From the NCBI GenBank assembly GCA_002964805.2, contig PUDQ02000003.1, positions 2,294,001 to 2,358,000 of the forward strand: a DNA stretch of 64,000 bases. The letters run 5' to 3'. Source of the DNA: Trametes villosa (taxonomy: Eukaryota; Basidiomycota; Agaricomycetes; Polyporales; Polyporaceae). How positions within the stretch are numbered: position 1 is the stretch's first letter; the number at the start of each line of letters is the position of its first letter. Both the position numbers and the translations under genes were made by a program. The notes under the pieces were generated by a model. That model was not told the DNA's origin and ran no database searches. It saw only the letters and a program-made list of their open reading frames with translations. Below, piece by piece: positions 1 to 64,000 of the stretch.

Positions 1-1074
1 GCGAAACCGACGAAACCGCGCAGATGTTGGGCCAGAACGTCGGCGAAACCCTCTTGATTCCTGTACATACGTTAGCTCTTGTGCGGCGTAGACAATATAT
101 ATGGTACTTACTCGAGGTATGCCGCGGGATCCGTCAGGCGGCTGTCCTTCGCCTCCTGGGCCTTCGAAATCCATTCGGCCTGTTCTTCAGCAGTTAGGGC
201 GCGGAACAGCTCGGCCTTGGCCTGCTGGCGCGCTCCGATAGTTCCTCCCAGCTCCTCGCGGCGGCGCTCGACCTGATCCTTGTGAGCGGCCGCCCACAGA
301 TTGGAGGCCGCCGGAGCGCGCGTCTTGAGGTTCTTCAGGAGAGGAGCCAGCTCGTGCTTGGATCGCGGCGGCTTGCCATCTCCATCGGCGAGTGGCTCAT
401 CTTTGACATCACCCTCCGCGTCATCGCGTGCGAGCTTCTCCTGCTTGCGACGTGCGGCCATCCGGTTCTTGAACCATATATGAATGCGCTGTGTATTCCG
501 TGTTAGTGGGGAAAGAGGGTGAGCGCGGTGATTAGCTAACCTCTTCCATGTCGCCGTCGGTCTCGCCTTCGAAGGTGAAGTGCTTGAGGCATTCCGTGGC
601 TATTTGCGTCTCGCGCGTCGTACGCGCCTCGACGTTGTCGAACGCGCAGATTTCATCGAGGAACTTTGTAAGCCACGCCGCGGCGTCGCGGCCTTCAGTG
701 CGCCACTCAAAGCGGGCAGCGCGGGAGCCACGGGCGGGTCCAGTGTGAGGTAGCGCTGCACGCTTCTTGTGCGGTTTGCGCGCGCGGGGTATGTTCTCCT
801 CGTCGGACTCATCGGGTGGCGTGTCGACCGCGCGCTCCTTGCCCTTCGACTTCTTCCGTGGCTGAGGTACCTCGTCGTCCTCCTCCTCAGGCGCGTGCGC
901 GCGCTTCTTGGACTTCTTGGCTGTCTCGGGACTGGGGGTATCAGGCGTTTTTTCCTCCGCCTCTGTCGGGCCTGAATCGCGCTTCTTCAGCCTGGAGGTT
1001 CGTGGCTGGGAGGCGTCATCTTCGTCTTCGATGTCGGAGGAGTTGACAATCGGTCGGCGTCGCGGCTTGGACAT
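1..1074 (-). CDS. HMG-like protein with WFKNR helix, transposon-cluster gene (partial, runs off left edge)
   Basis: Three exons read on the minus strand: 1074-541, 488-112 and 60 to the window edge. The introns (540-489, 111-61) have GT-AG ends and join in frame, and the first has a CTAAC branch-like site. The first 110 residues are charged, with acidic runs and KKSKK/KKRA nuclear-localisation-like patches. Across the first junction lies RIHIWFKNRMAARRKQEK, which recalls the recognition helix of a homeodomain (WFxNR). After it comes a segment with SNLWAAAHKDQVE and FRALTAEEQAEW, the spacing of an HMG-box-like fold. I infer a nuclear DNA-binding accessory protein. HMG-like proteins are known from neighbourhoods of fungal KDZ transposons, but no specific role can be read here. 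The C-terminus lies outside the window. The gene structure is well supported and the function is weak. Confidence 0.7.
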
Positions 1075-1539
1075 CTTGGCTGAGTGGTCGCGTCGAGAGG
1101 AGAGTGGGGAATCTCAGGATGGTGAGGGCGTGCTGAGAGAAGCAGTAATGGAGGATCCCGCGGGCCACGCGTACAAACAGGCCACTTGCCTGTCAGGACC
1201 ATGCGCGGCGTTGCCTATTCGAGTTAAGGCCACACGCGGTTGGTTTTGTGCGGTTGGTATTGTCGCCAACCGCGTTGACCGAACCGCGTCCTACCGCAGT
1301 GCAGGCCCATGCGCCGCCACCGCGGTCCAAGCGCGTGACGTCAGCGCAATCGAGCGCATTGTCCGATCGCGTCGATCGCCGATTAGCTTTTTGTCCCTCG
1401 ATCGCCGATTTGCCCTCGGTGCCTGATCGGATCGACGCGTACGTCATCTGTGGCCGCAGGACTGGTACTGAAGTGCGCGAAAGTAAAGTACTGCGCGGGA
1501 CGGTGCCATAAATGTGATAGTAATAGTACGTGGAATACA
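1075..1539. promoter_or_regulatory. intergenic region upstream of the HMG-like gene
   Basis: This interval holds the 5' flank of the gene starting at 1074 and the 3' flank of the gene ending at 1540. It contains a perfect 10-bp inverted repeat, ACGCGGTTGG at 1234-1243 and CCAACCGCGT at 1266-1275. A CGATCGCCGATT motif is repeated near 1375-1406. No ORF here is convincing. Promoter function is inferred from position only. Confidence 0.35.
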
Positions 1540-3064
1540 CTACTCGTCGTCAAAGAGGACAATAACTTCCTGGCCGTCCTCAACCCGCATGCGCAGCGGC
1601 TTCTCCTCAACCTTGGGAATGACTGCTTCATCATCCGAGATCTCGATGACCTCTGCATGGTCCTGGTGCAGATTCTGTGCGCTCGCGCCCGCACCGCTGC
1701 GGCGGTCATTGCGGTGGCGCATCCGCTTCGCCGGGGACACGAGGGCAGGGGACCTCGCGCGGCGTTTGCCAAGCGCTTTGCGCGAGACACTCGGACCAGC
1801 CTCCGCGCCACCGTGGTCCTCCACCTTGGGCCCGAGCGCTTTCGCCGCCCAGTGCCTGCGCACCATCTCCATTGCGTCCGGTAGATCGGGCGAGGAGACC
1901 GGAGACAAAGAGAGACGGTCGCGGGGTGGGGTGCTGGGGCGGTGCCACGGAGAGTTCGAAGCGCCGGGAGTGGCCTGTCCGGCGGAAGAAGGGGACGAGG
2001 GGCGAAGCGGGGAAGAAGACGGGAACGCATCCAGCTCCGCGGTGTGGTCGAGCAGAGATGGGAGGCGGCGCTGAAGTGGGCTGCCGCCGGGCGCGGGGGC
2101 GAGCAGAGCGCGGGGTGAGCGCACTGGTGCGACGAGCCGCTGATACTCGGCGAGTTCGGGCATGTCGAAGACGTCCTCGGCCTTGTAAAGCACCGCCCGT
2201 TCTGCGGGGAAGTACTGCGGCTCGTGAGGCTTCGGATATTCCGACCAGCGCCGCGTGTCGCTGATCCACTGGAGGAAGGTCGGCTTGTGGCGAGCACTTC
2301 GGTCTACACCTAGGATCTCGTCGAGTTTGGGCTGCCGGAACGCGAATTGGACGCGTTCGCCTTCATCGCGTGGGATGCCGTCCGCGGTGAGCTCGAGCGG
2401 TGGCTTGCCGTTCTGAGATCATCATTAGACTGCGACCACAATGCGAAGTAGCACCAACATACCTCGGTATAGACGTACACCATCACCGTAGTGACGGGGT
2501 TCCGAGGACGGCCGGGCTGGTTGGAGGATGCCGCGGTGGCGGTGGAGCGCGCGCGAGATTGCGAGTTGGTTATGGAGCCGCCGTTCGCAGGCGTCGCCGG
2601 TCCACCCGCAGTGGGAGGTGGCCATATGTCGTCGCCCTCGCGCAGGCGAAAGCTCCACAGCAGACAGTTGGTGGCGTTGTCTTTGTTGTTGTATGGAGCC
2701 ATCTCGAGCTCGGCGAGCCTGTTGAAAAGGTCGATGCGGTTGGCCTTGGACATTTGCAGGGGAAGAGGAGAGCGGTGGATATGACAGGGGTGCGGGCGGT
2801 CGTTCTCATCCTTGGCGGGACACTGGACGGAGCATTAACACATGGCCGTTCTGTATCCCCATGGGCCGTACTCACAATTTCGTACACCACCCCAACGTTG
2901 ACGAAGCTCTTTGAGCCGTACGACGCCTGGTACAGGTGCGTCGCGCCTCGGGCGCACATGCGCAGCGCGTTCTTGAGCTCGGATTTCGAGGGAAGGCGAG
3001 CATTCACCATATTCTTCACGCGGGGGTCGCTGCCCGCGACAGACATCATGGCGGGGCGGGGCAT
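1540..3064 (-). CDS. hypothetical protein with two C-terminal SUMO-interaction-like motifs
   Basis: Three exons: 3064-2876, 2810-2463 and 2412-1540. The introns are 65 and 50 nt and all joins are phase 0, giving 469 residues. The first intron ends in AAG, a rarer acceptor; it was chosen because it keeps a continuous frame through DENDRPHPCHIH into SKANRIDLF. The N-terminal 180 residues look globular (VNVGVVYEI, NCLLWSFRLREGDDIW, VMVYVYTE). Residues 250-430 are low-complexity and Ser/Pro/Arg-rich. The tail carries VIEISDDE (434-441) and ends VIVLFDDE (462-469), both hydrophobic cores followed by acids, as in SUMO-interaction motifs. No catalytic domain is recognised. It lies between the HMG-like gene and the KDZ transposase and may be transposon cargo. 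SUMO binding is inference. Confidence 0.65.
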
Positions 3065-3345
3065 ACGGCGCGGGGGAGATGGAGGCGAGGATGTGTGGGT
3101 GAATGTATGAGCACGTCGTGCAGCGGTCGCCTCTTATGAGCGCAGGACAATGAGCCGACGAGGACCAAGCGCGGTATGTACGCATAGCACCGTACGCATA
3201 GGCCACACCGACCGAATCTCGATACAGGGGAAGCGGCACTTTGCGCATCATCTATCGCGCGAGGAACTGCTGGTACTGGACGCTAATACACTATGTACAG
3301 GAATGGAGCGTATGCGTAGCGTGTAAGTAAACACACAGGGCGAGC

Positions 3346-3801
3346 CTATGCCTGGGCGTTGTGCGAGCCTGGTCTCTCCCTGGGCAGACGCGGGAACTCG
3401 GGGACGTAGGAGTCGTTCCGAATTCCCGGGTGGAACACCAAGTTCCACCGTAGTCGTGCTTGCGAAAAAGGAAGGTTGTCAGCGATAAGGAGGGGTGGTA
3501 CGCGCACCGTGCCCGCGTTGGACCCCCAGACTGGCCTGCCCGCCTCCAGGGCTATTTCTCCGGTTGATGCGTGTTGTAATGCGGCATTGGTGCGGTTTTC
3601 TTCTGGGTCGGGTAGTAGGCGTGCAGAGATTGTACAAGAGGGGAAGCACAGAGACCAGACGTTGTGTGTGTGAGTGCTGGTGGAGGTGGTGGACGACGAG
3701 GCGGCAGGACGAAGGAGTGTTGGCGCCGAACGCGTCGAAATCTCTAAGTCCAGCACTTGCCTCTTCCGGGCTGGCTCATACAGCGTCTGAAACTCCGACA
3801 T
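3346..3801 (-). CDS. small hypothetical protein (doubtful)
   Basis: This is a single uninterrupted frame of 151 codons starting MSEFQTLYEPARKRQ. The second half (GRPVWGSNAGTVRVPPLLIA, then RLRWNLVFHPG) reads more like protein than the Ser/Thr-rich middle, which could hide an intron. The gene faces away from the one beginning at 4289. No family was recognised, and codon use does not settle the matter. It could be a spurious frame in GC-rich DNA or a fragment of a spliced gene. Confidence 0.35.
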   Translation of the reverse strand: MSEFQTLYEPARKRQVLDLEISTRSAPTLLRPAASSSTTSTSTHTHNVWSLCFPSCTISARLLPDPEENRTNAALQHASTGEIALEAGRPVWGSNAGTVRVPPLLIADNLPFSQARLRWNLVFHPGIRNDSYVPEFPRLPRERPGSHNAQA

Positions 3802-4288
3802 TAGTCAGACTTCATCGGAGTTCATGGCGGACCTCCTGAAACCTTGAATTTCAAGCGGGTCCGCTGCTCGAGCGGATCACGCGGAAGGCTGCGACACTTC
3901 GACGTTTTCGCGTCTGGAGCTCCTGCTCGCCGCATATTGCTCCCTCGCACTCTCCTCCTCTGCCCCCATCGCATTCCCTCGCCTGCACCCACGCGGCACC
4001 CAGACTGTCTTTCGGTAAGCAAACTTGACCTGCGACGGTCACGAACATACGCTAACACGGCACGTCTTTCGGCTCACAAGCGACAACTGCCAGGCTGCGC
4101 CGGTCCTCCTAGCACCAGTCAAACATCCCCGTCCCTCCCTCCCTCTTTGCAGGTATCCAGAACGTCTCTTAAGACCTCTGGATACTTGTACCCCCGGTGA
4201 CTTGGTGTCACCCGGGCCTCCTTCAAGAACGCCCCGCCGTCCAGGACAACCTCAAGCCGCTCCCCATCCGCTCGGACAGTATCGTACC
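3802..4288. promoter_or_regulatory. divergent intergenic region
   Basis: This 487-bp spacer separates the minus-strand ORF starting at 3801 from the plus-strand gene starting at 4289. The stretch 4105-4160 is rich in CCTCCCT pyrimidine runs, a common feature of basidiomycete promoters. No clear TATA box or repeat was seen. It is called regulatory only because the flanking genes diverge. Confidence 0.3.
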
Positions 4289-6358
4289 ATGCCTCCCCTG
4301 CGTGAACAGTCTGGGACCACCGGTAAGCACATGTGCCTTTGTATACAGGATTTTTCCCAATAACATCTACAGGACTCTGGACGTGGGCGGATGCTCTTGC
4401 CGCTGCGCCGACCTCCGACGACCTGTGGGTTATCACGTCGCCGAACGTCAATTACATCCCCAAACCCCCAATCGGCATCGTCGAGGTCATCTTGCGTTCG
4501 GACTGTAGATACGGAATAGTCGATCCCATCCAGTACCCCCAGCTGTACACCGAGGGCTGGGAGTATCTATGTATGATAGCACGCCCGGATCCGTATCGCC
4601 TGAACGACCGCGCCTTGTCCTACACTCCGACCCGGGATGACTTCGTCCTCCAGCAAGGATCGATTATCAAGTGCCTGGGACTGCTTCGTCCGGAGGTCGT
4701 ACAACCCCTGAGCGACGCCGTCGATCAGCTCCAGTGCGCCATCGCCGACCTTCCGCACGTCGATCCGCATCTCGGCTGGCTCGACATCGCCATGCACCAA
4801 TTGCGCGATCGTCTGCGCCGCTTCCCTTGCACTTTCCGCGACGTAACCATGCAGCTCCGCGAAACGCAAAGGTACTGCCTGATGGCGCGCGCATATCTCG
4901 ATTTTATGAAGCTCGACGTGCCTGCCATCGGTGTCCATCCCCACCCGGTCCAGGAAGGCTTAATGGGGGCCTTCAGCACGGACCCGGCGATCGTGCAGCG
5001 CCTGTTCGCCGCCGGCGTGCCTGTCTGGTACGTGCGCACGGACGTGTCTGTGCTCGCGGACGACCGGGTCCGTGCAGTCGTCCTGCTCAGGGAGCCGACC
5101 GAGATTTGCACAACCATCGGCGAGGAGCGAGGGGCGGTCCTGTACAGAGGGCTTGTCGGGGCGAAACATCTCGCGGCAATGGCCCGCGGTGGGCACACGT
5201 ATCTCGACATTTGCCGTGCGCCCCTCCTCGCGGTGGACGAGGATGGTGGATACGCCTCACCCATCGGGCAGAAGCAACACAAGCGGAACGCACGCGGGGA
5301 GCCCTCTCAAACGTTGGGGCCAGTTCGCAACAACGGGCGGCGCGGTGACCGGGCAGATCGGGGCGGAGGATCAGCGGCACCTTGTGAGTAAGACATATCA
5401 CCTTGTGTACGAGTCGTTAATGCTGCCTGCAGATTCGACCCCTCACCCCACTCAAGTGCGGGGCATCAACAAATTCGAGCCCACGGTTCACGAGTGGATG
5501 CCCGAAGCGTTGAGCTCCTGGCAGAAGGCCATGGCTGCGGTCGACCTCTCGAAGCCCGCGAAGCCCCTGTCCAAAATGTGGGGATACTGGATTCCCGAGC
5601 CCGGCCTACTGCTCCGACCATCGACGACGGACCGGCGAGATCGATACGTCGTCAACTGGGTTCGTCTACGATCGGCCTGGCTCTACATTCTTCGAATGCG
5701 GCAAGCCCGCGTCACGAAGGTGCCGACGCAGTGGTGGCGCGACATCCTGTACGGGGCTACGGGCCAGGGCGAGAAGGACGAGACCAAACGGACCGCGCAA
5801 CGGTGGCGCCAGATCGAAGACGTGTTCGGTCAGGCGTTCGACCGCGTTGACTTCGATCCATCGCCGTCTGGAGCACCACTCTGGTTCGGGAAAGCGATCT
5901 CCACGCTCAATACCGCCACCTGCCGCCCGATCATCTGGGAAGTCTGCGAGCTCGGGTTCCGGCACAAACTGTTGGCACTCGACCGCCTACTGGTCACGTC
6001 GCGGGGGACTGGAAGGACAGAAGAACACCGGGAAGTCCTTTTGGGCGAGATCTTCCCCGACCGGGGTGTATTCGGCGTGTATGCACTCCCAAACGTCGAC
6101 AAGGACCTCGGCGTGACGGCTGGGTTAGGAGCCGACCTGCCCCACCGGCGTGTGGGAGCTCTGGAGGCATTCCGTCGTGTGCTCGCTCGTTGGCCGCGTT
6201 GTCCCCCATCCATTCACGCGGCCCCTGCGTTCGGCACCCACCTCAAACCTGCAGAAATACTAGCTCGTGAGGAGGAGCTCGCCACGTTCTATGTCAACAC
6301 GTTCTTCGAGCACGCCGGTCGAGCCCCCATAGTCCCGCATCGGTTCCCGCACGTCTAA
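4289..6358 (+). CDS. 656-residue agaricomycete hypothetical protein in the KDZ cluster
   Basis: Three exons: 4289-4322, 4373-5383 and 5433-6358, with introns of 50 and 49 nt. Phases are consistent and yield 656 residues. The start ATG at 4289 gives MPPLREQSGTTG, joining GLWTWADALAAA. Recognisable stretches are GIVDPIQYP, a helical block at about 120-190 rich in RDRLRRFPCTFRDV-type residues, GVPVWYVRTD at 226-235, and a C-terminal half with MWGYWIPEPGLLLRP, VPTQWWRDILYG and FRHKLLALDRLL. Proteins with a G-(I/V)-PVW core are, to my knowledge, repeated uncharacterised proteins in agaricomycete genomes. No catalytic signature, membrane segment or signal peptide is visible. The exon 2 end (about 5290-5383) is basic and low-complexity, so the splice there is less certain. 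The gene is co-oriented with the KDZ transposase 490 bp downstream. Confidence 0.75.
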
Positions 6359-6849
6359 GTAGATATCAACGCGGACTGTAGTAGTACAACCTCTGTATAT
6401 ACCTTGTAGATGTCCGTCTAATTACATCGTGCTAATATGTACGCGGTATCGCAAAGAACAAGTAGAGTACCGGGGTGGGGCGGCGGACGGCTACAGCAGC
6501 GCTCAGTAGTAGTGCACTGGCGTCGGGGAAGGGGGCGCAGCACACCTACGGACGCTTGGGCCGCCCGGGTGGAGTAGACGAGGACTATGGCGAGCCAGGT
6601 CTATGCGCCCCCGCAGTGCTTGGGCCGGCGTGTGTCCTCCGGCGCGCTGTCGTGCATGGGCCGCGGTGACTACCCCCGGACAAAGAAGGTCTCACTCTTC
6701 ATTCCCCATCCCTGGCTGGGTCTATGCGTCACCCTAGGAGGCGGCCGAGGCTTTGCTGCCCCTCTCTTCTATCCCTCTAGCAATAGCCACCGTCTGGCAT
6801 CTCTGTATGCTCGACTCCGCCTCCCCGCGAACGCTAGGACGGTTCTCCG
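6359..6849. other. intergenic region upstream of the KDZ transposase
   Basis: This 491-bp spacer contains the 3' end of the preceding gene and the 5' flank of the transposase. The first 100 bp are AT-richer (GTATATACCTTGTAGATG near 6394). I saw no convincing ORF, repeat or TATA box. Confidence 0.35.
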
Positions 6850-9800
6850 ATGTATCAACGAGCCCGAGGGAAGAAGCTGGGCGCGGGTATCGCCCGCGGG
6901 TTCGACCATCGCCGCCCTGTGGCCAAGGCCTCGAAATCGGAGGTTGACAGTCATGGCCACCGGACTGTGGTCGAAAAGCAGCTGGAGTACGATACCCCGG
7001 GGCCCTCGCGGAAGAGGCCGCGCATGGAGGAGGACACGCCCACGAGTGCGACGAGCTCGTTGGATCCCGTGCCCGACGCCGACGGAGGCGACGCCGACGA
7101 TGATGGCATGCATGGAGAGCAGGCGTCCGCCACAGGGCCACAACCGGACGCATCGAACGCGAAACCGCCGCGCGAGAAGAAGGTGCGTGTCGCGCCCACG
7201 TCGCAGATTCTTTGCTAATAGCCTTTGCTCAGAACACCCCGTCGTACCAGATGAGACAGTGGTTGATCCGCGAGGGCGACATCCTCGCTCGACTCTTACA
7301 GCGCGAGCAAGACCCCGACATAGGGAAGCTCTGTGCGTGTGGCCTTCGCCCAGCGATTGCCCGTTGTCAAGAGTGCGGACAGAAGAGTCCGCAGTGCGAG
7401 CAATGCATCGTCCGTGACCACCGCCACCTGCATTACCACTGGATCGACCGTTGGAACGGACGACACTTCGAACGCGTCGACCTGGCGGAACTAGGCCACA
7501 TACTGTACCTCGGCCACCGCGACAAGCCCTGTCCCAACGCCTCCAGGACGGCCCGCGCGATGTACTTTGTCGTAGTACACACGAACGGCGTCCACCGCTG
7601 TCAAATCCAGTACTGTCAATGCGCAGGGCACGACGAACAGGTCTATCAGCTCATAACCGCGGGATTATGGCCATCCAGCCTCGAGCGTCCCGAGACCGCC
7701 TTCACGCAAGATCTTCTTCGCCACTGGCACCTCGACTGGGATGTGTCGCACAAGAGCGCACAGGACTTCTATCGCGTTTTGCAGCGCCTCACGAACAACG
7801 CGGCTCCGGAGACCGTTGAGGTGCGTACGATGTTGAACTTAGTGCCCCTAACCAAGCGTCGAACTCATTATCTATCTAGGATCGATACAAGGACCTCCTG
7901 AGTGCGTCGCGTTTGTGGCGCCACCTCACCATGGTCAAGCGGTCGGGGCGGTATCACGGCCTGCTTCTCCCTCATCGCCCACAGCGCACAATCACCGTGC
8001 CATGCTTCACCTGCCCCTGGCCGGACTTCAACCTGCCTGAGAATTGGAAGGAGACTCCGGAACACCTCAAGTCAGTCCGGTGTTTACGTGCGCCAGTGCG
8101 TCTTATTAACCGCATTGTCTGTATAGGTACATCTATCGCATTGTCATCGGGTGTGATGGAAACCACAGCTTGCACAAGAAGGCCAAGCGAGAGGACCCGG
8201 ACGACATCAGCCTCACCGTCGACCAGGGGTACTTTGTGAACCACGAGAAGATGTCCCAATATCTGGAGAAGAGTTACGAGAACGAGGACACGGTATGTCC
8301 GCGCGCTCACTCCTCCGCCGCGCCTAGCTAACGTCATTTAGCTGCAAACCTGCAGCGGCTTCCAGGTGCTGAAAACTTTGCGGCCAGGGAAGTTCCGATT
8401 CCTGGTCGTCAGCGGGATCATCGGGACGTTTTGTAAGCATGTTCTATTCCGCTCGGAAGGCATCGTGGACATGCAAACCGGGGAACGGTAAGACCACATC
8501 AGGCCCCATTGTTTTGGCCGTGGCTCACGCTTTGTCCGCAGGAGTGGCCACTCATTGTACGCGATCATCGGCGCCCTGCGAGGCACCGAACTACTCGAGC
8601 AGCGTGCCCTGACATACGACGTTGCTTGCATCATTATTCGCAACATGCTCAAACGATGTCGCGAATACTTCCCCGCCATGGTCCCCATCGTCGAGAAGCT
8701 CATGATACTCCTACCCAAACTCCACCTCTACGCCCACAAGGACTTGTGTCAGATAGTCTACGCCCTCGCATTCACATCCGGTTTCGGTCTGTCTCACGGC
8801 GAAGGCGTCGAGACCCCTTGGGCCGAGTTCAACATCGCAGGTCTCCCAACGCGTGAGATGACCGCGGGCGGACGCCACGACGCGCTGACGGACTTGTTCA
8901 ACTTCTGGAATTGGTGCAAAGTCGAGCGGATGGGTACGCGCACGTTGTTTGTACCGTCTTTCAGAGCTGACCGCGAATACACAGCGTCTTTCCTTGCTAA
9001 GAAGCTCACCGAAGCGTACGACGGACAGCGCCGAACGACACGATACTTCGCCGGTTTGACAGCTCTCGCGGGCCCTGCCACGGTGGCAGCATGGCTGCAA
9101 ATCCCATTCGACAGCGAAGCCCCCACCCCGCTGACGTTCAGGGAGAAGGAGGCAGCTTTCGCGTCAAGCCCCTTCCTGGTCAATCGCACCGATCGTCAGT
9201 ACTCTGACACCTCGCACTTGTAACGAGTGGCTAAGATGATCACAGTGCCCAGCGCCACTAGCGCGTACACCGTCCTGATCGAGGCACACCGCGATAACCC
9301 GCAGACGCACACTCGGCAGGTCCTCAGTCACCTGCGCAAGGAATATGCGAACTTCCTCAGGACGGCTCTGGACCTCGAGCAGGAAATGTGCGCGCTGCGG
9401 CTATAACTTAGCGGTGGAGGATACTGACTGTAGCCACAGGTTAGCGCTGCGGGACAAGGACACGCTGAAGAAGGCGGCTGCCCAGGGCGAGCTTGTCGAC
9501 GACAACGCCGTCGCCTGCACGACCTGGACAGCCTGGCGGAAGAAGGTTGATCAGTGGCGAGTCATCCAACGCAAGCTGATGCCCGGTCTCTGGACGGAAG
9601 CCTCAACCTCCGACAACGTACCAGCCTCGACCGATGCCGACGACACTCCAGATGACGCAGACGAGGACGACGAGGAGTACGTGGACGAAGGCCCGGCTGC
9701 ATCCGCGAGCTCGGTGGCCACGGGTTCTGGGTCGCCTTCGAAGGCGCAGGAAGTGCTCGGCCTGCCGTCCGACCTCAGCGCTGCTGAGAGGCAAGAGTTC

Positions 9801-10767
9801 AATGTGGAGACACTGGGCGAGTACGAGCGCCATTTATGCATAGGGCAGGCGTTCGACCTGCTCGACGACGTGCGCAGTGCTGTCAAGCATCTCGCCGCAT
9901 ACATCGCAGAGAAGCAAGACGCCGGGCATACGACCAAGGACAACACACGGTCAGCAGATGTCTCCAAGTTCTCCCGCGCCCACTGCACACGCGTCGCGAA
10001 GCGGTACAACTACGTATACGACCGGATCCTCGCACTGCGTGCTCATCCACCCTCGAAAACGGACCCGGACTTCTACCTCAAGCGCATCGACCTCGACCAC
10101 GACCTGACCATCACCAACCTCAAGGTCGCGCGCGAGAAGGGCGATAGTCGGCGCTCCGGTTCGTGGATCTGGTGGGCATTCGAGGACGCGATGGAGTCGT
10201 GCGGTCCCGCGCGTGCAGCGGGCAAACGGAAGAGGGCAGCGGACAATGCACGCGCTGACGTCCAGGAGCAACCCGAGGATCCTACCAGTTGGCGTGCGTA
10301 TGCAGCTCCGCCTTGGACGTGTCTAGCACTGACATCCATGACGTGCATCAGTCGATAGGGCTCAATGGTTCCGCGCTTGGCAAGAGAAGCTGCGATACAA
10401 TGAGGCCGTCAATATCGTCTGCGCCGACTTCCGTGCAACCATCCGAGGCTACGATCACATGGCGCGGCTGTGGCTGGCGGCGGCTACGCGTGCGGGTTCT
10501 CAGCCCGGCGAATCAGCGTATGCCCATCAACACCATACCATGTTCAGCCGCATGCGCGATGAATGCCAGGCTCTCTACGACGGTGCGCGCAAGCCTGGCG
10601 TCGCGGGCGACACCATTGACCAGAGCAAGGTAGAGTACTCATCCTTCCGCTACACTAGTATTCGACTAACTCGCATACAGTCTATAAGGGATGAGCTTGC
10701 CAAGCAGGCTCGCAACTCAGACATGGAGCAATGGACATCGGTTCTTCATTCGTTACACATGGACTAA
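6850..10767 (+). CDS. KDZ-superfamily DNA transposase with CxC2 zinc cluster
   Basis: Ten exons: 6850-7182, 7233-7820, 7880-8070, 8127-8292, 8342-8487, 8542-9194, 9246-9387, 9440-10297, 10359-10629, 10681-10767. All junctions are GT-AG and in phase, giving 1144 residues. The N-terminus is charged, with a KRPRMEED patch. The CxC2-type cluster has C145, C147, C156, C159, C166, C169, H206 and C211, followed by HTNGVHRCQIQYCQC (C239, C241). The KDZ core shows GCDGNHSLHKKAKRED (D381), MQTGER, TYDVAC (D501), LPKLHLYAHKDLCQ, GEGVETPW (561-568), REMTAGGRHDAL and FWNWCKVERMG. The C-terminal part has LGLPSDLSAAERQ, WIWWAFEDA and AAQWFRAWQEKLRYNEA, also typical. KDZ elements are cut-and-paste DNA transposons of fungi and other eukaryotes. 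No stop or frameshift was found, so the gene may be functional. The element's ends were not identified. Confidence 0.93.
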
Positions 10768-10975
10768 TAGATACCCAAGTTTGGCCGGGCCGACTACTAG
10801 AGTTATGCTGATAGAAGACTGTACAACACCCTGATACTAATCTGTACCTACTCGAACTAATCTGTACTTAATCCTTCGCAATTAACGCTACTGTCTGTCC
10901 CTCTGACCCTCGAGGACGGACTTAATCCTGACTTAATCGCGTGATCGGACGGACTGACTCTAATTTTCCAGCCCT
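10768..10975. other. convergent intergenic spacer
   Basis: A 208-bp AT-richer spacer lies between the 3' ends of two converging genes. It carries a near-duplicated ACTAATCTGTAC motif (about 10834 and 10856) followed by repeated CTTAATC steps. It probably holds both polyadenylation regions, judging from position only. Confidence 0.35.
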
Positions 10976-12459
10976 CTAAGGGCCCGAATAGATGGGGGGA
11001 TTAATCCTGGATTTACATGATATGATAGGTAAGATAAGCAAACTAAGTACAGTCCCTGCTAGCTCCGGGCGGTCCTCATCCAGCTGCACCAGGAGCTCAC
11101 CGACGCTCATAGCTCCCTGAGAGGCACTAGGGCCGCCCTCCGGACTCTCCGTGAGGTCAATGACGTCTGCAGCCGCAGTCATCGACGTGGAAGGCGTAGG
11201 TGATGAGGGAGAAGGCGATTGCTGAGTGAATGGGGGTAGCGGCCCGCGGTCGGTATGGGTGTTCACACGGCGTTGGCCATGAGCGTCGCTAAGCGGGAGG
11301 AGACCGGGGATGTGTAGGTGAATGGCCGGGGTGGCGGGATGCGATGGTGACTTGCCACGCCGCGGCTTCTTCGCAACGTGATCAAACTCGAGCACCTCAG
11401 GAGGCTGATGCATGGTGGCTTCGTTCATGAACTGCTTGTGGTGAGCGTACAATACAAAACGAGAGGCCTGTACTCACAATCTTCTTTGCCCACAATGTCA
11501 GCTTGAACGTATCGAGATGGACGTGTTCGCCGTTGATATGCGAAACATAGCAGTACCGCCCGGGGTGGGCAGCGCAGGTGAGATGCTCCTTGAGCATGCG
11601 AAGCTCCTTGACAAAGGTCAAGGTCGTCGACGGCTCGCCAGCATCTTCACCGTGCCCCGCCTTGCGTTTACGCGTCGTTGTAGCCGGGTTCTACCGTATG
11701 TGAGCACGTGCGGAAAGCAAACACATATACATACGCACCAAGTTGTGTATCTCCATCACTACAACTCGACTCTGAGCACGATGCATGAGGCCAGCACCGA
11801 TACTGAAGGCCTCGCGGAGCTCCTCCTCAGTCGAGAGCTGGTGAGGGGGATCCCGCGCCCGGTCGTTGTGGTACTTGTACCCGATGCGAGCGTTCTCCGG
11901 GTTCAAATCCATCTGCGCGCATACACGATCGAAGAAGTCGATGTACGAGATGTCGAAGGGTAGCTTGATGCTGACACGACTGACGACGGCACCTGGGACG
12001 CCGCTGTTGCGTGGAATGGAGACCTTCATCTGCGAAGGAGCTGGCATATCATCAGTACTGAACATGACACAAGACGGTCCACTCACCGGAAGCAGCTGGC
12101 GCGGGCGGCGCCGCGTGGTTGGGCACCTGAGCCGCCGGGGCTTGCTGTGGGATGTTCTGGGGTTGGGGTACGAACGCATGAGGGTCCGGGGGGAAAGGAG
12201 GGAAGGGAGGGTGGGCAAGCCCGGGGACAGGGAATGGATATTGAGCGGGGGCTGGAGGAGGATAGACGAAGTGAGGAGGGGCGCGTGCCATCAATCCGTG
12301 AGGGAGGCCGGGATGAGGCTGGACAGCGGGACCGTGGATACCCGGGTGGTCCGGTAGAGCCCCGAACCAGTACCCGGCTCGAGGGAAGCGGCGGCGCAGG
12401 AGTTCATCGTCCTGGTCGGGATGGGGAGCGAAGTTGGGAATGTTTTGGTTGTTGTGCAT
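10976..12459 (-). CDS. proline-rich protein with Cys/His motif and VIDLTE tail
   Basis: Four exons: 12459-12087, 12040-11739, 11690-11478 and 11431-10976. The introns are 46-48 nt, all in phase, giving 447 residues. Residues 1-124 are Pro/His-rich. Residues 125-225 (KVSIPRNS, VSIKLPFDISYIDFFDRV, STEEELREAF) look like a compact alpha/beta domain, possibly of ubiquitin or PB1 type. Residues 262-296 hold LTCAAHPGRYCYVSHINGEH followed by LWAKKI (C264, H267, C272, H276, H280), a plausible metal site; I recall similar C-H-C-Y motifs in uncharacterised agaricomycete proteins. A KKPRRGK patch at 317-323 may be a nuclear signal. VIDLTE at 386-391 resembles a SUMO-interaction motif. The start at 12459 was chosen over an upstream in-frame ATG at 12567. 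It converges on the KDZ gene. Its function is unknown. Confidence 0.75.
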
Positions 12460-12729
12460 GTTGTCGAGGGAGTTCTGGCGTTGTCGACACCTCCTTGGAC
12501 ATCTTAAGTAGTGAATCCTGAGCCCGTTGACGTCAGTACCGCATCCCACGTACGCACCACTGCTCACCTATCGAGACGGACCCTGCCCGTTAATTGTGCC
12601 CGCCGATGACGAGGCCCACCCGCAGGTGGCCAATCAGCGGCATGCAAGAGCCACTGGTGACGTCGAGGCCATAGCCCCGAGCTCTTGAGACATGATGCCT
12701 AGTAAGGGTCGAGGGCGGCGAGGACGGTA

Positions 12730-12760
<31 letters not shown>

Positions 12761-12804
12761 CAGAAGGGCGCATGAGCGACGGATCTGAACGCGCAGCCGC
12801 ACGG
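12460..12804. other. GC-rich spacer before the transposon insertion
   Basis: The 5' flank of the gene starting at 12459 runs to the left target duplication of the 7.1-kb transposon. From about 12705 there is a short GAGGGCGGCGAG-type triplet-like repeat. No gene is supported. Confidence 0.35.
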
Positions 12805-12812
12805 GGCCAGCA
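12805..12812. repeat. left 8-bp target-site duplication (GGCCAGCA)
   Basis: GGCCAGCA abuts the left terminal inverted repeat. The identical octamer follows the right repeat at 19914-19921. An exact 8-bp direct repeat outside perfect inverted repeats marks an insertion that has not been rearranged. Confidence 0.92.
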
Positions 12813-12838
12813 AGGACCTAGGACAGCCCACCAAGAGC
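12813..12838 (+). repeat. left terminal inverted repeat (26 bp)
   Basis: It begins AGGACCTAGGACAGCCCACC and ends at 12838. It is the exact reverse complement of 19888-19913. Beyond 12838 the two ends diverge. Confidence 0.95.
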
Positions 12839-13347
12839 CCATAGGCTGGAAACCCCGAAAATGGGCCCGGAGGGCCCGAATCTTATGTGCTATTTGGGCA
12901 AAATTCCCCGAAAACTTGGGCTCTGACGGGCGGGGTGATGTGCTAAAAAGTCACCGAAAAGCGCCTTCCCGGGCGAAGGTCGTATCTACTGGGCCCCGAA
13001 TTCGGGCATCTCGGGGGACCCCCGGCTGATGGTGACCGAGGTCCCGCCAATGCCGGGACTGCGAAGGCGCCTTATAGAGCATGTCTACCAAACGCCACGG
13101 CTTTTCAACGCACAATAGTGTTGTTTATAAAGCATTTGTAGCCTCCACGTGAGGCATCTATACTCTGATCTATACAATTGCTATGGTGTTTATACGCAGT
13201 CAAGCCGCACTCTAAGCCCACATCAAATCCCGACATTTATCGGTAGTTCACGAGTTATTGAGGACAAGGCTACCCGTTCGAAGACCTCGTCAAATTTCTC
13301 CTCGCCGATCTCAATAGCACACTACTCGCTTCAGTCATTCCGGAACC
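12839..13347 (+). promoter_or_regulatory. left subterminal region and promoter of the transposase gene
   Basis: CCCCGAAAA occurs at 12853-12861 and 12906-12914. The second copy lies in a 21-bp stretch (12894-12914) that matches 19812-19832 at 19 positions in the same orientation. Related GCCCCGAATTCGGGC occurs near 12993. A TTTATAAA box at 13134-13141 lies about 207 bp before the ATG and could be the core promoter. Binding of the transposase to the repeated motif is inferred from its presence near both ends. Confidence 0.55.
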
Positions 13348-16300
13348 ATGCTCTCTGCCCAGGCGTCGTCTAAACTGCTTAGTGCATTCCATCTACCAGC
13401 CGACCTCTCTGTGTCCGACCTCCTACAATGGCCCCATAGTGCGAAACGTCCAGGAAGCCGAAAGTTCGCGCTAGCTGCTTCCGAATGGCTCTCCAAGGAG
13501 AAGCCGACAACTGTCGAGGTCTCGGCGGAGCCGCTGCTCCTCCCGTCTCCGTCTGTCTGCAAAGCTCTACCCTCCTTGCTCCGGGTGGCCAACTCGAAGA
13601 ACCAGGACGTCCTGTCCGTTCAGCATCCCACGAGCGTAGGGAGTTACTTGCCGTTGTGGGTGATCGCTGTCTGGGAGGCCGCGGACGAGATGCTCCATAT
13701 GCAGCAGTTCTGGCATGAGCGGCTGCTATGGGTTGAGCGAACAGCTAAAGCGGAGAAGTGGTCGGATGACTTACTCCAAGCCTCGACGGAGTGCATCAGA
13801 AGAGCGCCATGGGCCGCGGGGCTCCCTGCCCTGCAAAGAGGACTGGTCACTGCAGCTCATCTCGCACGGCACCTCCTCTCAGACAGGTGGCTGGATGACG
13901 AGGTCATTGACTGCCTCGGGGACGTCTTCTGCAAAGAACTAGTCCCACAGGTCAGCAAGACGACGGCCATTGCGACCGTACACCTCCGCACCTGTCTGTC
14001 AAACCCGCAGTCTGGCCTAGCTCGCTTCTATGGGGAGAAGCTCACCTCCGGATCCGTCACACGACTATTCATCCCCTGTAACATCAACAGCAGCCACTGG
14101 ATCCCCCTCGAGGTCGACACCGTCAAAGGGACCATCAGCTTGGGCGACTCGAAGCCGAAGGTCTCGCACGCACATATTCCGGCCCTACTCAATGACATAC
14201 ACGCTTGGCTCGGCCGAATCCTCCCGGGACATGCGTGGACAGTACATATGACTGCGCTTGAGGCTGGGCTTCAGCAAGATTCATCCTCCTGTGGTGTTGC
14301 AACGGTCAACGCAATCGAACGTCGCATCTCCCCCGCCGCTGCGAGGTGGTCACCTCAAGCCCCCGGGAAGGCGCGTGCCCGATACTTCAAACGATGCCTA
14401 GAGTGGGGTGGAGCGAAGGTAAGCACTTCCTATCCTGCTCGAGGGCGCATTCACTGAAGATGTACCCACATTGACAGGGCTCTACCAACTTGGGGACTGG
14501 AAGCATTGACAGAACAACGTCGAGCGATACCCTCCCTAGCAATTCCCTCTGGGACGTTGTGTCGGCAGAGCTGGGTCAGATGCAGGAACCGCAGAGGGAG
14601 CGGTCACAGGAGGAAGTTGGATGCACCAGCACACCAGCTCGGCACCCAGCAGCAGAAGTGGCAGGGTCGTCTGGGAGCGCGTACGAGTCCGACTCGGATT
14701 CCACGTCCGACGAGTCCACAGAGTCATCCAAGGACGAAGAAGAGCCCCGCAGCATGCCTACATCCGTCAGGGGCCCAAAGCGCACGCAGCAGTCGACTGT
14801 CAAGCCGCTGTTCATTGCCCCAAATGTCAAGGTTGATCTGAAGGTCTCGCAGAAGGTCAGCTTCAATGTGCTGTCCATGCGGGATAGGCACGATCCTGAC
14901 CATCTATTCTCTGTACCAGCCACGGAACTTAGGGACCGAACCGTCATGGTTCTCGGCGAGCAAGTTCCGCAAATTCCAGACCAAGGTGAAGGCGGACGAC
15001 CGCAGAGCTGAGTTCAGCTGGCACGATCCCCGCATCGTCCGCTGCTCACGCTGCCTCAAGACAGTGACCATGCGCACCGCGAACAACACCGAACGATGGA
15101 AGGAGCATCGTCGCAGCCGCAAGTGCCGCAGCGCGAAGGGAGGACAAGCGTTCATCACGAACTTCTTCCAAACGCAGCGCTCGGTCATCACCTCCCAGAC
15201 GTCTACGCCGAAGTCGAAAACTCCCGTCGCGTGCCCTGGACTCGGATTTGCTCAGGACCACCGGATACCTGCATACCTCGCCCGCACAACGGTGGAATCT
15301 GGAGGGGCACCACGCCGGGACGTCATCAAGCGTGAAGTGCTGCGCGACCACGCCCGGTCGCACTCTCGGAGCAAGCTCACACCGAAGCAGCTCCTCACTC
15401 GCATCATCGCGCAAGAGCGGGTGCAGGCGAAGTGGCTCAACCATCCAACAAACGGTGTCGTCACCTCAGCCAAATGCCAGAAGCGAAGCCGCTTTTCGCC
15501 GACCGGAGAGCTGTTGCCGTGCTCGGAGTGCGCCAAACTCCAGCGGCTCAAGATCTTCCTGAACGCTCTTCGCAAGAAGGCACCTGCACCTGGAAAAGCG
15601 AAGTTCACACCGAAGGCATACCGTAACCCGGTGACTGGCAAGTCATACCTGCATCACTGCGACGTGCAGGAACTCATGGAGATGGTGTGTACCTGTAGAA
15701 GGTTGAGAAAATGTTGACACTGCGCACACCGCTAACTTACCTGGGTATCTAGGAGAAACACAAGTTCCCGTGGAAGACTCTGGCTTTACGGGGCATACAA
15801 GGACGCTACGACGATCGCCAGGTGTTCCTCGGCATGCTAGATACGATCATGCGTGTCGAGGATCGCCTGAGCAAAGGAAAGACGGTCGCAGGCATACGGT
15901 ACGGTGCATCCTACGATGAGATCTGCACCACAATGGCGCTTCTCTCTCCTCGGGCGTACGCGACCCTTCGTGCAGAGTTTGGTGGCCGAAGTCTTCGTAA
16001 CATGCGGTCAGTCTTAAACCATTCATAGGTAGAGAAGGGGTAGCTCACTCAGTTTGTGCTACACCAGCGTGATTCGTAAACGTAGCGGCCGGTTCAAACC
16101 CGGCATAGACGACGCAAACTTCGACGCAGCCGTGGAATGGTCGCAGGGGCTGGGATGGGACGGGCCGTTCATCCTGGCCGCAGATGACACGAAGATTATC
16201 GCCGCTCTTCGTTCGTTCCATGACGGGGAGAACTGGCGCCTCGGAGGAGTCCACGGAACTGTTCACGTGTTCTCGAGCTATGAAGAGCTCATGGAGCTGG

Positions 16301-19300
16301 GGCAAGTCGAGCAGGGGGATCTGGCTGAGAAGGTATGGTGCATCAGCGCAAAATTCTAAGTCATGCAGTAGATCTCACCTGTGGCTGGGCAGACGAGAGC
16401 GTGGCACCTCATCATACCCGTCATCGGGGTACCTCCAAAATTGATAGCGACAATGCCGCTGAAGAACAGTGTGAGCCGAGCTGAGCTGAGGGGATGGCAT
16501 GACGAGGTTTCGCAGAAGCTCGCCGCGCGTGGACTGCATGTTGTCTCGTACAACGTTGACGGCGTGGAGACCGAACGAGGCCTAACCCATGATCTGCAAC
16601 AAGAGGCGATCGACGCAGGCAGGACTCGCACGTGGAGCTTCAACCATCCCGTCGCTGGACAGCCCACGCTACAGCTCACAGCTCCCCTTCTCGAGAACGG
16701 CAAGCCGTGCATCATGTCCACGGACGGGAAGCACGCAAAGAAGAACGGTCGAGGGAGTGCAACCGCAGGCTCACGTGTTGTGCCCATCGGCCGCTATCTG
16801 GCGCACTTCGGTCTTCTGAAGCGGATCGCGGAAGGGAAGAACTCGCCTCTCATGAAGTCCGACATCGTCGGCGTAGACAAACAGGACGACCGCGCAGCTG
16901 CCAGGCTCTTCTCCTCGGCTGTCATCGACTACTCGTCACGCACCCTTCCGGACGAGCTTGGCCTCGTCATCTACCTGTTCATCATTGGCGAGATTGTCGA
17001 CGCGCAGCAGAACCGAGCACTCACCCATTCAGAGCGCATCAAGATGCTCTGGCGTGGCCGATTCTTCCTCGATGGATGGCGGCAGCACATCATCGACCAC
17101 CCCTTCTATGCACTCCACACACACTTCATCTCACGCGAACTCTACGACATCCTCTCGATCTTTATCAACGCCATGCTACTACTGATCATCACTCACCGCG
17201 ACTATTTCCCTGACACTCCGCTGCTTCACTGGCTCAACTCGACCGAGACGTGCGAACACTTCTTCGGGTGCGCGCGGAAGATTCAGAAGGATTTCACGTT
17301 CGTCGAGTGGCTGTTGATGATTCCGAAAATCTCAGTACTCATGGCTGGCGAGCTTCGGAGCAAGCTGAAGGGCGCACAGGAGAAGGCGGCCGCGTCGCGC
17401 TTCGGCTATCACCATTCGTACTTCAACTCTCGTGGCGTGGACCTGGCGAACCTGGCTACATTCCCGTCAGACACCGAGATCGAAAAGCTCATTGGTGTGG
17501 CTCATACCGAGGCGCAATCTCTACTGGCTATCGTCGGGATCAATCTGCAAGCTCTCCCTGTCATCGACACGAAGGGCTTCGCTGCAGCATTGGCAACTCT
17601 GTCGAGCGACCCCCCCGACGCCGCCGCTGCCGATTCCACTGAGGACGCACCTGCAGCTCATCTGGAGCAGCTCTTGCAGGGCGACAAGCACCACTTCTTG
17701 TTGGGAACTGGCAGCCGGCTAGCGAATGACGAAGCGTTGACGAACGTCGGTGTGCATGCGACGGCGACGGTCATTCATGACCACTTGCGACTGTGAGTGC
17801 TCTTCACAATGGTGCGGTCGCGTGAACATGCTGATTTGACATGAATTTGTCAGCGAGGACCTCAGCGAAGAGACCGTCCCAGAGGAGAACTCAACCGCCT
17901 ACCGCGATCACATACAAGGCGTCCTCGCCGCCGTTAAGGCCGAGCTAGCAAATCGCAATGCTCAAGAGGCGGCCGCAGCCGCAGCATCCACTAGCTCGCA
18001 GCCTATTGGTAGGGCGGCGTCGGAAGCAGCGCCTGCCACGACGCATGACAGCGCCGCGCCGCGCGACGGAGGTAACACGCCGGCAGGGGACAACTCGACG
18101 AAACGCGCAGAGCGTCAAGAAGCACTCGACCGGCTCCTGGTTCCTCTGGACTTCGGCACTGCTCGCTCCTTCAACTTCGACACCTTGGTTAGCGAGCGTC
18201 GCCGCCACGAGACGAAGGAGGCTTCGAGTGCCGTGACATACCGGTACAACAACGCTCTCGCCATGGGTTTACTAGACGACCTTCGGGAGCCTCGTGATGA
18301 AGTCTCTGGAGCTGAAGAGGCCACGTCAGCGGAGAGCGATACGGTGGAGCTGAAAGCCGCACTTATTTCTCAGATTACACGCGTCCTATCGGCAGAAGTG
18401 GCTTCCGGTACAGCGGGCGTCCGAGATGATGGCCGTGCTGAGGCGTCGGGCGTCGAACGGAAGACGCGGTGGCAAGGAGCATCGGGGGAGGGGAAGGAAA
18501 GCGGGGGGAGTGGGGGGATTGCCAGCGCGATGACAGCGGTCCTGGGAGAAATGGGAGGTGAGCAGAGCGCCTTCGTTGACAGCCGGAAACATCCGCTGAC
18601 ACGTCCTGCTGCGGCGCCTGTAGCAGCTGGAATCCGGACTGCACGAACTGGGCCGTATCGTGAGTTGGAAGAGAAGATGCCATACTCCTTCGCTTCTGCC
18701 GGGTTGTCGCATTTCAATCCCCTCCGGCAAGGCTCTTGGGTTGTTGTATGCAAGATGAAGAAGCTCTATCTTGGCGAAGGTAAGTCAATCAGACACGCGT
18801 CCTCGTATTGTGATAAATGAGCACGTACTGAACGCGTAGCAGTGATGGTGCTGTACCTCAAGGGAGGAGGAGCGCGCCCAACACACAACTATGCCGAAAC
18901 CTGCGAAGATATCAGCAAACTCTCTCGTTTGGTGGTTCTCATCTACACTGTACTAGGTGACACAGTCCTCTCACCATTGACCGTGTCCATGTCGGGCGGA
19001 GGCTCCATGGATTCACCGACGTTCCTGTACCTGCACCAGGAGAGTCTGATCACCTCCATGGACGCTCACTGTCCGAAGGCTGTCGAAAGCAAGTTCAGCG
19101 TGCAACCCGGCCTGCATATGCTTACCGTCAAGAACGCCCTCATCGAGCATTTCCGGACGTTGGAAGCCCACTCGCAATCGGTATGCAACGCCGTCGACGG
19201 CGTGCTCAAGGAGACGAGGAAAAGGAAGAAACGTGCAGAGACCGAGTCCTCTTCTTTGGAGTGTCGAATGGAGGATGACGGTGTCGGGACCTCAAAGCGT

Positions 19301-19312
19301 TCTAGATCGTAG
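13348..19312 (+). CDS. Ulp1 SUMO-protease / zinc-finger / RNase H-like transposase fusion
   Basis: Eight exons: 13348-14418, 14478-14855, 14920-15684, 15753-16006, 16053-16332, 16393-17792, 17854-18779, 18843-19312. All junctions are GT-AG and every phase agrees, giving 1847 residues. Residues 1-357 form a Ulp1/C48-type protease: SSHWIPLEVD (H250), LGDS (D267), GLQQDSSSCGVATVN (Q309 or Q310, C315). Residues 358-483 are an acidic Ser-rich linker. A zinc finger follows: C525-x2-C528-x17-H546-x5-C552. The transposase region shows LAADDTKIIAALR (D867/D868), VPPKLIATMPL, VSYNVDGVETERG (D972), STDGKHAKKNGR (D1027), VDKQDDRAAARLF, WLNSTETCEHFFGCARK (E1201, E1204) and DFTFVEWL. These resemble P-element/THAP9 landmarks, but assignment of the catalytic acids is inference. 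The C-terminus includes SFASAGLSHFNPLRQGSWV and a KRKKRAE tail. It could instead be two adjacent genes, but no stop separates the parts. Confidence 0.88.
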
Positions 19313-19887
19313 CTAAAGGCGTGATATGCTGTACCGTGTTTTGTTATACGACGAGTCTTGACAAGAGCACAAGTAGAACTGTCGGTAGCGATGCGGGCGC
19401 TCGGCCGACCACAGTGAACGCTCAAGAATGTCCACATTAAGCGCGCGCTCGAGAGCGCTCGCGGCCTCACCCACAAGATGTTGAGCTGCAGCATGAGGCA
19501 TAAATTAGCAAGGAAAAGTAAACACACAGAAGTCTTGAGCGATGGAATCTCTATCCTTCCATGCAAGATAATTGTTTTGCAGACCAGTATTGAAGAAGAT
19601 CTTTGAGTTATAGTAAAGTGTACAGTTTCGATCTTGTTACACTATTGCTACAATCCTGTTCCTCTCGACTGTCCTCACCGTCCTCCCCCTCCTCCTCGTA
19701 CTCGTCCCTGAGAACCTTGGCGGACGTCTCAGGCCCCAAAAAAATCGATTTACAGGCCTCAACCGATGTTATATGCCGAAAATCCCCGAATCCGGCGAAG
19801 CCGGCCGCAACTTGGGGGAAATTCCCCGAAAATGGACGGTTTTGGGACCCCCGAAAACCGCCAAAATGACCCCCAAATCGGATATGA
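19313..19887 (+). promoter_or_regulatory. right subterminal region of the transposon
   Basis: This is the 3' flank of the transposase gene up to the right inverted repeat. CCCCGAAAA recurs at 19824-19832 and 19849-19857, with related GCCGAAAATCCCCGAATCCGG near 19775-19795. Most of 19313-19700 is AT-richer, and no ORF there is supported. The transcription terminator of the gene should lie here, though no specific signal can be pointed to. Confidence 0.5.
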
Positions 19888-19913
19888 GCTCTTGGTGGGC
19901 TGTCCTAGGTCCT
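19888..19913 (-). repeat. right terminal inverted repeat (26 bp)
   Basis: Exact reverse complement of 12813-12838, ending CTAGGTCCT at 19913. Confidence 0.95.
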
Positions 19914-19921
19914 GGCCAGCA
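19914..19921. repeat. right 8-bp target-site duplication (GGCCAGCA)
   Basis: Identical to 12805-12812 and directly adjacent to the right inverted repeat. Confidence 0.92.
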
Positions 19922-20043
19922 GCGTCGGTCGGGCGCTCGATCACCTGCCTGTTTAGGGCTCATTTGTTTGTACCTCTCCAAGAACAAACAACGCTCCATG
20001 AGCAGCAAGAAATTCGAACGGTCTATCGATATGAATTTTGCTG

Positions 20044-23000
20044 TAGGCTCCGCGTCGTGCGCGGCGCGAGGTCACGACCCTTTGCGCCGAAAGCGCGAAT
20101 ACCCTGCAGATTGAACTTCAGATGCGGCGTGACGAGACAAATAACGCGTACGTACGGGTCAGTGAACACGAAATCGAGCGGCGCGAGCCTGGCAGGCGAT
20201 TCCAACCGAGGACGCCGATGTTACGCGCGACATCCTCGGGCTTGGGAAGTATAGCGTACGAGCCGCACCCAAGTGGCCGTGACCTCGGCCGTGACCGAGC
20301 GGGGACTGGAGAGGTATGATGGCGAGTGCGCGAGGGAAGGGGCCGGAGGTCGGAGGTTGACGGGTACGCAGCGAGGGTCGCCTATCCGCACGCCGGGCGG
20401 TATCGATGTACGTTCATAGTATGTTCGTGTACGCTGAGCGGGTTGCTCTCAACCGATCCTACATTAGTTATATAACGATCGCTACGACACGGGGACTGGC
20501 GTACCTGGCGCCTGGCAAGTGCAAGGCATCCGCGAGCGGGCCTGCGATCTTCATGAGCAGCCCGCCCGCCTTCGCTTTCCATGGCGCTCGACATTTCCGG
20601 GAAACGCGCCGCTGGTGACCGTCGTGCTCTCGTGTTGCTCCCCGGTGGCCAGCGTGAGCGACGAGGCGATGACATCCACCCTGCAGTATACGGGGATCGG
20701 AAATGGCTGGACGGGGCGCTCTTCAGGCGGCGCGTCGACGAGGAGGATGCCGAGTCGGGCGAGGGCCGACTGCCTTTGTCGGGCTCGAAAACGCACCAGA
20801 CGTACACGGTCAGCCGAACCCAGAAGCTCCTCTCGACGACGACGAGATACTGGTAGCGTTGCAGGAGCTCGAGCCTCGGGGAAGCCGACGCCGTGGCCGA
20901 CGTGCAGGAGAGAATGGCACCGCCCGCTGGCAAACCTGGTTTCGCTCGGGCGGTGGGGTGTGCGAAGATACCCGTGGCGCGCTTGAGCGCAGGGGGGCGT
21001 CGGCAGGGGGGCGAGCTGAGCGCGCGGTGGCCTGGATGTGGGCGCCCTCGATGTTGAATGCTCGGCGGACCACGGCGACGATGAGTCTCTTCGCAGCCCC
21101 GCGACGTTCCGGTCAAGCACGCCGCCCGGATCCTCTTGTTCCATCTCCCTGTGTGAGTTTCGAGCACACCTCTATATGGAAGTGATGAGATGTGTACATA
21201 GCGGAGCGAGCGATGAATGCTCACCTGGTATTCGCTGGTATGGCTGAACGGCACAAGAAATGAGATGAATAGGCCGACGTCGAGGGTGGGGCTCCACGCC
21301 CTACGCAGCGCAGAGAATGGCCACTTATGTTGGTGTATGCGCTTCATACGGGCACCGTATGGTCGAGCCTTGACAGAGGGCTCGGCGACCACCCGAGTCG
21401 AAGCGGAGTGGTCGGCGCACGCGGGTACGCAGCAGCATGCCGGTCAGCTACTTGCGTGTTAGCACCGAGCTGTTCCTACAGTGTGAGGAAGGACGTACTC
21501 GCCGTAGTTCGCATGCCAATCATGAACGGAGTGCCCCAGTATGCGGGCGATGTCCCTCGTAAGTCCACCCTCTGTCCGTTCGGGAGACGTATACATGGCA
21601 GGGTAGCTTGCCTGCCTGCTGTGGACTTGAGAGCGCCAGAACGCCGTGAAATAGAGCGTATCAGGGAAAGCACGAGAGATGCATTCAGTAGACAGAAGAC
21701 GATCCTGAGCCTAGCGAGGAGGAGCACATGGCGGGAAGCAAGGCACTTGGCGCCCACCGTCGAGCTTGCCATCGCACCACCAACACCTCCGCTGCGCTCC
21801 GCACAAGAAATCATCCGAGGCTCTGTTGTATGTTGACAATCGTCCGGCACCTCGCGCAGCTCTTCGACACCCCAACGCTTGTCGGCATACCTCGCCTGTG
21901 CAGGCGGACGTCAAGGCTCTCTCTCAGCCTCGTAGACCGAGTGGGCCACGGCGTGCCAGTTAGATCCTCCCGTCCAACGTTCAGAAGGAGCTTGCAACGC
22001 GCAATGCAGGCATGTGAACGTTGAAGAGGACTAATAGGTACGTTTTCACAATGGTTGCGCGTATTCGACATGGAGGAGCAGCAGGGCGACGCTTCCCGAC
22101 AGCGAATGTCTGGCCGCCGCTTCCGCCTACGGCGTGCAATAGCCAGCGACGGCCTACGGACGTGCTCTCAGCGCGGCAGCCAAATGTGCGGACGCAGGTG
22201 CGGCCCCCAGACGTCGACTTCGCGGAGATGAGCCCGCTGTTGCCCATCTTGCATATGCCCAGCTTTCTCTGGACGATGCCCCGTCGTACGCTGTCTCTCC
22301 CTCGTGCGCGGGGACATGCTCAGTGCGTATATGTGTGCCGCCATCGATATCCATCTCTTCATGCTGACTGGGCTATGTAGCGGCAAGGCGTGGTTCCCGG
22401 TGTTCGTTTTCACGCACTGACTCCGCTCGCATCGTCGTCCGTCAACGTCATCTGCGTTTTCAGACGCATGGCTGCACGCTAACAGCCTGCCGCAACGAAC
22501 TGCCCCTGTACAGCTCACGACTCACCCCGAGCACAACCGCGGATAGACAATGCGGCAGGAGTGCCCTCTCCCACCGCGAGCACGCGTCGGACACGACTTA
22601 ACGATCACACGCCGCTCGTCGTCGACGACTCGACGGAGATCCGCCGCGACGAGATCCCACACCCGCCTCCGCTTGGGCGCAGCCGACTACATGCGTGCCG
22701 CCGACGCCGCTCGGCCTTCGACTCGACCTCGGCGGACACACCGATTAGACAGCTGTGGCATCGAGGGAGGACAATATACGGCCCAGCGCAGTACTATCCG
22801 CGAAACCGGATGCACGCTCGGTGCTGAGCCGGATGGAGAACAGGCACGGGGAGCCGGGTATATGCAAGACAGCGTCGCTGCACGGGGGCGCGCAGGAGGG
22901 TGATGCAGGTGTCGGTGTGCCCGCGGACTCACCACCCAGTGCCAGGTAAGTCCGATCGCCTTCCTCTATGACGACCCGCAAGGACGCGTGCTGACTGGCT

Positions 23001-26000
23001 CGTAGGGAGTGTGCCGCCCGCGAGCTAACTAAGACGCAACGCGATCAGATCTACAGCAACGATATTCTCGTGCCTCGGACGTGTACAAAGTAACGTTCCG
23101 CCCGCGCGCGGCGCAACTTCAGCTGCATTCTCAGTGTGCTAGCCTCAAACGTTATCTCGTCTGTGCTCGTGAAGACCTTCCCTTTGGCGCAGGTGCTTTC
23201 GCCTCAGCTTGTCGTATCCTTTCAATATGCTTCGCGGGCTGTACATGTAGAGCTCCCACCTACAATATATTTCGAACACTCCATACACCTGTCTGCGTCG
23301 TAGTTTTCATAGGGTGTTGCTCGCAAAATAATGCTACCGTGTACCATACAGGTACACGTCTCACAAGCCCCGACGTACTCTACGCAACAACTCTGTTATA
23401 AGCCTACTAATCACCTAGGCGAGGTCGACGCGAGCGACACGTACACGCTCTGAACTGCAGCGTACGCAACACATCTGAGTTAGGGCGAACACCGCTAAGT
23501 GCGCGCCGTGGCGGCTCTCCGTGAACTCTGGGGAAACGCAGCAAAGGCCGTTTCTCCCCTGCGTACAGCGCGTACCCTCCGACACCTTCTGGCGTGCACC
23601 GGCGAGGTTAGTTAGGTCCGGCGACGCGACGCGCGGCCCACCGACTGCCCTGAGTTGCCGAGTAGGCGGAGTGCAATCGGACGGGAGATGCTTAGGACGC
23701 TCGCACTCGTTTGCGATGGCAGGTATTCCCCGACCGCACCAGAGGCGTGCGGGCGGGTGTCTTCAACCACCGAGGGCCGCCCGGGGTCCGCTCGATGGAG
23801 TGCGCGGGCCTCTGGTCGCGGTATCGCAGCCGGCCGTATGGACATAAGAGACTCGTGCGGAGGGGTGCAAAGGATAGAAGGCCCCGCGGAAGGGCTCCGG
23901 CGTGAGCCGCCGTTGGCCGCTAGAATACACAGAGGGAGTGCGCGGCCGCCACGCGCGCGCCTTTGGAGAGCGCCAGATGTCCGATGTCGCTCTTGACGAG
24001 CCCCTCGCTGTGCCTTCCTGCGCCGAACATGCCAAGCAGCCCGCCCGCCTAGCCGTGGTGGTGCCCTAGCTCGTCCTCGTTGAAGCTGTCCCGCTAGATT
24101 GCTGCCAGATCACGACATTGATCGGGCTCGCCGCCATTCCCAGAGTCTACGCTCTCACTCGCCTGGCGCAGCGGCAAGTGCGAGAGTGGTGTAGGCGGCG
24201 GGTATCGCATTTCATGATGCTCACCGAACTTGTCTGGACTGTGCTGCTGTCTCCGCGGGGATCGTAATGGCCCCGTCTTCGTACGCGCGGTTCCCGTCGA
24301 AATCTCTTTGCGAAGGCGAAGCCGCATGGGAAGAGAAGAGCGTCGCAGCGAAAAATAGAAGGTGCCTGGGGAGCACGGGACACCCACGAGCACGCGCGAT
24401 ACTGCGCGTGGCGCGAGCGTCCTCCGCCGGCGTTGCTATGGATGGTCCGGTCTGCGCAAACGAACCGCTCAAGGCACCTTGCGAGACAAGGGTCAGGTCG
24501 AGCCGAACGAGCCTCGTATCTGGCGTGTTTTGGTGAATGAGAGCAGGACGGGGGATCGCCGCGCTGCAAAAAGCCCGCGGTGTGGGGGAAAGGAGTGTCA
24601 GCAGTGGACCTCGTACCCGAGACAACATCACTCACTTGAGTCGAGTCTACGCTGTCGTGGATTGACAGAGGTGCACTGACTGTGGGCGCGTCGTCCATCG
24701 TCTCGTATTTGCGCTGGCTGCATCAATGGGCGGTGCGATGAACCGTTGTTCGGCCGCGGCGCAGCAATTGTCGGCTATCTAGATCGCAGGGAAAGCGCGG
24801 CGGGGCTGGAGAGGACGATCCATGGGGAAGAACGGGTGAGTGACTGCTACGCACGCGTAGAGTGAGGGTAGCCGCTGAAACGCTGTCTACCGACGGCAGT
24901 TGGACGCGTTCGACCGCATATCTCTGGAAGGGGTATGCCTTGTGCGGGATGGGCAATCGCCATCGAGGCGCCGAAGGCACACATGTGCTGCTCGACGCCG
25001 GTCCCTGTCTGGTCTCGCGTCGACGAGGTGCGGGATGGAGCCGTTGAGATATCCTGGCGGCCCTGGGTATAGAAGTCCTGCATCCGCTAGGCGCGAGTGC
25101 ATCGGGGTCTGCGTGCACGGCACGATCGCGCGTACCGTGGGTTACGGTCGGGAGCAGAGTCCGAGCGGAAATCCGGGTGGGATCGAGACCTTGCACTGGA
25201 CGCTGGCGAGTCCGCAGCGATGGTGGCCGATTCGCAGATGGGGAACGTCCAGTTTACGTCGCGCCGAGAATCTTCGTATACATACACCAGGCCGATCTGA
25301 ACCGATCCCAGATCAGTAAGAGACAGCTATTACTGCGGAACAAAACCGTGCATACCTCCTATTCAGCACCGGTTATTGCGTCCGAAAGTGAGTCCGCAAG
25401 GCCTGTAGGCTGCCTGTTCCGCGAAGGAACATGCTCGTCGCGGCGCTCGATGCTCCCGATGCCGGTACATGCAGACGGTGTGCCTGTTCGCGCGACGCTA
25501 ACGAGGAGCGAAGGTGAGAGACGGGGTGATCAAGTAGTTGAACGGCCATAGACGAGGTCTAGGGATTGCTGTACGGGAGGCCTTCACGGCCGCGTCGTCG
25601 TCGAACATGCTGCTCGGCGAGCGTGGGCTGGGCATCCTCGAGCCAGAAGACGTGCACGCTATTGGCGGACGTAGGACGTTTCCTCCTCGCTGCTGTAGCA
25701 GGAGCTCGTGCCCTCGGGGGTCCTCGACGACGCCGTAACCGGCGTGTGGGAGACACTGCCGCTCTCGCAGCTCCTCGTCCTGATGGTCTGCTGTTAGCGT
25801 TCCTTGCGAGGGTCCTCGTGATTGGCGCAGTCGAGCGCGGCAGCGTGCTGCTAGAAGAGCGCGATGGAGGCGCGAAACTCTTGGATCTAGAGCAACATCT
25901 CGGGGTCTATGCAGTTCCAGGGATGCGGGAAGGGTGGGAGCGGTGTCCTAATCAGAAAGGCGCTCCAGTACGGGATAGGCGATGCGAGACCCGCCATCGA

Positions 26001-29000
26001 TGCAGATCGAAACGAGGCCGCTCTGTGTTCGTATCTTGCGTGCCGTTCGAGGAGTGGGCCGTGGGTGGCCGCATCAGCGTGGACTCGAGGATGCACCGGT
26101 GCTCATCGTCGAGGCCCCGCGCTCGGCGCTCTGTCGCACCTGAATGCGATCGCGCCGGGTTAGTTCGCGATGGCCTGCGCGTGGTCTTCCGGTGGGACAG
26201 CCTGTTCACCCCTGATGGTCACTACTGGATGGTCTCGAGCCTCAGCGTGACTCCCGCCACACTTGGGTTGTGCACACTGCTCGTCGTCTGGTCCTCCACG
26301 TCCATGTACGTGATTGTGTGAGCAATGCAGAAGGGGGCGGTAGAGCAATACAGAGTGGAGAGTCGTTGTTGAAACTCACCTGGGGGCATAGGCCAAATGG
26401 TACTAGAAGGAGGAGTATGATGGCGCGGCGAAGCACCGCGCTGACTTAGGGAGGCGTACCGCTTGCTGGCGGCAAAGTTCAGGTTGGAGATCGGTGTCAT
26501 GCGGTCGAACCTCGCGAGCAGGTCTGGTGGCAAGCCCGCGCGGAATGCGACGTCCACGGAGTCGAATTGGACCGTCATCGCGCCGGTAGCAGCGATGCTA
26601 GAGGTGGATCAACTGCTCGCGTAGGTTAGCTTGTGAGGTGAGGCTGAGAGGATGAGGACATACACACTCGTTGCATTACGGACTGCCGGAGCACGAGGGC
26701 TGTCTCCAGCTACGACTCCCGTCCGGAGCGTGTACCGCTCGCCAGACCGATTGGCGCAGACATCGAGAGGGTGTCTATCCAGAGGTAAAGTTGCCTGCAG
26801 AGAGCCGGTGTCCAGCATTTCGGGTCACTACACGCAGAAGACGAAAGCCGCAGCGATGGAGGGGAGACGAGCCCAGGACAAGCGACTCAGTCGAGCAGAT
26901 GGCGGGAGGGAAAGCGACGTAGGCGCGCATGTCTCCCGTCTGCGCGCTTGCGGCCTCGCGTCTTGCCATCGCACCCAGCACCACCCAACACGTCGCTCTC
27001 GACACGCTCCGGTTGTGCTGCAAGGCTATGTCTATGGTTATACTTGACACTCGCCCAATATCGGGTGCGAAAGGCTAGCCAGGCTTTCGCTCCGTACCGC
27101 GGCAAATCTCAGCATATCTAGCACGCCTCCACGCGTGCGCTGGTTCGAGTTCTTCGACATGCGATCTCCTCGACATCGCGTGCCTGTACCGCGTCCGCGC
27201 CTGCGAGGAGGTACGTCAAATCTGTACGAGCTTCTTGCGGCACCTCACTCATCCCGTGTCTAACAGGGTGTGCTTGGCCGGCGCGCGGTTGAACCTTCGT
27301 GGCCCGAGAGGTTGATACCCATGGCGAGCATGGACGGGCTCTGGTGCGTCATGTCTGTATTGCACATCGCCGTCTTCTAATTCTCCTCACGCTTACAGAT
27401 AGAGCCCTGTGACTACGAAGGGCGTCGACACGTCGCTCGACCACCTTGCAGTCATGCTCGACCCGGTCCTCCTTCCCCCCGCCCGCCAGTACCTCGCTCT
27501 TCTGCTCGCACGCCGACGTTCTTCACTCTCACCGTCTACGATGCCGGCCTTATTGCTGACCCCTTAACAACATCGAGATCGCTCAGATCAACGTCATGTT
27601 CACTGTACTAAGCTCGTCGTGCCCTGCTTTGTCGCCGCTGCCATACCATCTACTGCAGTCCGTGACGCCTGCCGGTGCGTACGAACAACCTCGGCGGTCG
27701 CGGGAACCCTCTTGGTCGTCCTTAATCCTATCTACGGGCCTCTGGAGATCCCCTCGGCCGGATGAGAGTGTCGGATATCGGATGGGCGTACTCGTCACCT
27801 GTGCGGCGGCCTCCCTTAACATGGTGCGCACCCCTCCACCATCGCCCAGCGTCTCGAACTGACGATGTCTCTCCAGGATGCTTCCGGCTTCCAACTGGCT
27901 ATGCCCCTCAAGATCGCCTCTTCCATAACGCAGATGGCACCGTCCGCCGTCCGTGGCGCTGTGGGGCATATCCTGAAGATGTAATCCTTCCCCGATATCG
28001 TCGCGCTGTGCGTACGAATCGTCTGCTGACCGGCGCTTGGTACTGATCTCGCGATTTCCGTTGTAGGGGCTGCGCATCGCCGCCTCCGTGGTACGAACAC
28101 GAACGTCGCCTGTCGGACGAGCACCCCCGCGGCCGTCGTCGTGGGCTTCTTCGACCCGATGTGCGTCCAGTCTCTGCCTGCCCGGCCTCTCGAGCTGACG
28201 TCCCCTTCGCAGAGCGCATTACACGTCCGCAGTGCCGATGACTTCGCTCACCGTTTCGCGCGCGTCTCTCCTCACGAACCGTCGCGCAGCGTACGTACGT
28301 TCCACGCGCCCATCCGCGCGTTGTTGCCGATACCGCGACCCCCGCTGGAGGGCCCGCGCATCGTCGATCGGCATCATCCTCGACTCGGCATTGTATGCTC
28401 ACGTCGTGCTCGACGTCGTCAAGCGAGGTTTGCGGCACCTAGGCAGGTCTCGACGCCCTCTAGGAGGCCATCCCCGCTCCACATACGTCGGATTTGTGCG
28501 CTTAGGTGTGAGGGTGTCGACGGCTGCCCCGCTCGTCGAGTCGCCGCTGCGCTGTATACCAATGCCGTAGTAGACTGCGACGCCGTTGTGAATAGGGTCC
28601 GCGACCCATCGAGTGATACTGACCTCTCGTCCACGTCCGCGTCGCCTTGCGCCCGCTCTCGCACCGTCGACTCGAGTACGCCGCACGTCGTGTATAGCGC
28701 GGATAGATACAAACAGAGACTGAGCCCGGTCACCGATACCGCATACGTAGCATAGTCCGTCTCGATCAGAGGCCGTCACAGGAACCAAGAAGCCCCGCCT
28801 GCAGACCGCTCGCTCGCCAGCGCGGGCGCAAAGGAATGTCTCGGGCACCGGCAGGCGTGTGCAGCACGCCTCCTATTTGCGTCCGCACGTCGCCCCCGCT
28901 CGACAGCGGGAGGTCGTGCTGCGGCCCGCCGGTGCCCTACCGTCTTTGCGCCGTTGCTGGTCTGCTTGCAGTCTGTTCGGTGGGGTGGGGAGGTGTTGTA

Positions 29001-29102
29001 CAGGGTGGTAGGAAGAAAGAAGGGAGAAATGGAGAGCATATGGGAGGGAAAAGCATAGGAGAAGAATATGAGGGAAGCAAAATGCGGAGGTCAGGAGTGC
29101 GT
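20044..29102. other. gene-poor part of unit 1
   Basis: This 9-kb GC-rich stretch has many short frames on both strands, none of which keeps its length and frame across units. It includes two copies of a block reading on the minus strand like LARLGILLVD (near 20740 and 25610) and a relic exon at 26380-26578. A segment at 28560-29000 is strongly conserved among units. CAG/GTGAGT-type donor sites on the minus strand (24633, 26379) recur at matching places in other units. I interpret it as old, decayed multi-exon genes; no intact gene is claimed. Confidence 0.5.
26380..26578 (-). pseudogene. relic first exon (FDSVDVAFRAGLPPDLL)
   Basis: An open 66-codon stretch starts MTVQFDSVDVAFRAG and ends at a GTGAGT donor (26379-26374). 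The matching place in unit 3 (about 53530 downwards) keeps FDSVDVAFRAG but then has an in-frame TAG at 53482-53480. No equivalent is visible in unit 2. This pattern suggests a decaying gene of unknown function. It may still be a coincidental frame. Confidence 0.3.
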
Positions 29103-30583
29103 TTAGGGTGAAGCTTGGAAGAGGAGGGTGGTTAGCTGTTCTTCATCGCTCTGGAAGTGTTTGTTAGAGTGAATAGCTGTGCATAAAGTCAGACAGCATA
29201 CCTGGATAGCAGCAGAAGTTTGCTGGTCAGGGAGAACCCTCTCCTTGATGAACAGGTCTAGGTTACGACCTAGTTTGGGTGCAAGTATGAGTAGAGTGTG
29301 CAACAACAACATATATAAAATCATGGCATACCTTCAATGTAAACAGTGATTTTGATGGCATCCTTCAGGGCAGGCAAGTTCTTGGCAATTTCTGTAGTCC
29401 ACCATTCTTCATCAAAGATTTTGTTGTAACCCCAAAGTGTGATTTTATAATCTGTGATATGAGCAAATTGTTGTAAGCACTGCTGCTTTGCCTTGCCACT
29501 GATGATGTCGAGCAGATCCGTCTGTGAGCATCCATAGGTGAACACCTGGGTGCTTGAGGTATGTAGATATGTGGGCGGCCAAGGGTACTGCTCTGCCTGA
29601 GATGTGGGTGTAAGCTTAATGGTCAAGGAGCTGAGTAGTGATGATGACACATGTGAGAGCACATGTGCAAGAATGTTTGCCTCTGGTGCTGCATCAAAGT
29701 AAATCTCCAGTTTGAGTTTTCTAAGAGATACCATTTCACCCAGGCATTGAAGCAGTGCACCTGATGTTGAGGTTGAAAAATGGCAAGAAACTCAATGAAG
29801 GGGACACTAACCAGATTGGCCAATAGTTTTCACAAAGAGTGAGGTATGAAAGTATTTGAGGTTAGCAAAAGATCCAAAAGGCCCTCTCAGAGGAAAGTGT
29901 TGAGCACCAGCCCAGGGTAAGCCATCCTGGAGGAGCTCTGGATATTAGCACACCACATGACCAAACCATGATAAACTCACTGGATGATAGTGCAGAATTT
30001 CCAAACATGGTTTATCTTGTCTCTTTGAAGCCATCTTCTCCAGCAAGGCTACTGCATGTGAGGATGTTCCCACAGCATTGAACCCAAACCATGCCCCGAG
30101 CTCTCTTAGCTGTGGCATTGACCCAATGACCTGGTGAACCTCATTGAGGGATCCAAATCTCCAATGCAGTTCAGTAATGCTCCCAAGCCTTGCTAACCCG
30201 GGGATAACATATCTCTGAACATAGCCAGGCGCATACCTCCACCACTCAACCTCCACATCCAGATATTGACAGTTTTGCAACAAAGGCAAGCCGAACACCT
30301 GAGCAATCGGCAGATATGTATCGGTATTGTTGAACAGTAGTCGCTTCACATGTGCTGCTAGCTCGGGTTTTGTGGTGAGCGTATCAACGAGCTCGAAACA
30401 CCGATCTGTGCGGCTAAGGTATACCTCATAGTAGAGGTTATACTGACTGCGAGGGAGCCATGCAGAACACGTCAAGGCACAGGCCATAAGAGTCTCATAC
30501 CACCCATAACACCAATCGTTGGAGTCGAAGCATTGATCGATGACGGACTCACAGACCTCGAGCGGGAAGCGTGAGTTCTCCAT
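29103..30583 (-). CDS. F-box-like protein, array copy 1
   Basis: Five exons: 30583-29981, 29926-29812, 29760-29332, 29269-29202, 29150-29103. All introns are GT-AG and in phase, giving 420 residues. It starts MENSRFPLEVCESVID, followed after a short loop by TLMACALTCSAWLPRSQYNLYYEV; this is the LP-like helix and CSLVC/W pattern of agaricomycete F-box proteins (about residues 5-55). The rest has leucine-rich-repeat-like spacing (LLQNCQYLDVEVEWW, GSITELHWRFGSL, MPQLRELG, MVSLRKLKLEIYF). F-box proteins usually present substrates to SCF ubiquitin ligases; the substrate is unknown. The frame is also open upstream to 30805 in this and both other copies, so a longer N-terminus cannot be excluded. 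The gene is AT-richer than its surroundings. Confidence 0.85.
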
Positions 30584-30845
30584 GGGCGGCGAGGGAGGGC
30601 GGGACAGCAGAGGCGTGAAGCAGCGTAAGCGGAGGCAGAGGAGCGGAGGCGAGAGCAGAGGCGACGTGTCGACGGAGAGGCGAGGTACTTGTTGCACGCC
30701 CACGCATCGCATCACCACATCGATTGAACCTTGTATCGCGGCGTTCACCAGTGAGGCGCTCGCGAGGGAGGCCGTACGACGTACCTTCAGGGCCGCCATG
30801 CCCAAACAGCCCGGGGCGCCTCATCGAGGGCGAGGGATCATTGGG

Positions 30846-31148
30846 CTACTCATCATCGAAAGAACGATGCGTGTCGGTCTCGTCGAGGGCGCGGTCTGCA
30901 CGGCGTGGGCAGCACGGGAAGCTGATGCGGGCTGCGGTTCCGAGGTGGGGGCAGCGTTCGCGAAGCGCGCATCCTTGGGTACAAGACGCTGACGCGCGAC
31001 GGCTTCGCCAAGGACGGGCGTGCGTGTGGTCACAATGTTCGGACGCCCGAGGATAGGCCGAGCGTGTGTTGCAGCAGACGAGGAGATTGATTGAACGCGA
31101 ATAAATATATTGACAGTGTTGACAGATCACGCGCGACGTAGAGGACAT
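30846..31148 (-). CDS. conserved small ORF upstream of F-box copy 1
   Basis: A 100-codon frame starts MSSTSRVICQHCQYIYSR and ends THRSFDDE. The unit 2 counterpart (45156-44854) is also exactly 100 codons and similar throughout, with no gap. In unit 3 the same start (58104) is kept, but an indel shifts the frame, which ends after 57 residues. It lies 263 bp upstream of the F-box start on the same strand. A neighbouring frame is also open at the 3' end, so it may be a non-coding leader or intron of another transcript. Confidence 0.25.
   Translation of the reverse strand: MSSTSRVICQHCQYIYSRSINLLVCCNTRSAYPRASEHCDHTHARPWRSRRASASCTQGCALRERCPHLGTAARISFPCCPRRADRALDETDTHRSFDDE
31101..31130 (-). promoter_or_regulatory. 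conserved AT-rich motif upstream of the F-box gene
   Basis: AAATATATTGACAGTGTTGACA (plus strand, starting about 31103) is nearly unchanged at about 45111 and 58060, some 500-520 bp before each F-box start. It also contains a direct TTGACA repeat. A TATA-like role is possible but unproven, since it also overlaps the conserved small ORF. Confidence 0.3.
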
Positions 31149-33973
31149 CGGAGGGGCAGGCAGGTAGGAGAGCCGGAGAGATGGCGAGTACTCACCTGGG
31201 ACGTCGTGGTGCGGGTACAGAGGGGCGCCCAGATTCAGAACGCAGGAACTGGACTGGGTAGGCTGGACGGACCGAACATGCACGGCCGAGCAGCGAGCGC
31301 TGGGTGGGCGGTGTGAGCATCGTCTGGCGGAGGCTTGATTACAGTCGCCACGGTCAAGAGAGGTGGGAGGTCCGCGACAACGATGCGAGGGGCCGTACGT
31401 TAGCATGTTCAAGTGGACCACGCACGACTGCTCTTTGCCAGCCCTGCCCCATAACCTCGGTCCTCCGGATCCAGACGTTCTCCTGTTCCACCATCGCGCG
31501 CGGGTGGGCCGTCTTGCAGTGCGAGCGACCCAGGAACCAGGCAGCCTGAGCACAGACTATGCGGAAGTGCAGCAGGAACGCAAGACGAGAGACTGAGCAG
31601 AGAAGGAGGTACTGGGCCTGCAGCTGTGGCGAGAGAAGGGAGACAAGGTCGCAGGCGCCCGTAGCGATCCTCTGCGTGCTCTGCGCGGGCCGGGGCCTCA
31701 ATCGCGCGCGACTCGCTCACTCCCCATCGCGCCGCCAACACCTAGCACACTCCTCTCGCCCCCCCGCGAAGAAGCCTGAGAGTCGATCGGACGCTGGTCA
31801 TTCGCCCGGCACATTCGCAAGACCTTGCGCCTCTAGGCAACGCCCATAAACAAATCGCCGCGCCGCGCCTGTCTGACACACGGACGTCAAGGCTCGGGCT
31901 CCTTCGATTACTGCCTGGATTCACGTCGTGCGCATATCTGCTATGGGACGGTATGCCAACTCTGGTCGGACGATCTATGCTGCTCTCCTCAAGCCACGTT
32001 CACGGCATAGCTGGCCGCTCACAGGACGCGATGTAACACGTTGATCCTCCCTCTAAGCGTATAGCAGGAGCGTGCACCAATCGACGCCCGTCTCTCCTTC
32101 TCATCCCACGACGCGCTACGGTGCATCACGGACGACCTGATGCTGTGGGGGCAAAGGGGGCTCGCTTGGACGGCCGTGGCTGACCACCATGGACTCACAG
32201 GACACCCCGTAGTCCCCAGACTGGCGAGCCCGCTGAAACACCAGTACACTCCTCGAAGCCTACATCCAACCGCCAGTCTCACCATCGACACGCCGTCCGA
32301 GGTTTAGCACGTCCGTACAGCACTCGAAGTGGCGTTTGCTACAAGCATGGGCGAGGAGCCGCACTTTGAGAGGAATGCGCGCAGGCCCCTTGGGAGAGCG
32401 GCGTCCACGATCTCGCGATCGTGACCGGGCACGCGCGCACCGAAGAAAACGAGCAGGTACACTTGCATGTGAGTTGCACGTATCCGGCGTGGAGGAGCGA
32501 TAGGACGGGCACATCTGACATTTTTCCAGAATGCCCACACGGTGCTCGCCCGCGCCTGCGGCGTGCAATCACCAGCGGTGGCCCGCGAGCGCTGCCGCCA
32601 AACGCGCTGACACAGACGCCCCTACTCGACCTCTCCTTCGTGCAGGCCCCCGCAACGCTGCACAACACGCTCTGGTGCCGCTTTCTCTAGGCCGAGCTAA
32701 GCCCCTCGTGCGCTATCGTTGCGCGCGAGCATATACGGTGCGTGTATGCGCGACACCTTCTACATACATCCGCTCGTACTCACGCACGCGATCCAGTAGG
32801 GCCCAAAGATAGTTATTACCGCGTATATTTGCTCTCGTGGGATGCGACGCTCGCTCCAACCGCGTCTTCGTCGTCGTGCGCTAGCGTCATTCGCGCTTCC
32901 GGCACGCGCCCACGCACCAACGGCCAGTCGCAACGTAGTTAGCTCAGCAAGCCACCTCCGACACGGTTATAGATGGACAACGGGACGGATCTGCCCCCGC
33001 GCCACCGCGACCACGAGCTGGAGGACACTACCACGCAGTTCGCTTGCTGTCGACGACTGGGCAGAGCCCTGTTGCGACGATCCCGCCCGCGCCGCGTCTG
33101 GCGGCCTGATCTTGTGCTCCAACGAGCACGCCTTGCTACCTGCGTACTATCCATCCCGCACCGTCTTCAGTCTCGCCGGACTGACCAAGCGTCCTTCTAG
33201 CCGCCGCGATGCTGAGCCGGAGCTGAGAGCTTCGGCGTTTCGTGCGGAACAGAGTTGACGGTACAAGCCGTACTCGAGTAGTCTTCCGCGGCGCGTGCCC
33301 GGACGGAAAACGCGCACGAGTTCCGGGTCGCCGCACAAGGTCGCGCGGTCGGGCGAGTAGCTGGCGATAATCGCCCGGGGCCAGTCCCAAGTCTAATGCG
33401 TGCCTACACGTCTGTAGGTGCACTTCGGAGTTACTCTGACCGGCGTGTAGGAGCCTTATTGCCCTCGAGGCTCGAGCCAATCGTGGTGCGGCGCGGGAGC
33501 TGTCTATCGGGCGACGCGGAAGTTCTCATACTACGGACCCGGGACGTGTTTGCATCGACGACGTCGCGCACGCACGCCGTGCCATTATGACTGTTTGCTA
33601 GTGGCACTCTCGTCCGAGGCAATTGGTGTTATTCACATGTAGACTAAGTGTGTCCGTCATGCAGTCCTCATATGAAGGACACCATGCATTCGATTGTCAT
33701 GGGCTACCTACACCTGCTTGGACTGCTAGAAAGACGAACCACAGGCAGGAGCGGCCGCCATGCGCGCCTACAACGCGAGAAGTCGCTCGACTAGATCGCT
33801 GGGTGTGCCGTCCTGCTTCGAGTATACGAAGTCCGATTGGCTCGCCCGCCCTCGTCGATGCTGAGCGGCTGGCTTACTCTGCCAGACCGCGACCAGCATT
33901 CGGTCCTCGCGGCTCTCCTCCGTCTCCACGCCCTCGGCCGCTTAGCGCAGCGGGGAAAACGAGAGCGCTAGAG
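31149..33973. other. gene-poor part of unit 1 downstream of the F-box block
   Basis: GC-rich sequence alignable with 45157-47910 and 58105-60290. It includes a minus-strand CAG/GTGAGT donor at 31195 that is conserved in the other units (45203, 58152). The site CCAGTACACTCC near 32240 is the empty counterpart of the MITE insertion in unit 2. No long conserved coding frame was found. Confidence 0.45.
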
Positions 33974-34228
33974 ATGGCAAGCCCCGTAGTGCTCCCCGAG
34001 CTTGTCCACGTTCTCCTGGGACGACGACGACGAGGCCCCCACGACGACACCGCTGCGCCAGCGCTCGTGCACGGTAGAGCCGTAGAACGCCAACTTCTGA
34101 CTTCGGCCTCCCTCACCCGCGTGCGATTGGTGCTGTACGTGGCCTCGAAGTCGGCGCGGGAGAGGAGCTCGCAGGACGCGGGATCGGGCAGGTTGAGTAG
34201 GCGGTACAGGGATGCGGATACAACGTGA
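33974..34228 (+). pseudogene. F-box-like relic
   Basis: The frame reads MASPVVLPELVHVLLGRRRR, then QLLTSASLTRV and LVLYVASKSARER, ending at a stop at 34226-34228. The LPELV...LLTSASLT spacing recalls the first helices of an F-box, but there is no following W/P pattern and only 84 codons remain. It lies in the segment of unit 1 that has no direct partner in unit 2. I regard it as a decayed F-box relative. Confidence 0.35.
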
Positions 34229-34374
34229 ACATTGCGTCTTTGTACGTACTGGTCGAGGCTCCCCTGCGGAGGCAAAGCTGACGTGAGTGAAGCGTATTGG
34301 TTGCGACATGAGAGTGTTGCCCCAGGATGAGTGGTGCCTAAGATGACACGAAGGCATTCCTTGACGGGTATTTG

Positions 34375-37300
34375 GGCTCCGCGTCGTGCGCGGCGCGAGG
34401 TCACGACCCTCTGCGCCGAAAGCGCGAATACCCTGCAGATTGAACTTCAGATGCGGCGTGACGAGACAGCTAACGCGTACGTACGGGTCAGTGAACACGA
34501 AATCGAGCGGCGCGAGCCTGGCAGGCGATTCCAACCGAGGACGCCGATGTTACGCGCTGCATCCTCGGGCTTGGGAAGCATAGCGTACGAGCCGCACCCG
34601 AGTGGCCGTGACCTCGGCCGTGACCGAGCGGGGACTGGAGAGGTATGATGGCGAGTGCGCGAGGGAAGGGGGCCGGAGGTCGGAGGTTGACGGGTACGCA
34701 GCGAGGGTCGCCTATCCGCACGCCGGGCGGTATCGATGTACGTTCATAGTATGTTCGTGTACGCTGAGCGGGTTGCTCTCAACCGATCCTACATTAGTTA
34801 AATAACAATCGCTACGACACGGGGACTGGCGTACCTGGCGCCTGACGAGCGCAAGGAATCCGCGAGCGGGCCTGCGATCTTCATGAGCAGCCCGCCCGCC
34901 TTCGCTTTCCATTGCGCTCGATTTTCCCGGGAAAGTTGAAACGCGCCGCTGATGACCGCCGTGCGCTCGTGCTGCTCCCCGGTGGCCAACGTGAGAGACG
35001 AGGCGATGGCGTCCACCCTGCAATACACGGGAACCGGAGGTGACTGGACGGGGCGCCCTTCAAGCGAGTCGTCGACGAGGAGGATGCCGAGCCTGGCGAG
35101 GGCGGGCTGCCTGTTTAGACGCACCGGACGCACACAATCGGCCGAACCCAGAACCTCCTCTCGTCAACGACGAGGTACTGGGGGCGTTGCAGAAGCTCGA
35201 GCCTCGAGGTACTCGACAGCGTGCAGGGGAGAATGGCGCCGCCCGCTGGCAGATCTGGTTTCCCTCAGGCGGCGGGGTGTGCGAAGAAACCCATGAACGG
35301 CGCGCTTGAGCGCAGGGTTGCGTCAGCAGGGGGGAGAATTGAGCACACAGAACTGTATCAGGCCGCAACCCCTCGCGCGCGGTGGCCTGCAGGTTGGCGC
35401 CCTCGATGTTGAATGCTCGGCGGTCCACGGCGGCGATGAGTCTTCGCAGCCCCGCGACGCGCTGGTCAAGCACGCCACCGGGGCCTCTTGTTCCAGCTCC
35501 CCCCGTGAGTTTCGAGCCACAGCTATATCACGGTGATGAGATGTGTGCATAGTAGCGGAGCGAGCGCTGGATGCTCACCTGGCATTCGCTGGGCTGGCTG
35601 AATGGCATTAGGATGAGGTGGATAGGCCGAGGTCGGAGAAGGGGCGCGGCACTTGACGCAGGGCGGGGACTAGCCATTCGTGTTTGAGAACCAGAGCTTC
35701 AAGCATGGGTTGCACAAGGGCACCGCACGGCCGAGCCTAGACAGAGGGCTCGGCGACCAACCGGGTCGAAGCGGAGTGGTCGGCGCACGCGGGTACGCAG
35801 CAGCACGCCGGCCAGCTGCTTGCGTGTTAGCATCGAGCTGTTCCTATAGTGTGAGGAAGGACGTACGCATTGTTGTTCGCGTTCCAATCATGAGCGGAGT
35901 GCCACAGTATGCGGACGATCTCGTAAGTCTACGCCCTGTCCGTTCGGGAGGCGTAGACATGGCAGGGTGGCCTGCCTGTGCGCCGTTCAGCTTCGACCTT
36001 GAGAGCGCCAGAACGCCGAGAGATGTGCATTACAGTGAGAGCACGAGAGATGCACGCAGTAGACAGAAGACGAGCCTGAGCCTACCGAGGAGGAGCACAT
36101 GGCGGGAAGCAAGGCACTTGGCGCCCGTGGGCCAACCGTTCGTCGCGACTCGCGAGCTTGCCCTCGCACCACCAACACCTCCGCTGCGCTCCGCACAAGA
36201 AATCATCCGAGGCTCTGTTGTATGTTGACAATCGTCCAACACCTCCGCAGGGCCGAGCGCGGCTCTTCGACACTCCAAAGCTTGTTGGCATACCTCGCCT
36301 GTGTAAGCGGACGTCAAGGCTCGTTCTCAGCCTCGCAGATCGAGTGGGCCGCGGCGTCCCAGCTCGACCCCCAGCCAACGTCCAGAAGGAGCTCGCAACG
36401 CGCAATGCAGGCACGCGGCCGTTGAAAAGGACCAATAGGTACGCTTTCACAATGGTTGCGCGTACTCGACGTGGAGGAGCAGCAGGGCGGGCATATCTGA
36501 CGCTTCCCGACAGCGAATGTCTGGCTGCTGCTTCCGCCTGCGGCGTGCAATAGCCCGCGGCGGCCTACAGACGAGCTCTCAGCGCGGCAGCCCGACGTGC
36601 AGACGCAGGAGTCGCTGCTGAACTCCAGTTTGCGGTCGTGCGCCCGATACTGTCTATCGTGCACAAGCCCAGTGTTCTTGGCTGGGGCCGGATGGACGCT
36701 GCTTCTTCGCGCACGCGGGGTATGTACGGTGCGTATGTGCATGCCGCTATCAATGACCATCTCTTCGTACTGACTGGTTCATGTCAGCGGCCAGGCGTAG
36801 TATGCCCCGCGTACTCCTGTACCCACTTGCGCCGCTCGTGTCGTCGCCCGTCCACGTCACTTGCGTCTTCCGGCGCGTGGCCGCACGATAGCAGGCGGCC
36901 GTTATGTACCGCCGCCGTACAGCGGACGACCCGCCCCGAGCACGGCCGTGGATAGTTGGCGCGGCAGGAGCGCCCTCTTCCTACCGCCAGCACGCGTCGG
37001 ACGCGACTCACCGATCACACGTCGCCCGTCATCGATGCCTCGACATAGACCCCCCGCGACGAGATCCCATGTCTATCTCCGCCTAGTCATAGCCGCCTAT
37101 ATGCGTGCCGCCGGCCGCACTCTGCGTTCGACTCCGAGACCCGGGCGGAACCCGATTTAACAGCTGTGGCATATGATGCGGGGCGCAGCGCGCAGTACCC
37201 GCAATACCTGGATACTCGCTCGGTGCTGATCCGGATGGAGAATGTATGCCAAACAGTGTCGCTGCACGGGGGCGCGCAGGAGAGTGATGCAGGTGTCGAC

Positions 37301-40300
37301 GTGCGCCCGAACTCACCACCCAGCGCCAGGTAAGTCCGATCGCCTTCCTCTATGACGACCCACAAGGACGTGTGCTGACTGGCCCGTAGGGAATGTGCCG
37401 CCCGCGAGCTAACCAAGACGCAACGCGATCAGATCTACAGCAACGATATTCTCGTGCCTCGGACGTGTACAAAGTAACCTCCCGCCCGCGCGCGGCGCAA
37501 CTTCAGCTGCACTCCCAGCATCCTAGCCTCAAACGTTATCTCGTCGGTGCTCGTGAAGACCTTCCCTTTGGCGCAGGTGCTTTCGCCTCAGCTTGTCGCA
37601 TCCTTTCAATACGCTTCGCGGGCTGTACATGTAGAGCTCCCACCTACAATATATTTCGAACACTCGGGACATCTGTCTGACATTGCAGTTCTCATAGGCT
37701 GTTGCTGGTAAAATGCTACCATGCACAATATAGGTACACGTCCCACAAGCCCCGACATACTCCAGACAACGACGCTTTTATGAGCCAACGATCGTCTGGG
37801 CGAGATCGATGCCAACTACACATCTACATGCACCGAACTCGTACGTATGCGACACGTCTGGGTCAAGGCGAACGCCGCTAAATGCGCACCGCGGAGGCTC
37901 TTCGTGGACTCTGGGAAAACGCAGCAAAGGCCATTTCTCCCCTGCGTACAGCATGTCCTTCCGAACCTTCTAGCGTGGCGAGGTCCGGCGACGCGATGCG
38001 CGGCCGGCCGACCGCCCCGAGTAAACGGGGGAGACAGAGTGCAGCCGGACAGGAGATGCGTATGATGCCCCGCCCGTACCTGAGGCATGCAGGCGGGTAG
38101 CTTCGACCTTCTGCGGGCACCCGGGGTCCGCTAGATGGGGTGCGCGGGCCTTTCGTCGGCGTAGCGCAAGCGGTCGTATTGACATAGGAGACCCGTGCCG
38201 AGGAGGTGCAGAGGGTAGAAGATTTGGCGAAAGGGCTCTGGCGTGAGCCGCCGGTGGCTGCTGGAATGTGCGGCGTGCGCGGCCGCCGCGCCCGCGCCTT
38301 CAGAGAGCGCCAGATCCGGTTTGAGGCTACACTCTCGACCGCCTGGCGGAGCGGCGAGTACGGGGATGGCGTAGGCGGCGAGTACCGTACTCCGTGGCGC
38401 CCTCCAAACGGCGCCCCTATCCCGTGGCGGTTGTGATGGCCCAGTCTTCGTACGCGCGGATCCCGCTGAAGTCTCTGCGAAGGCAAAGTCTTGAGGAAGA
38501 GAAGAGCGTCGCGACGAAAAGTAGAGGGCGCCTGGGGAGGGCATAATGTCCGGGACGAACATGCTGGATACCTCGTGTAGCGCGGGCGCCTTCCGCCTGT
38601 GGGTCAGGTCTACGCGGCCGTGTCGTCCAGGGGCCCTTGCGGGAGCGGCGACAAGGCCAAGCTGCAAACCGAGCTCGTATCTGGCCTGATCTGGTGAAGG
38701 TGAGCCGGAATAGGGATTGCCGCGCTGCACTAGTGCCTGCGATGTCGAGGGAAAGACCATTAGTAGTTGACCTCGTACCCCGATGGTATCCTCACCCTAA
38801 GTCGAGCCTACGCTGCCGTGATTTGACAGAAGTACATCGATACGACGCCCATTGTCGCGAAGTTGCGCTTGCTGCGTCGAAGGGTGGCGCTGCGAACCGT
38901 TGTTTGGCCGTGGTGAAGCCAGTGTCGGCTATCTGGATCCCAGGGAAAGCGCCGCCGTGCCGGGGAGGCAGATCCTTGGGGAGGGACGGACGAGCTCCTG
39001 TTGCGTACGCAGAGTGAGGGTAGCCGCTGAAACGCTGACTACCGGTAGCAGTTGGACGTGTCCGACCGCGTATCTCCGGAAGGCGTATGCCTTGTGCGGG
39101 AGGGGCTATCGCCATCGTGGCACTGAAGGCACACAGGTTCTGCTCGACACCGGTCCCTGTTTGGTCTCGCGTCGACGAGGTGAGGGATGGGAGCGGTTGA
39201 CACATCCTGGGCAACGGGCCTGGGTGCAGAAGCCGGGCATCCGTCTGGCGCGAGTACATCGAGACCTACGTGGGCGGCACAGTCGCATATATCGTGCATT
39301 GCGGCCGAGAGCGGAGTCCGAGCCGAACCCGTTTGACATCGAGACCTTGCGCTGGACGCTGGCGAGTCCGCAGCGAGGGTTGCCGATCCGTAGACGGGGA
39401 ACACCTAGTATACGTCTCGCCGAGAGTCTTTATATGTATCCACTAGGCCGATCTGAACCGATCACCGATCAGCAAAAGACACCTACAACTGCGTAACGGA
39501 ACCTTGCGCACCTCCTAAATAACACGAGCCGGTGCGTCCGTAAGCGAGTCCGCGACGCTCGTCGGTCGCCTCGTCCGTAAAGTTGTGTACTCTTTATGGC
39601 GTTCGATGTTCCCGAGGCGCAAGAACATCGGTATATGCGGATGGTCCGCCTCTCCGCGCGATGCTAGCGGAGAGCGAAGGCGAGAGACGAGGCGGTGACG
39701 TCGAACGGCCATAGACGGGAACCGGATGTGGCTGGACGGAGGAAGCTTTCACGGCCAGGTCGTCGTCGAGGAGCATGCCAAGCTCGGCGAGGGAGGGTGG
39801 CATATCCTCGAGCCTGAAGGCAAGCCTGCCATCAGGCGAACCCGAGACTTCTCATCGTCGCCGCGGAACCCCCAAAGTTGTTGTAGGAGCTCAGGCCCTC
39901 GAGATCGTCGTCAGCACCGTGCCCGGCGTGCGAGAGAGACTGCCGCCCTCGGGTTTCCTAGTCCTGCTGGTGTGCTGTTGGTGTTGGTGTTCGTTGCGAG
40001 AGTGCTTGTGGTCAACACGGTCCAGCGCGGCGACGCGCCGCCAGAAGAGTGGCATGGAGGCGCGGGCCACCTGGACCTAGGGTAGCATCATCGGATGCGT
40101 GCGCGAACTTGCAGGTATGCGGGAACGGGTCCTCGCCAGAGGGGCGACCTGGAACGCGGCGGGCGACGCGAGAATTGCAGATCGAAAGGAGGCCGCATAG
40201 TGTGCGTCCGTTCCTTGAGTGCGGGTCGAGGGGAGCCGTCCCTTGGGTGGTCGCATGAGCGCCGACTCGAGGGCGTGCAGGTACTCCTTGGCGAGGAGCC

Positions 40301-43144
40301 ACGCTCAGCGCTTATCGTACACGGACACAATCGCGCCGGTGTTTCTGTCCGTCACACATTCTTTCTTGCTCACCCCTGCACGAAGGTCGGAGAGGGGTGT
40401 TGGGCGTCACGGCGATACGCAGCGTCGTGGACACTCACCTGAGAGCACGGCCGAATGGCACGAGCGGGGGATATGAAGGTCGGGGCTCCGTGCTGACCAG
40501 GGAGGCGACGCGACCGATTTAAGTCGAGCACGGGCAGCTACATAGATAGAATACGTGTGCCCCGCGGGCGGGTCCGGCGCCCGACACGATACCCAAGTAG
40601 TCGAAGCGGGGAGATGGTCGTTCACTGGCGGCGGAGATACAGAGGGGGTTCGCCTGTTCATAAGTCAGCTTCACAGTGGATCTTACAGATGCCGGCTTAC
40701 ACACTTTAAGTACATTTCGTTCGCAGATAGCAAAACAGAGTGTCGGCGCACGCTGAGGGCGTTCTTGAACTACGAGCCCTTCAGAGTGCGTATGGTACCG
40801 CCAGGCAGATTGAGTAGCGTCGCTGTCATAAGGTTATCCATGCAGCTATTGGGCCGTCTGAGCACAGATACCGTAGAGTCAGGCACCACAAGGAGAGAAA
40901 TAGAGCTGCAGCCGTTCGAGACGAGACGAGACGAGCGAGGTCGAGCAGGCGGTGGGAGACCAAGTGACGTAGCGCCCATGCTTCCCGTCTGCGCGCTTGC
41001 GGCCTCGCGCGTCTTGCCATCGCACCCCCAGCCTGAGCACCTCCCAGTACCCGCTCTCGACGTGCTTCTCCAGCACCTCGCTCTAGCTTACTCGGCCATA
41101 CCCGACACTCGCTCGAAATTTGACGCGGAAGGATAGGCTTTAGCCTCACACTGCGGCGACGTCATATCTAACACGCCGTCCTCGTCCAAGCACGCGAATG
41201 CTCGAGTTCTTCAACATGCGATCTCATCGCGTGTCTGTATAGCGTCTGCGCCTACTAGAAGGTACGTCTGTTCAGACGAGTTCCTCGCGGTTTCTGACTC
41301 AGATTATGTCTAGCATGATGTTGTTGGCCATTCGTCACACCGGCGTGAGGTGGTTGAACTGTCTGGAAGTTCCAAGGGTTTGATGCCCATGGCGAGCATG
41401 AACTGGCTTGGGTGCGTCATGTTTGCATCACACGTCGCTGCCTACTAACTCTTCTCGCGCGTGTAGATTTAGTCCCATGGTTCCTGCGGGCGTCGATGCG
41501 TCGCTCTGCCACCTTGAAGTCAGGCACGATTCGGTCCCCCTTCCCCCGCCCGCCAACACTTCGTTCTTCCACTCGCACACCGAGGTTATTCGGCGCCTCC
41601 TCACCTGCGACGCCGGCCTTCTCGGTGCCCCACCTCGACAACATCCAAATCGCTCGGATTGGCAGCGCCCCAGCAAATCGCGCTCTCCTTTGTCACCCCT
41701 CCCATCCTACCCACCTTTTGGCAGGCCTCCGGAGACTCTTCCAGACGAACGAGAGAGTCGCATATCGCATAAGCGTACTCGTAACTTGCGTAGCGGCCTG
41801 CCTCAACATGGTGTGCACCCTTCCACTGTCGCCCAGCGCCTCGAACTGACGCTGTCCCTCTAGGATGCGTGTCGCTTTCCCTGAGCCCGCTGCGAACGAT
41901 GCTCCTCGGATCGCCTCTCACACAATGCAGGTGACGTCGTCCGTCGTATACGATGTGGTGGGGCCTGTCCTGGAGATATCAACACCTCTCGATATCGTCG
42001 CGCGGTACGTACGAATCGTCTGTTGACCGGCGCTTGATACTGATCTTGAGGTCCGCCGTAGGGGCTGCGCATCGTCCGTCGCCACCTCAGCAGCACGGAT
42101 GAGAGCGTCGTCCGTCAGACGAACACCCACGCGGCCTTCGTCGTGGGCTTCTTCGACCCAATGTGTGTTCAGTCTTTGCCTGCACGTCCTCTCGAGCTGA
42201 CGTCCTCTTCGCAGAGCGCACTCCACATCCGCATGAGTATCGCGCCGTGTCGGCGGCTTCGTTCGCCGTGCGCAGTGCCGTGGCGCCTCTTCCGCGCGCG
42301 CGTCTCTCCTCACGAACCGTTACGCGTAGTACGTGCGTTCCGCGCGCTCACCCGGGCGCTGAGGCTGATGCCTCGGCTTCCACCGTAGGGGCCGCGCGTC
42401 GTCGACTGGCATCAGCCTCGATCCGACGTTGTATGCTCACGTCGTGCTCGACGTTGTCAAGCGAGGCTTGCGGCACCTAGGCACGCCTCGACGCCCTCGA
42501 GGAGAACGTCCGCGCTGCACATGCGTCGGATCTATGCGCCTAAGTGCGAGAGTGTCGTCGGTTGACCCCGCTCGTCGAGTCGTCGCTGGGCTGTATACCA
42601 ATGCCGTAGTAGACTGCGACGCCGTTGTGAATAGGGTTCGCGACCCATCGAGTGATACTGACCTCTCGTCCACGTCCGCGTCGCCTTGTGCCCGCTCTCG
42701 CACCGCTGAGTCGAGTTCGCCGCACATCGTGTATAGCACGGATAGATACAAACACAGACTGAGCCCGGTCACCGATACCGTGTACATACTGTAGTCCGTC
42801 GTCGATCAGAGGCCGTCGCAGGAACCAGGAAGCCCCGCCTGCAGACTGCTCGCTCGCCAGCGCGGGCACAAAGGAATGTCTCGGGCGCCGGCGGGCGTGT
42901 GCAGCACGCCTCCTATTTGCGTCCGCACGTCGCCCCCGCTCGACAGCGGGAGGTCGCACTGCAGCCCGCCGGTGCCCTACCGTCTTTGCGCCGTTGCCGG
43001 TCTGCTTGCGGCCTGTTCGGTGGGGGATAAGGAGGTGTTGTACAGAGTAGTAGGAAGGGAGAGTGGGAAATGAAGAGCATATGAGAAGGGAGAGGCATAG
43101 GAGGAGAATATGAGAGAAGCAGAAGGTGGAGTCCAGGGGTGAGT
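34375..43144. other. gene-poor part of unit 2
   Basis: Counterpart of 20044-29102, with the same blocks, many substitutions and scattered indels. Two blocks reading LARLGILLVDD and LAELGMLLDDD on the minus strand lie near 35075 and 39775. No intact gene other than the F-box gene further on is supported. Confidence 0.5.
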
Positions 43145-44614
43145 CTAGAGTGAAGTTTGAGAGAGGAGAGTGGTTAGCTGTTCTTCATTGCTCTGGAAGT
43201 GTTTGTTAGAGTGAATAGCTTTGCAACAAATTAGACAGCATACCTCAATAGCAGCAGCAGTTTGCTGGTCAGGGTGAACCCTTTCCTTGATAAACAGGTC
43301 TGGTAGATAATCTAGTTTGGGTGCAAGTATGAGTAGAGTGTGCAACAACAACATACATAAATCATGGCATACCGGTGTAGATAACAGAAACTTTGATGGC
43401 ATCCTTCAACGCAGGCAGGTTCTTGGCAATTTCTGTAGTCCACCACTCTTCATCAAAGATTTTGTTGTTACACTGAAGTGTGATGGTACAATCTGTTATA
43501 TAAGCAAATTGTTGTAAGTACTGCTGCATTGCCTTGCCACTGATGATGTCGAGCAGATCTGTCTGTGAGCATCCATAGGTTAATACTTCGCTTGAGGTTT
43601 GTGGATCTGTGGGCTGGTGAGGGTACTGCACTGTTTGAAACCGGGATGTAAGGTCAATGGACAAGGAGCTGAGCAGTGACGATGACACATTTGAGAGCAC
43701 ATCTGCAAGAATATTTGCTTCTGGTGCTGCATCAAAGTGGATCTCCAGATTGAGTTCCTCGAGAGATACCATTTCACCCAGGCTTTGGAGCAGTACACCT
43801 GATACTGAGGGTGAGAATGACAAAAGGCTTGATGCAGGAGACACTAACTAGATTGGTCGATAGTTGTCACAAAGAGTGAGGTTTGAAAATATTTGAGGTT
43901 AGCGAAAGATTCAAAAGCCCCTCGAGGAAAGTGTTGCACAGTCCAGGGCAAATCGAATCTCTGGAGGATTTCTAGATATTAGCACATAAAATGACCAAAC
44001 CATGATAAACTCACTGGCAAATAGTACAGAGTTTCCAAACATGGTTTATCCCATCTCTTTGAAGCTGTCTTCTCCAGCATGGCTACTGTATGTGAGGATG
44101 GTTCCATAGCTTTGTACATAAACAATGCCCAGAGCTCTCTTAGCTGTGGCATTGACCCAATGACCTGGTAAACCTGATTGAGGGATGCAAATCTCCAATG
44201 AAGTTCAGTAATGCTCCCATGCCTTGCTAACCCGGGGATAACATATCTCTGAACATAGCCAGGCGCATACCTCCACCACTCAACCTCCACATCCAGATAT
44301 TGACAGTTTTGCAACAAAGGCAAAGCGAGCACCTGAGCAATTGGCAGATATACAAAGAAATTGTCGAACCGTAGTCGCTTCACATGTGCTGCTAGCTCGG
44401 GTTTTGTGGTGAGCGTAGCAATGAGCTCAAAACACTGATCTGCCTGCGTAAGGCATACCTCATAGTAGAGGTTGTACTGACTTCGAGGGAGCCATGCGGA
44501 ACATGTCAAGGCGCAAACTCTTAGAGTCTTATACTGGTCGCCAAGACCCCAACGATTCAAGCATCCATCAATGACGGACTCACAGACCTCGATCGGGAAG
44601 CGCGAGTTCTCCAT
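43145..44614 (-). CDS. F-box-like protein, array copy 2
   Basis: Five exons: 44614-44015, 43960-43849, 43798-43373, 43311-43244, 43192-43145, all in phase, giving 417 residues. It starts MENSRFPIEVCESVID. The loop after the first helix (GCLNRWGLGDQYK) differs in length and sequence from copies 1 and 3, while TLRVCALTCSAWLPRSQYNL is retained. LRR-like segments match copy 1 (SITELHWRFASL, MPQLRELWALF, MVSLEELNLEI). Intron positions are identical in all three copies. It ends with TAG where copies 1 and 3 end with TAA. Function is presumably as for copy 1, with a possibly different target. Confidence 0.85.
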
Positions 44615-44853
44615 GGGCGGCGAGGGAGGGCGGGACGGCAGAGGTGTGAAGCAGCGTGAGCGGAGGCAGAGGAGCGGAGGTGAGAGCAGGGCGAAGCGTG
44701 GACGGAAAGCTCGAGGCGAGGAACATGTAGCATGCCCACGCATCGCATCGATTGAACCTTGTATCGCGGCGCTCACCGGTGAGGCGCTCGCGCGGGGCCA
44801 CCACCATGCCCATGGAGCGCGGGGTACCTTATCGAGGGCGAGGGATCGTTGGG

Positions 44854-45156
44854 CTACTCGTCATTGAAAGGACGATACACGTTGGTCTCGTCGAGGACGC
44901 GGTCTGCACCGCGTGGGTAGCACGGGAAGCCGATGCGGGCTGCGGTTCCAAGGTGGAGGCAGCGCGCGCGAAGTGCGCGTCCTAGGGTACAAGACCATGA
45001 CGCGCGACGGCTTCGCAAAAGAGGGGCGTGCAGGTGGTCACGATGTTCGGACGCCCGAATACAGGCCGAGCGCGCGTTGCAGCAGACGAGGAGATTGGTC
45101 GGACGGGAGCAAATATATTGACAATGTTGACAGATCGCGCGCGATGTGGAGGACAT
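44854..45156 (-). CDS. conserved small ORF upstream of F-box copy 2
   Basis: A 100-codon frame starts MSSTSRAICQHCQYICSR and ends VYRPFNDE, matching the 100-codon frame at 31148-30846 without a gap. It lies 240 bp upstream of the F-box start, on the same strand. No domain is recognised. The early stop in unit 3 argues against an essential role. Confidence 0.25.
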   Translation of the reverse strand: MSSTSRAICQHCQYICSRPTNLLVCCNARSACIRASEHRDHLHAPLLRSRRASWSCTLGRALRARCLHLGTAARIGFPCYPRGADRVLDETNVYRPFNDE

Positions 45157-47910
45157 CGGAGGGGCGGGCGGGTAGGAAGCCGGGGAGATGGTGAGTACTC
45201 ACCTGAGATGCCGTGGCGGGGGCACACAAGGGCGCCGAGAACGCAAAGACTGGGCTGGGTACTCAGGCCGGACCGACCGAGTATGCGCGACCCAGTAGCG
45301 AGCGCTGCGTGGGTGGTGTGAACATCATCTGGCGGAGGCTTGATGATAGTCTCAACAGTCAGGAGGAATGGGGGGCCTGTGATAGCGATGCGAAGGGCCG
45401 TATGTTAGAATGCCCAAGCGGACCACGCACGAATGCTCTTCGCCCGCCTTGCCCTACAACCTGCGCATCCAGGCGTTCTCCTGTTCCTCCATCGCGCGAT
45501 CGGCTGTTCCGAGGCGAGCAACCCAGAAGATAGGCATCTTGAGCAGAGACTATGCGGAGCTGCAGCAGGAGCACGAGACGAGAGGCTGAGGAGAGATGGG
45601 GGTACCGCGCTGCAGTGGGCCTGCAGCGGTGGCGAGGGAAAGGGAGACAAGGCCACAGGCGCCCGTGGCGATCCTCTGCGCGTCGCAAGACTCGCGACCT
45701 CACCATCGCGCCACCAACACCTCGCGCATTCCTCTCGACCCCCACAAATCAATCAGACGCCTGTCACTCGCTCAGCACATTCGTAAGGACCTGCGCGACT
45801 AAGCAACGCCCATAAACAAATCACCGCCGCACCGCGCCTGTCCACACGGACGTCAAGGCTCGGGCTCCTTTGATTACTGCGTGGACTCACGCCGTGTGCA
45901 TATCTGCAATGGGACGGCATGTCAACTCTGGTCAGAAGATCTCTGCTGCTCTCCTCAAGCCACGTCCAGGGCATAGCCGGCCGCTCACAGGACGCGATGT
46001 AACACCTTGATCCCCTCCAAGCGTATAGTAGGAGCGTGCACCAATCGACGCCCGTCTTTCCTTCTCATCCCACGACGCGCTATAGTGCATCACGGACGAC
46101 CTGATGCTGTGGGGGCAAAGGGGGCTCGCTTGGACGGCCGCGTACGCATTTTCAGCAGTTCGGGATGAGCGGTGGCTGACTACCTTGGGACTCACAGGAC
46201 ACCCCGTAGTCCCCAGACTGGCGAGCCCGCTGAAACACCAGTACTGTACTTCCCAGACCTTAGGCGAGGCGATGTAACCCTAAATTAGGGCGTGGGAAGG
46301 GGGAAGGTAGGCGATGGGTGGCCGGGGACAGGGGGACACAGGCGATATCATTCGCCCAGGGCTCCTAAGCGCCCATGACTAAGCAAAAATACCGAATTCG
46401 GCGGAGGGGGGTTAGGCGATGGGTGGCCGGGGACATAGGGACAAGCGCCCAAATAGGCGCGGCGATGAGGGCCTCGGGACAGGGGACATCGCTTAAGGTC
46501 TGGGAAGTACAGTACACTCCTAGAAGCCTACATTCAACAGCCAGTCTCACCGTCGACACGCCGTCTGAGGTTCAACACGTCCGTACAGTACTCGAAGTGG
46601 CATTTGCACAAGCATGGGGAGGAGCCGCGCTCTGAGAGAATTGCGCGCAGGCCCCTTGGGAGAGCGGCGTCGACGATCTCGCGATCGCGAGCGGGCACGC
46701 GAGCGTCGAAGAAAACAAGCAGGTCCGCTTGCATGTGAGTCGCACGTACTCGGCGCGGAGGAGCGATAAGACGGGCGCATCTGACGTTTCTCCAGAATGC
46801 CCACACGGTGCCCGCCCGCGCCTGCGGCGTGCAATAACCAGCGGTGGACCGCGCGCGCTGCCGCCGAACGCGCTGACACAGGCGTCGCCGCTCAACATCT
46901 CCTTCGTGCAGGCCCCCGCAACGCTGCACAACGTGCTCTGGTGCTGTTTCCGAGCTCCTCGTGCGCTATCATTGCGCGCGCAAGCATATACGGTGCGTGT
47001 ATGCGCGGGACCTTCTACATACCTCCGTTCGTACTCACGCACGCGATCTAGTAGCGACCAAGGATGGTTTCCCCCGCGTATATTGGCTCTCGCGGGATGC
47101 GGAGCTCGCTCCAACCGCGTCTTCGTCGCCGTCTGTCAGCATCACTCGCGTTTCTCGCCGCCGGCTCGCACACCAAGGCCAGCTGCGACGTATTTCAGCC
47201 AAAAGGTCACCCCCAGCGCGGTTGTGGATAGTCAACGGGACGGACCTGCCCCCGTGCCACCGCGAGCACGAACCGGCGGAAACTACCATGCAGTTCGCTT
47301 GCCGTCGACGACCCGGCAGAGACCTACCGCAACGATCCCGCTCCCGCCCGCTCCTGGCAACCTGATCTCGAGCTTCAACCAGCACGCCGAGCTGTGTTCA
47401 TGCTGTCTGCTCTGCGCCGTCCTCAGTCTCTTCGGATTGGCAGAGTGTCACTCCAGCCGCTGGGCTTTTCAGCTGGACCTCAAGATCGGCGCAGAGCATA
47501 CGATACAGACGATACTCGAGTAGTCTTCGGCGCCGCGATCCTGGTCTTAGACGTCGCCGTACAAGGTCGCGCAACCGGACGAGGAGCTGGCTGTATGCGC
47601 CTATGACCGGTCCCATGTCTGGTGCGTCTTTCCCCGTCTGTAGCTGTGCTGATCGACGTGCAGGGAGTACACCGCCCTCGAGCCGGGATGGAAGCGTCCG
47701 CCAGACACCGTCGTATTTCACGAGCCTCGGACGTGGTGGCATCGGCGACATCACGCACACTCGGTGTGCGGTCACTGTTTGCCATACCTCGTCCGAGGCG
47801 CTTCTTGTCATTTGCATGTAGACCACGCCCGCGCGCCATACAACCACAATAGGGAATCCTAACCATTCGATCGGCATCGCTATGTACATGTACATCTGCT
47901 CGGACTGCTA
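45157..47910. other. gene-poor part of unit 2 downstream of the F-box block
   Basis: Alignable with 31149-33745 in unit 1. A 264-codon plus-strand frame at 46732-47523 is open here, but its counterparts in units 1 and 3 are broken into shorter frames, so I do not call it a gene. It contains the MITE described separately. Confidence 0.45.
46245..46511. mobile_element. 267-bp MITE-like insertion
   Basis: The inverted ends are TGTACTTCCCAGACCTTA (46245-46262) and its exact reverse complement (46494-46511). GTAC at 46241-46244 and 46512-46515 is the apparent 4-bp target duplication. Units 1 (about 32240) and 3 (about 59198) have the uninterrupted site CCAGTACACT with no insertion. Because GTAC is palindromic, ends one base longer (CTGTAC...) with a TA duplication fit equally well and would suggest a Tc1/mariner-type parent. 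Inside are a direct repeat of TAGGCGATGGGTGGCCGGGG (about 46306 and 46410) and CCCTAAATTAGGG near 46279. It has no coding capacity. Confidence 0.88.
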
Positions 47911-49749
47911 GACGGGCGAATGCTCCCGTCCATGGATGAATGCAGCTGCATACTCGCGGGCACGGCGCATTCGCGTTGAGTCGGACGCCACCGCGCGGCG
48001 CGGGCGGCGCGGGTAGACGTTCTGCGAAAAGACGCAACCCCGCTCCTCTACTATCCATAAGATGTGCCATCCAAAATCTCCTGGTGTCCGCCGACGAGTC
48101 GGGTGAGGGCCGGCGACGTGATGCGCGTCCCTCCAGCACGACGCGTCATGGACCAGAGGTTCTCCGCACATGACGGGACGGCCGTCTCCCGGTCTGTGTC
48201 TATGCCCGTCCCGCCCGTTGCCCTAAGGTCGAGCAATCGAGGTTCGCGCGGGTTTGCAACTCTAGCAGAGGAATACCGAACGCTCGGGCTTGCATCGTAG
48301 GCAATGTTTGGACAACACCAGAGTCAGGCGGGAGGGCGTCCTTGACGCGCGCGCAGCGCCCGTGGTCGGCGTGGCGAGAAGCTTGGTCGAAGAACTATGA
48401 ACGGTCGGCTCGCCTCGAAGTTTGCAGCAATGCTTGTTGTACAAGGATTCGTCAACAAGCCGACACTGCACAATGCGAACCGCACGCGGGAGCGACGACG
48501 TTACGCCCCAGTGGGTTACCCGTGACGAAGCCCTCGAGCCAACGTGCATCAAGAATGTGCAGCTCGCCCGCCTGGCCGCAGAAGTGCACTTGCTCGCCGC
48601 CATTTGTGTCAAGATACAGGATCGCTACTAGATCGCGGTTAAGCTTTCCTAGTCGTCAGGGCGCAGCAGTGAACACGAGGGCGCCGTGGACGCTGAGTAC
48701 CCGTGGTGCCCTCCGAGCTTGCCTAACCCGCGCCGTTGTCTCCGCGGTGCGCTGCCATGGGACTGCGACAGTTGCATCAGCAGCTGAGTCTCGTTCGACG
48801 TGGCTGAGGGTGCGCTGCGGCCTGTCTGTGGCGGCAGTCGCATACCGGTTGTGGTGCCACTCGAATGCGAACCCATCCGCCTGCCACTACGACGCTCCCG
48901 TGCCGTCCTTGCACGGCGCAATGATGTTGATATCGTGCCAGCTCTACTCAAGCGCGGGACGTGCGTCGTAAAGCGACAGTTACAGGTCGCCCCTAGCAAG
49001 CCTCAACTGGCGCGTGCGGTCCGCGCGGCCGTCGTTCGTGAGGCATTTATAGAATACGCGCTACGCCGAGCACTTTCGGTTCGTCCGTGCCTGAAGACGA
49101 GCGATGTGCGGAGCGGCTTGGAGATACGGTGATGGCGCGCGGATAGGATGGTACAAATCTATACAATTGGCCCTGTAGACGAGCGGACCGCTTGGGAGAC
49201 GATACCACGGCACAAGGGAAAGAGGCCACGACGTAAGAGTGTGCCTGAAGAGGGCCAGCGGTATCCCGGATGGTGCAAAGACACCCCAGCGAGCTTGTAG
49301 GGCCCGCGCTTCGTCGCGACGAAGCCCTGACGATCCACACCCGGGGGGTGTCTGCGAGCGCTCTGCGCGAATGAGATTCCGGCTACCGCGCGACGAGACA
49401 GAGGGCGTGGACGTACATTGACACGTCGAGCACCGTTGGCTACCACACAGGGTCATACAACGCGATCTCGGTGAGGACGTGGTCCGCGGGGCAGTCTTCC
49501 ACCATACGCGCCGATGTGCCACTCGTTGGGGGAGACTTTGTGTCTAAGGAGCTCCGAGTCTCGTGATAAGGCATGCGAGCCGCCGCCTTGCTTTGACGTC
49601 TGCGACGCAAAGGCAAAAGCGTAAATAGATGTCCTCGCAACCCTATATCACCTTCACTCACCCTCTGTAAACTCACGCCACTCGAGCTGAACGAATAAGA
49701 GCCTGTGGCGAGAGTGAGTCTTTGTCGTCGCGGGACTGTGTTGCTGTGA
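47911..49749. other. segment between units 2 and 3 without clear partner in unit 1
   Basis: About 1.8 kb of GC-rich sequence with broken minus-strand frames: one near 48610-48490 reads DTNGGEQVHFCGQ, and one near 49480-49370 reads LTEIALYDPVW, then TVLDVSMYVHALCLV after a stop. These look like remnants of one or two decayed genes. No family was recognised. Confidence 0.35.
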
Positions 49750-52700
49750 TATAGTATGAGGTCGTTCGATGGTGCCGCAGTCAGGATTGACCGTCGGGGA
49801 TCGCGGGGATCGCGACACCCAAGCTACGTGGAGAGAGCCGGGTAGAGCGTCAGTAGGAGGTTTCGGTCCGCACAAAAGTGGGAGTAGCCACTTCCTTACG
49901 ATGGTAAGGAAGCCAACTATACGTATGCGCGACCACATGCTCCCGGAGGCGTTTGTCTTGGACAGCCGCTATCGTTGTGCCAGCGGGCGGGCGCACCACA
50001 CTTCGAGACGCACGAGCGAGCAAGCGGCCCACCGAGAGTCGTCCCACGTCGCCGCCGTTTGCGAACAGAGGGCGTGAGTGACGAGGCTATGTCATCGACC
50101 TTGTAGCAGAGCTCTTGGCCGGTACGTTGCAGTCGAGGAGGATGCGGAGCTTGGGAAGGGCGGGCCGCGGATCCTCGAACCAGAACATCCGCTGTATGCG
50201 CACGATCGGCTAAGCCCGCTGCGTCAGCGAAGAGAGAGCACGAGCTTGCAGCGGTCGACAACGCCGTGCCGCCGTTGCGGGAGACGCTGCCGCCGCCCTC
50301 CTTGGGGTTCTGGGTCTGCTCCGGCTAGCGTTGCCGGCAAGAATGTGTGTACGCGGTGGAGGTGAACGGGACCATACGCTGCTTGGAGAGCGAGATGACG
50401 GCGACGAACATCTGGTCAGAGGACTTCTAATCCTCGAGCGACTGTACGGGAACGGCCGGAGCGTCGACATGCGTCCGTGTGACGGATGGCGCAAGATTTG
50501 CCATTCAGCGAACCCGGGGAGAGAGGCGGACATCCTCAAGGTTTCGATGATGCCAATCGCGCAGGGCCGCCCACTCTCCTTGGCCGCGGACGTGTACCCG
50601 TTCGTCCTCGTGAATGACACTGAGCTGTCCGATCGAAACCAACGCCCCGTCCTCACGGCTCTCCTCTGTCTCCTCTACACTCTCTGCCGCCTGACGCAGC
50701 GGTGAACGCGACGGTGCCGGGGGTGGCGGGCATCGCAGTCTGTGGTGATCCCCGAGCGTATCCGGTCTCGCGCCCTGCTGTTCCGCAACTTGCAGCCCTA
50801 GGACTTCCGTTGTTACATCTGCCACTGACACCATTGAAACATCCTTGTTGCGCCCCTTCACAGCAAATCACGTCAGTACGAGATGTATGGTCGAGGGGGA
50901 AACATACCCGTGGCACACATACCCACGCCCCAGGAATCCGCTGCTTGTCCGTCATCCCACCGAACGAATGATAGCGCATCGGGTCCGCCGCCTCCACGCC
51001 GACCAGCCAGCGCTCTTTGATTATCCTGCGCCCACGGTCGTAGCCTGTCCGTGGTCGGGAGACATGCTCGCTGTGGTGCGAGATGCATGAAAATACATCC
51101 GCCTGGCACGACGCCCCGCCCGGCCCTGTCCGTGCGCGGTTCAACGACGACGGCACAGCGCCAGCGCTGCTAGAACGCGAAGAGCACGGGAAAGCACCTC
51201 AGAAGGTCTCTCTCGGCCAGCCTGACCTGCGCGCGGTCCGGGGCGCGCGATATGCGCGGTTCAGATATCCGGGAATGACGTATTATGGGAGTCGTGATGG
51301 CTGGGACCCCGTGCGTGCGATTCTTGCCGAAAGTCTCTTTGCGAAGGCGAACCCTTGAAGAACGGCGCGACGAGAAGTGGAGGGCACCTGGGGAGGACGC
51401 GACATCCTGGATGAACGGGCGTGACACTTCGCGTGGCGCGGGTGTCCTCCACCGGTGACTCTTGTGTAGGTTCGGTCTACGCGGCTGTGTCGTCCCGCGC
51501 GGCCTTCGAGGGCGGTGGTCAGGTCGATCCGATAACCGAGCTCGTATCTGGCGTGCTTTCTAGGCGTGCGGGACTGGGGATCGCCGCGCCGCGCCAGTGC
51601 CTACGACATTGAGGTCTCTAGGTGAGTAAGGAGCCAAAAAACTGGAGACAAACACACCCTTTTCACGCCCGCGCCGCGCGGGTCAGACAAGGAGCGACAT
51701 CTCCCCAATCGCGGGGTGTGCTGACGCGTCGGAGCGTAGCAAAGTGGAACGCCGTCCGGTTGTGTCGGAGTCAGCGTTGACGATCGAAGACCACAGCGAA
51801 AGCGGTAGCTGAGCGATGAAGGGAGAGCTAGGTAGAGGGATGGAGGGCTGCGGTGAGCCTAAGGGCACTCAGGTGCGGCCGCAAGGCACCAGGTCGGGTA
51901 CACGGGTCCGACCACATCATCTGGGACGCGGAAAGCTCGGTCGGTATGGGCGGGCGTCCTCGTTCGGTCTCGCATCGACGAGGTACGAGACGAGCGGTCG
52001 GCGCATCCTAGCGGCCCTGGGTATAGAAGTCCTGTATCCACCTGGCGCGAGTACATTGGGGTCTGCGTGCGCGGCACGATCGCGCGTACCGTGTGTTACG
52101 GTCGAGAGCGGAGTCCGAGCGGAACCCAGCTGGTGTCGAGACCTTGCGCCGGACGCTGGCGAGTCCGCAGCGATGGTGGCCGATCCGCAGACGGGGAACG
52201 TCCAGTATACGTAGCACCGAGATAGTCCTCATGTATATCAACTGGGCGGATCCGAACCGATCGCAGATCAGTAAGAGACAATCCCCTTGCAGAACGAAAC
52301 CGTGCGTACCGCCTATTCAACACCGGCCCGTGCGTCCGAAAGCGAGTGAGCGATGCTCGCCGATCGCCTGCTCCACAAAGGACTGTACTCGTCGTAACGT
52401 TCGATGCTGCCGATGCGCACGGATGCGGACGGTCTGCTTGCTTGCGCGACGCTAGCCCGGAGCGAAGGTGGTAGACGAGGCGATGGCGTCAGCCGGCCGT
52501 AGGTGAGAGCCGAAGGTGGTTGGACGGGGAGCCCTTCCCGGCCGCGTCTTCGTCGGGGAGCATGTCCAGCCTGTCGAGCGTGGGTGGCGTATCCTCTAGC
52601 TGGAAGACGAGGCCGCCAGCAGCTGCTCCTCGTCGCGGCTGAGCTACCGGAAACGCTGCAGGCGCTCGTGCCCTCGGGGTCCTCGTTATGACATCGTGGC

Positions 52701-55700
52701 CGGTGTGCGAGAGAGACTGTCGCCTTCACGCTCCTTGTCCTACTGGTCTGCTGTTGGCGTAGCTTGCGGGAGCACCGGTGATTGACACGGTCGAGCATGA
52801 AGACGCTATTTGAAGAGCGTGATGGAGGCGCGGAGATACTAGACCTGGGGCAGCATCTCCGGGTGTGTGAAGTTCCGCATATGCAGGTACGGGCGGAGCG
52901 GCTCCTAGCCAGAGAGGCAACCCGGGGCGCAGTGGGCGACATGAGAGTTTTCATCGAAGCAGAGGGGCAGGCCGCTGTCTGTTTGCTCCTCGTGCGTCGG
53001 TCGAGGAGCGTGCCTTGGGTGGCCGCATAAGCGCGAACTCGAGGACACACTGGTGCTCATGTTCGAGGCCCCGCGCTCAGTCCTCGTGTCGCACCTGTAC
53101 GCGATCGCACTGTGTGCTTCGCGATGGCCTGGGTGTGGTCCTCCGGTGGGACAACCTGGTTGCCGCGGGTAGTCACTACTGGATGGCAGGGAGGCCCTGC
53201 GCGACTCCCGCCACGCTTGGCTGGCATACTGTACTCGCCGTTCAATCCCCCGCGCCTCTGTGTGGATTTGAGTCAGTAGTGCAGATAGTGTCGGCAGAGC
53301 GATACAAGGCGGAGAGGCCGCAACGCACCTGAAAGCATTGCCGTAGAGCAACATCAGGAGATGTTAAATGGTACGGTAGTCACGGCGCGCTGACTTGGGG
53401 AAGCGAATCGCTTGCTGGTGACAGGGCTCGGACTGAATATCGATGTCTTGGAGTCGAACCTTGTGAGCAGGTCTGGCGGCTAGCCCGCGCGGAATGCGAC
53501 ATCCACGGAGTCGAATTGGATCGTCATCGCGCCGGTAGCAGCGATATCAACGGCTCTCGTAGGTTAGCATGTGAGGTAAGGCTGTGAGGATGGGGACGTA
53601 CACACGTGTTGCATTACGGACTGCCGGAGCACGAGGGTTGTCTCCAGCTACGACTGCCGTCCGGAGCCGCGAGCGTGTACCACTTGCAGGTCCGATTGGC
53701 GCAGACTTCGAGAGGGTGTCTATCAGTTGAGTTGCCTGCAGAGAGCCGGAGTCCAGCATTGCGGGTCATTACACGCAGAAGACGAGGGCTGCACGCGACC
53801 GAGAGGGGATGAGCCTGGCCAGGAAAAGCGCGGTCAAGCTGAGCTGCCAGTGCAAGCAGAGGGCGGGAGAGAAAGTAACGTAGGCGCGCACTGGCGCGCA
53901 CGCCTCCCGTCTGTGCGCTTGCGCCCTCTTGCCATCGCACCCCCAGCACCTCGCTCTCGACACTCTCCGCCTGGGCTCCGAGGGCATGCCGAATTCGACC
54001 ATACTCGACAATCACCAAATGTCGGCTGGGAAAGGCTAAGATCTCGCTCTGTACCGCAGCGGCTCTCAGCGTATTCAACACACCTTCCTGCACGCACACG
54101 AAGGCTCTTCGGCCTGCGGTCTCATCCGGATGGCGTGTCTGCCGTGTTCGCGCCCAGTGCTAGAACGTACGTCAATCTAGACTCGTTCCCCGTGGCGCTG
54201 AGCTCACCCAGAGAGTAGCGTGGTACACTTGGCCACTCACCAGGGAAACATCCCCTCAGCGCGAGATGGTTGAGTTCTAGCGGCTCGGGCTTAATATCCA
54301 TGGCGAGCATAGTCGGCCCGGGTGCGTCATATCTGCCTCGCGTATCGCTGCTCTCTAATGCTTCTCGCGCGTGCAGCTTTAGCCCTACGGCTCCCGAGGG
54401 CGTCGACACTCGCCCTACCACTGCGTGATTCGGTTCCCCTTTTCCCGTCCGCCAGCATCCCCTTTCCGTTCGCACCCCAAGACCCTTCGTCCTCGCCCCA
54501 CCTGCGACGCTATGTTCGTCAGTGACCCCCAGGACGACATCAGTGCGCTCGGATCGATGTCAATTTTGGCGTCCCCAGCCCACCGCGCTCTGCTCCGTTG
54601 TCGCCTGCATGCATTCCGTGGCAACCCGTGACGCTCACGGGTGCACGGACGTCCTGGGCGGGTGCTATCACCCCCGTAGCCATTCTCATGCCTGTCAGCC
54701 GACCTCCGGGAGTCCTCCAGGCGAACGAGAGCATCGCGCGCCGGAGAGATACCATCACGACTCACGCTATAGTCTCTCAACATGGCGCGTAATATTCCTC
54801 TGCTGGTACAGCGTCTAGAGCTGACGTCGCCTCTACAGGATGTGTACCGCTTCTGCGTGAACTTCGTGCGGATGCGCCCTTCAAGATCGCCTCTCTCATA
54901 GCGCGGACGGCATTGTCCGCCGTACGTGACACTGTGGGGCTGTCCTGGTAATGTAAGCCTCTTTCGATATTGTCACGCAGTGCGTACGAATTGTTTCCTG
55001 GCCGGCGCTTGGTACTGATCGTGCGATTTCCATCGCAAGGGCTGCGCATCGCCCGTCGCCGCGGTACAAACATGAGCATCGTTCGCCGGACGAACACCTT
55101 TGTGGCCTTCGTCGTGGGCTCTTTCAACACGGTATGTGTTCGACCTCTGCTTGCCAAGCCTCTCGAGCTGACACCGTATTTGCAGGACGCATGCAGCGGC
55201 CGTATGCGCGCACGGCGCACATCGAAGTTTCCTTCTCATCGTACAAATAGTGTGTTCGTCGCGCGCGGCACCTCAAGTTCCGCGCGCGTCTCTCCTCGCC
55301 CACTGTTACGCGGCGTACGTACGTTGCGAGCGCCCATCTGCGCGTTGGTGCTGATGCCGCGACGTCCACCGTAGGAGCCACGCGTCGCCGATCGGCATCA
55401 TCGTCGACGCCCCCGAGGAGGACCTTACTCGACATGTGTCAGACCTGTGCACCTCAGTGCGAGAGTGTCGACGGTTGCCCTGCTTGTCGGGTCGCCGCTG
55501 TGGTGTGTACAGATGTCGTAGTAGACCACGACGCCGTCATGAATAGGGCTCGCGACCCCTCGAGTGCTACTAACCTCTCGTCCGCGTCCCTTCGCGCCTG
55601 CTCTCGCACCGTCGAGTCGAGTAGACCGCACACCGTGTATAGCGCGGATAGATACAAACAGAGACTGAGCCCGGTCACCGAAGTCGTGTACATACGAGAG

Positions 55701-56052
55701 TCCGTCGTCGATCAGAGGCCGTCTCAGGAACCAAGAAGCCCAGCCTGCAGACCGCTCGCTCGCCAGTGCGGGCGCAAAGGAATGTCTCGGGCACCGGCGG
55801 GCGTGTGCAGCACGCCTCCTATTTGCGTCCGCACGTCGCCCCCGCTCGACAGCGGGAGGTCGCGCTGCGGCCCGCCGGTGCCCTACCGTCTTTGCGCTGT
55901 TGCCGGTCTGCTTGCAGTCTGTTCGGTGGGGGAGGGAAGGTGTTGTACAGAGTAGAAAGGGAGATAGGGATAAGGGAGAGCATATGGGAGGGAGAGGCAT
56001 AGGTGGAGAATTTGAGGGAAATGGAAGGCGGAGTCCAGGGGTGAGTTTAGAG
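49750..56052. other. gene-poor part of unit 3
   Basis: Decayed GC-rich sequence as in units 1 and 2. It includes blocks reading LPKLRILLDC near 50130 and a related one near 52560, and the stop-interrupted relic at about 53530-53480. No intact gene is supported. Confidence 0.45.
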
Positions 56053-57542
56053 TTAAGTTTGGGTGGGGAGAGTGGTCGGCTGCTCTTCACCGCTCTGCAA
56101 GTGTTTGTAAGAGTGGATAGCTGAGCATAAAATCAGACAGCATACCTGGATAGCAGCAGCAGGTTGCTGGTCAGGGAGAACCCTCTCCTTGATAAACATG
56201 TCTGGTTTATTGTCTAGTTTGGATGCAAGTATGAGTAGAGTGTGCAGCAACAACATTCATAAAATCATGGCATACCGCGAAAGTTAACACCAACTGTGAT
56301 GGCACCCTTCAGTGCAGGCAGGTTCTTGGTAATTTCTGTAGTCCACCATTCTTTATCAAAGATTTTGTTGTTACACCCTAGTTCGATTTTCCATTCTGTT
56401 ATATGAGCAAATCGTTGTAAGCACTGCTGCATTGCCTTGCCACTGATGATGTTGAGCAGATCTGTCTGTGAGCATGCATAGGTGTCACGGTGCACTGGTG
56501 TGTTTGAGGTTTGTGGATCTGTGGGCTGCTGAGGGTACTGCACTGTCTGATACTGGGGTATAAGATCAATGGACAAGGAGCTGAGCAGTGATGATGACAC
56601 ATGTGAAAGCACATGTGCAAGAATGTTTGCTTCTGGCGCTGCATCAAAGCAAATTGTCAGGTTGAGTCGCTCAAGCAATACCATTTCACCCAGGCTTTGA
56701 AGCAGCACACCTGGTGTTGAGGTTGAGAAATGGCAAGAAACTGAATGAAGGGGATACTAACTTCCGGATTGGTCAATGCTTTTCACAAAGAGTGTGGTGT
56801 TAAAGTATTTGAGGTTAGCAAAAGATCCAAAAGCCCCTCTAGGAAAGGGTTGAGCAGGCCAGGGTGATTCATCATTCTGGAGGAGCACTGGATATTAGCA
56901 CATAACATGTCCAAACCATGCTAAACTCACCAGCTCATAGTACAGAATCTCCAAACATGGTTTATTTTGTCTCTTTGAAGCTGTCTTCTCCAGCATGGCT
57001 ACTGTATGTGGTTCCATAGCTTTGTACATAAAGAATGCCCAGAGCTCTCTTAGCTGTGGCATTGACCCAATGACCTGGTAAACCTCATTGAGGGATGCAA
57101 ATTGCCAATGAAGTTCAGTAATGCCCCCAAGCCTTGCCAACCCCGGGATAACATATCTCTGAACATAGCCAGGTGCATACTTCCGCCTATCAACGTCCAC
57201 TTCCAGAATTTGACAGTTTTGCAACAGAGGCAAGCCGAGCACCTGAGCAATTGGCAGATATTTATCGGTATTGAACCGTAGTAGCTTCACATGTGCTGCT
57301 AGCTCGGGTTTTGTGGTGAGCGTAGCAATGAACTTAAAACACCGATCTGGGTGCTGAAGGTATACCTCATAGTAGAGGTTATACTGACTTCGGGGGAGCC
57401 ATGCAGAACATGTCAAGGCACATGCCTTCAGAGTTGTATAGTGTTGCCCCCAATCCAAAATATTCAATCGGATCTCGAAACCTGGCAGGCATGCATCAAT
57501 GACGGACTCACAGACCTCGATCGGGAAACGCGAATTCTCCAT
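56053..57542 (-). CDS. F-box-like protein, array copy 3
   Basis: Five exons: 57542-56931, 56876-56762, 56710-56276, 56213-56146, 56094-56053, all in phase, giving 423 residues. It starts MENSRFPIEVCESVID. The following loop is the longest of the three copies (CLPGFEIRLNILDWGQHY), then TLKACALTCSAWLPRSQYNL resumes. LRR-like segments are retained (GITELHWQFASL, MPQLRELWAFF, MVLLERLNLTI). The C-terminal exon is two codons shorter than in the other copies. An insertion in the middle of exon 3 (DPQTSNTPVHRDTYACSQTD) is in frame. All copy-specific indels are multiples of three within coding sequence. Confidence 0.85.
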
Positions 57543-60290
57543 GGGCGGCGAGGGAGGGCGGGACGGTAGAGGTGTGAAGCAGCACGAGCGGAGGCAAGGG
57601 AGCGGAGGCGAGAACAGAGACGACGTGGCGACGGAGAGGCGAGGTACTTGTAGCACACTCGCGCATCGCCTCGCGGCATCGATTGAACCTTGTATTGCAG
57701 CGCTTTCCATTGAGGCGCGGGAGGCCGTACGACGTACCTTCGGGTCCGCCACCGTGCCCATGGGGCGTGGGGTGCCTCATTGAGGTTGAGGGATAGTTGG
57801 GCTACTCATCCTCGAGAGGACGATGTGCGTCGGTCTCGTCGAGGACGCAGTCTGCACCGCGTGGGCAGCACGGGAAGCCGAATGCGTGCGGTGCTTCCTG
57901 GGTGCAGACAGCGCTCACGAAGTGTGCGTCCTAGGGTAGAAGATGCTGACGCGCGACGGCTTCGCCAAAGACGACGTGTATATGGTCACAATGTTCGAAC
58001 TCTCCAGTACAGGCCGAACGCGCGTCGCGGCAGACGAGGAGATTCATCGGACGGGAGCAAATATATTGACAGTGTTGACATATCGCGCGCGACGTAGAGG
58101 ACATTGGAGGGGCGGGCGGATAGGCAAGCCTGAGAGATAGTGAGTACTCACCTGAGACGCCGTAGCGGGGGCACAGAGGGGCGCCGAGAACGCGGAGATT
58201 GGACTGGGTAGGCATAGCAAGCCGAGCATGCACGACGGAGGAGCGAGCGCTGGGTGGGCGGTGTGAACATCGGCCGCGGCGGAGGCTTGATGATAGTCTC
58301 GACGGTCAAGAGGGGTGGAGGGGGCCATAATAGCGATGCGAGGGGCCGTAAGCTAGCATGTTCAAGTGGACTACGCACGACTGCTCGTTGCCCGCCTTGC
58401 CCTACAACCTGCGCATCCGCGCGTTCTCCTGTTCACCTTCGCGCGCGGGCCGGCCGTTTTGGAGTGCGAGCGGCTTAGGAGGTAGGCGGCCTGAGTAGAG
58501 ACTAGGCGGAGGTGTGGCAGGAGCGTGAAACGAGAGACTAGCGAGAGAAGTAGAGTTGAATTCAGATAGGGGCCTGCAGTGGTGGCGAGGGAAGGGAGAC
58601 AAGGTCGCAGGCGCCCGTAGCGCTCCTCTGCGCGGGCCTAAATCGCGACTCGCAACATCCCCATCGCGCCGCCAACATCTCGCACATTCCGCTCGAGCCC
58701 CGCAAAGCAGTCTGAGACTCAATTGGATGCTGGTCACTCGTCCGGCACATTCGCAAGACCTTGCGCGACCAGGCAACGCCCATAAACAAATCGCCGCACC
58801 ACGCCTGCCCCCGCGGACGTCAAGGCTCGGGCTCCTTCGATTACGGCGTGGATTCACGTCATGCGCATGTCTGCAATGGGACGGTATGTCAAATCTGGTG
58901 AGACGATCTATGCTGTTCTCCTCAAGCCACGTCCACGGCATCGCCTGCCGCTCACAGGACGCGATGTAACATCTCCAAGCGTATAGCAGGAGCGTGCACC
59001 AATCGACGCCCGTCTCTCCTTCTCATCCCACGACGCGCTACAGTGTATCGCGGACGGCTTAAGGCTGTGGGGGAAAGGGGGGCTCGTTTGGACGGCTACG
59101 TACGCCCTTCCAGCAGTTCGGGATGAATGGTGGCGGACTACCTTGGACTCACAGGACACCCCGTAGTCCCCAGACTGGCGAGCACGCAGAAAGACCAGTA
59201 CACTGCTCGAAGCCCTAAATCCATCCGTCAGTCTCACCATCGACACGCCGTCCGACATTCAGCATATCCTTGCAGAACCCGAGCCGACGTTTGCTGCAAG
59301 CACTAGCGAGGGTCCGCGAACTGATAGGATTGCGCGCAGGCCCATTGGGAGAGCGGCGTCGGCGATATCACGATCGTGACCGGGCACGCGCGCACCGAAG
59401 AAAACGAGCAGGTACGCTTGTATGTGAGTTGCACGTATCCGGCGTGGAGGAGCGATAGGACGGGCGCATCTGACATTTATCCAGGATACCCACAGGATGC
59501 CCGCCCGCGCCTGCGGCGTGCAATAACCAACGGTGGCCCGCGAGAGCTGCCGCCGAACGGACTGACACAGACGCCCCTGCTCGACATCTACTTCGCGCAG
59601 GCCCCCGCGACGCTGCACAACACGCTCTGGTGCCGCTTTCTCTGGGCTGGGCGGAGCCCCTCGTGCGCAATCATGCGCGCGCGAGCATATACGGTGCGTG
59701 TATGCGCGACACCTTCTACATACATCCGTTCGTCCTCACCCACACGATCTAGTAGCGGCCAAAGGTAGTTTCCCCCGCGTATTTTGGCTCTCGTGGGATG
59801 CGAAGCTCGCTCCAACCGCGTCTTCGTCGCGGTCCGTAAGCACCACTCGCGCTTCCGGCACGCGCCCGCACACCAAGGCCAGCTGCGACGTATTTTAGCC
59901 GGCAGGTCACCCCCAGCGCGGCTGTGGATGGACAACGGGACGGACCTGCCCCTGCGCCACCGCGAGCACGAACCGGCATAAGCTACCACGCAGTTCGCTT
60001 GCCGTCGACGACCCGGCAGAGACCTACCGCAACGATCCCGCTCCCGCCCGCACCTGGCAACCTGATCTCGAGCTCCAACCAGCACGCCGAGCTGTGTTCA
60101 GGCTGTCTGCTCTGCGCCGTCCTCAGTCTCTTCGGATTGGCTGAGTATCACTCCAGCCGCCGCGTTTTTCAGCCGGACCTCAAGATCGGCGCAGAGCATA
60201 CGATACAGACAATACTCGAGTACTTTTCGGCGGCGCGGACCCGGGCGGAGGACGTGTACAGTCCTGGTCGCAGGCGTCGCCACACTAGGA
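57543..60290. other. gene-poor part of unit 3 downstream of the F-box block
   Basis: Counterpart of 31149-33745 and 45157-47800. It includes the broken third copy of the small ORF (58104-57931, 57 codons) and the empty MITE site near 59198. No gene is supported. Confidence 0.45.
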
Positions 60291-63200
60291 GCAGATAGCG
60301 AGAGGCAAGGCAGTTAGTGCCCGTGGGCCACCGTTCGTCGCACCGTCAACACCTCACACCTCTTTTGAACCCCGGGAAATCATCTGAGGCTCTGCTCTAC
60401 GCTGGAAAACGTCCTGCCTCCGCATGGCCTCGCGCGGCTCTTCAACACCCCGAACGCTTGTCGGCACACCTCGCCTGTGCAGCCGGACATCAAGCAGCCT
60501 CGTAGACCGTATGGGCCGTGGTGTACCAGTTAGATTCTCCCGTCCAACATCCAGAAGGATCTTGCAACGCGCAATGCAGGCACGTGGGCGTTGAAACGGA
60601 CTAATAGGTAAGCTTTCACAATGGTTGCGCGTACTCGACGTGGAGGAGCAGCAGGGCGGGCATATCTGACGCTTCCCGACAGCGAGCGTATGGCTGCCGC
60701 TTTCGCCTGCGGTGTGCGATAGCCGGCGGTGGCTTACGGACAAGGTCTCAGCGCGACAGCCCGACGTGCGGGCGCAGGAGCCGCTGCTGGACCATTGTCC
60801 ATCGTGCATAAGCCCGGCTTTCTCTGGACCGGACCCCGTCGTGCGCTTGCCGAGTCCACGTGGGGCATGTACGGTGCGTATACGCGCGCCGCTATCAACA
60901 TCCATCTCTCCATGCTGACTGGGCCGTGTAGCATTAAGGTGTGGTGTTCCCGACGTACGTCTTTGCACCCTCACCCCGCTCGTATCGTCGTCCGTCCGAG
61001 TCGACTCTACGTGGGCGTGGCTACGCCCCAATAGCAAGTTGCAACGTACCGCCGCCGTACGCCAAACGACTCGCCCCGAGGACGACTGTGGTTAGACAAT
61101 GCGACGGGAATGTCCTCTTCCTACCGCGAGCACGCGTTGGGCGCGACTCGACGATCATACGTCGCCCGTCGTGGACAATTCGACAGAGTGCCACCACGAC
61201 ATAACCCCACGCCCGTCTCCGCCTGGTCGAAATCGACTATACGCGTAACGCCCGCCGCGCTCTGCCTTCGACTCGACCCGCTCAAACACGCCGATTGAAC
61301 AGCTGTGGCATGATGCGTGGCACAGTGCGCAGTCCCCGCGAAACCGGGATGCTCGCTCGGGGCTGGGTCAGATGGAGAACACGCACGAGGAGCTGGGTAT
61401 ATGCGCGATTACGTCCCTCGCACGGGGACACGCACGAGGGTGATGCGGGTGTCGGCGTGCGCCCTCACTCACCACCCAGCGCCGGGTAAGCCCGATCGTC
61501 TTCCTTTATGGACGACTCACTCGGACGCGTGCTGACTGGCCCGCAGGAAACGTGCACACGCCCGCGAGCCCACCAATGTCGCGGGTCGATCGGACACGTG
61601 TAACGAGGGACGACCCACCAGGTTTAGGTGTATTCCTAGCGTACTTGCCTCAACCATGACCCTGTCTGCGGTCGTGAAGCCCCTCCCTTTCCCCGCAGGT
61701 GCCCTCACTGTAACGTTTTGTGTGTCCTCGCTTCGTGGCCTATACATGTAAACCTCCCACCTACAATATATTTCGAACACTCCATACACCTGTCTGACAT
61801 CGTCATAGGATGTTGCTCGTAAAATGCTACCGTGTACGTTACAGGTACACGTCTCACAAGCCCCGACGTACTCTACGCAACAACGGTGTTATAAGCCTAC
61901 TAATCTCCTAGGCGAGGTCGACGCGAAGTTCGAACGACACGTACACGCTCTGAACTCCAGCGTACGCAACACATCTGAGTTAGGGCGAACGCCGCTAAGT
62001 GCGCGCCGTGGTGGCTCATCGCGAACTCCGGAAAATCACAGCGAACGTTGCATCTCCCCTGCGTACAGCACGTCCTTCCGACACCTTCTAGCGTGCGCTC
62101 AGTGATGACGTTGGCGAGGTCTGGCGACGCGATGCGCGGCCCACCGACCGCTCCGAGTAAAAGGGTAGTCGGAGTGCAACCGGAGAGGGAATGCGTAGCA
62201 CGCTCGCACTCGTGCGTAATGGGGGGAACGCCCAGACCGTGCCAGAGGCGTGCGGGCGGGTGTCTTCGGCATCCTGGGGCGTCCGGGCCGTAGTGATGGG
62301 AGGCGCGGACTCTTCGTGTGGGTAGCGCAAGTGACCGATTCGACATGAGAGAGTTGCAAAGGATAGAGGGTCATGCGAGAGGGCTCCGACGCGAGCTGCC
62401 GTTGGATGCTAGAATACACGGGGGGAGCGCGCGGCGGCCGCACGCGCGCCTTTGGGGAGCGCCAGATGCCGCCCTCGACGAGGCCCTTCGCTGTGCCGTC
62501 CTGCACCGAACATCCCAGGCAGCCCGTTCGCCTGTCCGTGGGAGCGCGCTTGCTCGTACTCGTTGCAGCGGAGCCGCTGGATCGCTGCCAGATCGCGACC
62601 TAGATCGTGAGCTCGCTGCTGGCTACAGAGTCTGTGCTCTCAACCGCCTGGTGTAGAGCCGAGTGCGAGGGCGGCACAAGCGGTAAGCATCGCACTCAGT
62701 GGCTCGGACGCTCTCCGAACTTCTCCAGACCGCGCCGCTGTCTCCGTGGAGATCGTAATTGACCGCGTCTCCGTATGAGCGGTTCTCGTCGAAGTCTCCT
62801 TGCAAAAACAAGGCCGCAGCGGAAGAGAAGTAGGTCGTGACGGAAAACAGAGGGCGCCTGGGAGGACCTGATGTCCTGGACGAACATCCGTAATGCTTCG
62901 CGTGGCGCGGGCGTCCTCTACCGGTGGTGTGCTGGTGTAGGTCTGGTCTGCGCATCCGTGTCGCCCAGAGCGCCTTGCGGGGCGGAGGTCAGGTCGAGGG
63001 GGTAACGGAGCTAGTATCGGGCGTGCGTTGGTGAAAGCGAGCCGGGCTGCGATCGCCGCGCTGCGCACATGCCTGCGATATGGAGGAAAAGAGCATGAGC
63101 AGTTGGCCTCGTACTACGAGCTACGTACTCACTCACCTGAGTCCGGTGGCGGGTGCGACGTCCATCGTCTCCGGTTACGCTTGCTACATCGAAGCGCGGC

Positions 63201-64000
63201 GTCTCATTGTTTGGTGATATGGTAGTCATGTCTGGCGAGCGAAAGCGCGAGGAAAGGGCGGCGCGCTGGGGAAGAAATACCGTGCGGGCGGAGGGAAGCA
63301 GCGGTGCTGCGTGTGCACGGTGTTACTGTTGGTGGCGGGGCCGGTTGTACGCGTCCGACCGCATATGTCCGGAAAGCGTGCATATCGAATGGGTAGAGCG
63401 GCCGTCGTCATGCTATGAACGCACCACACCGGTCCTTGTCCGGTCTCGCGTCGACGTGGCACGGATGTAGTGGTCGGTACATCCTAACGGGCCTGGATAC
63501 GAGAGCCCGCGTCCGTCTAGCGCGAGCACATGAGCCCTGCGTGCGCGACACGTTCACGCGTCGTGAGCCGTGTGTTGTGGTCGAGCGCGGAGAGCCGGCT
63601 GGCATCGAGCGCTTGAGCTGGACGCTGACGGGTGCGCCGCAGCGAGTGTCAACACTCCGCGGGCGGGCAGCGTCCAGTATACGTCGCGCCGAGATGATTC
63701 TCGTGTACAATCACTAGGCCGAGCTGAACCGATCGTAGGTCAGCGAGAGGCAACTATCGCTGAAGAACGTAAACTGGCGCACCTCCTGAACAACACGAGT
63801 CAGTGCGTCCATAAGCAAGTCCGCGATGCTAGTCGAATGTGTACTCCGTGAAGGAATGAATGGACTCGTCGTGGCGCTTGATGCTCCTGCTGCGCATGAA
63901 CGCCGATTTCTGCGGATCGTCTGCGGGTCGTCTGCGTCAGCCGGACATAGACGAGAGCCAGAGGTGGTTAGACGGGGAGACCTGCACGGCCGGGTCGTCG
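60291..64000. repeat. start of tandem array unit 4 (truncated by window end)
   Basis: After the end of unit 3 the sequence jumps directly to the block equivalent to 21.7 kb (GAGGCAAGGCAGTTAGTGCC, 60302), skipping the first 1.7 kb of units 1 and 2. It continues through the equivalents of 23.0, 23.5, 24.3, 25.1 and 25.6 kb. It is more diverged than units 1 and 2 are from each other. There is no gene in the 3.7 kb seen; the F-box gene of this unit, if present, lies beyond the window. Confidence 0.7.

Follow-up and report, generated by a model that had tools for sequence, protein, structure and literature searches.

The window, that is the whole stretch of 64,000 nucleotides analysed here, contains a complete mobile element of about 7.1 kb (12813-19913). 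It is very probably an autonomous cut-and-paste DNA transposon of agaricomycetes, whose one gene encodes a DDE transposase of P element fold, preceded by an Ulp1/SENP-like cysteine protease and a C2HC motif. The ends, the target duplication (TSD), the open gene model and the relatives are read from sequence, and the protease and transposase folds are predictions. The features are located as follows.

12805-12812, no strand: left TSD, 8 bp, GGCCAGCA
12813-12838, plus strand: left TIR, 26 bp, starts AGGACC
13348-14418, plus strand: exon 1, Ulp1/SENP-type (C48) protease domain; likely catalytic triad H250, D267, C315
14419-14477, plus strand: intron 1, 59 bp, GTAAGC...CAG; exon 1 read unspliced meets a stop within this intron
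14478-14843, plus strand: exon 2, low-complexity acidic linker; its 3' edge is the least certain
14920-15684, plus strand: exon 3, C2HC zinc-finger motif (residues 521-548); the N-terminal region of the transposase begins here
15753-16006, plus strand: exon 4, region preceding the RNase H domain; helical in the predicted model of a homologue
16068-16332, plus strand: exon 5, first RNase H strands and first conserved D (DDTK, D858/D859)
16393-17792, plus strand: exon 6, remaining RNase H core, second D (963), insertion region and TETCEHFF helix (E1192/E1195)
17854-18779, plus strand: exon 7, C-terminal region, low complexity in part
18843-19312, plus strand: exon 8, conserved C-terminal region, basic tail and stop
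19888-19913, minus strand: right TIR, 26 bp
19914-19921, no strand: right TSD, 8 bp, GGCCAGCA

The preliminary description had claimed a whole transposon with perfect 26-bp ends and a perfect 8-bp target duplication, and all of this was confirmed. The left and right TIRs (12813-12838 and 19888-19913) are identical at 26 of 26 bases and the 8-bp repeat flanks both ends exactly; relatives and short copies with TSDs of their own were also found. A TSD of 8 bp is typical of the P element superfamily, and one of this type is present and exact here. With its ends intact and its gene open, the element was probably inserted recently. The eight-exon gene, with introns of 59-76 bp and a protein of 1838 aa without internal stop, holds as first drawn once two splice acceptors are moved after comparison with homologues (exon 5 from 16053 to 16068, exon 8 from 18840 to 18843). 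Its weakest exon boundary is the intron 2 donor, GTCTCG at 14844, at the 3' end of exon 2.

Searching the 46.7-Mb assembly with the TIR pattern (up to 3 mismatches) returned 8 sites, and none with the reversed-pattern control. Two of the sites are exact and both belong to the window element. Relatives that start with AGGACC, most of them with 8-bp TSDs of their own, are present in the genome and make it a family; the exact 26-mer occurs only here. Since the best other match of the genome to the exon 6 protein query is only 40% identical, the window copy looks single in its host. The same query gave at least 13 matches at nine or more places; these genome searches score the best candidates only, so that copy counts are lower bounds. 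In the ten-kilobase regions inspected around eight places other than the window element, five further elements of 6.1-7.2 kb were delimited (L028, L030, L031, L032 and L033), which we call two-ended in the sense that both ends were found. All six two-ended elements, including that of the window, start with AGGACC, and an exact 8-bp TSD flanks four of the five relatives, L030 being the exception. No element ends were found around L029, L034 and L035. L034 (on C131) and L035 (on C58) have the same transposase fragment with equal match values, apparently a single sequence present twice, perhaps through duplication or as allelic contigs. L030-L033 form lineage II, and the core profiles of lineages I and II align at E 1.4e-58. 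Some relatives carry in-frame stops, which may fall in introns. A C-terminal region with the motif PL.pGS.v....y.GE...LY (region at 18843-19312 in the window, with equivalents in L030-L033) is conserved in both lineages; the Pfam scan of the window protein had no match for this region.

The SUMO-type protease proposed for exon 1 is backed by its predicted fold, which supports an Ulp1 assignment, and by its catalytic residues, which follow the Ulp1 order H, D, Q, C (H250, D267, Q309/Q310 and C315). The top Foldseek row for this domain is the NEDD8 protease Den1, which the predicted fold also matches; the substrate could be SUMO or another modifier. Against the Pfam C48 cut-off of 20.7 bits, the window protein scores 12 bits (E 0.19) and L033 31.3 bits, and C48 was matched in 5 of 33 homologues (Pfam scan, E up to 0.1). 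A genome-wide C48 scan gave 7 matches, among which L032 is the only one of the six two-ended elements (22.7 bits with its neighbours). An Ulp1 motif lies 5' of the transposase in all five two-ended relatives: by HMM in L028 and L032 (weakly in the latter, E 1.5e-4), and in L030, L031 and L033 by HMM scores below threshold together with inspection by eye. The H/D/Q/C motif was read by eye in all five. Outside the six elements, two equal-scoring C48 matches in opposite orientation lie in 409-aa frames at G000:C27:8830-9309 and 18166-18645.

Of the zinc finger in the preliminary description, the C-x2-C...H-x5-C motif is there, and no Pfam zinc-finger model matches it; among homologues, P0002 has only part of the motif and P0005 none of it. 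The P-like, RNase H-like transposase is backed by the predicted fold of the homologue P0007 and not by a sequence profile. The predicted model of this homologue has a DDE core of RNase H type, folded as in the P element. In the suggested comparison with KDZ and P profiles, the window protein had no KDZ match and no Pfam P-transposase model over its cut-off. PF12017 appears in one of 33 homologues at 15.5 bits, below its cut-off of 23 (E 0.023, Pfam scan), and PF21787 is nowhere in the genome over cut-off, with one sub-threshold match on C32. The THAP DNA-binding domain is typical of the P superfamily without being universal; even at E up to 10, Pfam gave no THAP match for the window protein. 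When the core profile was compared with the sequences of solved structures, CTCF at E 1.7 was the sole match, and P0007 had no match in viral contigs. In the fold-match lists for the transposase and the protease, a missing family does not count as excluded. Within the first catalytic pair, D858 and not D859 is conserved in lineage II. A preference for palindromic targets, a trait of the Drosophila P element, was rejected, with 18 of 60 TSD pairs versus a shuffle mean of 19.1.

The combination of a P-like transposase with Ulp1 had been put forward as undescribed. None was found among the matches listed in the literature searched, which is weak evidence of absence, and Ulp1 fusions of other superfamilies are published. 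An existing description of the element, in Repbase or another source and as P or another superfamily, is conceivable, if not what we expect: homologous proteins sit in public databases and Repbase holds many fungal entries, but nothing similar is among the literature matches listed and no Pfam transposase model was over cut-off. TSD lengths of plant CACTA and Mutator-like elements differ from the 8 bp seen here. Compared with the Drosophila P element transposase (PDB 6P5A/6PE2), the window protein is 13% identical, adds the N-terminal Ulp1 protease and has a C2HC motif, with no Pfam THAP match and no Pfam P model over cut-off; the ends of the element are AGGACC. According to PMC2836005, some Ginger1 families likewise carry transposase and Ulp1 in one protein, unlike the window element with a Gypsy-integrase-type DDE core and a C-terminal protease. 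Plant CACTA and Mutator-like elements also carry ULP1, and rice has proteins with both Tnp2 and ULP1, but these belong to plant hosts and other transposase superfamilies (PMC2528002). Oomycete Cryptons, as portrayed in PMC3212892, are mobile and bear a C48 peptidase, but they use a tyrosine recombinase and not a DDE enzyme.

The single fused product claimed earlier is supported by fused predicted proteins in other species and by a GT(A/G)AG donor after the Ulp1 exon, seen in all six two-ended elements. The window protein has a 67% match to Trametes pubescens, which points to an agaricomycete host, probably of the Polyporales. A first homologue search gave six proteins, four with an N-terminal protease (P0001 from Trametes, P0002 from Ganoderma, P0005 from Schizophyllum and P0006 from Leucogyrophana); the gene models of P0003 and P0004 have none. 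A second search gave 31 proteins, with P0011 from Mycena as a further fused protein. Three homologue names start with "Ubiquitin-like protease family" (P0001, P0026 and P0027), and the models of P0026 and P0027 lack, by eye, part of the catalytic motif. We consider it improbable that the element has two adjacent genes, one for the Ulp1 part and one for the transposase, which only gene models have joined. Exon 1 read through into intron 1 does run into a stop, and two annotated homologues begin downstream of the protease. However, the donor after the Ulp1 exon is found in every two-ended element, gene models are fused in several genera, and both parts lie on one strand with a short intron with standard ends between them. 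In the four elements of lineage II, an in-frame stop follows immediately after the last codon of the Ulp1 exon. As to the age of the fused protein, these relatives suggest that the pairing of protease and transposase is old. In protease as in transposase blocks, pairs within lineage II have dN of 0.09-0.49, and their dS is 1.0-2.3 or saturated; the window element versus L028 has dN 0.67 and dS 1.75 (transposase only). The groupings in a tree of 11 proteases agree with those in a tree of 17 cores, apart from L028/P0005, a difference with weak support (0.197) in the protease tree.

Membership in KDZ (Kyakuja-Dileera-Zisupton), an agaricomycete group that includes families with 8-bp TSDs, is very improbable: fungal hosts including agaricomycetes are shared, as is the 8-bp TSD of Zisupton and one Dileera family (PMC12730594), but the window protein has no PF18758 match, though at least 116 KDZ matches occur elsewhere in the same genome, and no TET/JBP domain (Pfam scan). 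One KDZ transposase match lies in the window itself (8345-8911, plus strand, 108.2 bits, one internal TAA), with about 3.9 kb between it and the left end of the element.

Under the P-fold reading, the parts of the protein from N- to C-terminus are the Ulp1/SENP-like cysteine protease, the C2HC motif and a DDE core whose RNase H domain contains a helical insertion. The zinc-finger region would bind the AGGACC ends, and the DDE core would excise the element and join it to a new site with an 8-bp stagger. As for the protease, it could take SUMO, or a modifier akin to it, off the transposase itself or off host factors at donor or target sites, and this removal would oppose silencing or help repair. 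Catalysis by the P element is GTP-dependent. We only tentatively entertain the wider idea that AGGACC elements form a distinct P-clade branch in mushrooms whose transposase has a deSUMOylating protease as an obligate component, the two being co-inherited since before the lineages split. On that reading, a transcript that keeps intron 1 would yield a free protease, a splice switch comparable to the intron retention of the P element. Ulp1-like proteases recur in several unrelated transposon groups; here the protease is apparently a covalent part of the transposase. As both of the deeply divided lineages have it, with dN low relative to dS where compared, its role in transposition becomes testable. 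A fungal branch missed by sequence profiles would also join the P clade, which is known above all from insects and other animals.

Ten distinct short elements, 486-498 bp long, have ends related to those of the window element and are flanked by exact TSDs. They come from 11 of 13 short-element loci paired at first, L008 and L027 being one insertion counted once; L022, paired later, is the eleventh. Compared with the window element, their ends reach 78-84% identity, so they may have been mobilised by a sister family. TSDs are exact in 15 of the 16 tabulated insertions, all 15 being different, and L022 adds one more. A search of the genome for DNA_pol_B_2, run without a positive control, gave no match. 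A twelfth short element lies on C106 as two lone ends with matching 8-bp TSDs, 35.2 kb apart (G000:C106:20858-56022; L036 and L037). An insertion of about 34.7 kb interrupts it close to its position 141-145, and the two ends of this insertion share an inverted repeat of about 1.8 kb with 94.6% identity.
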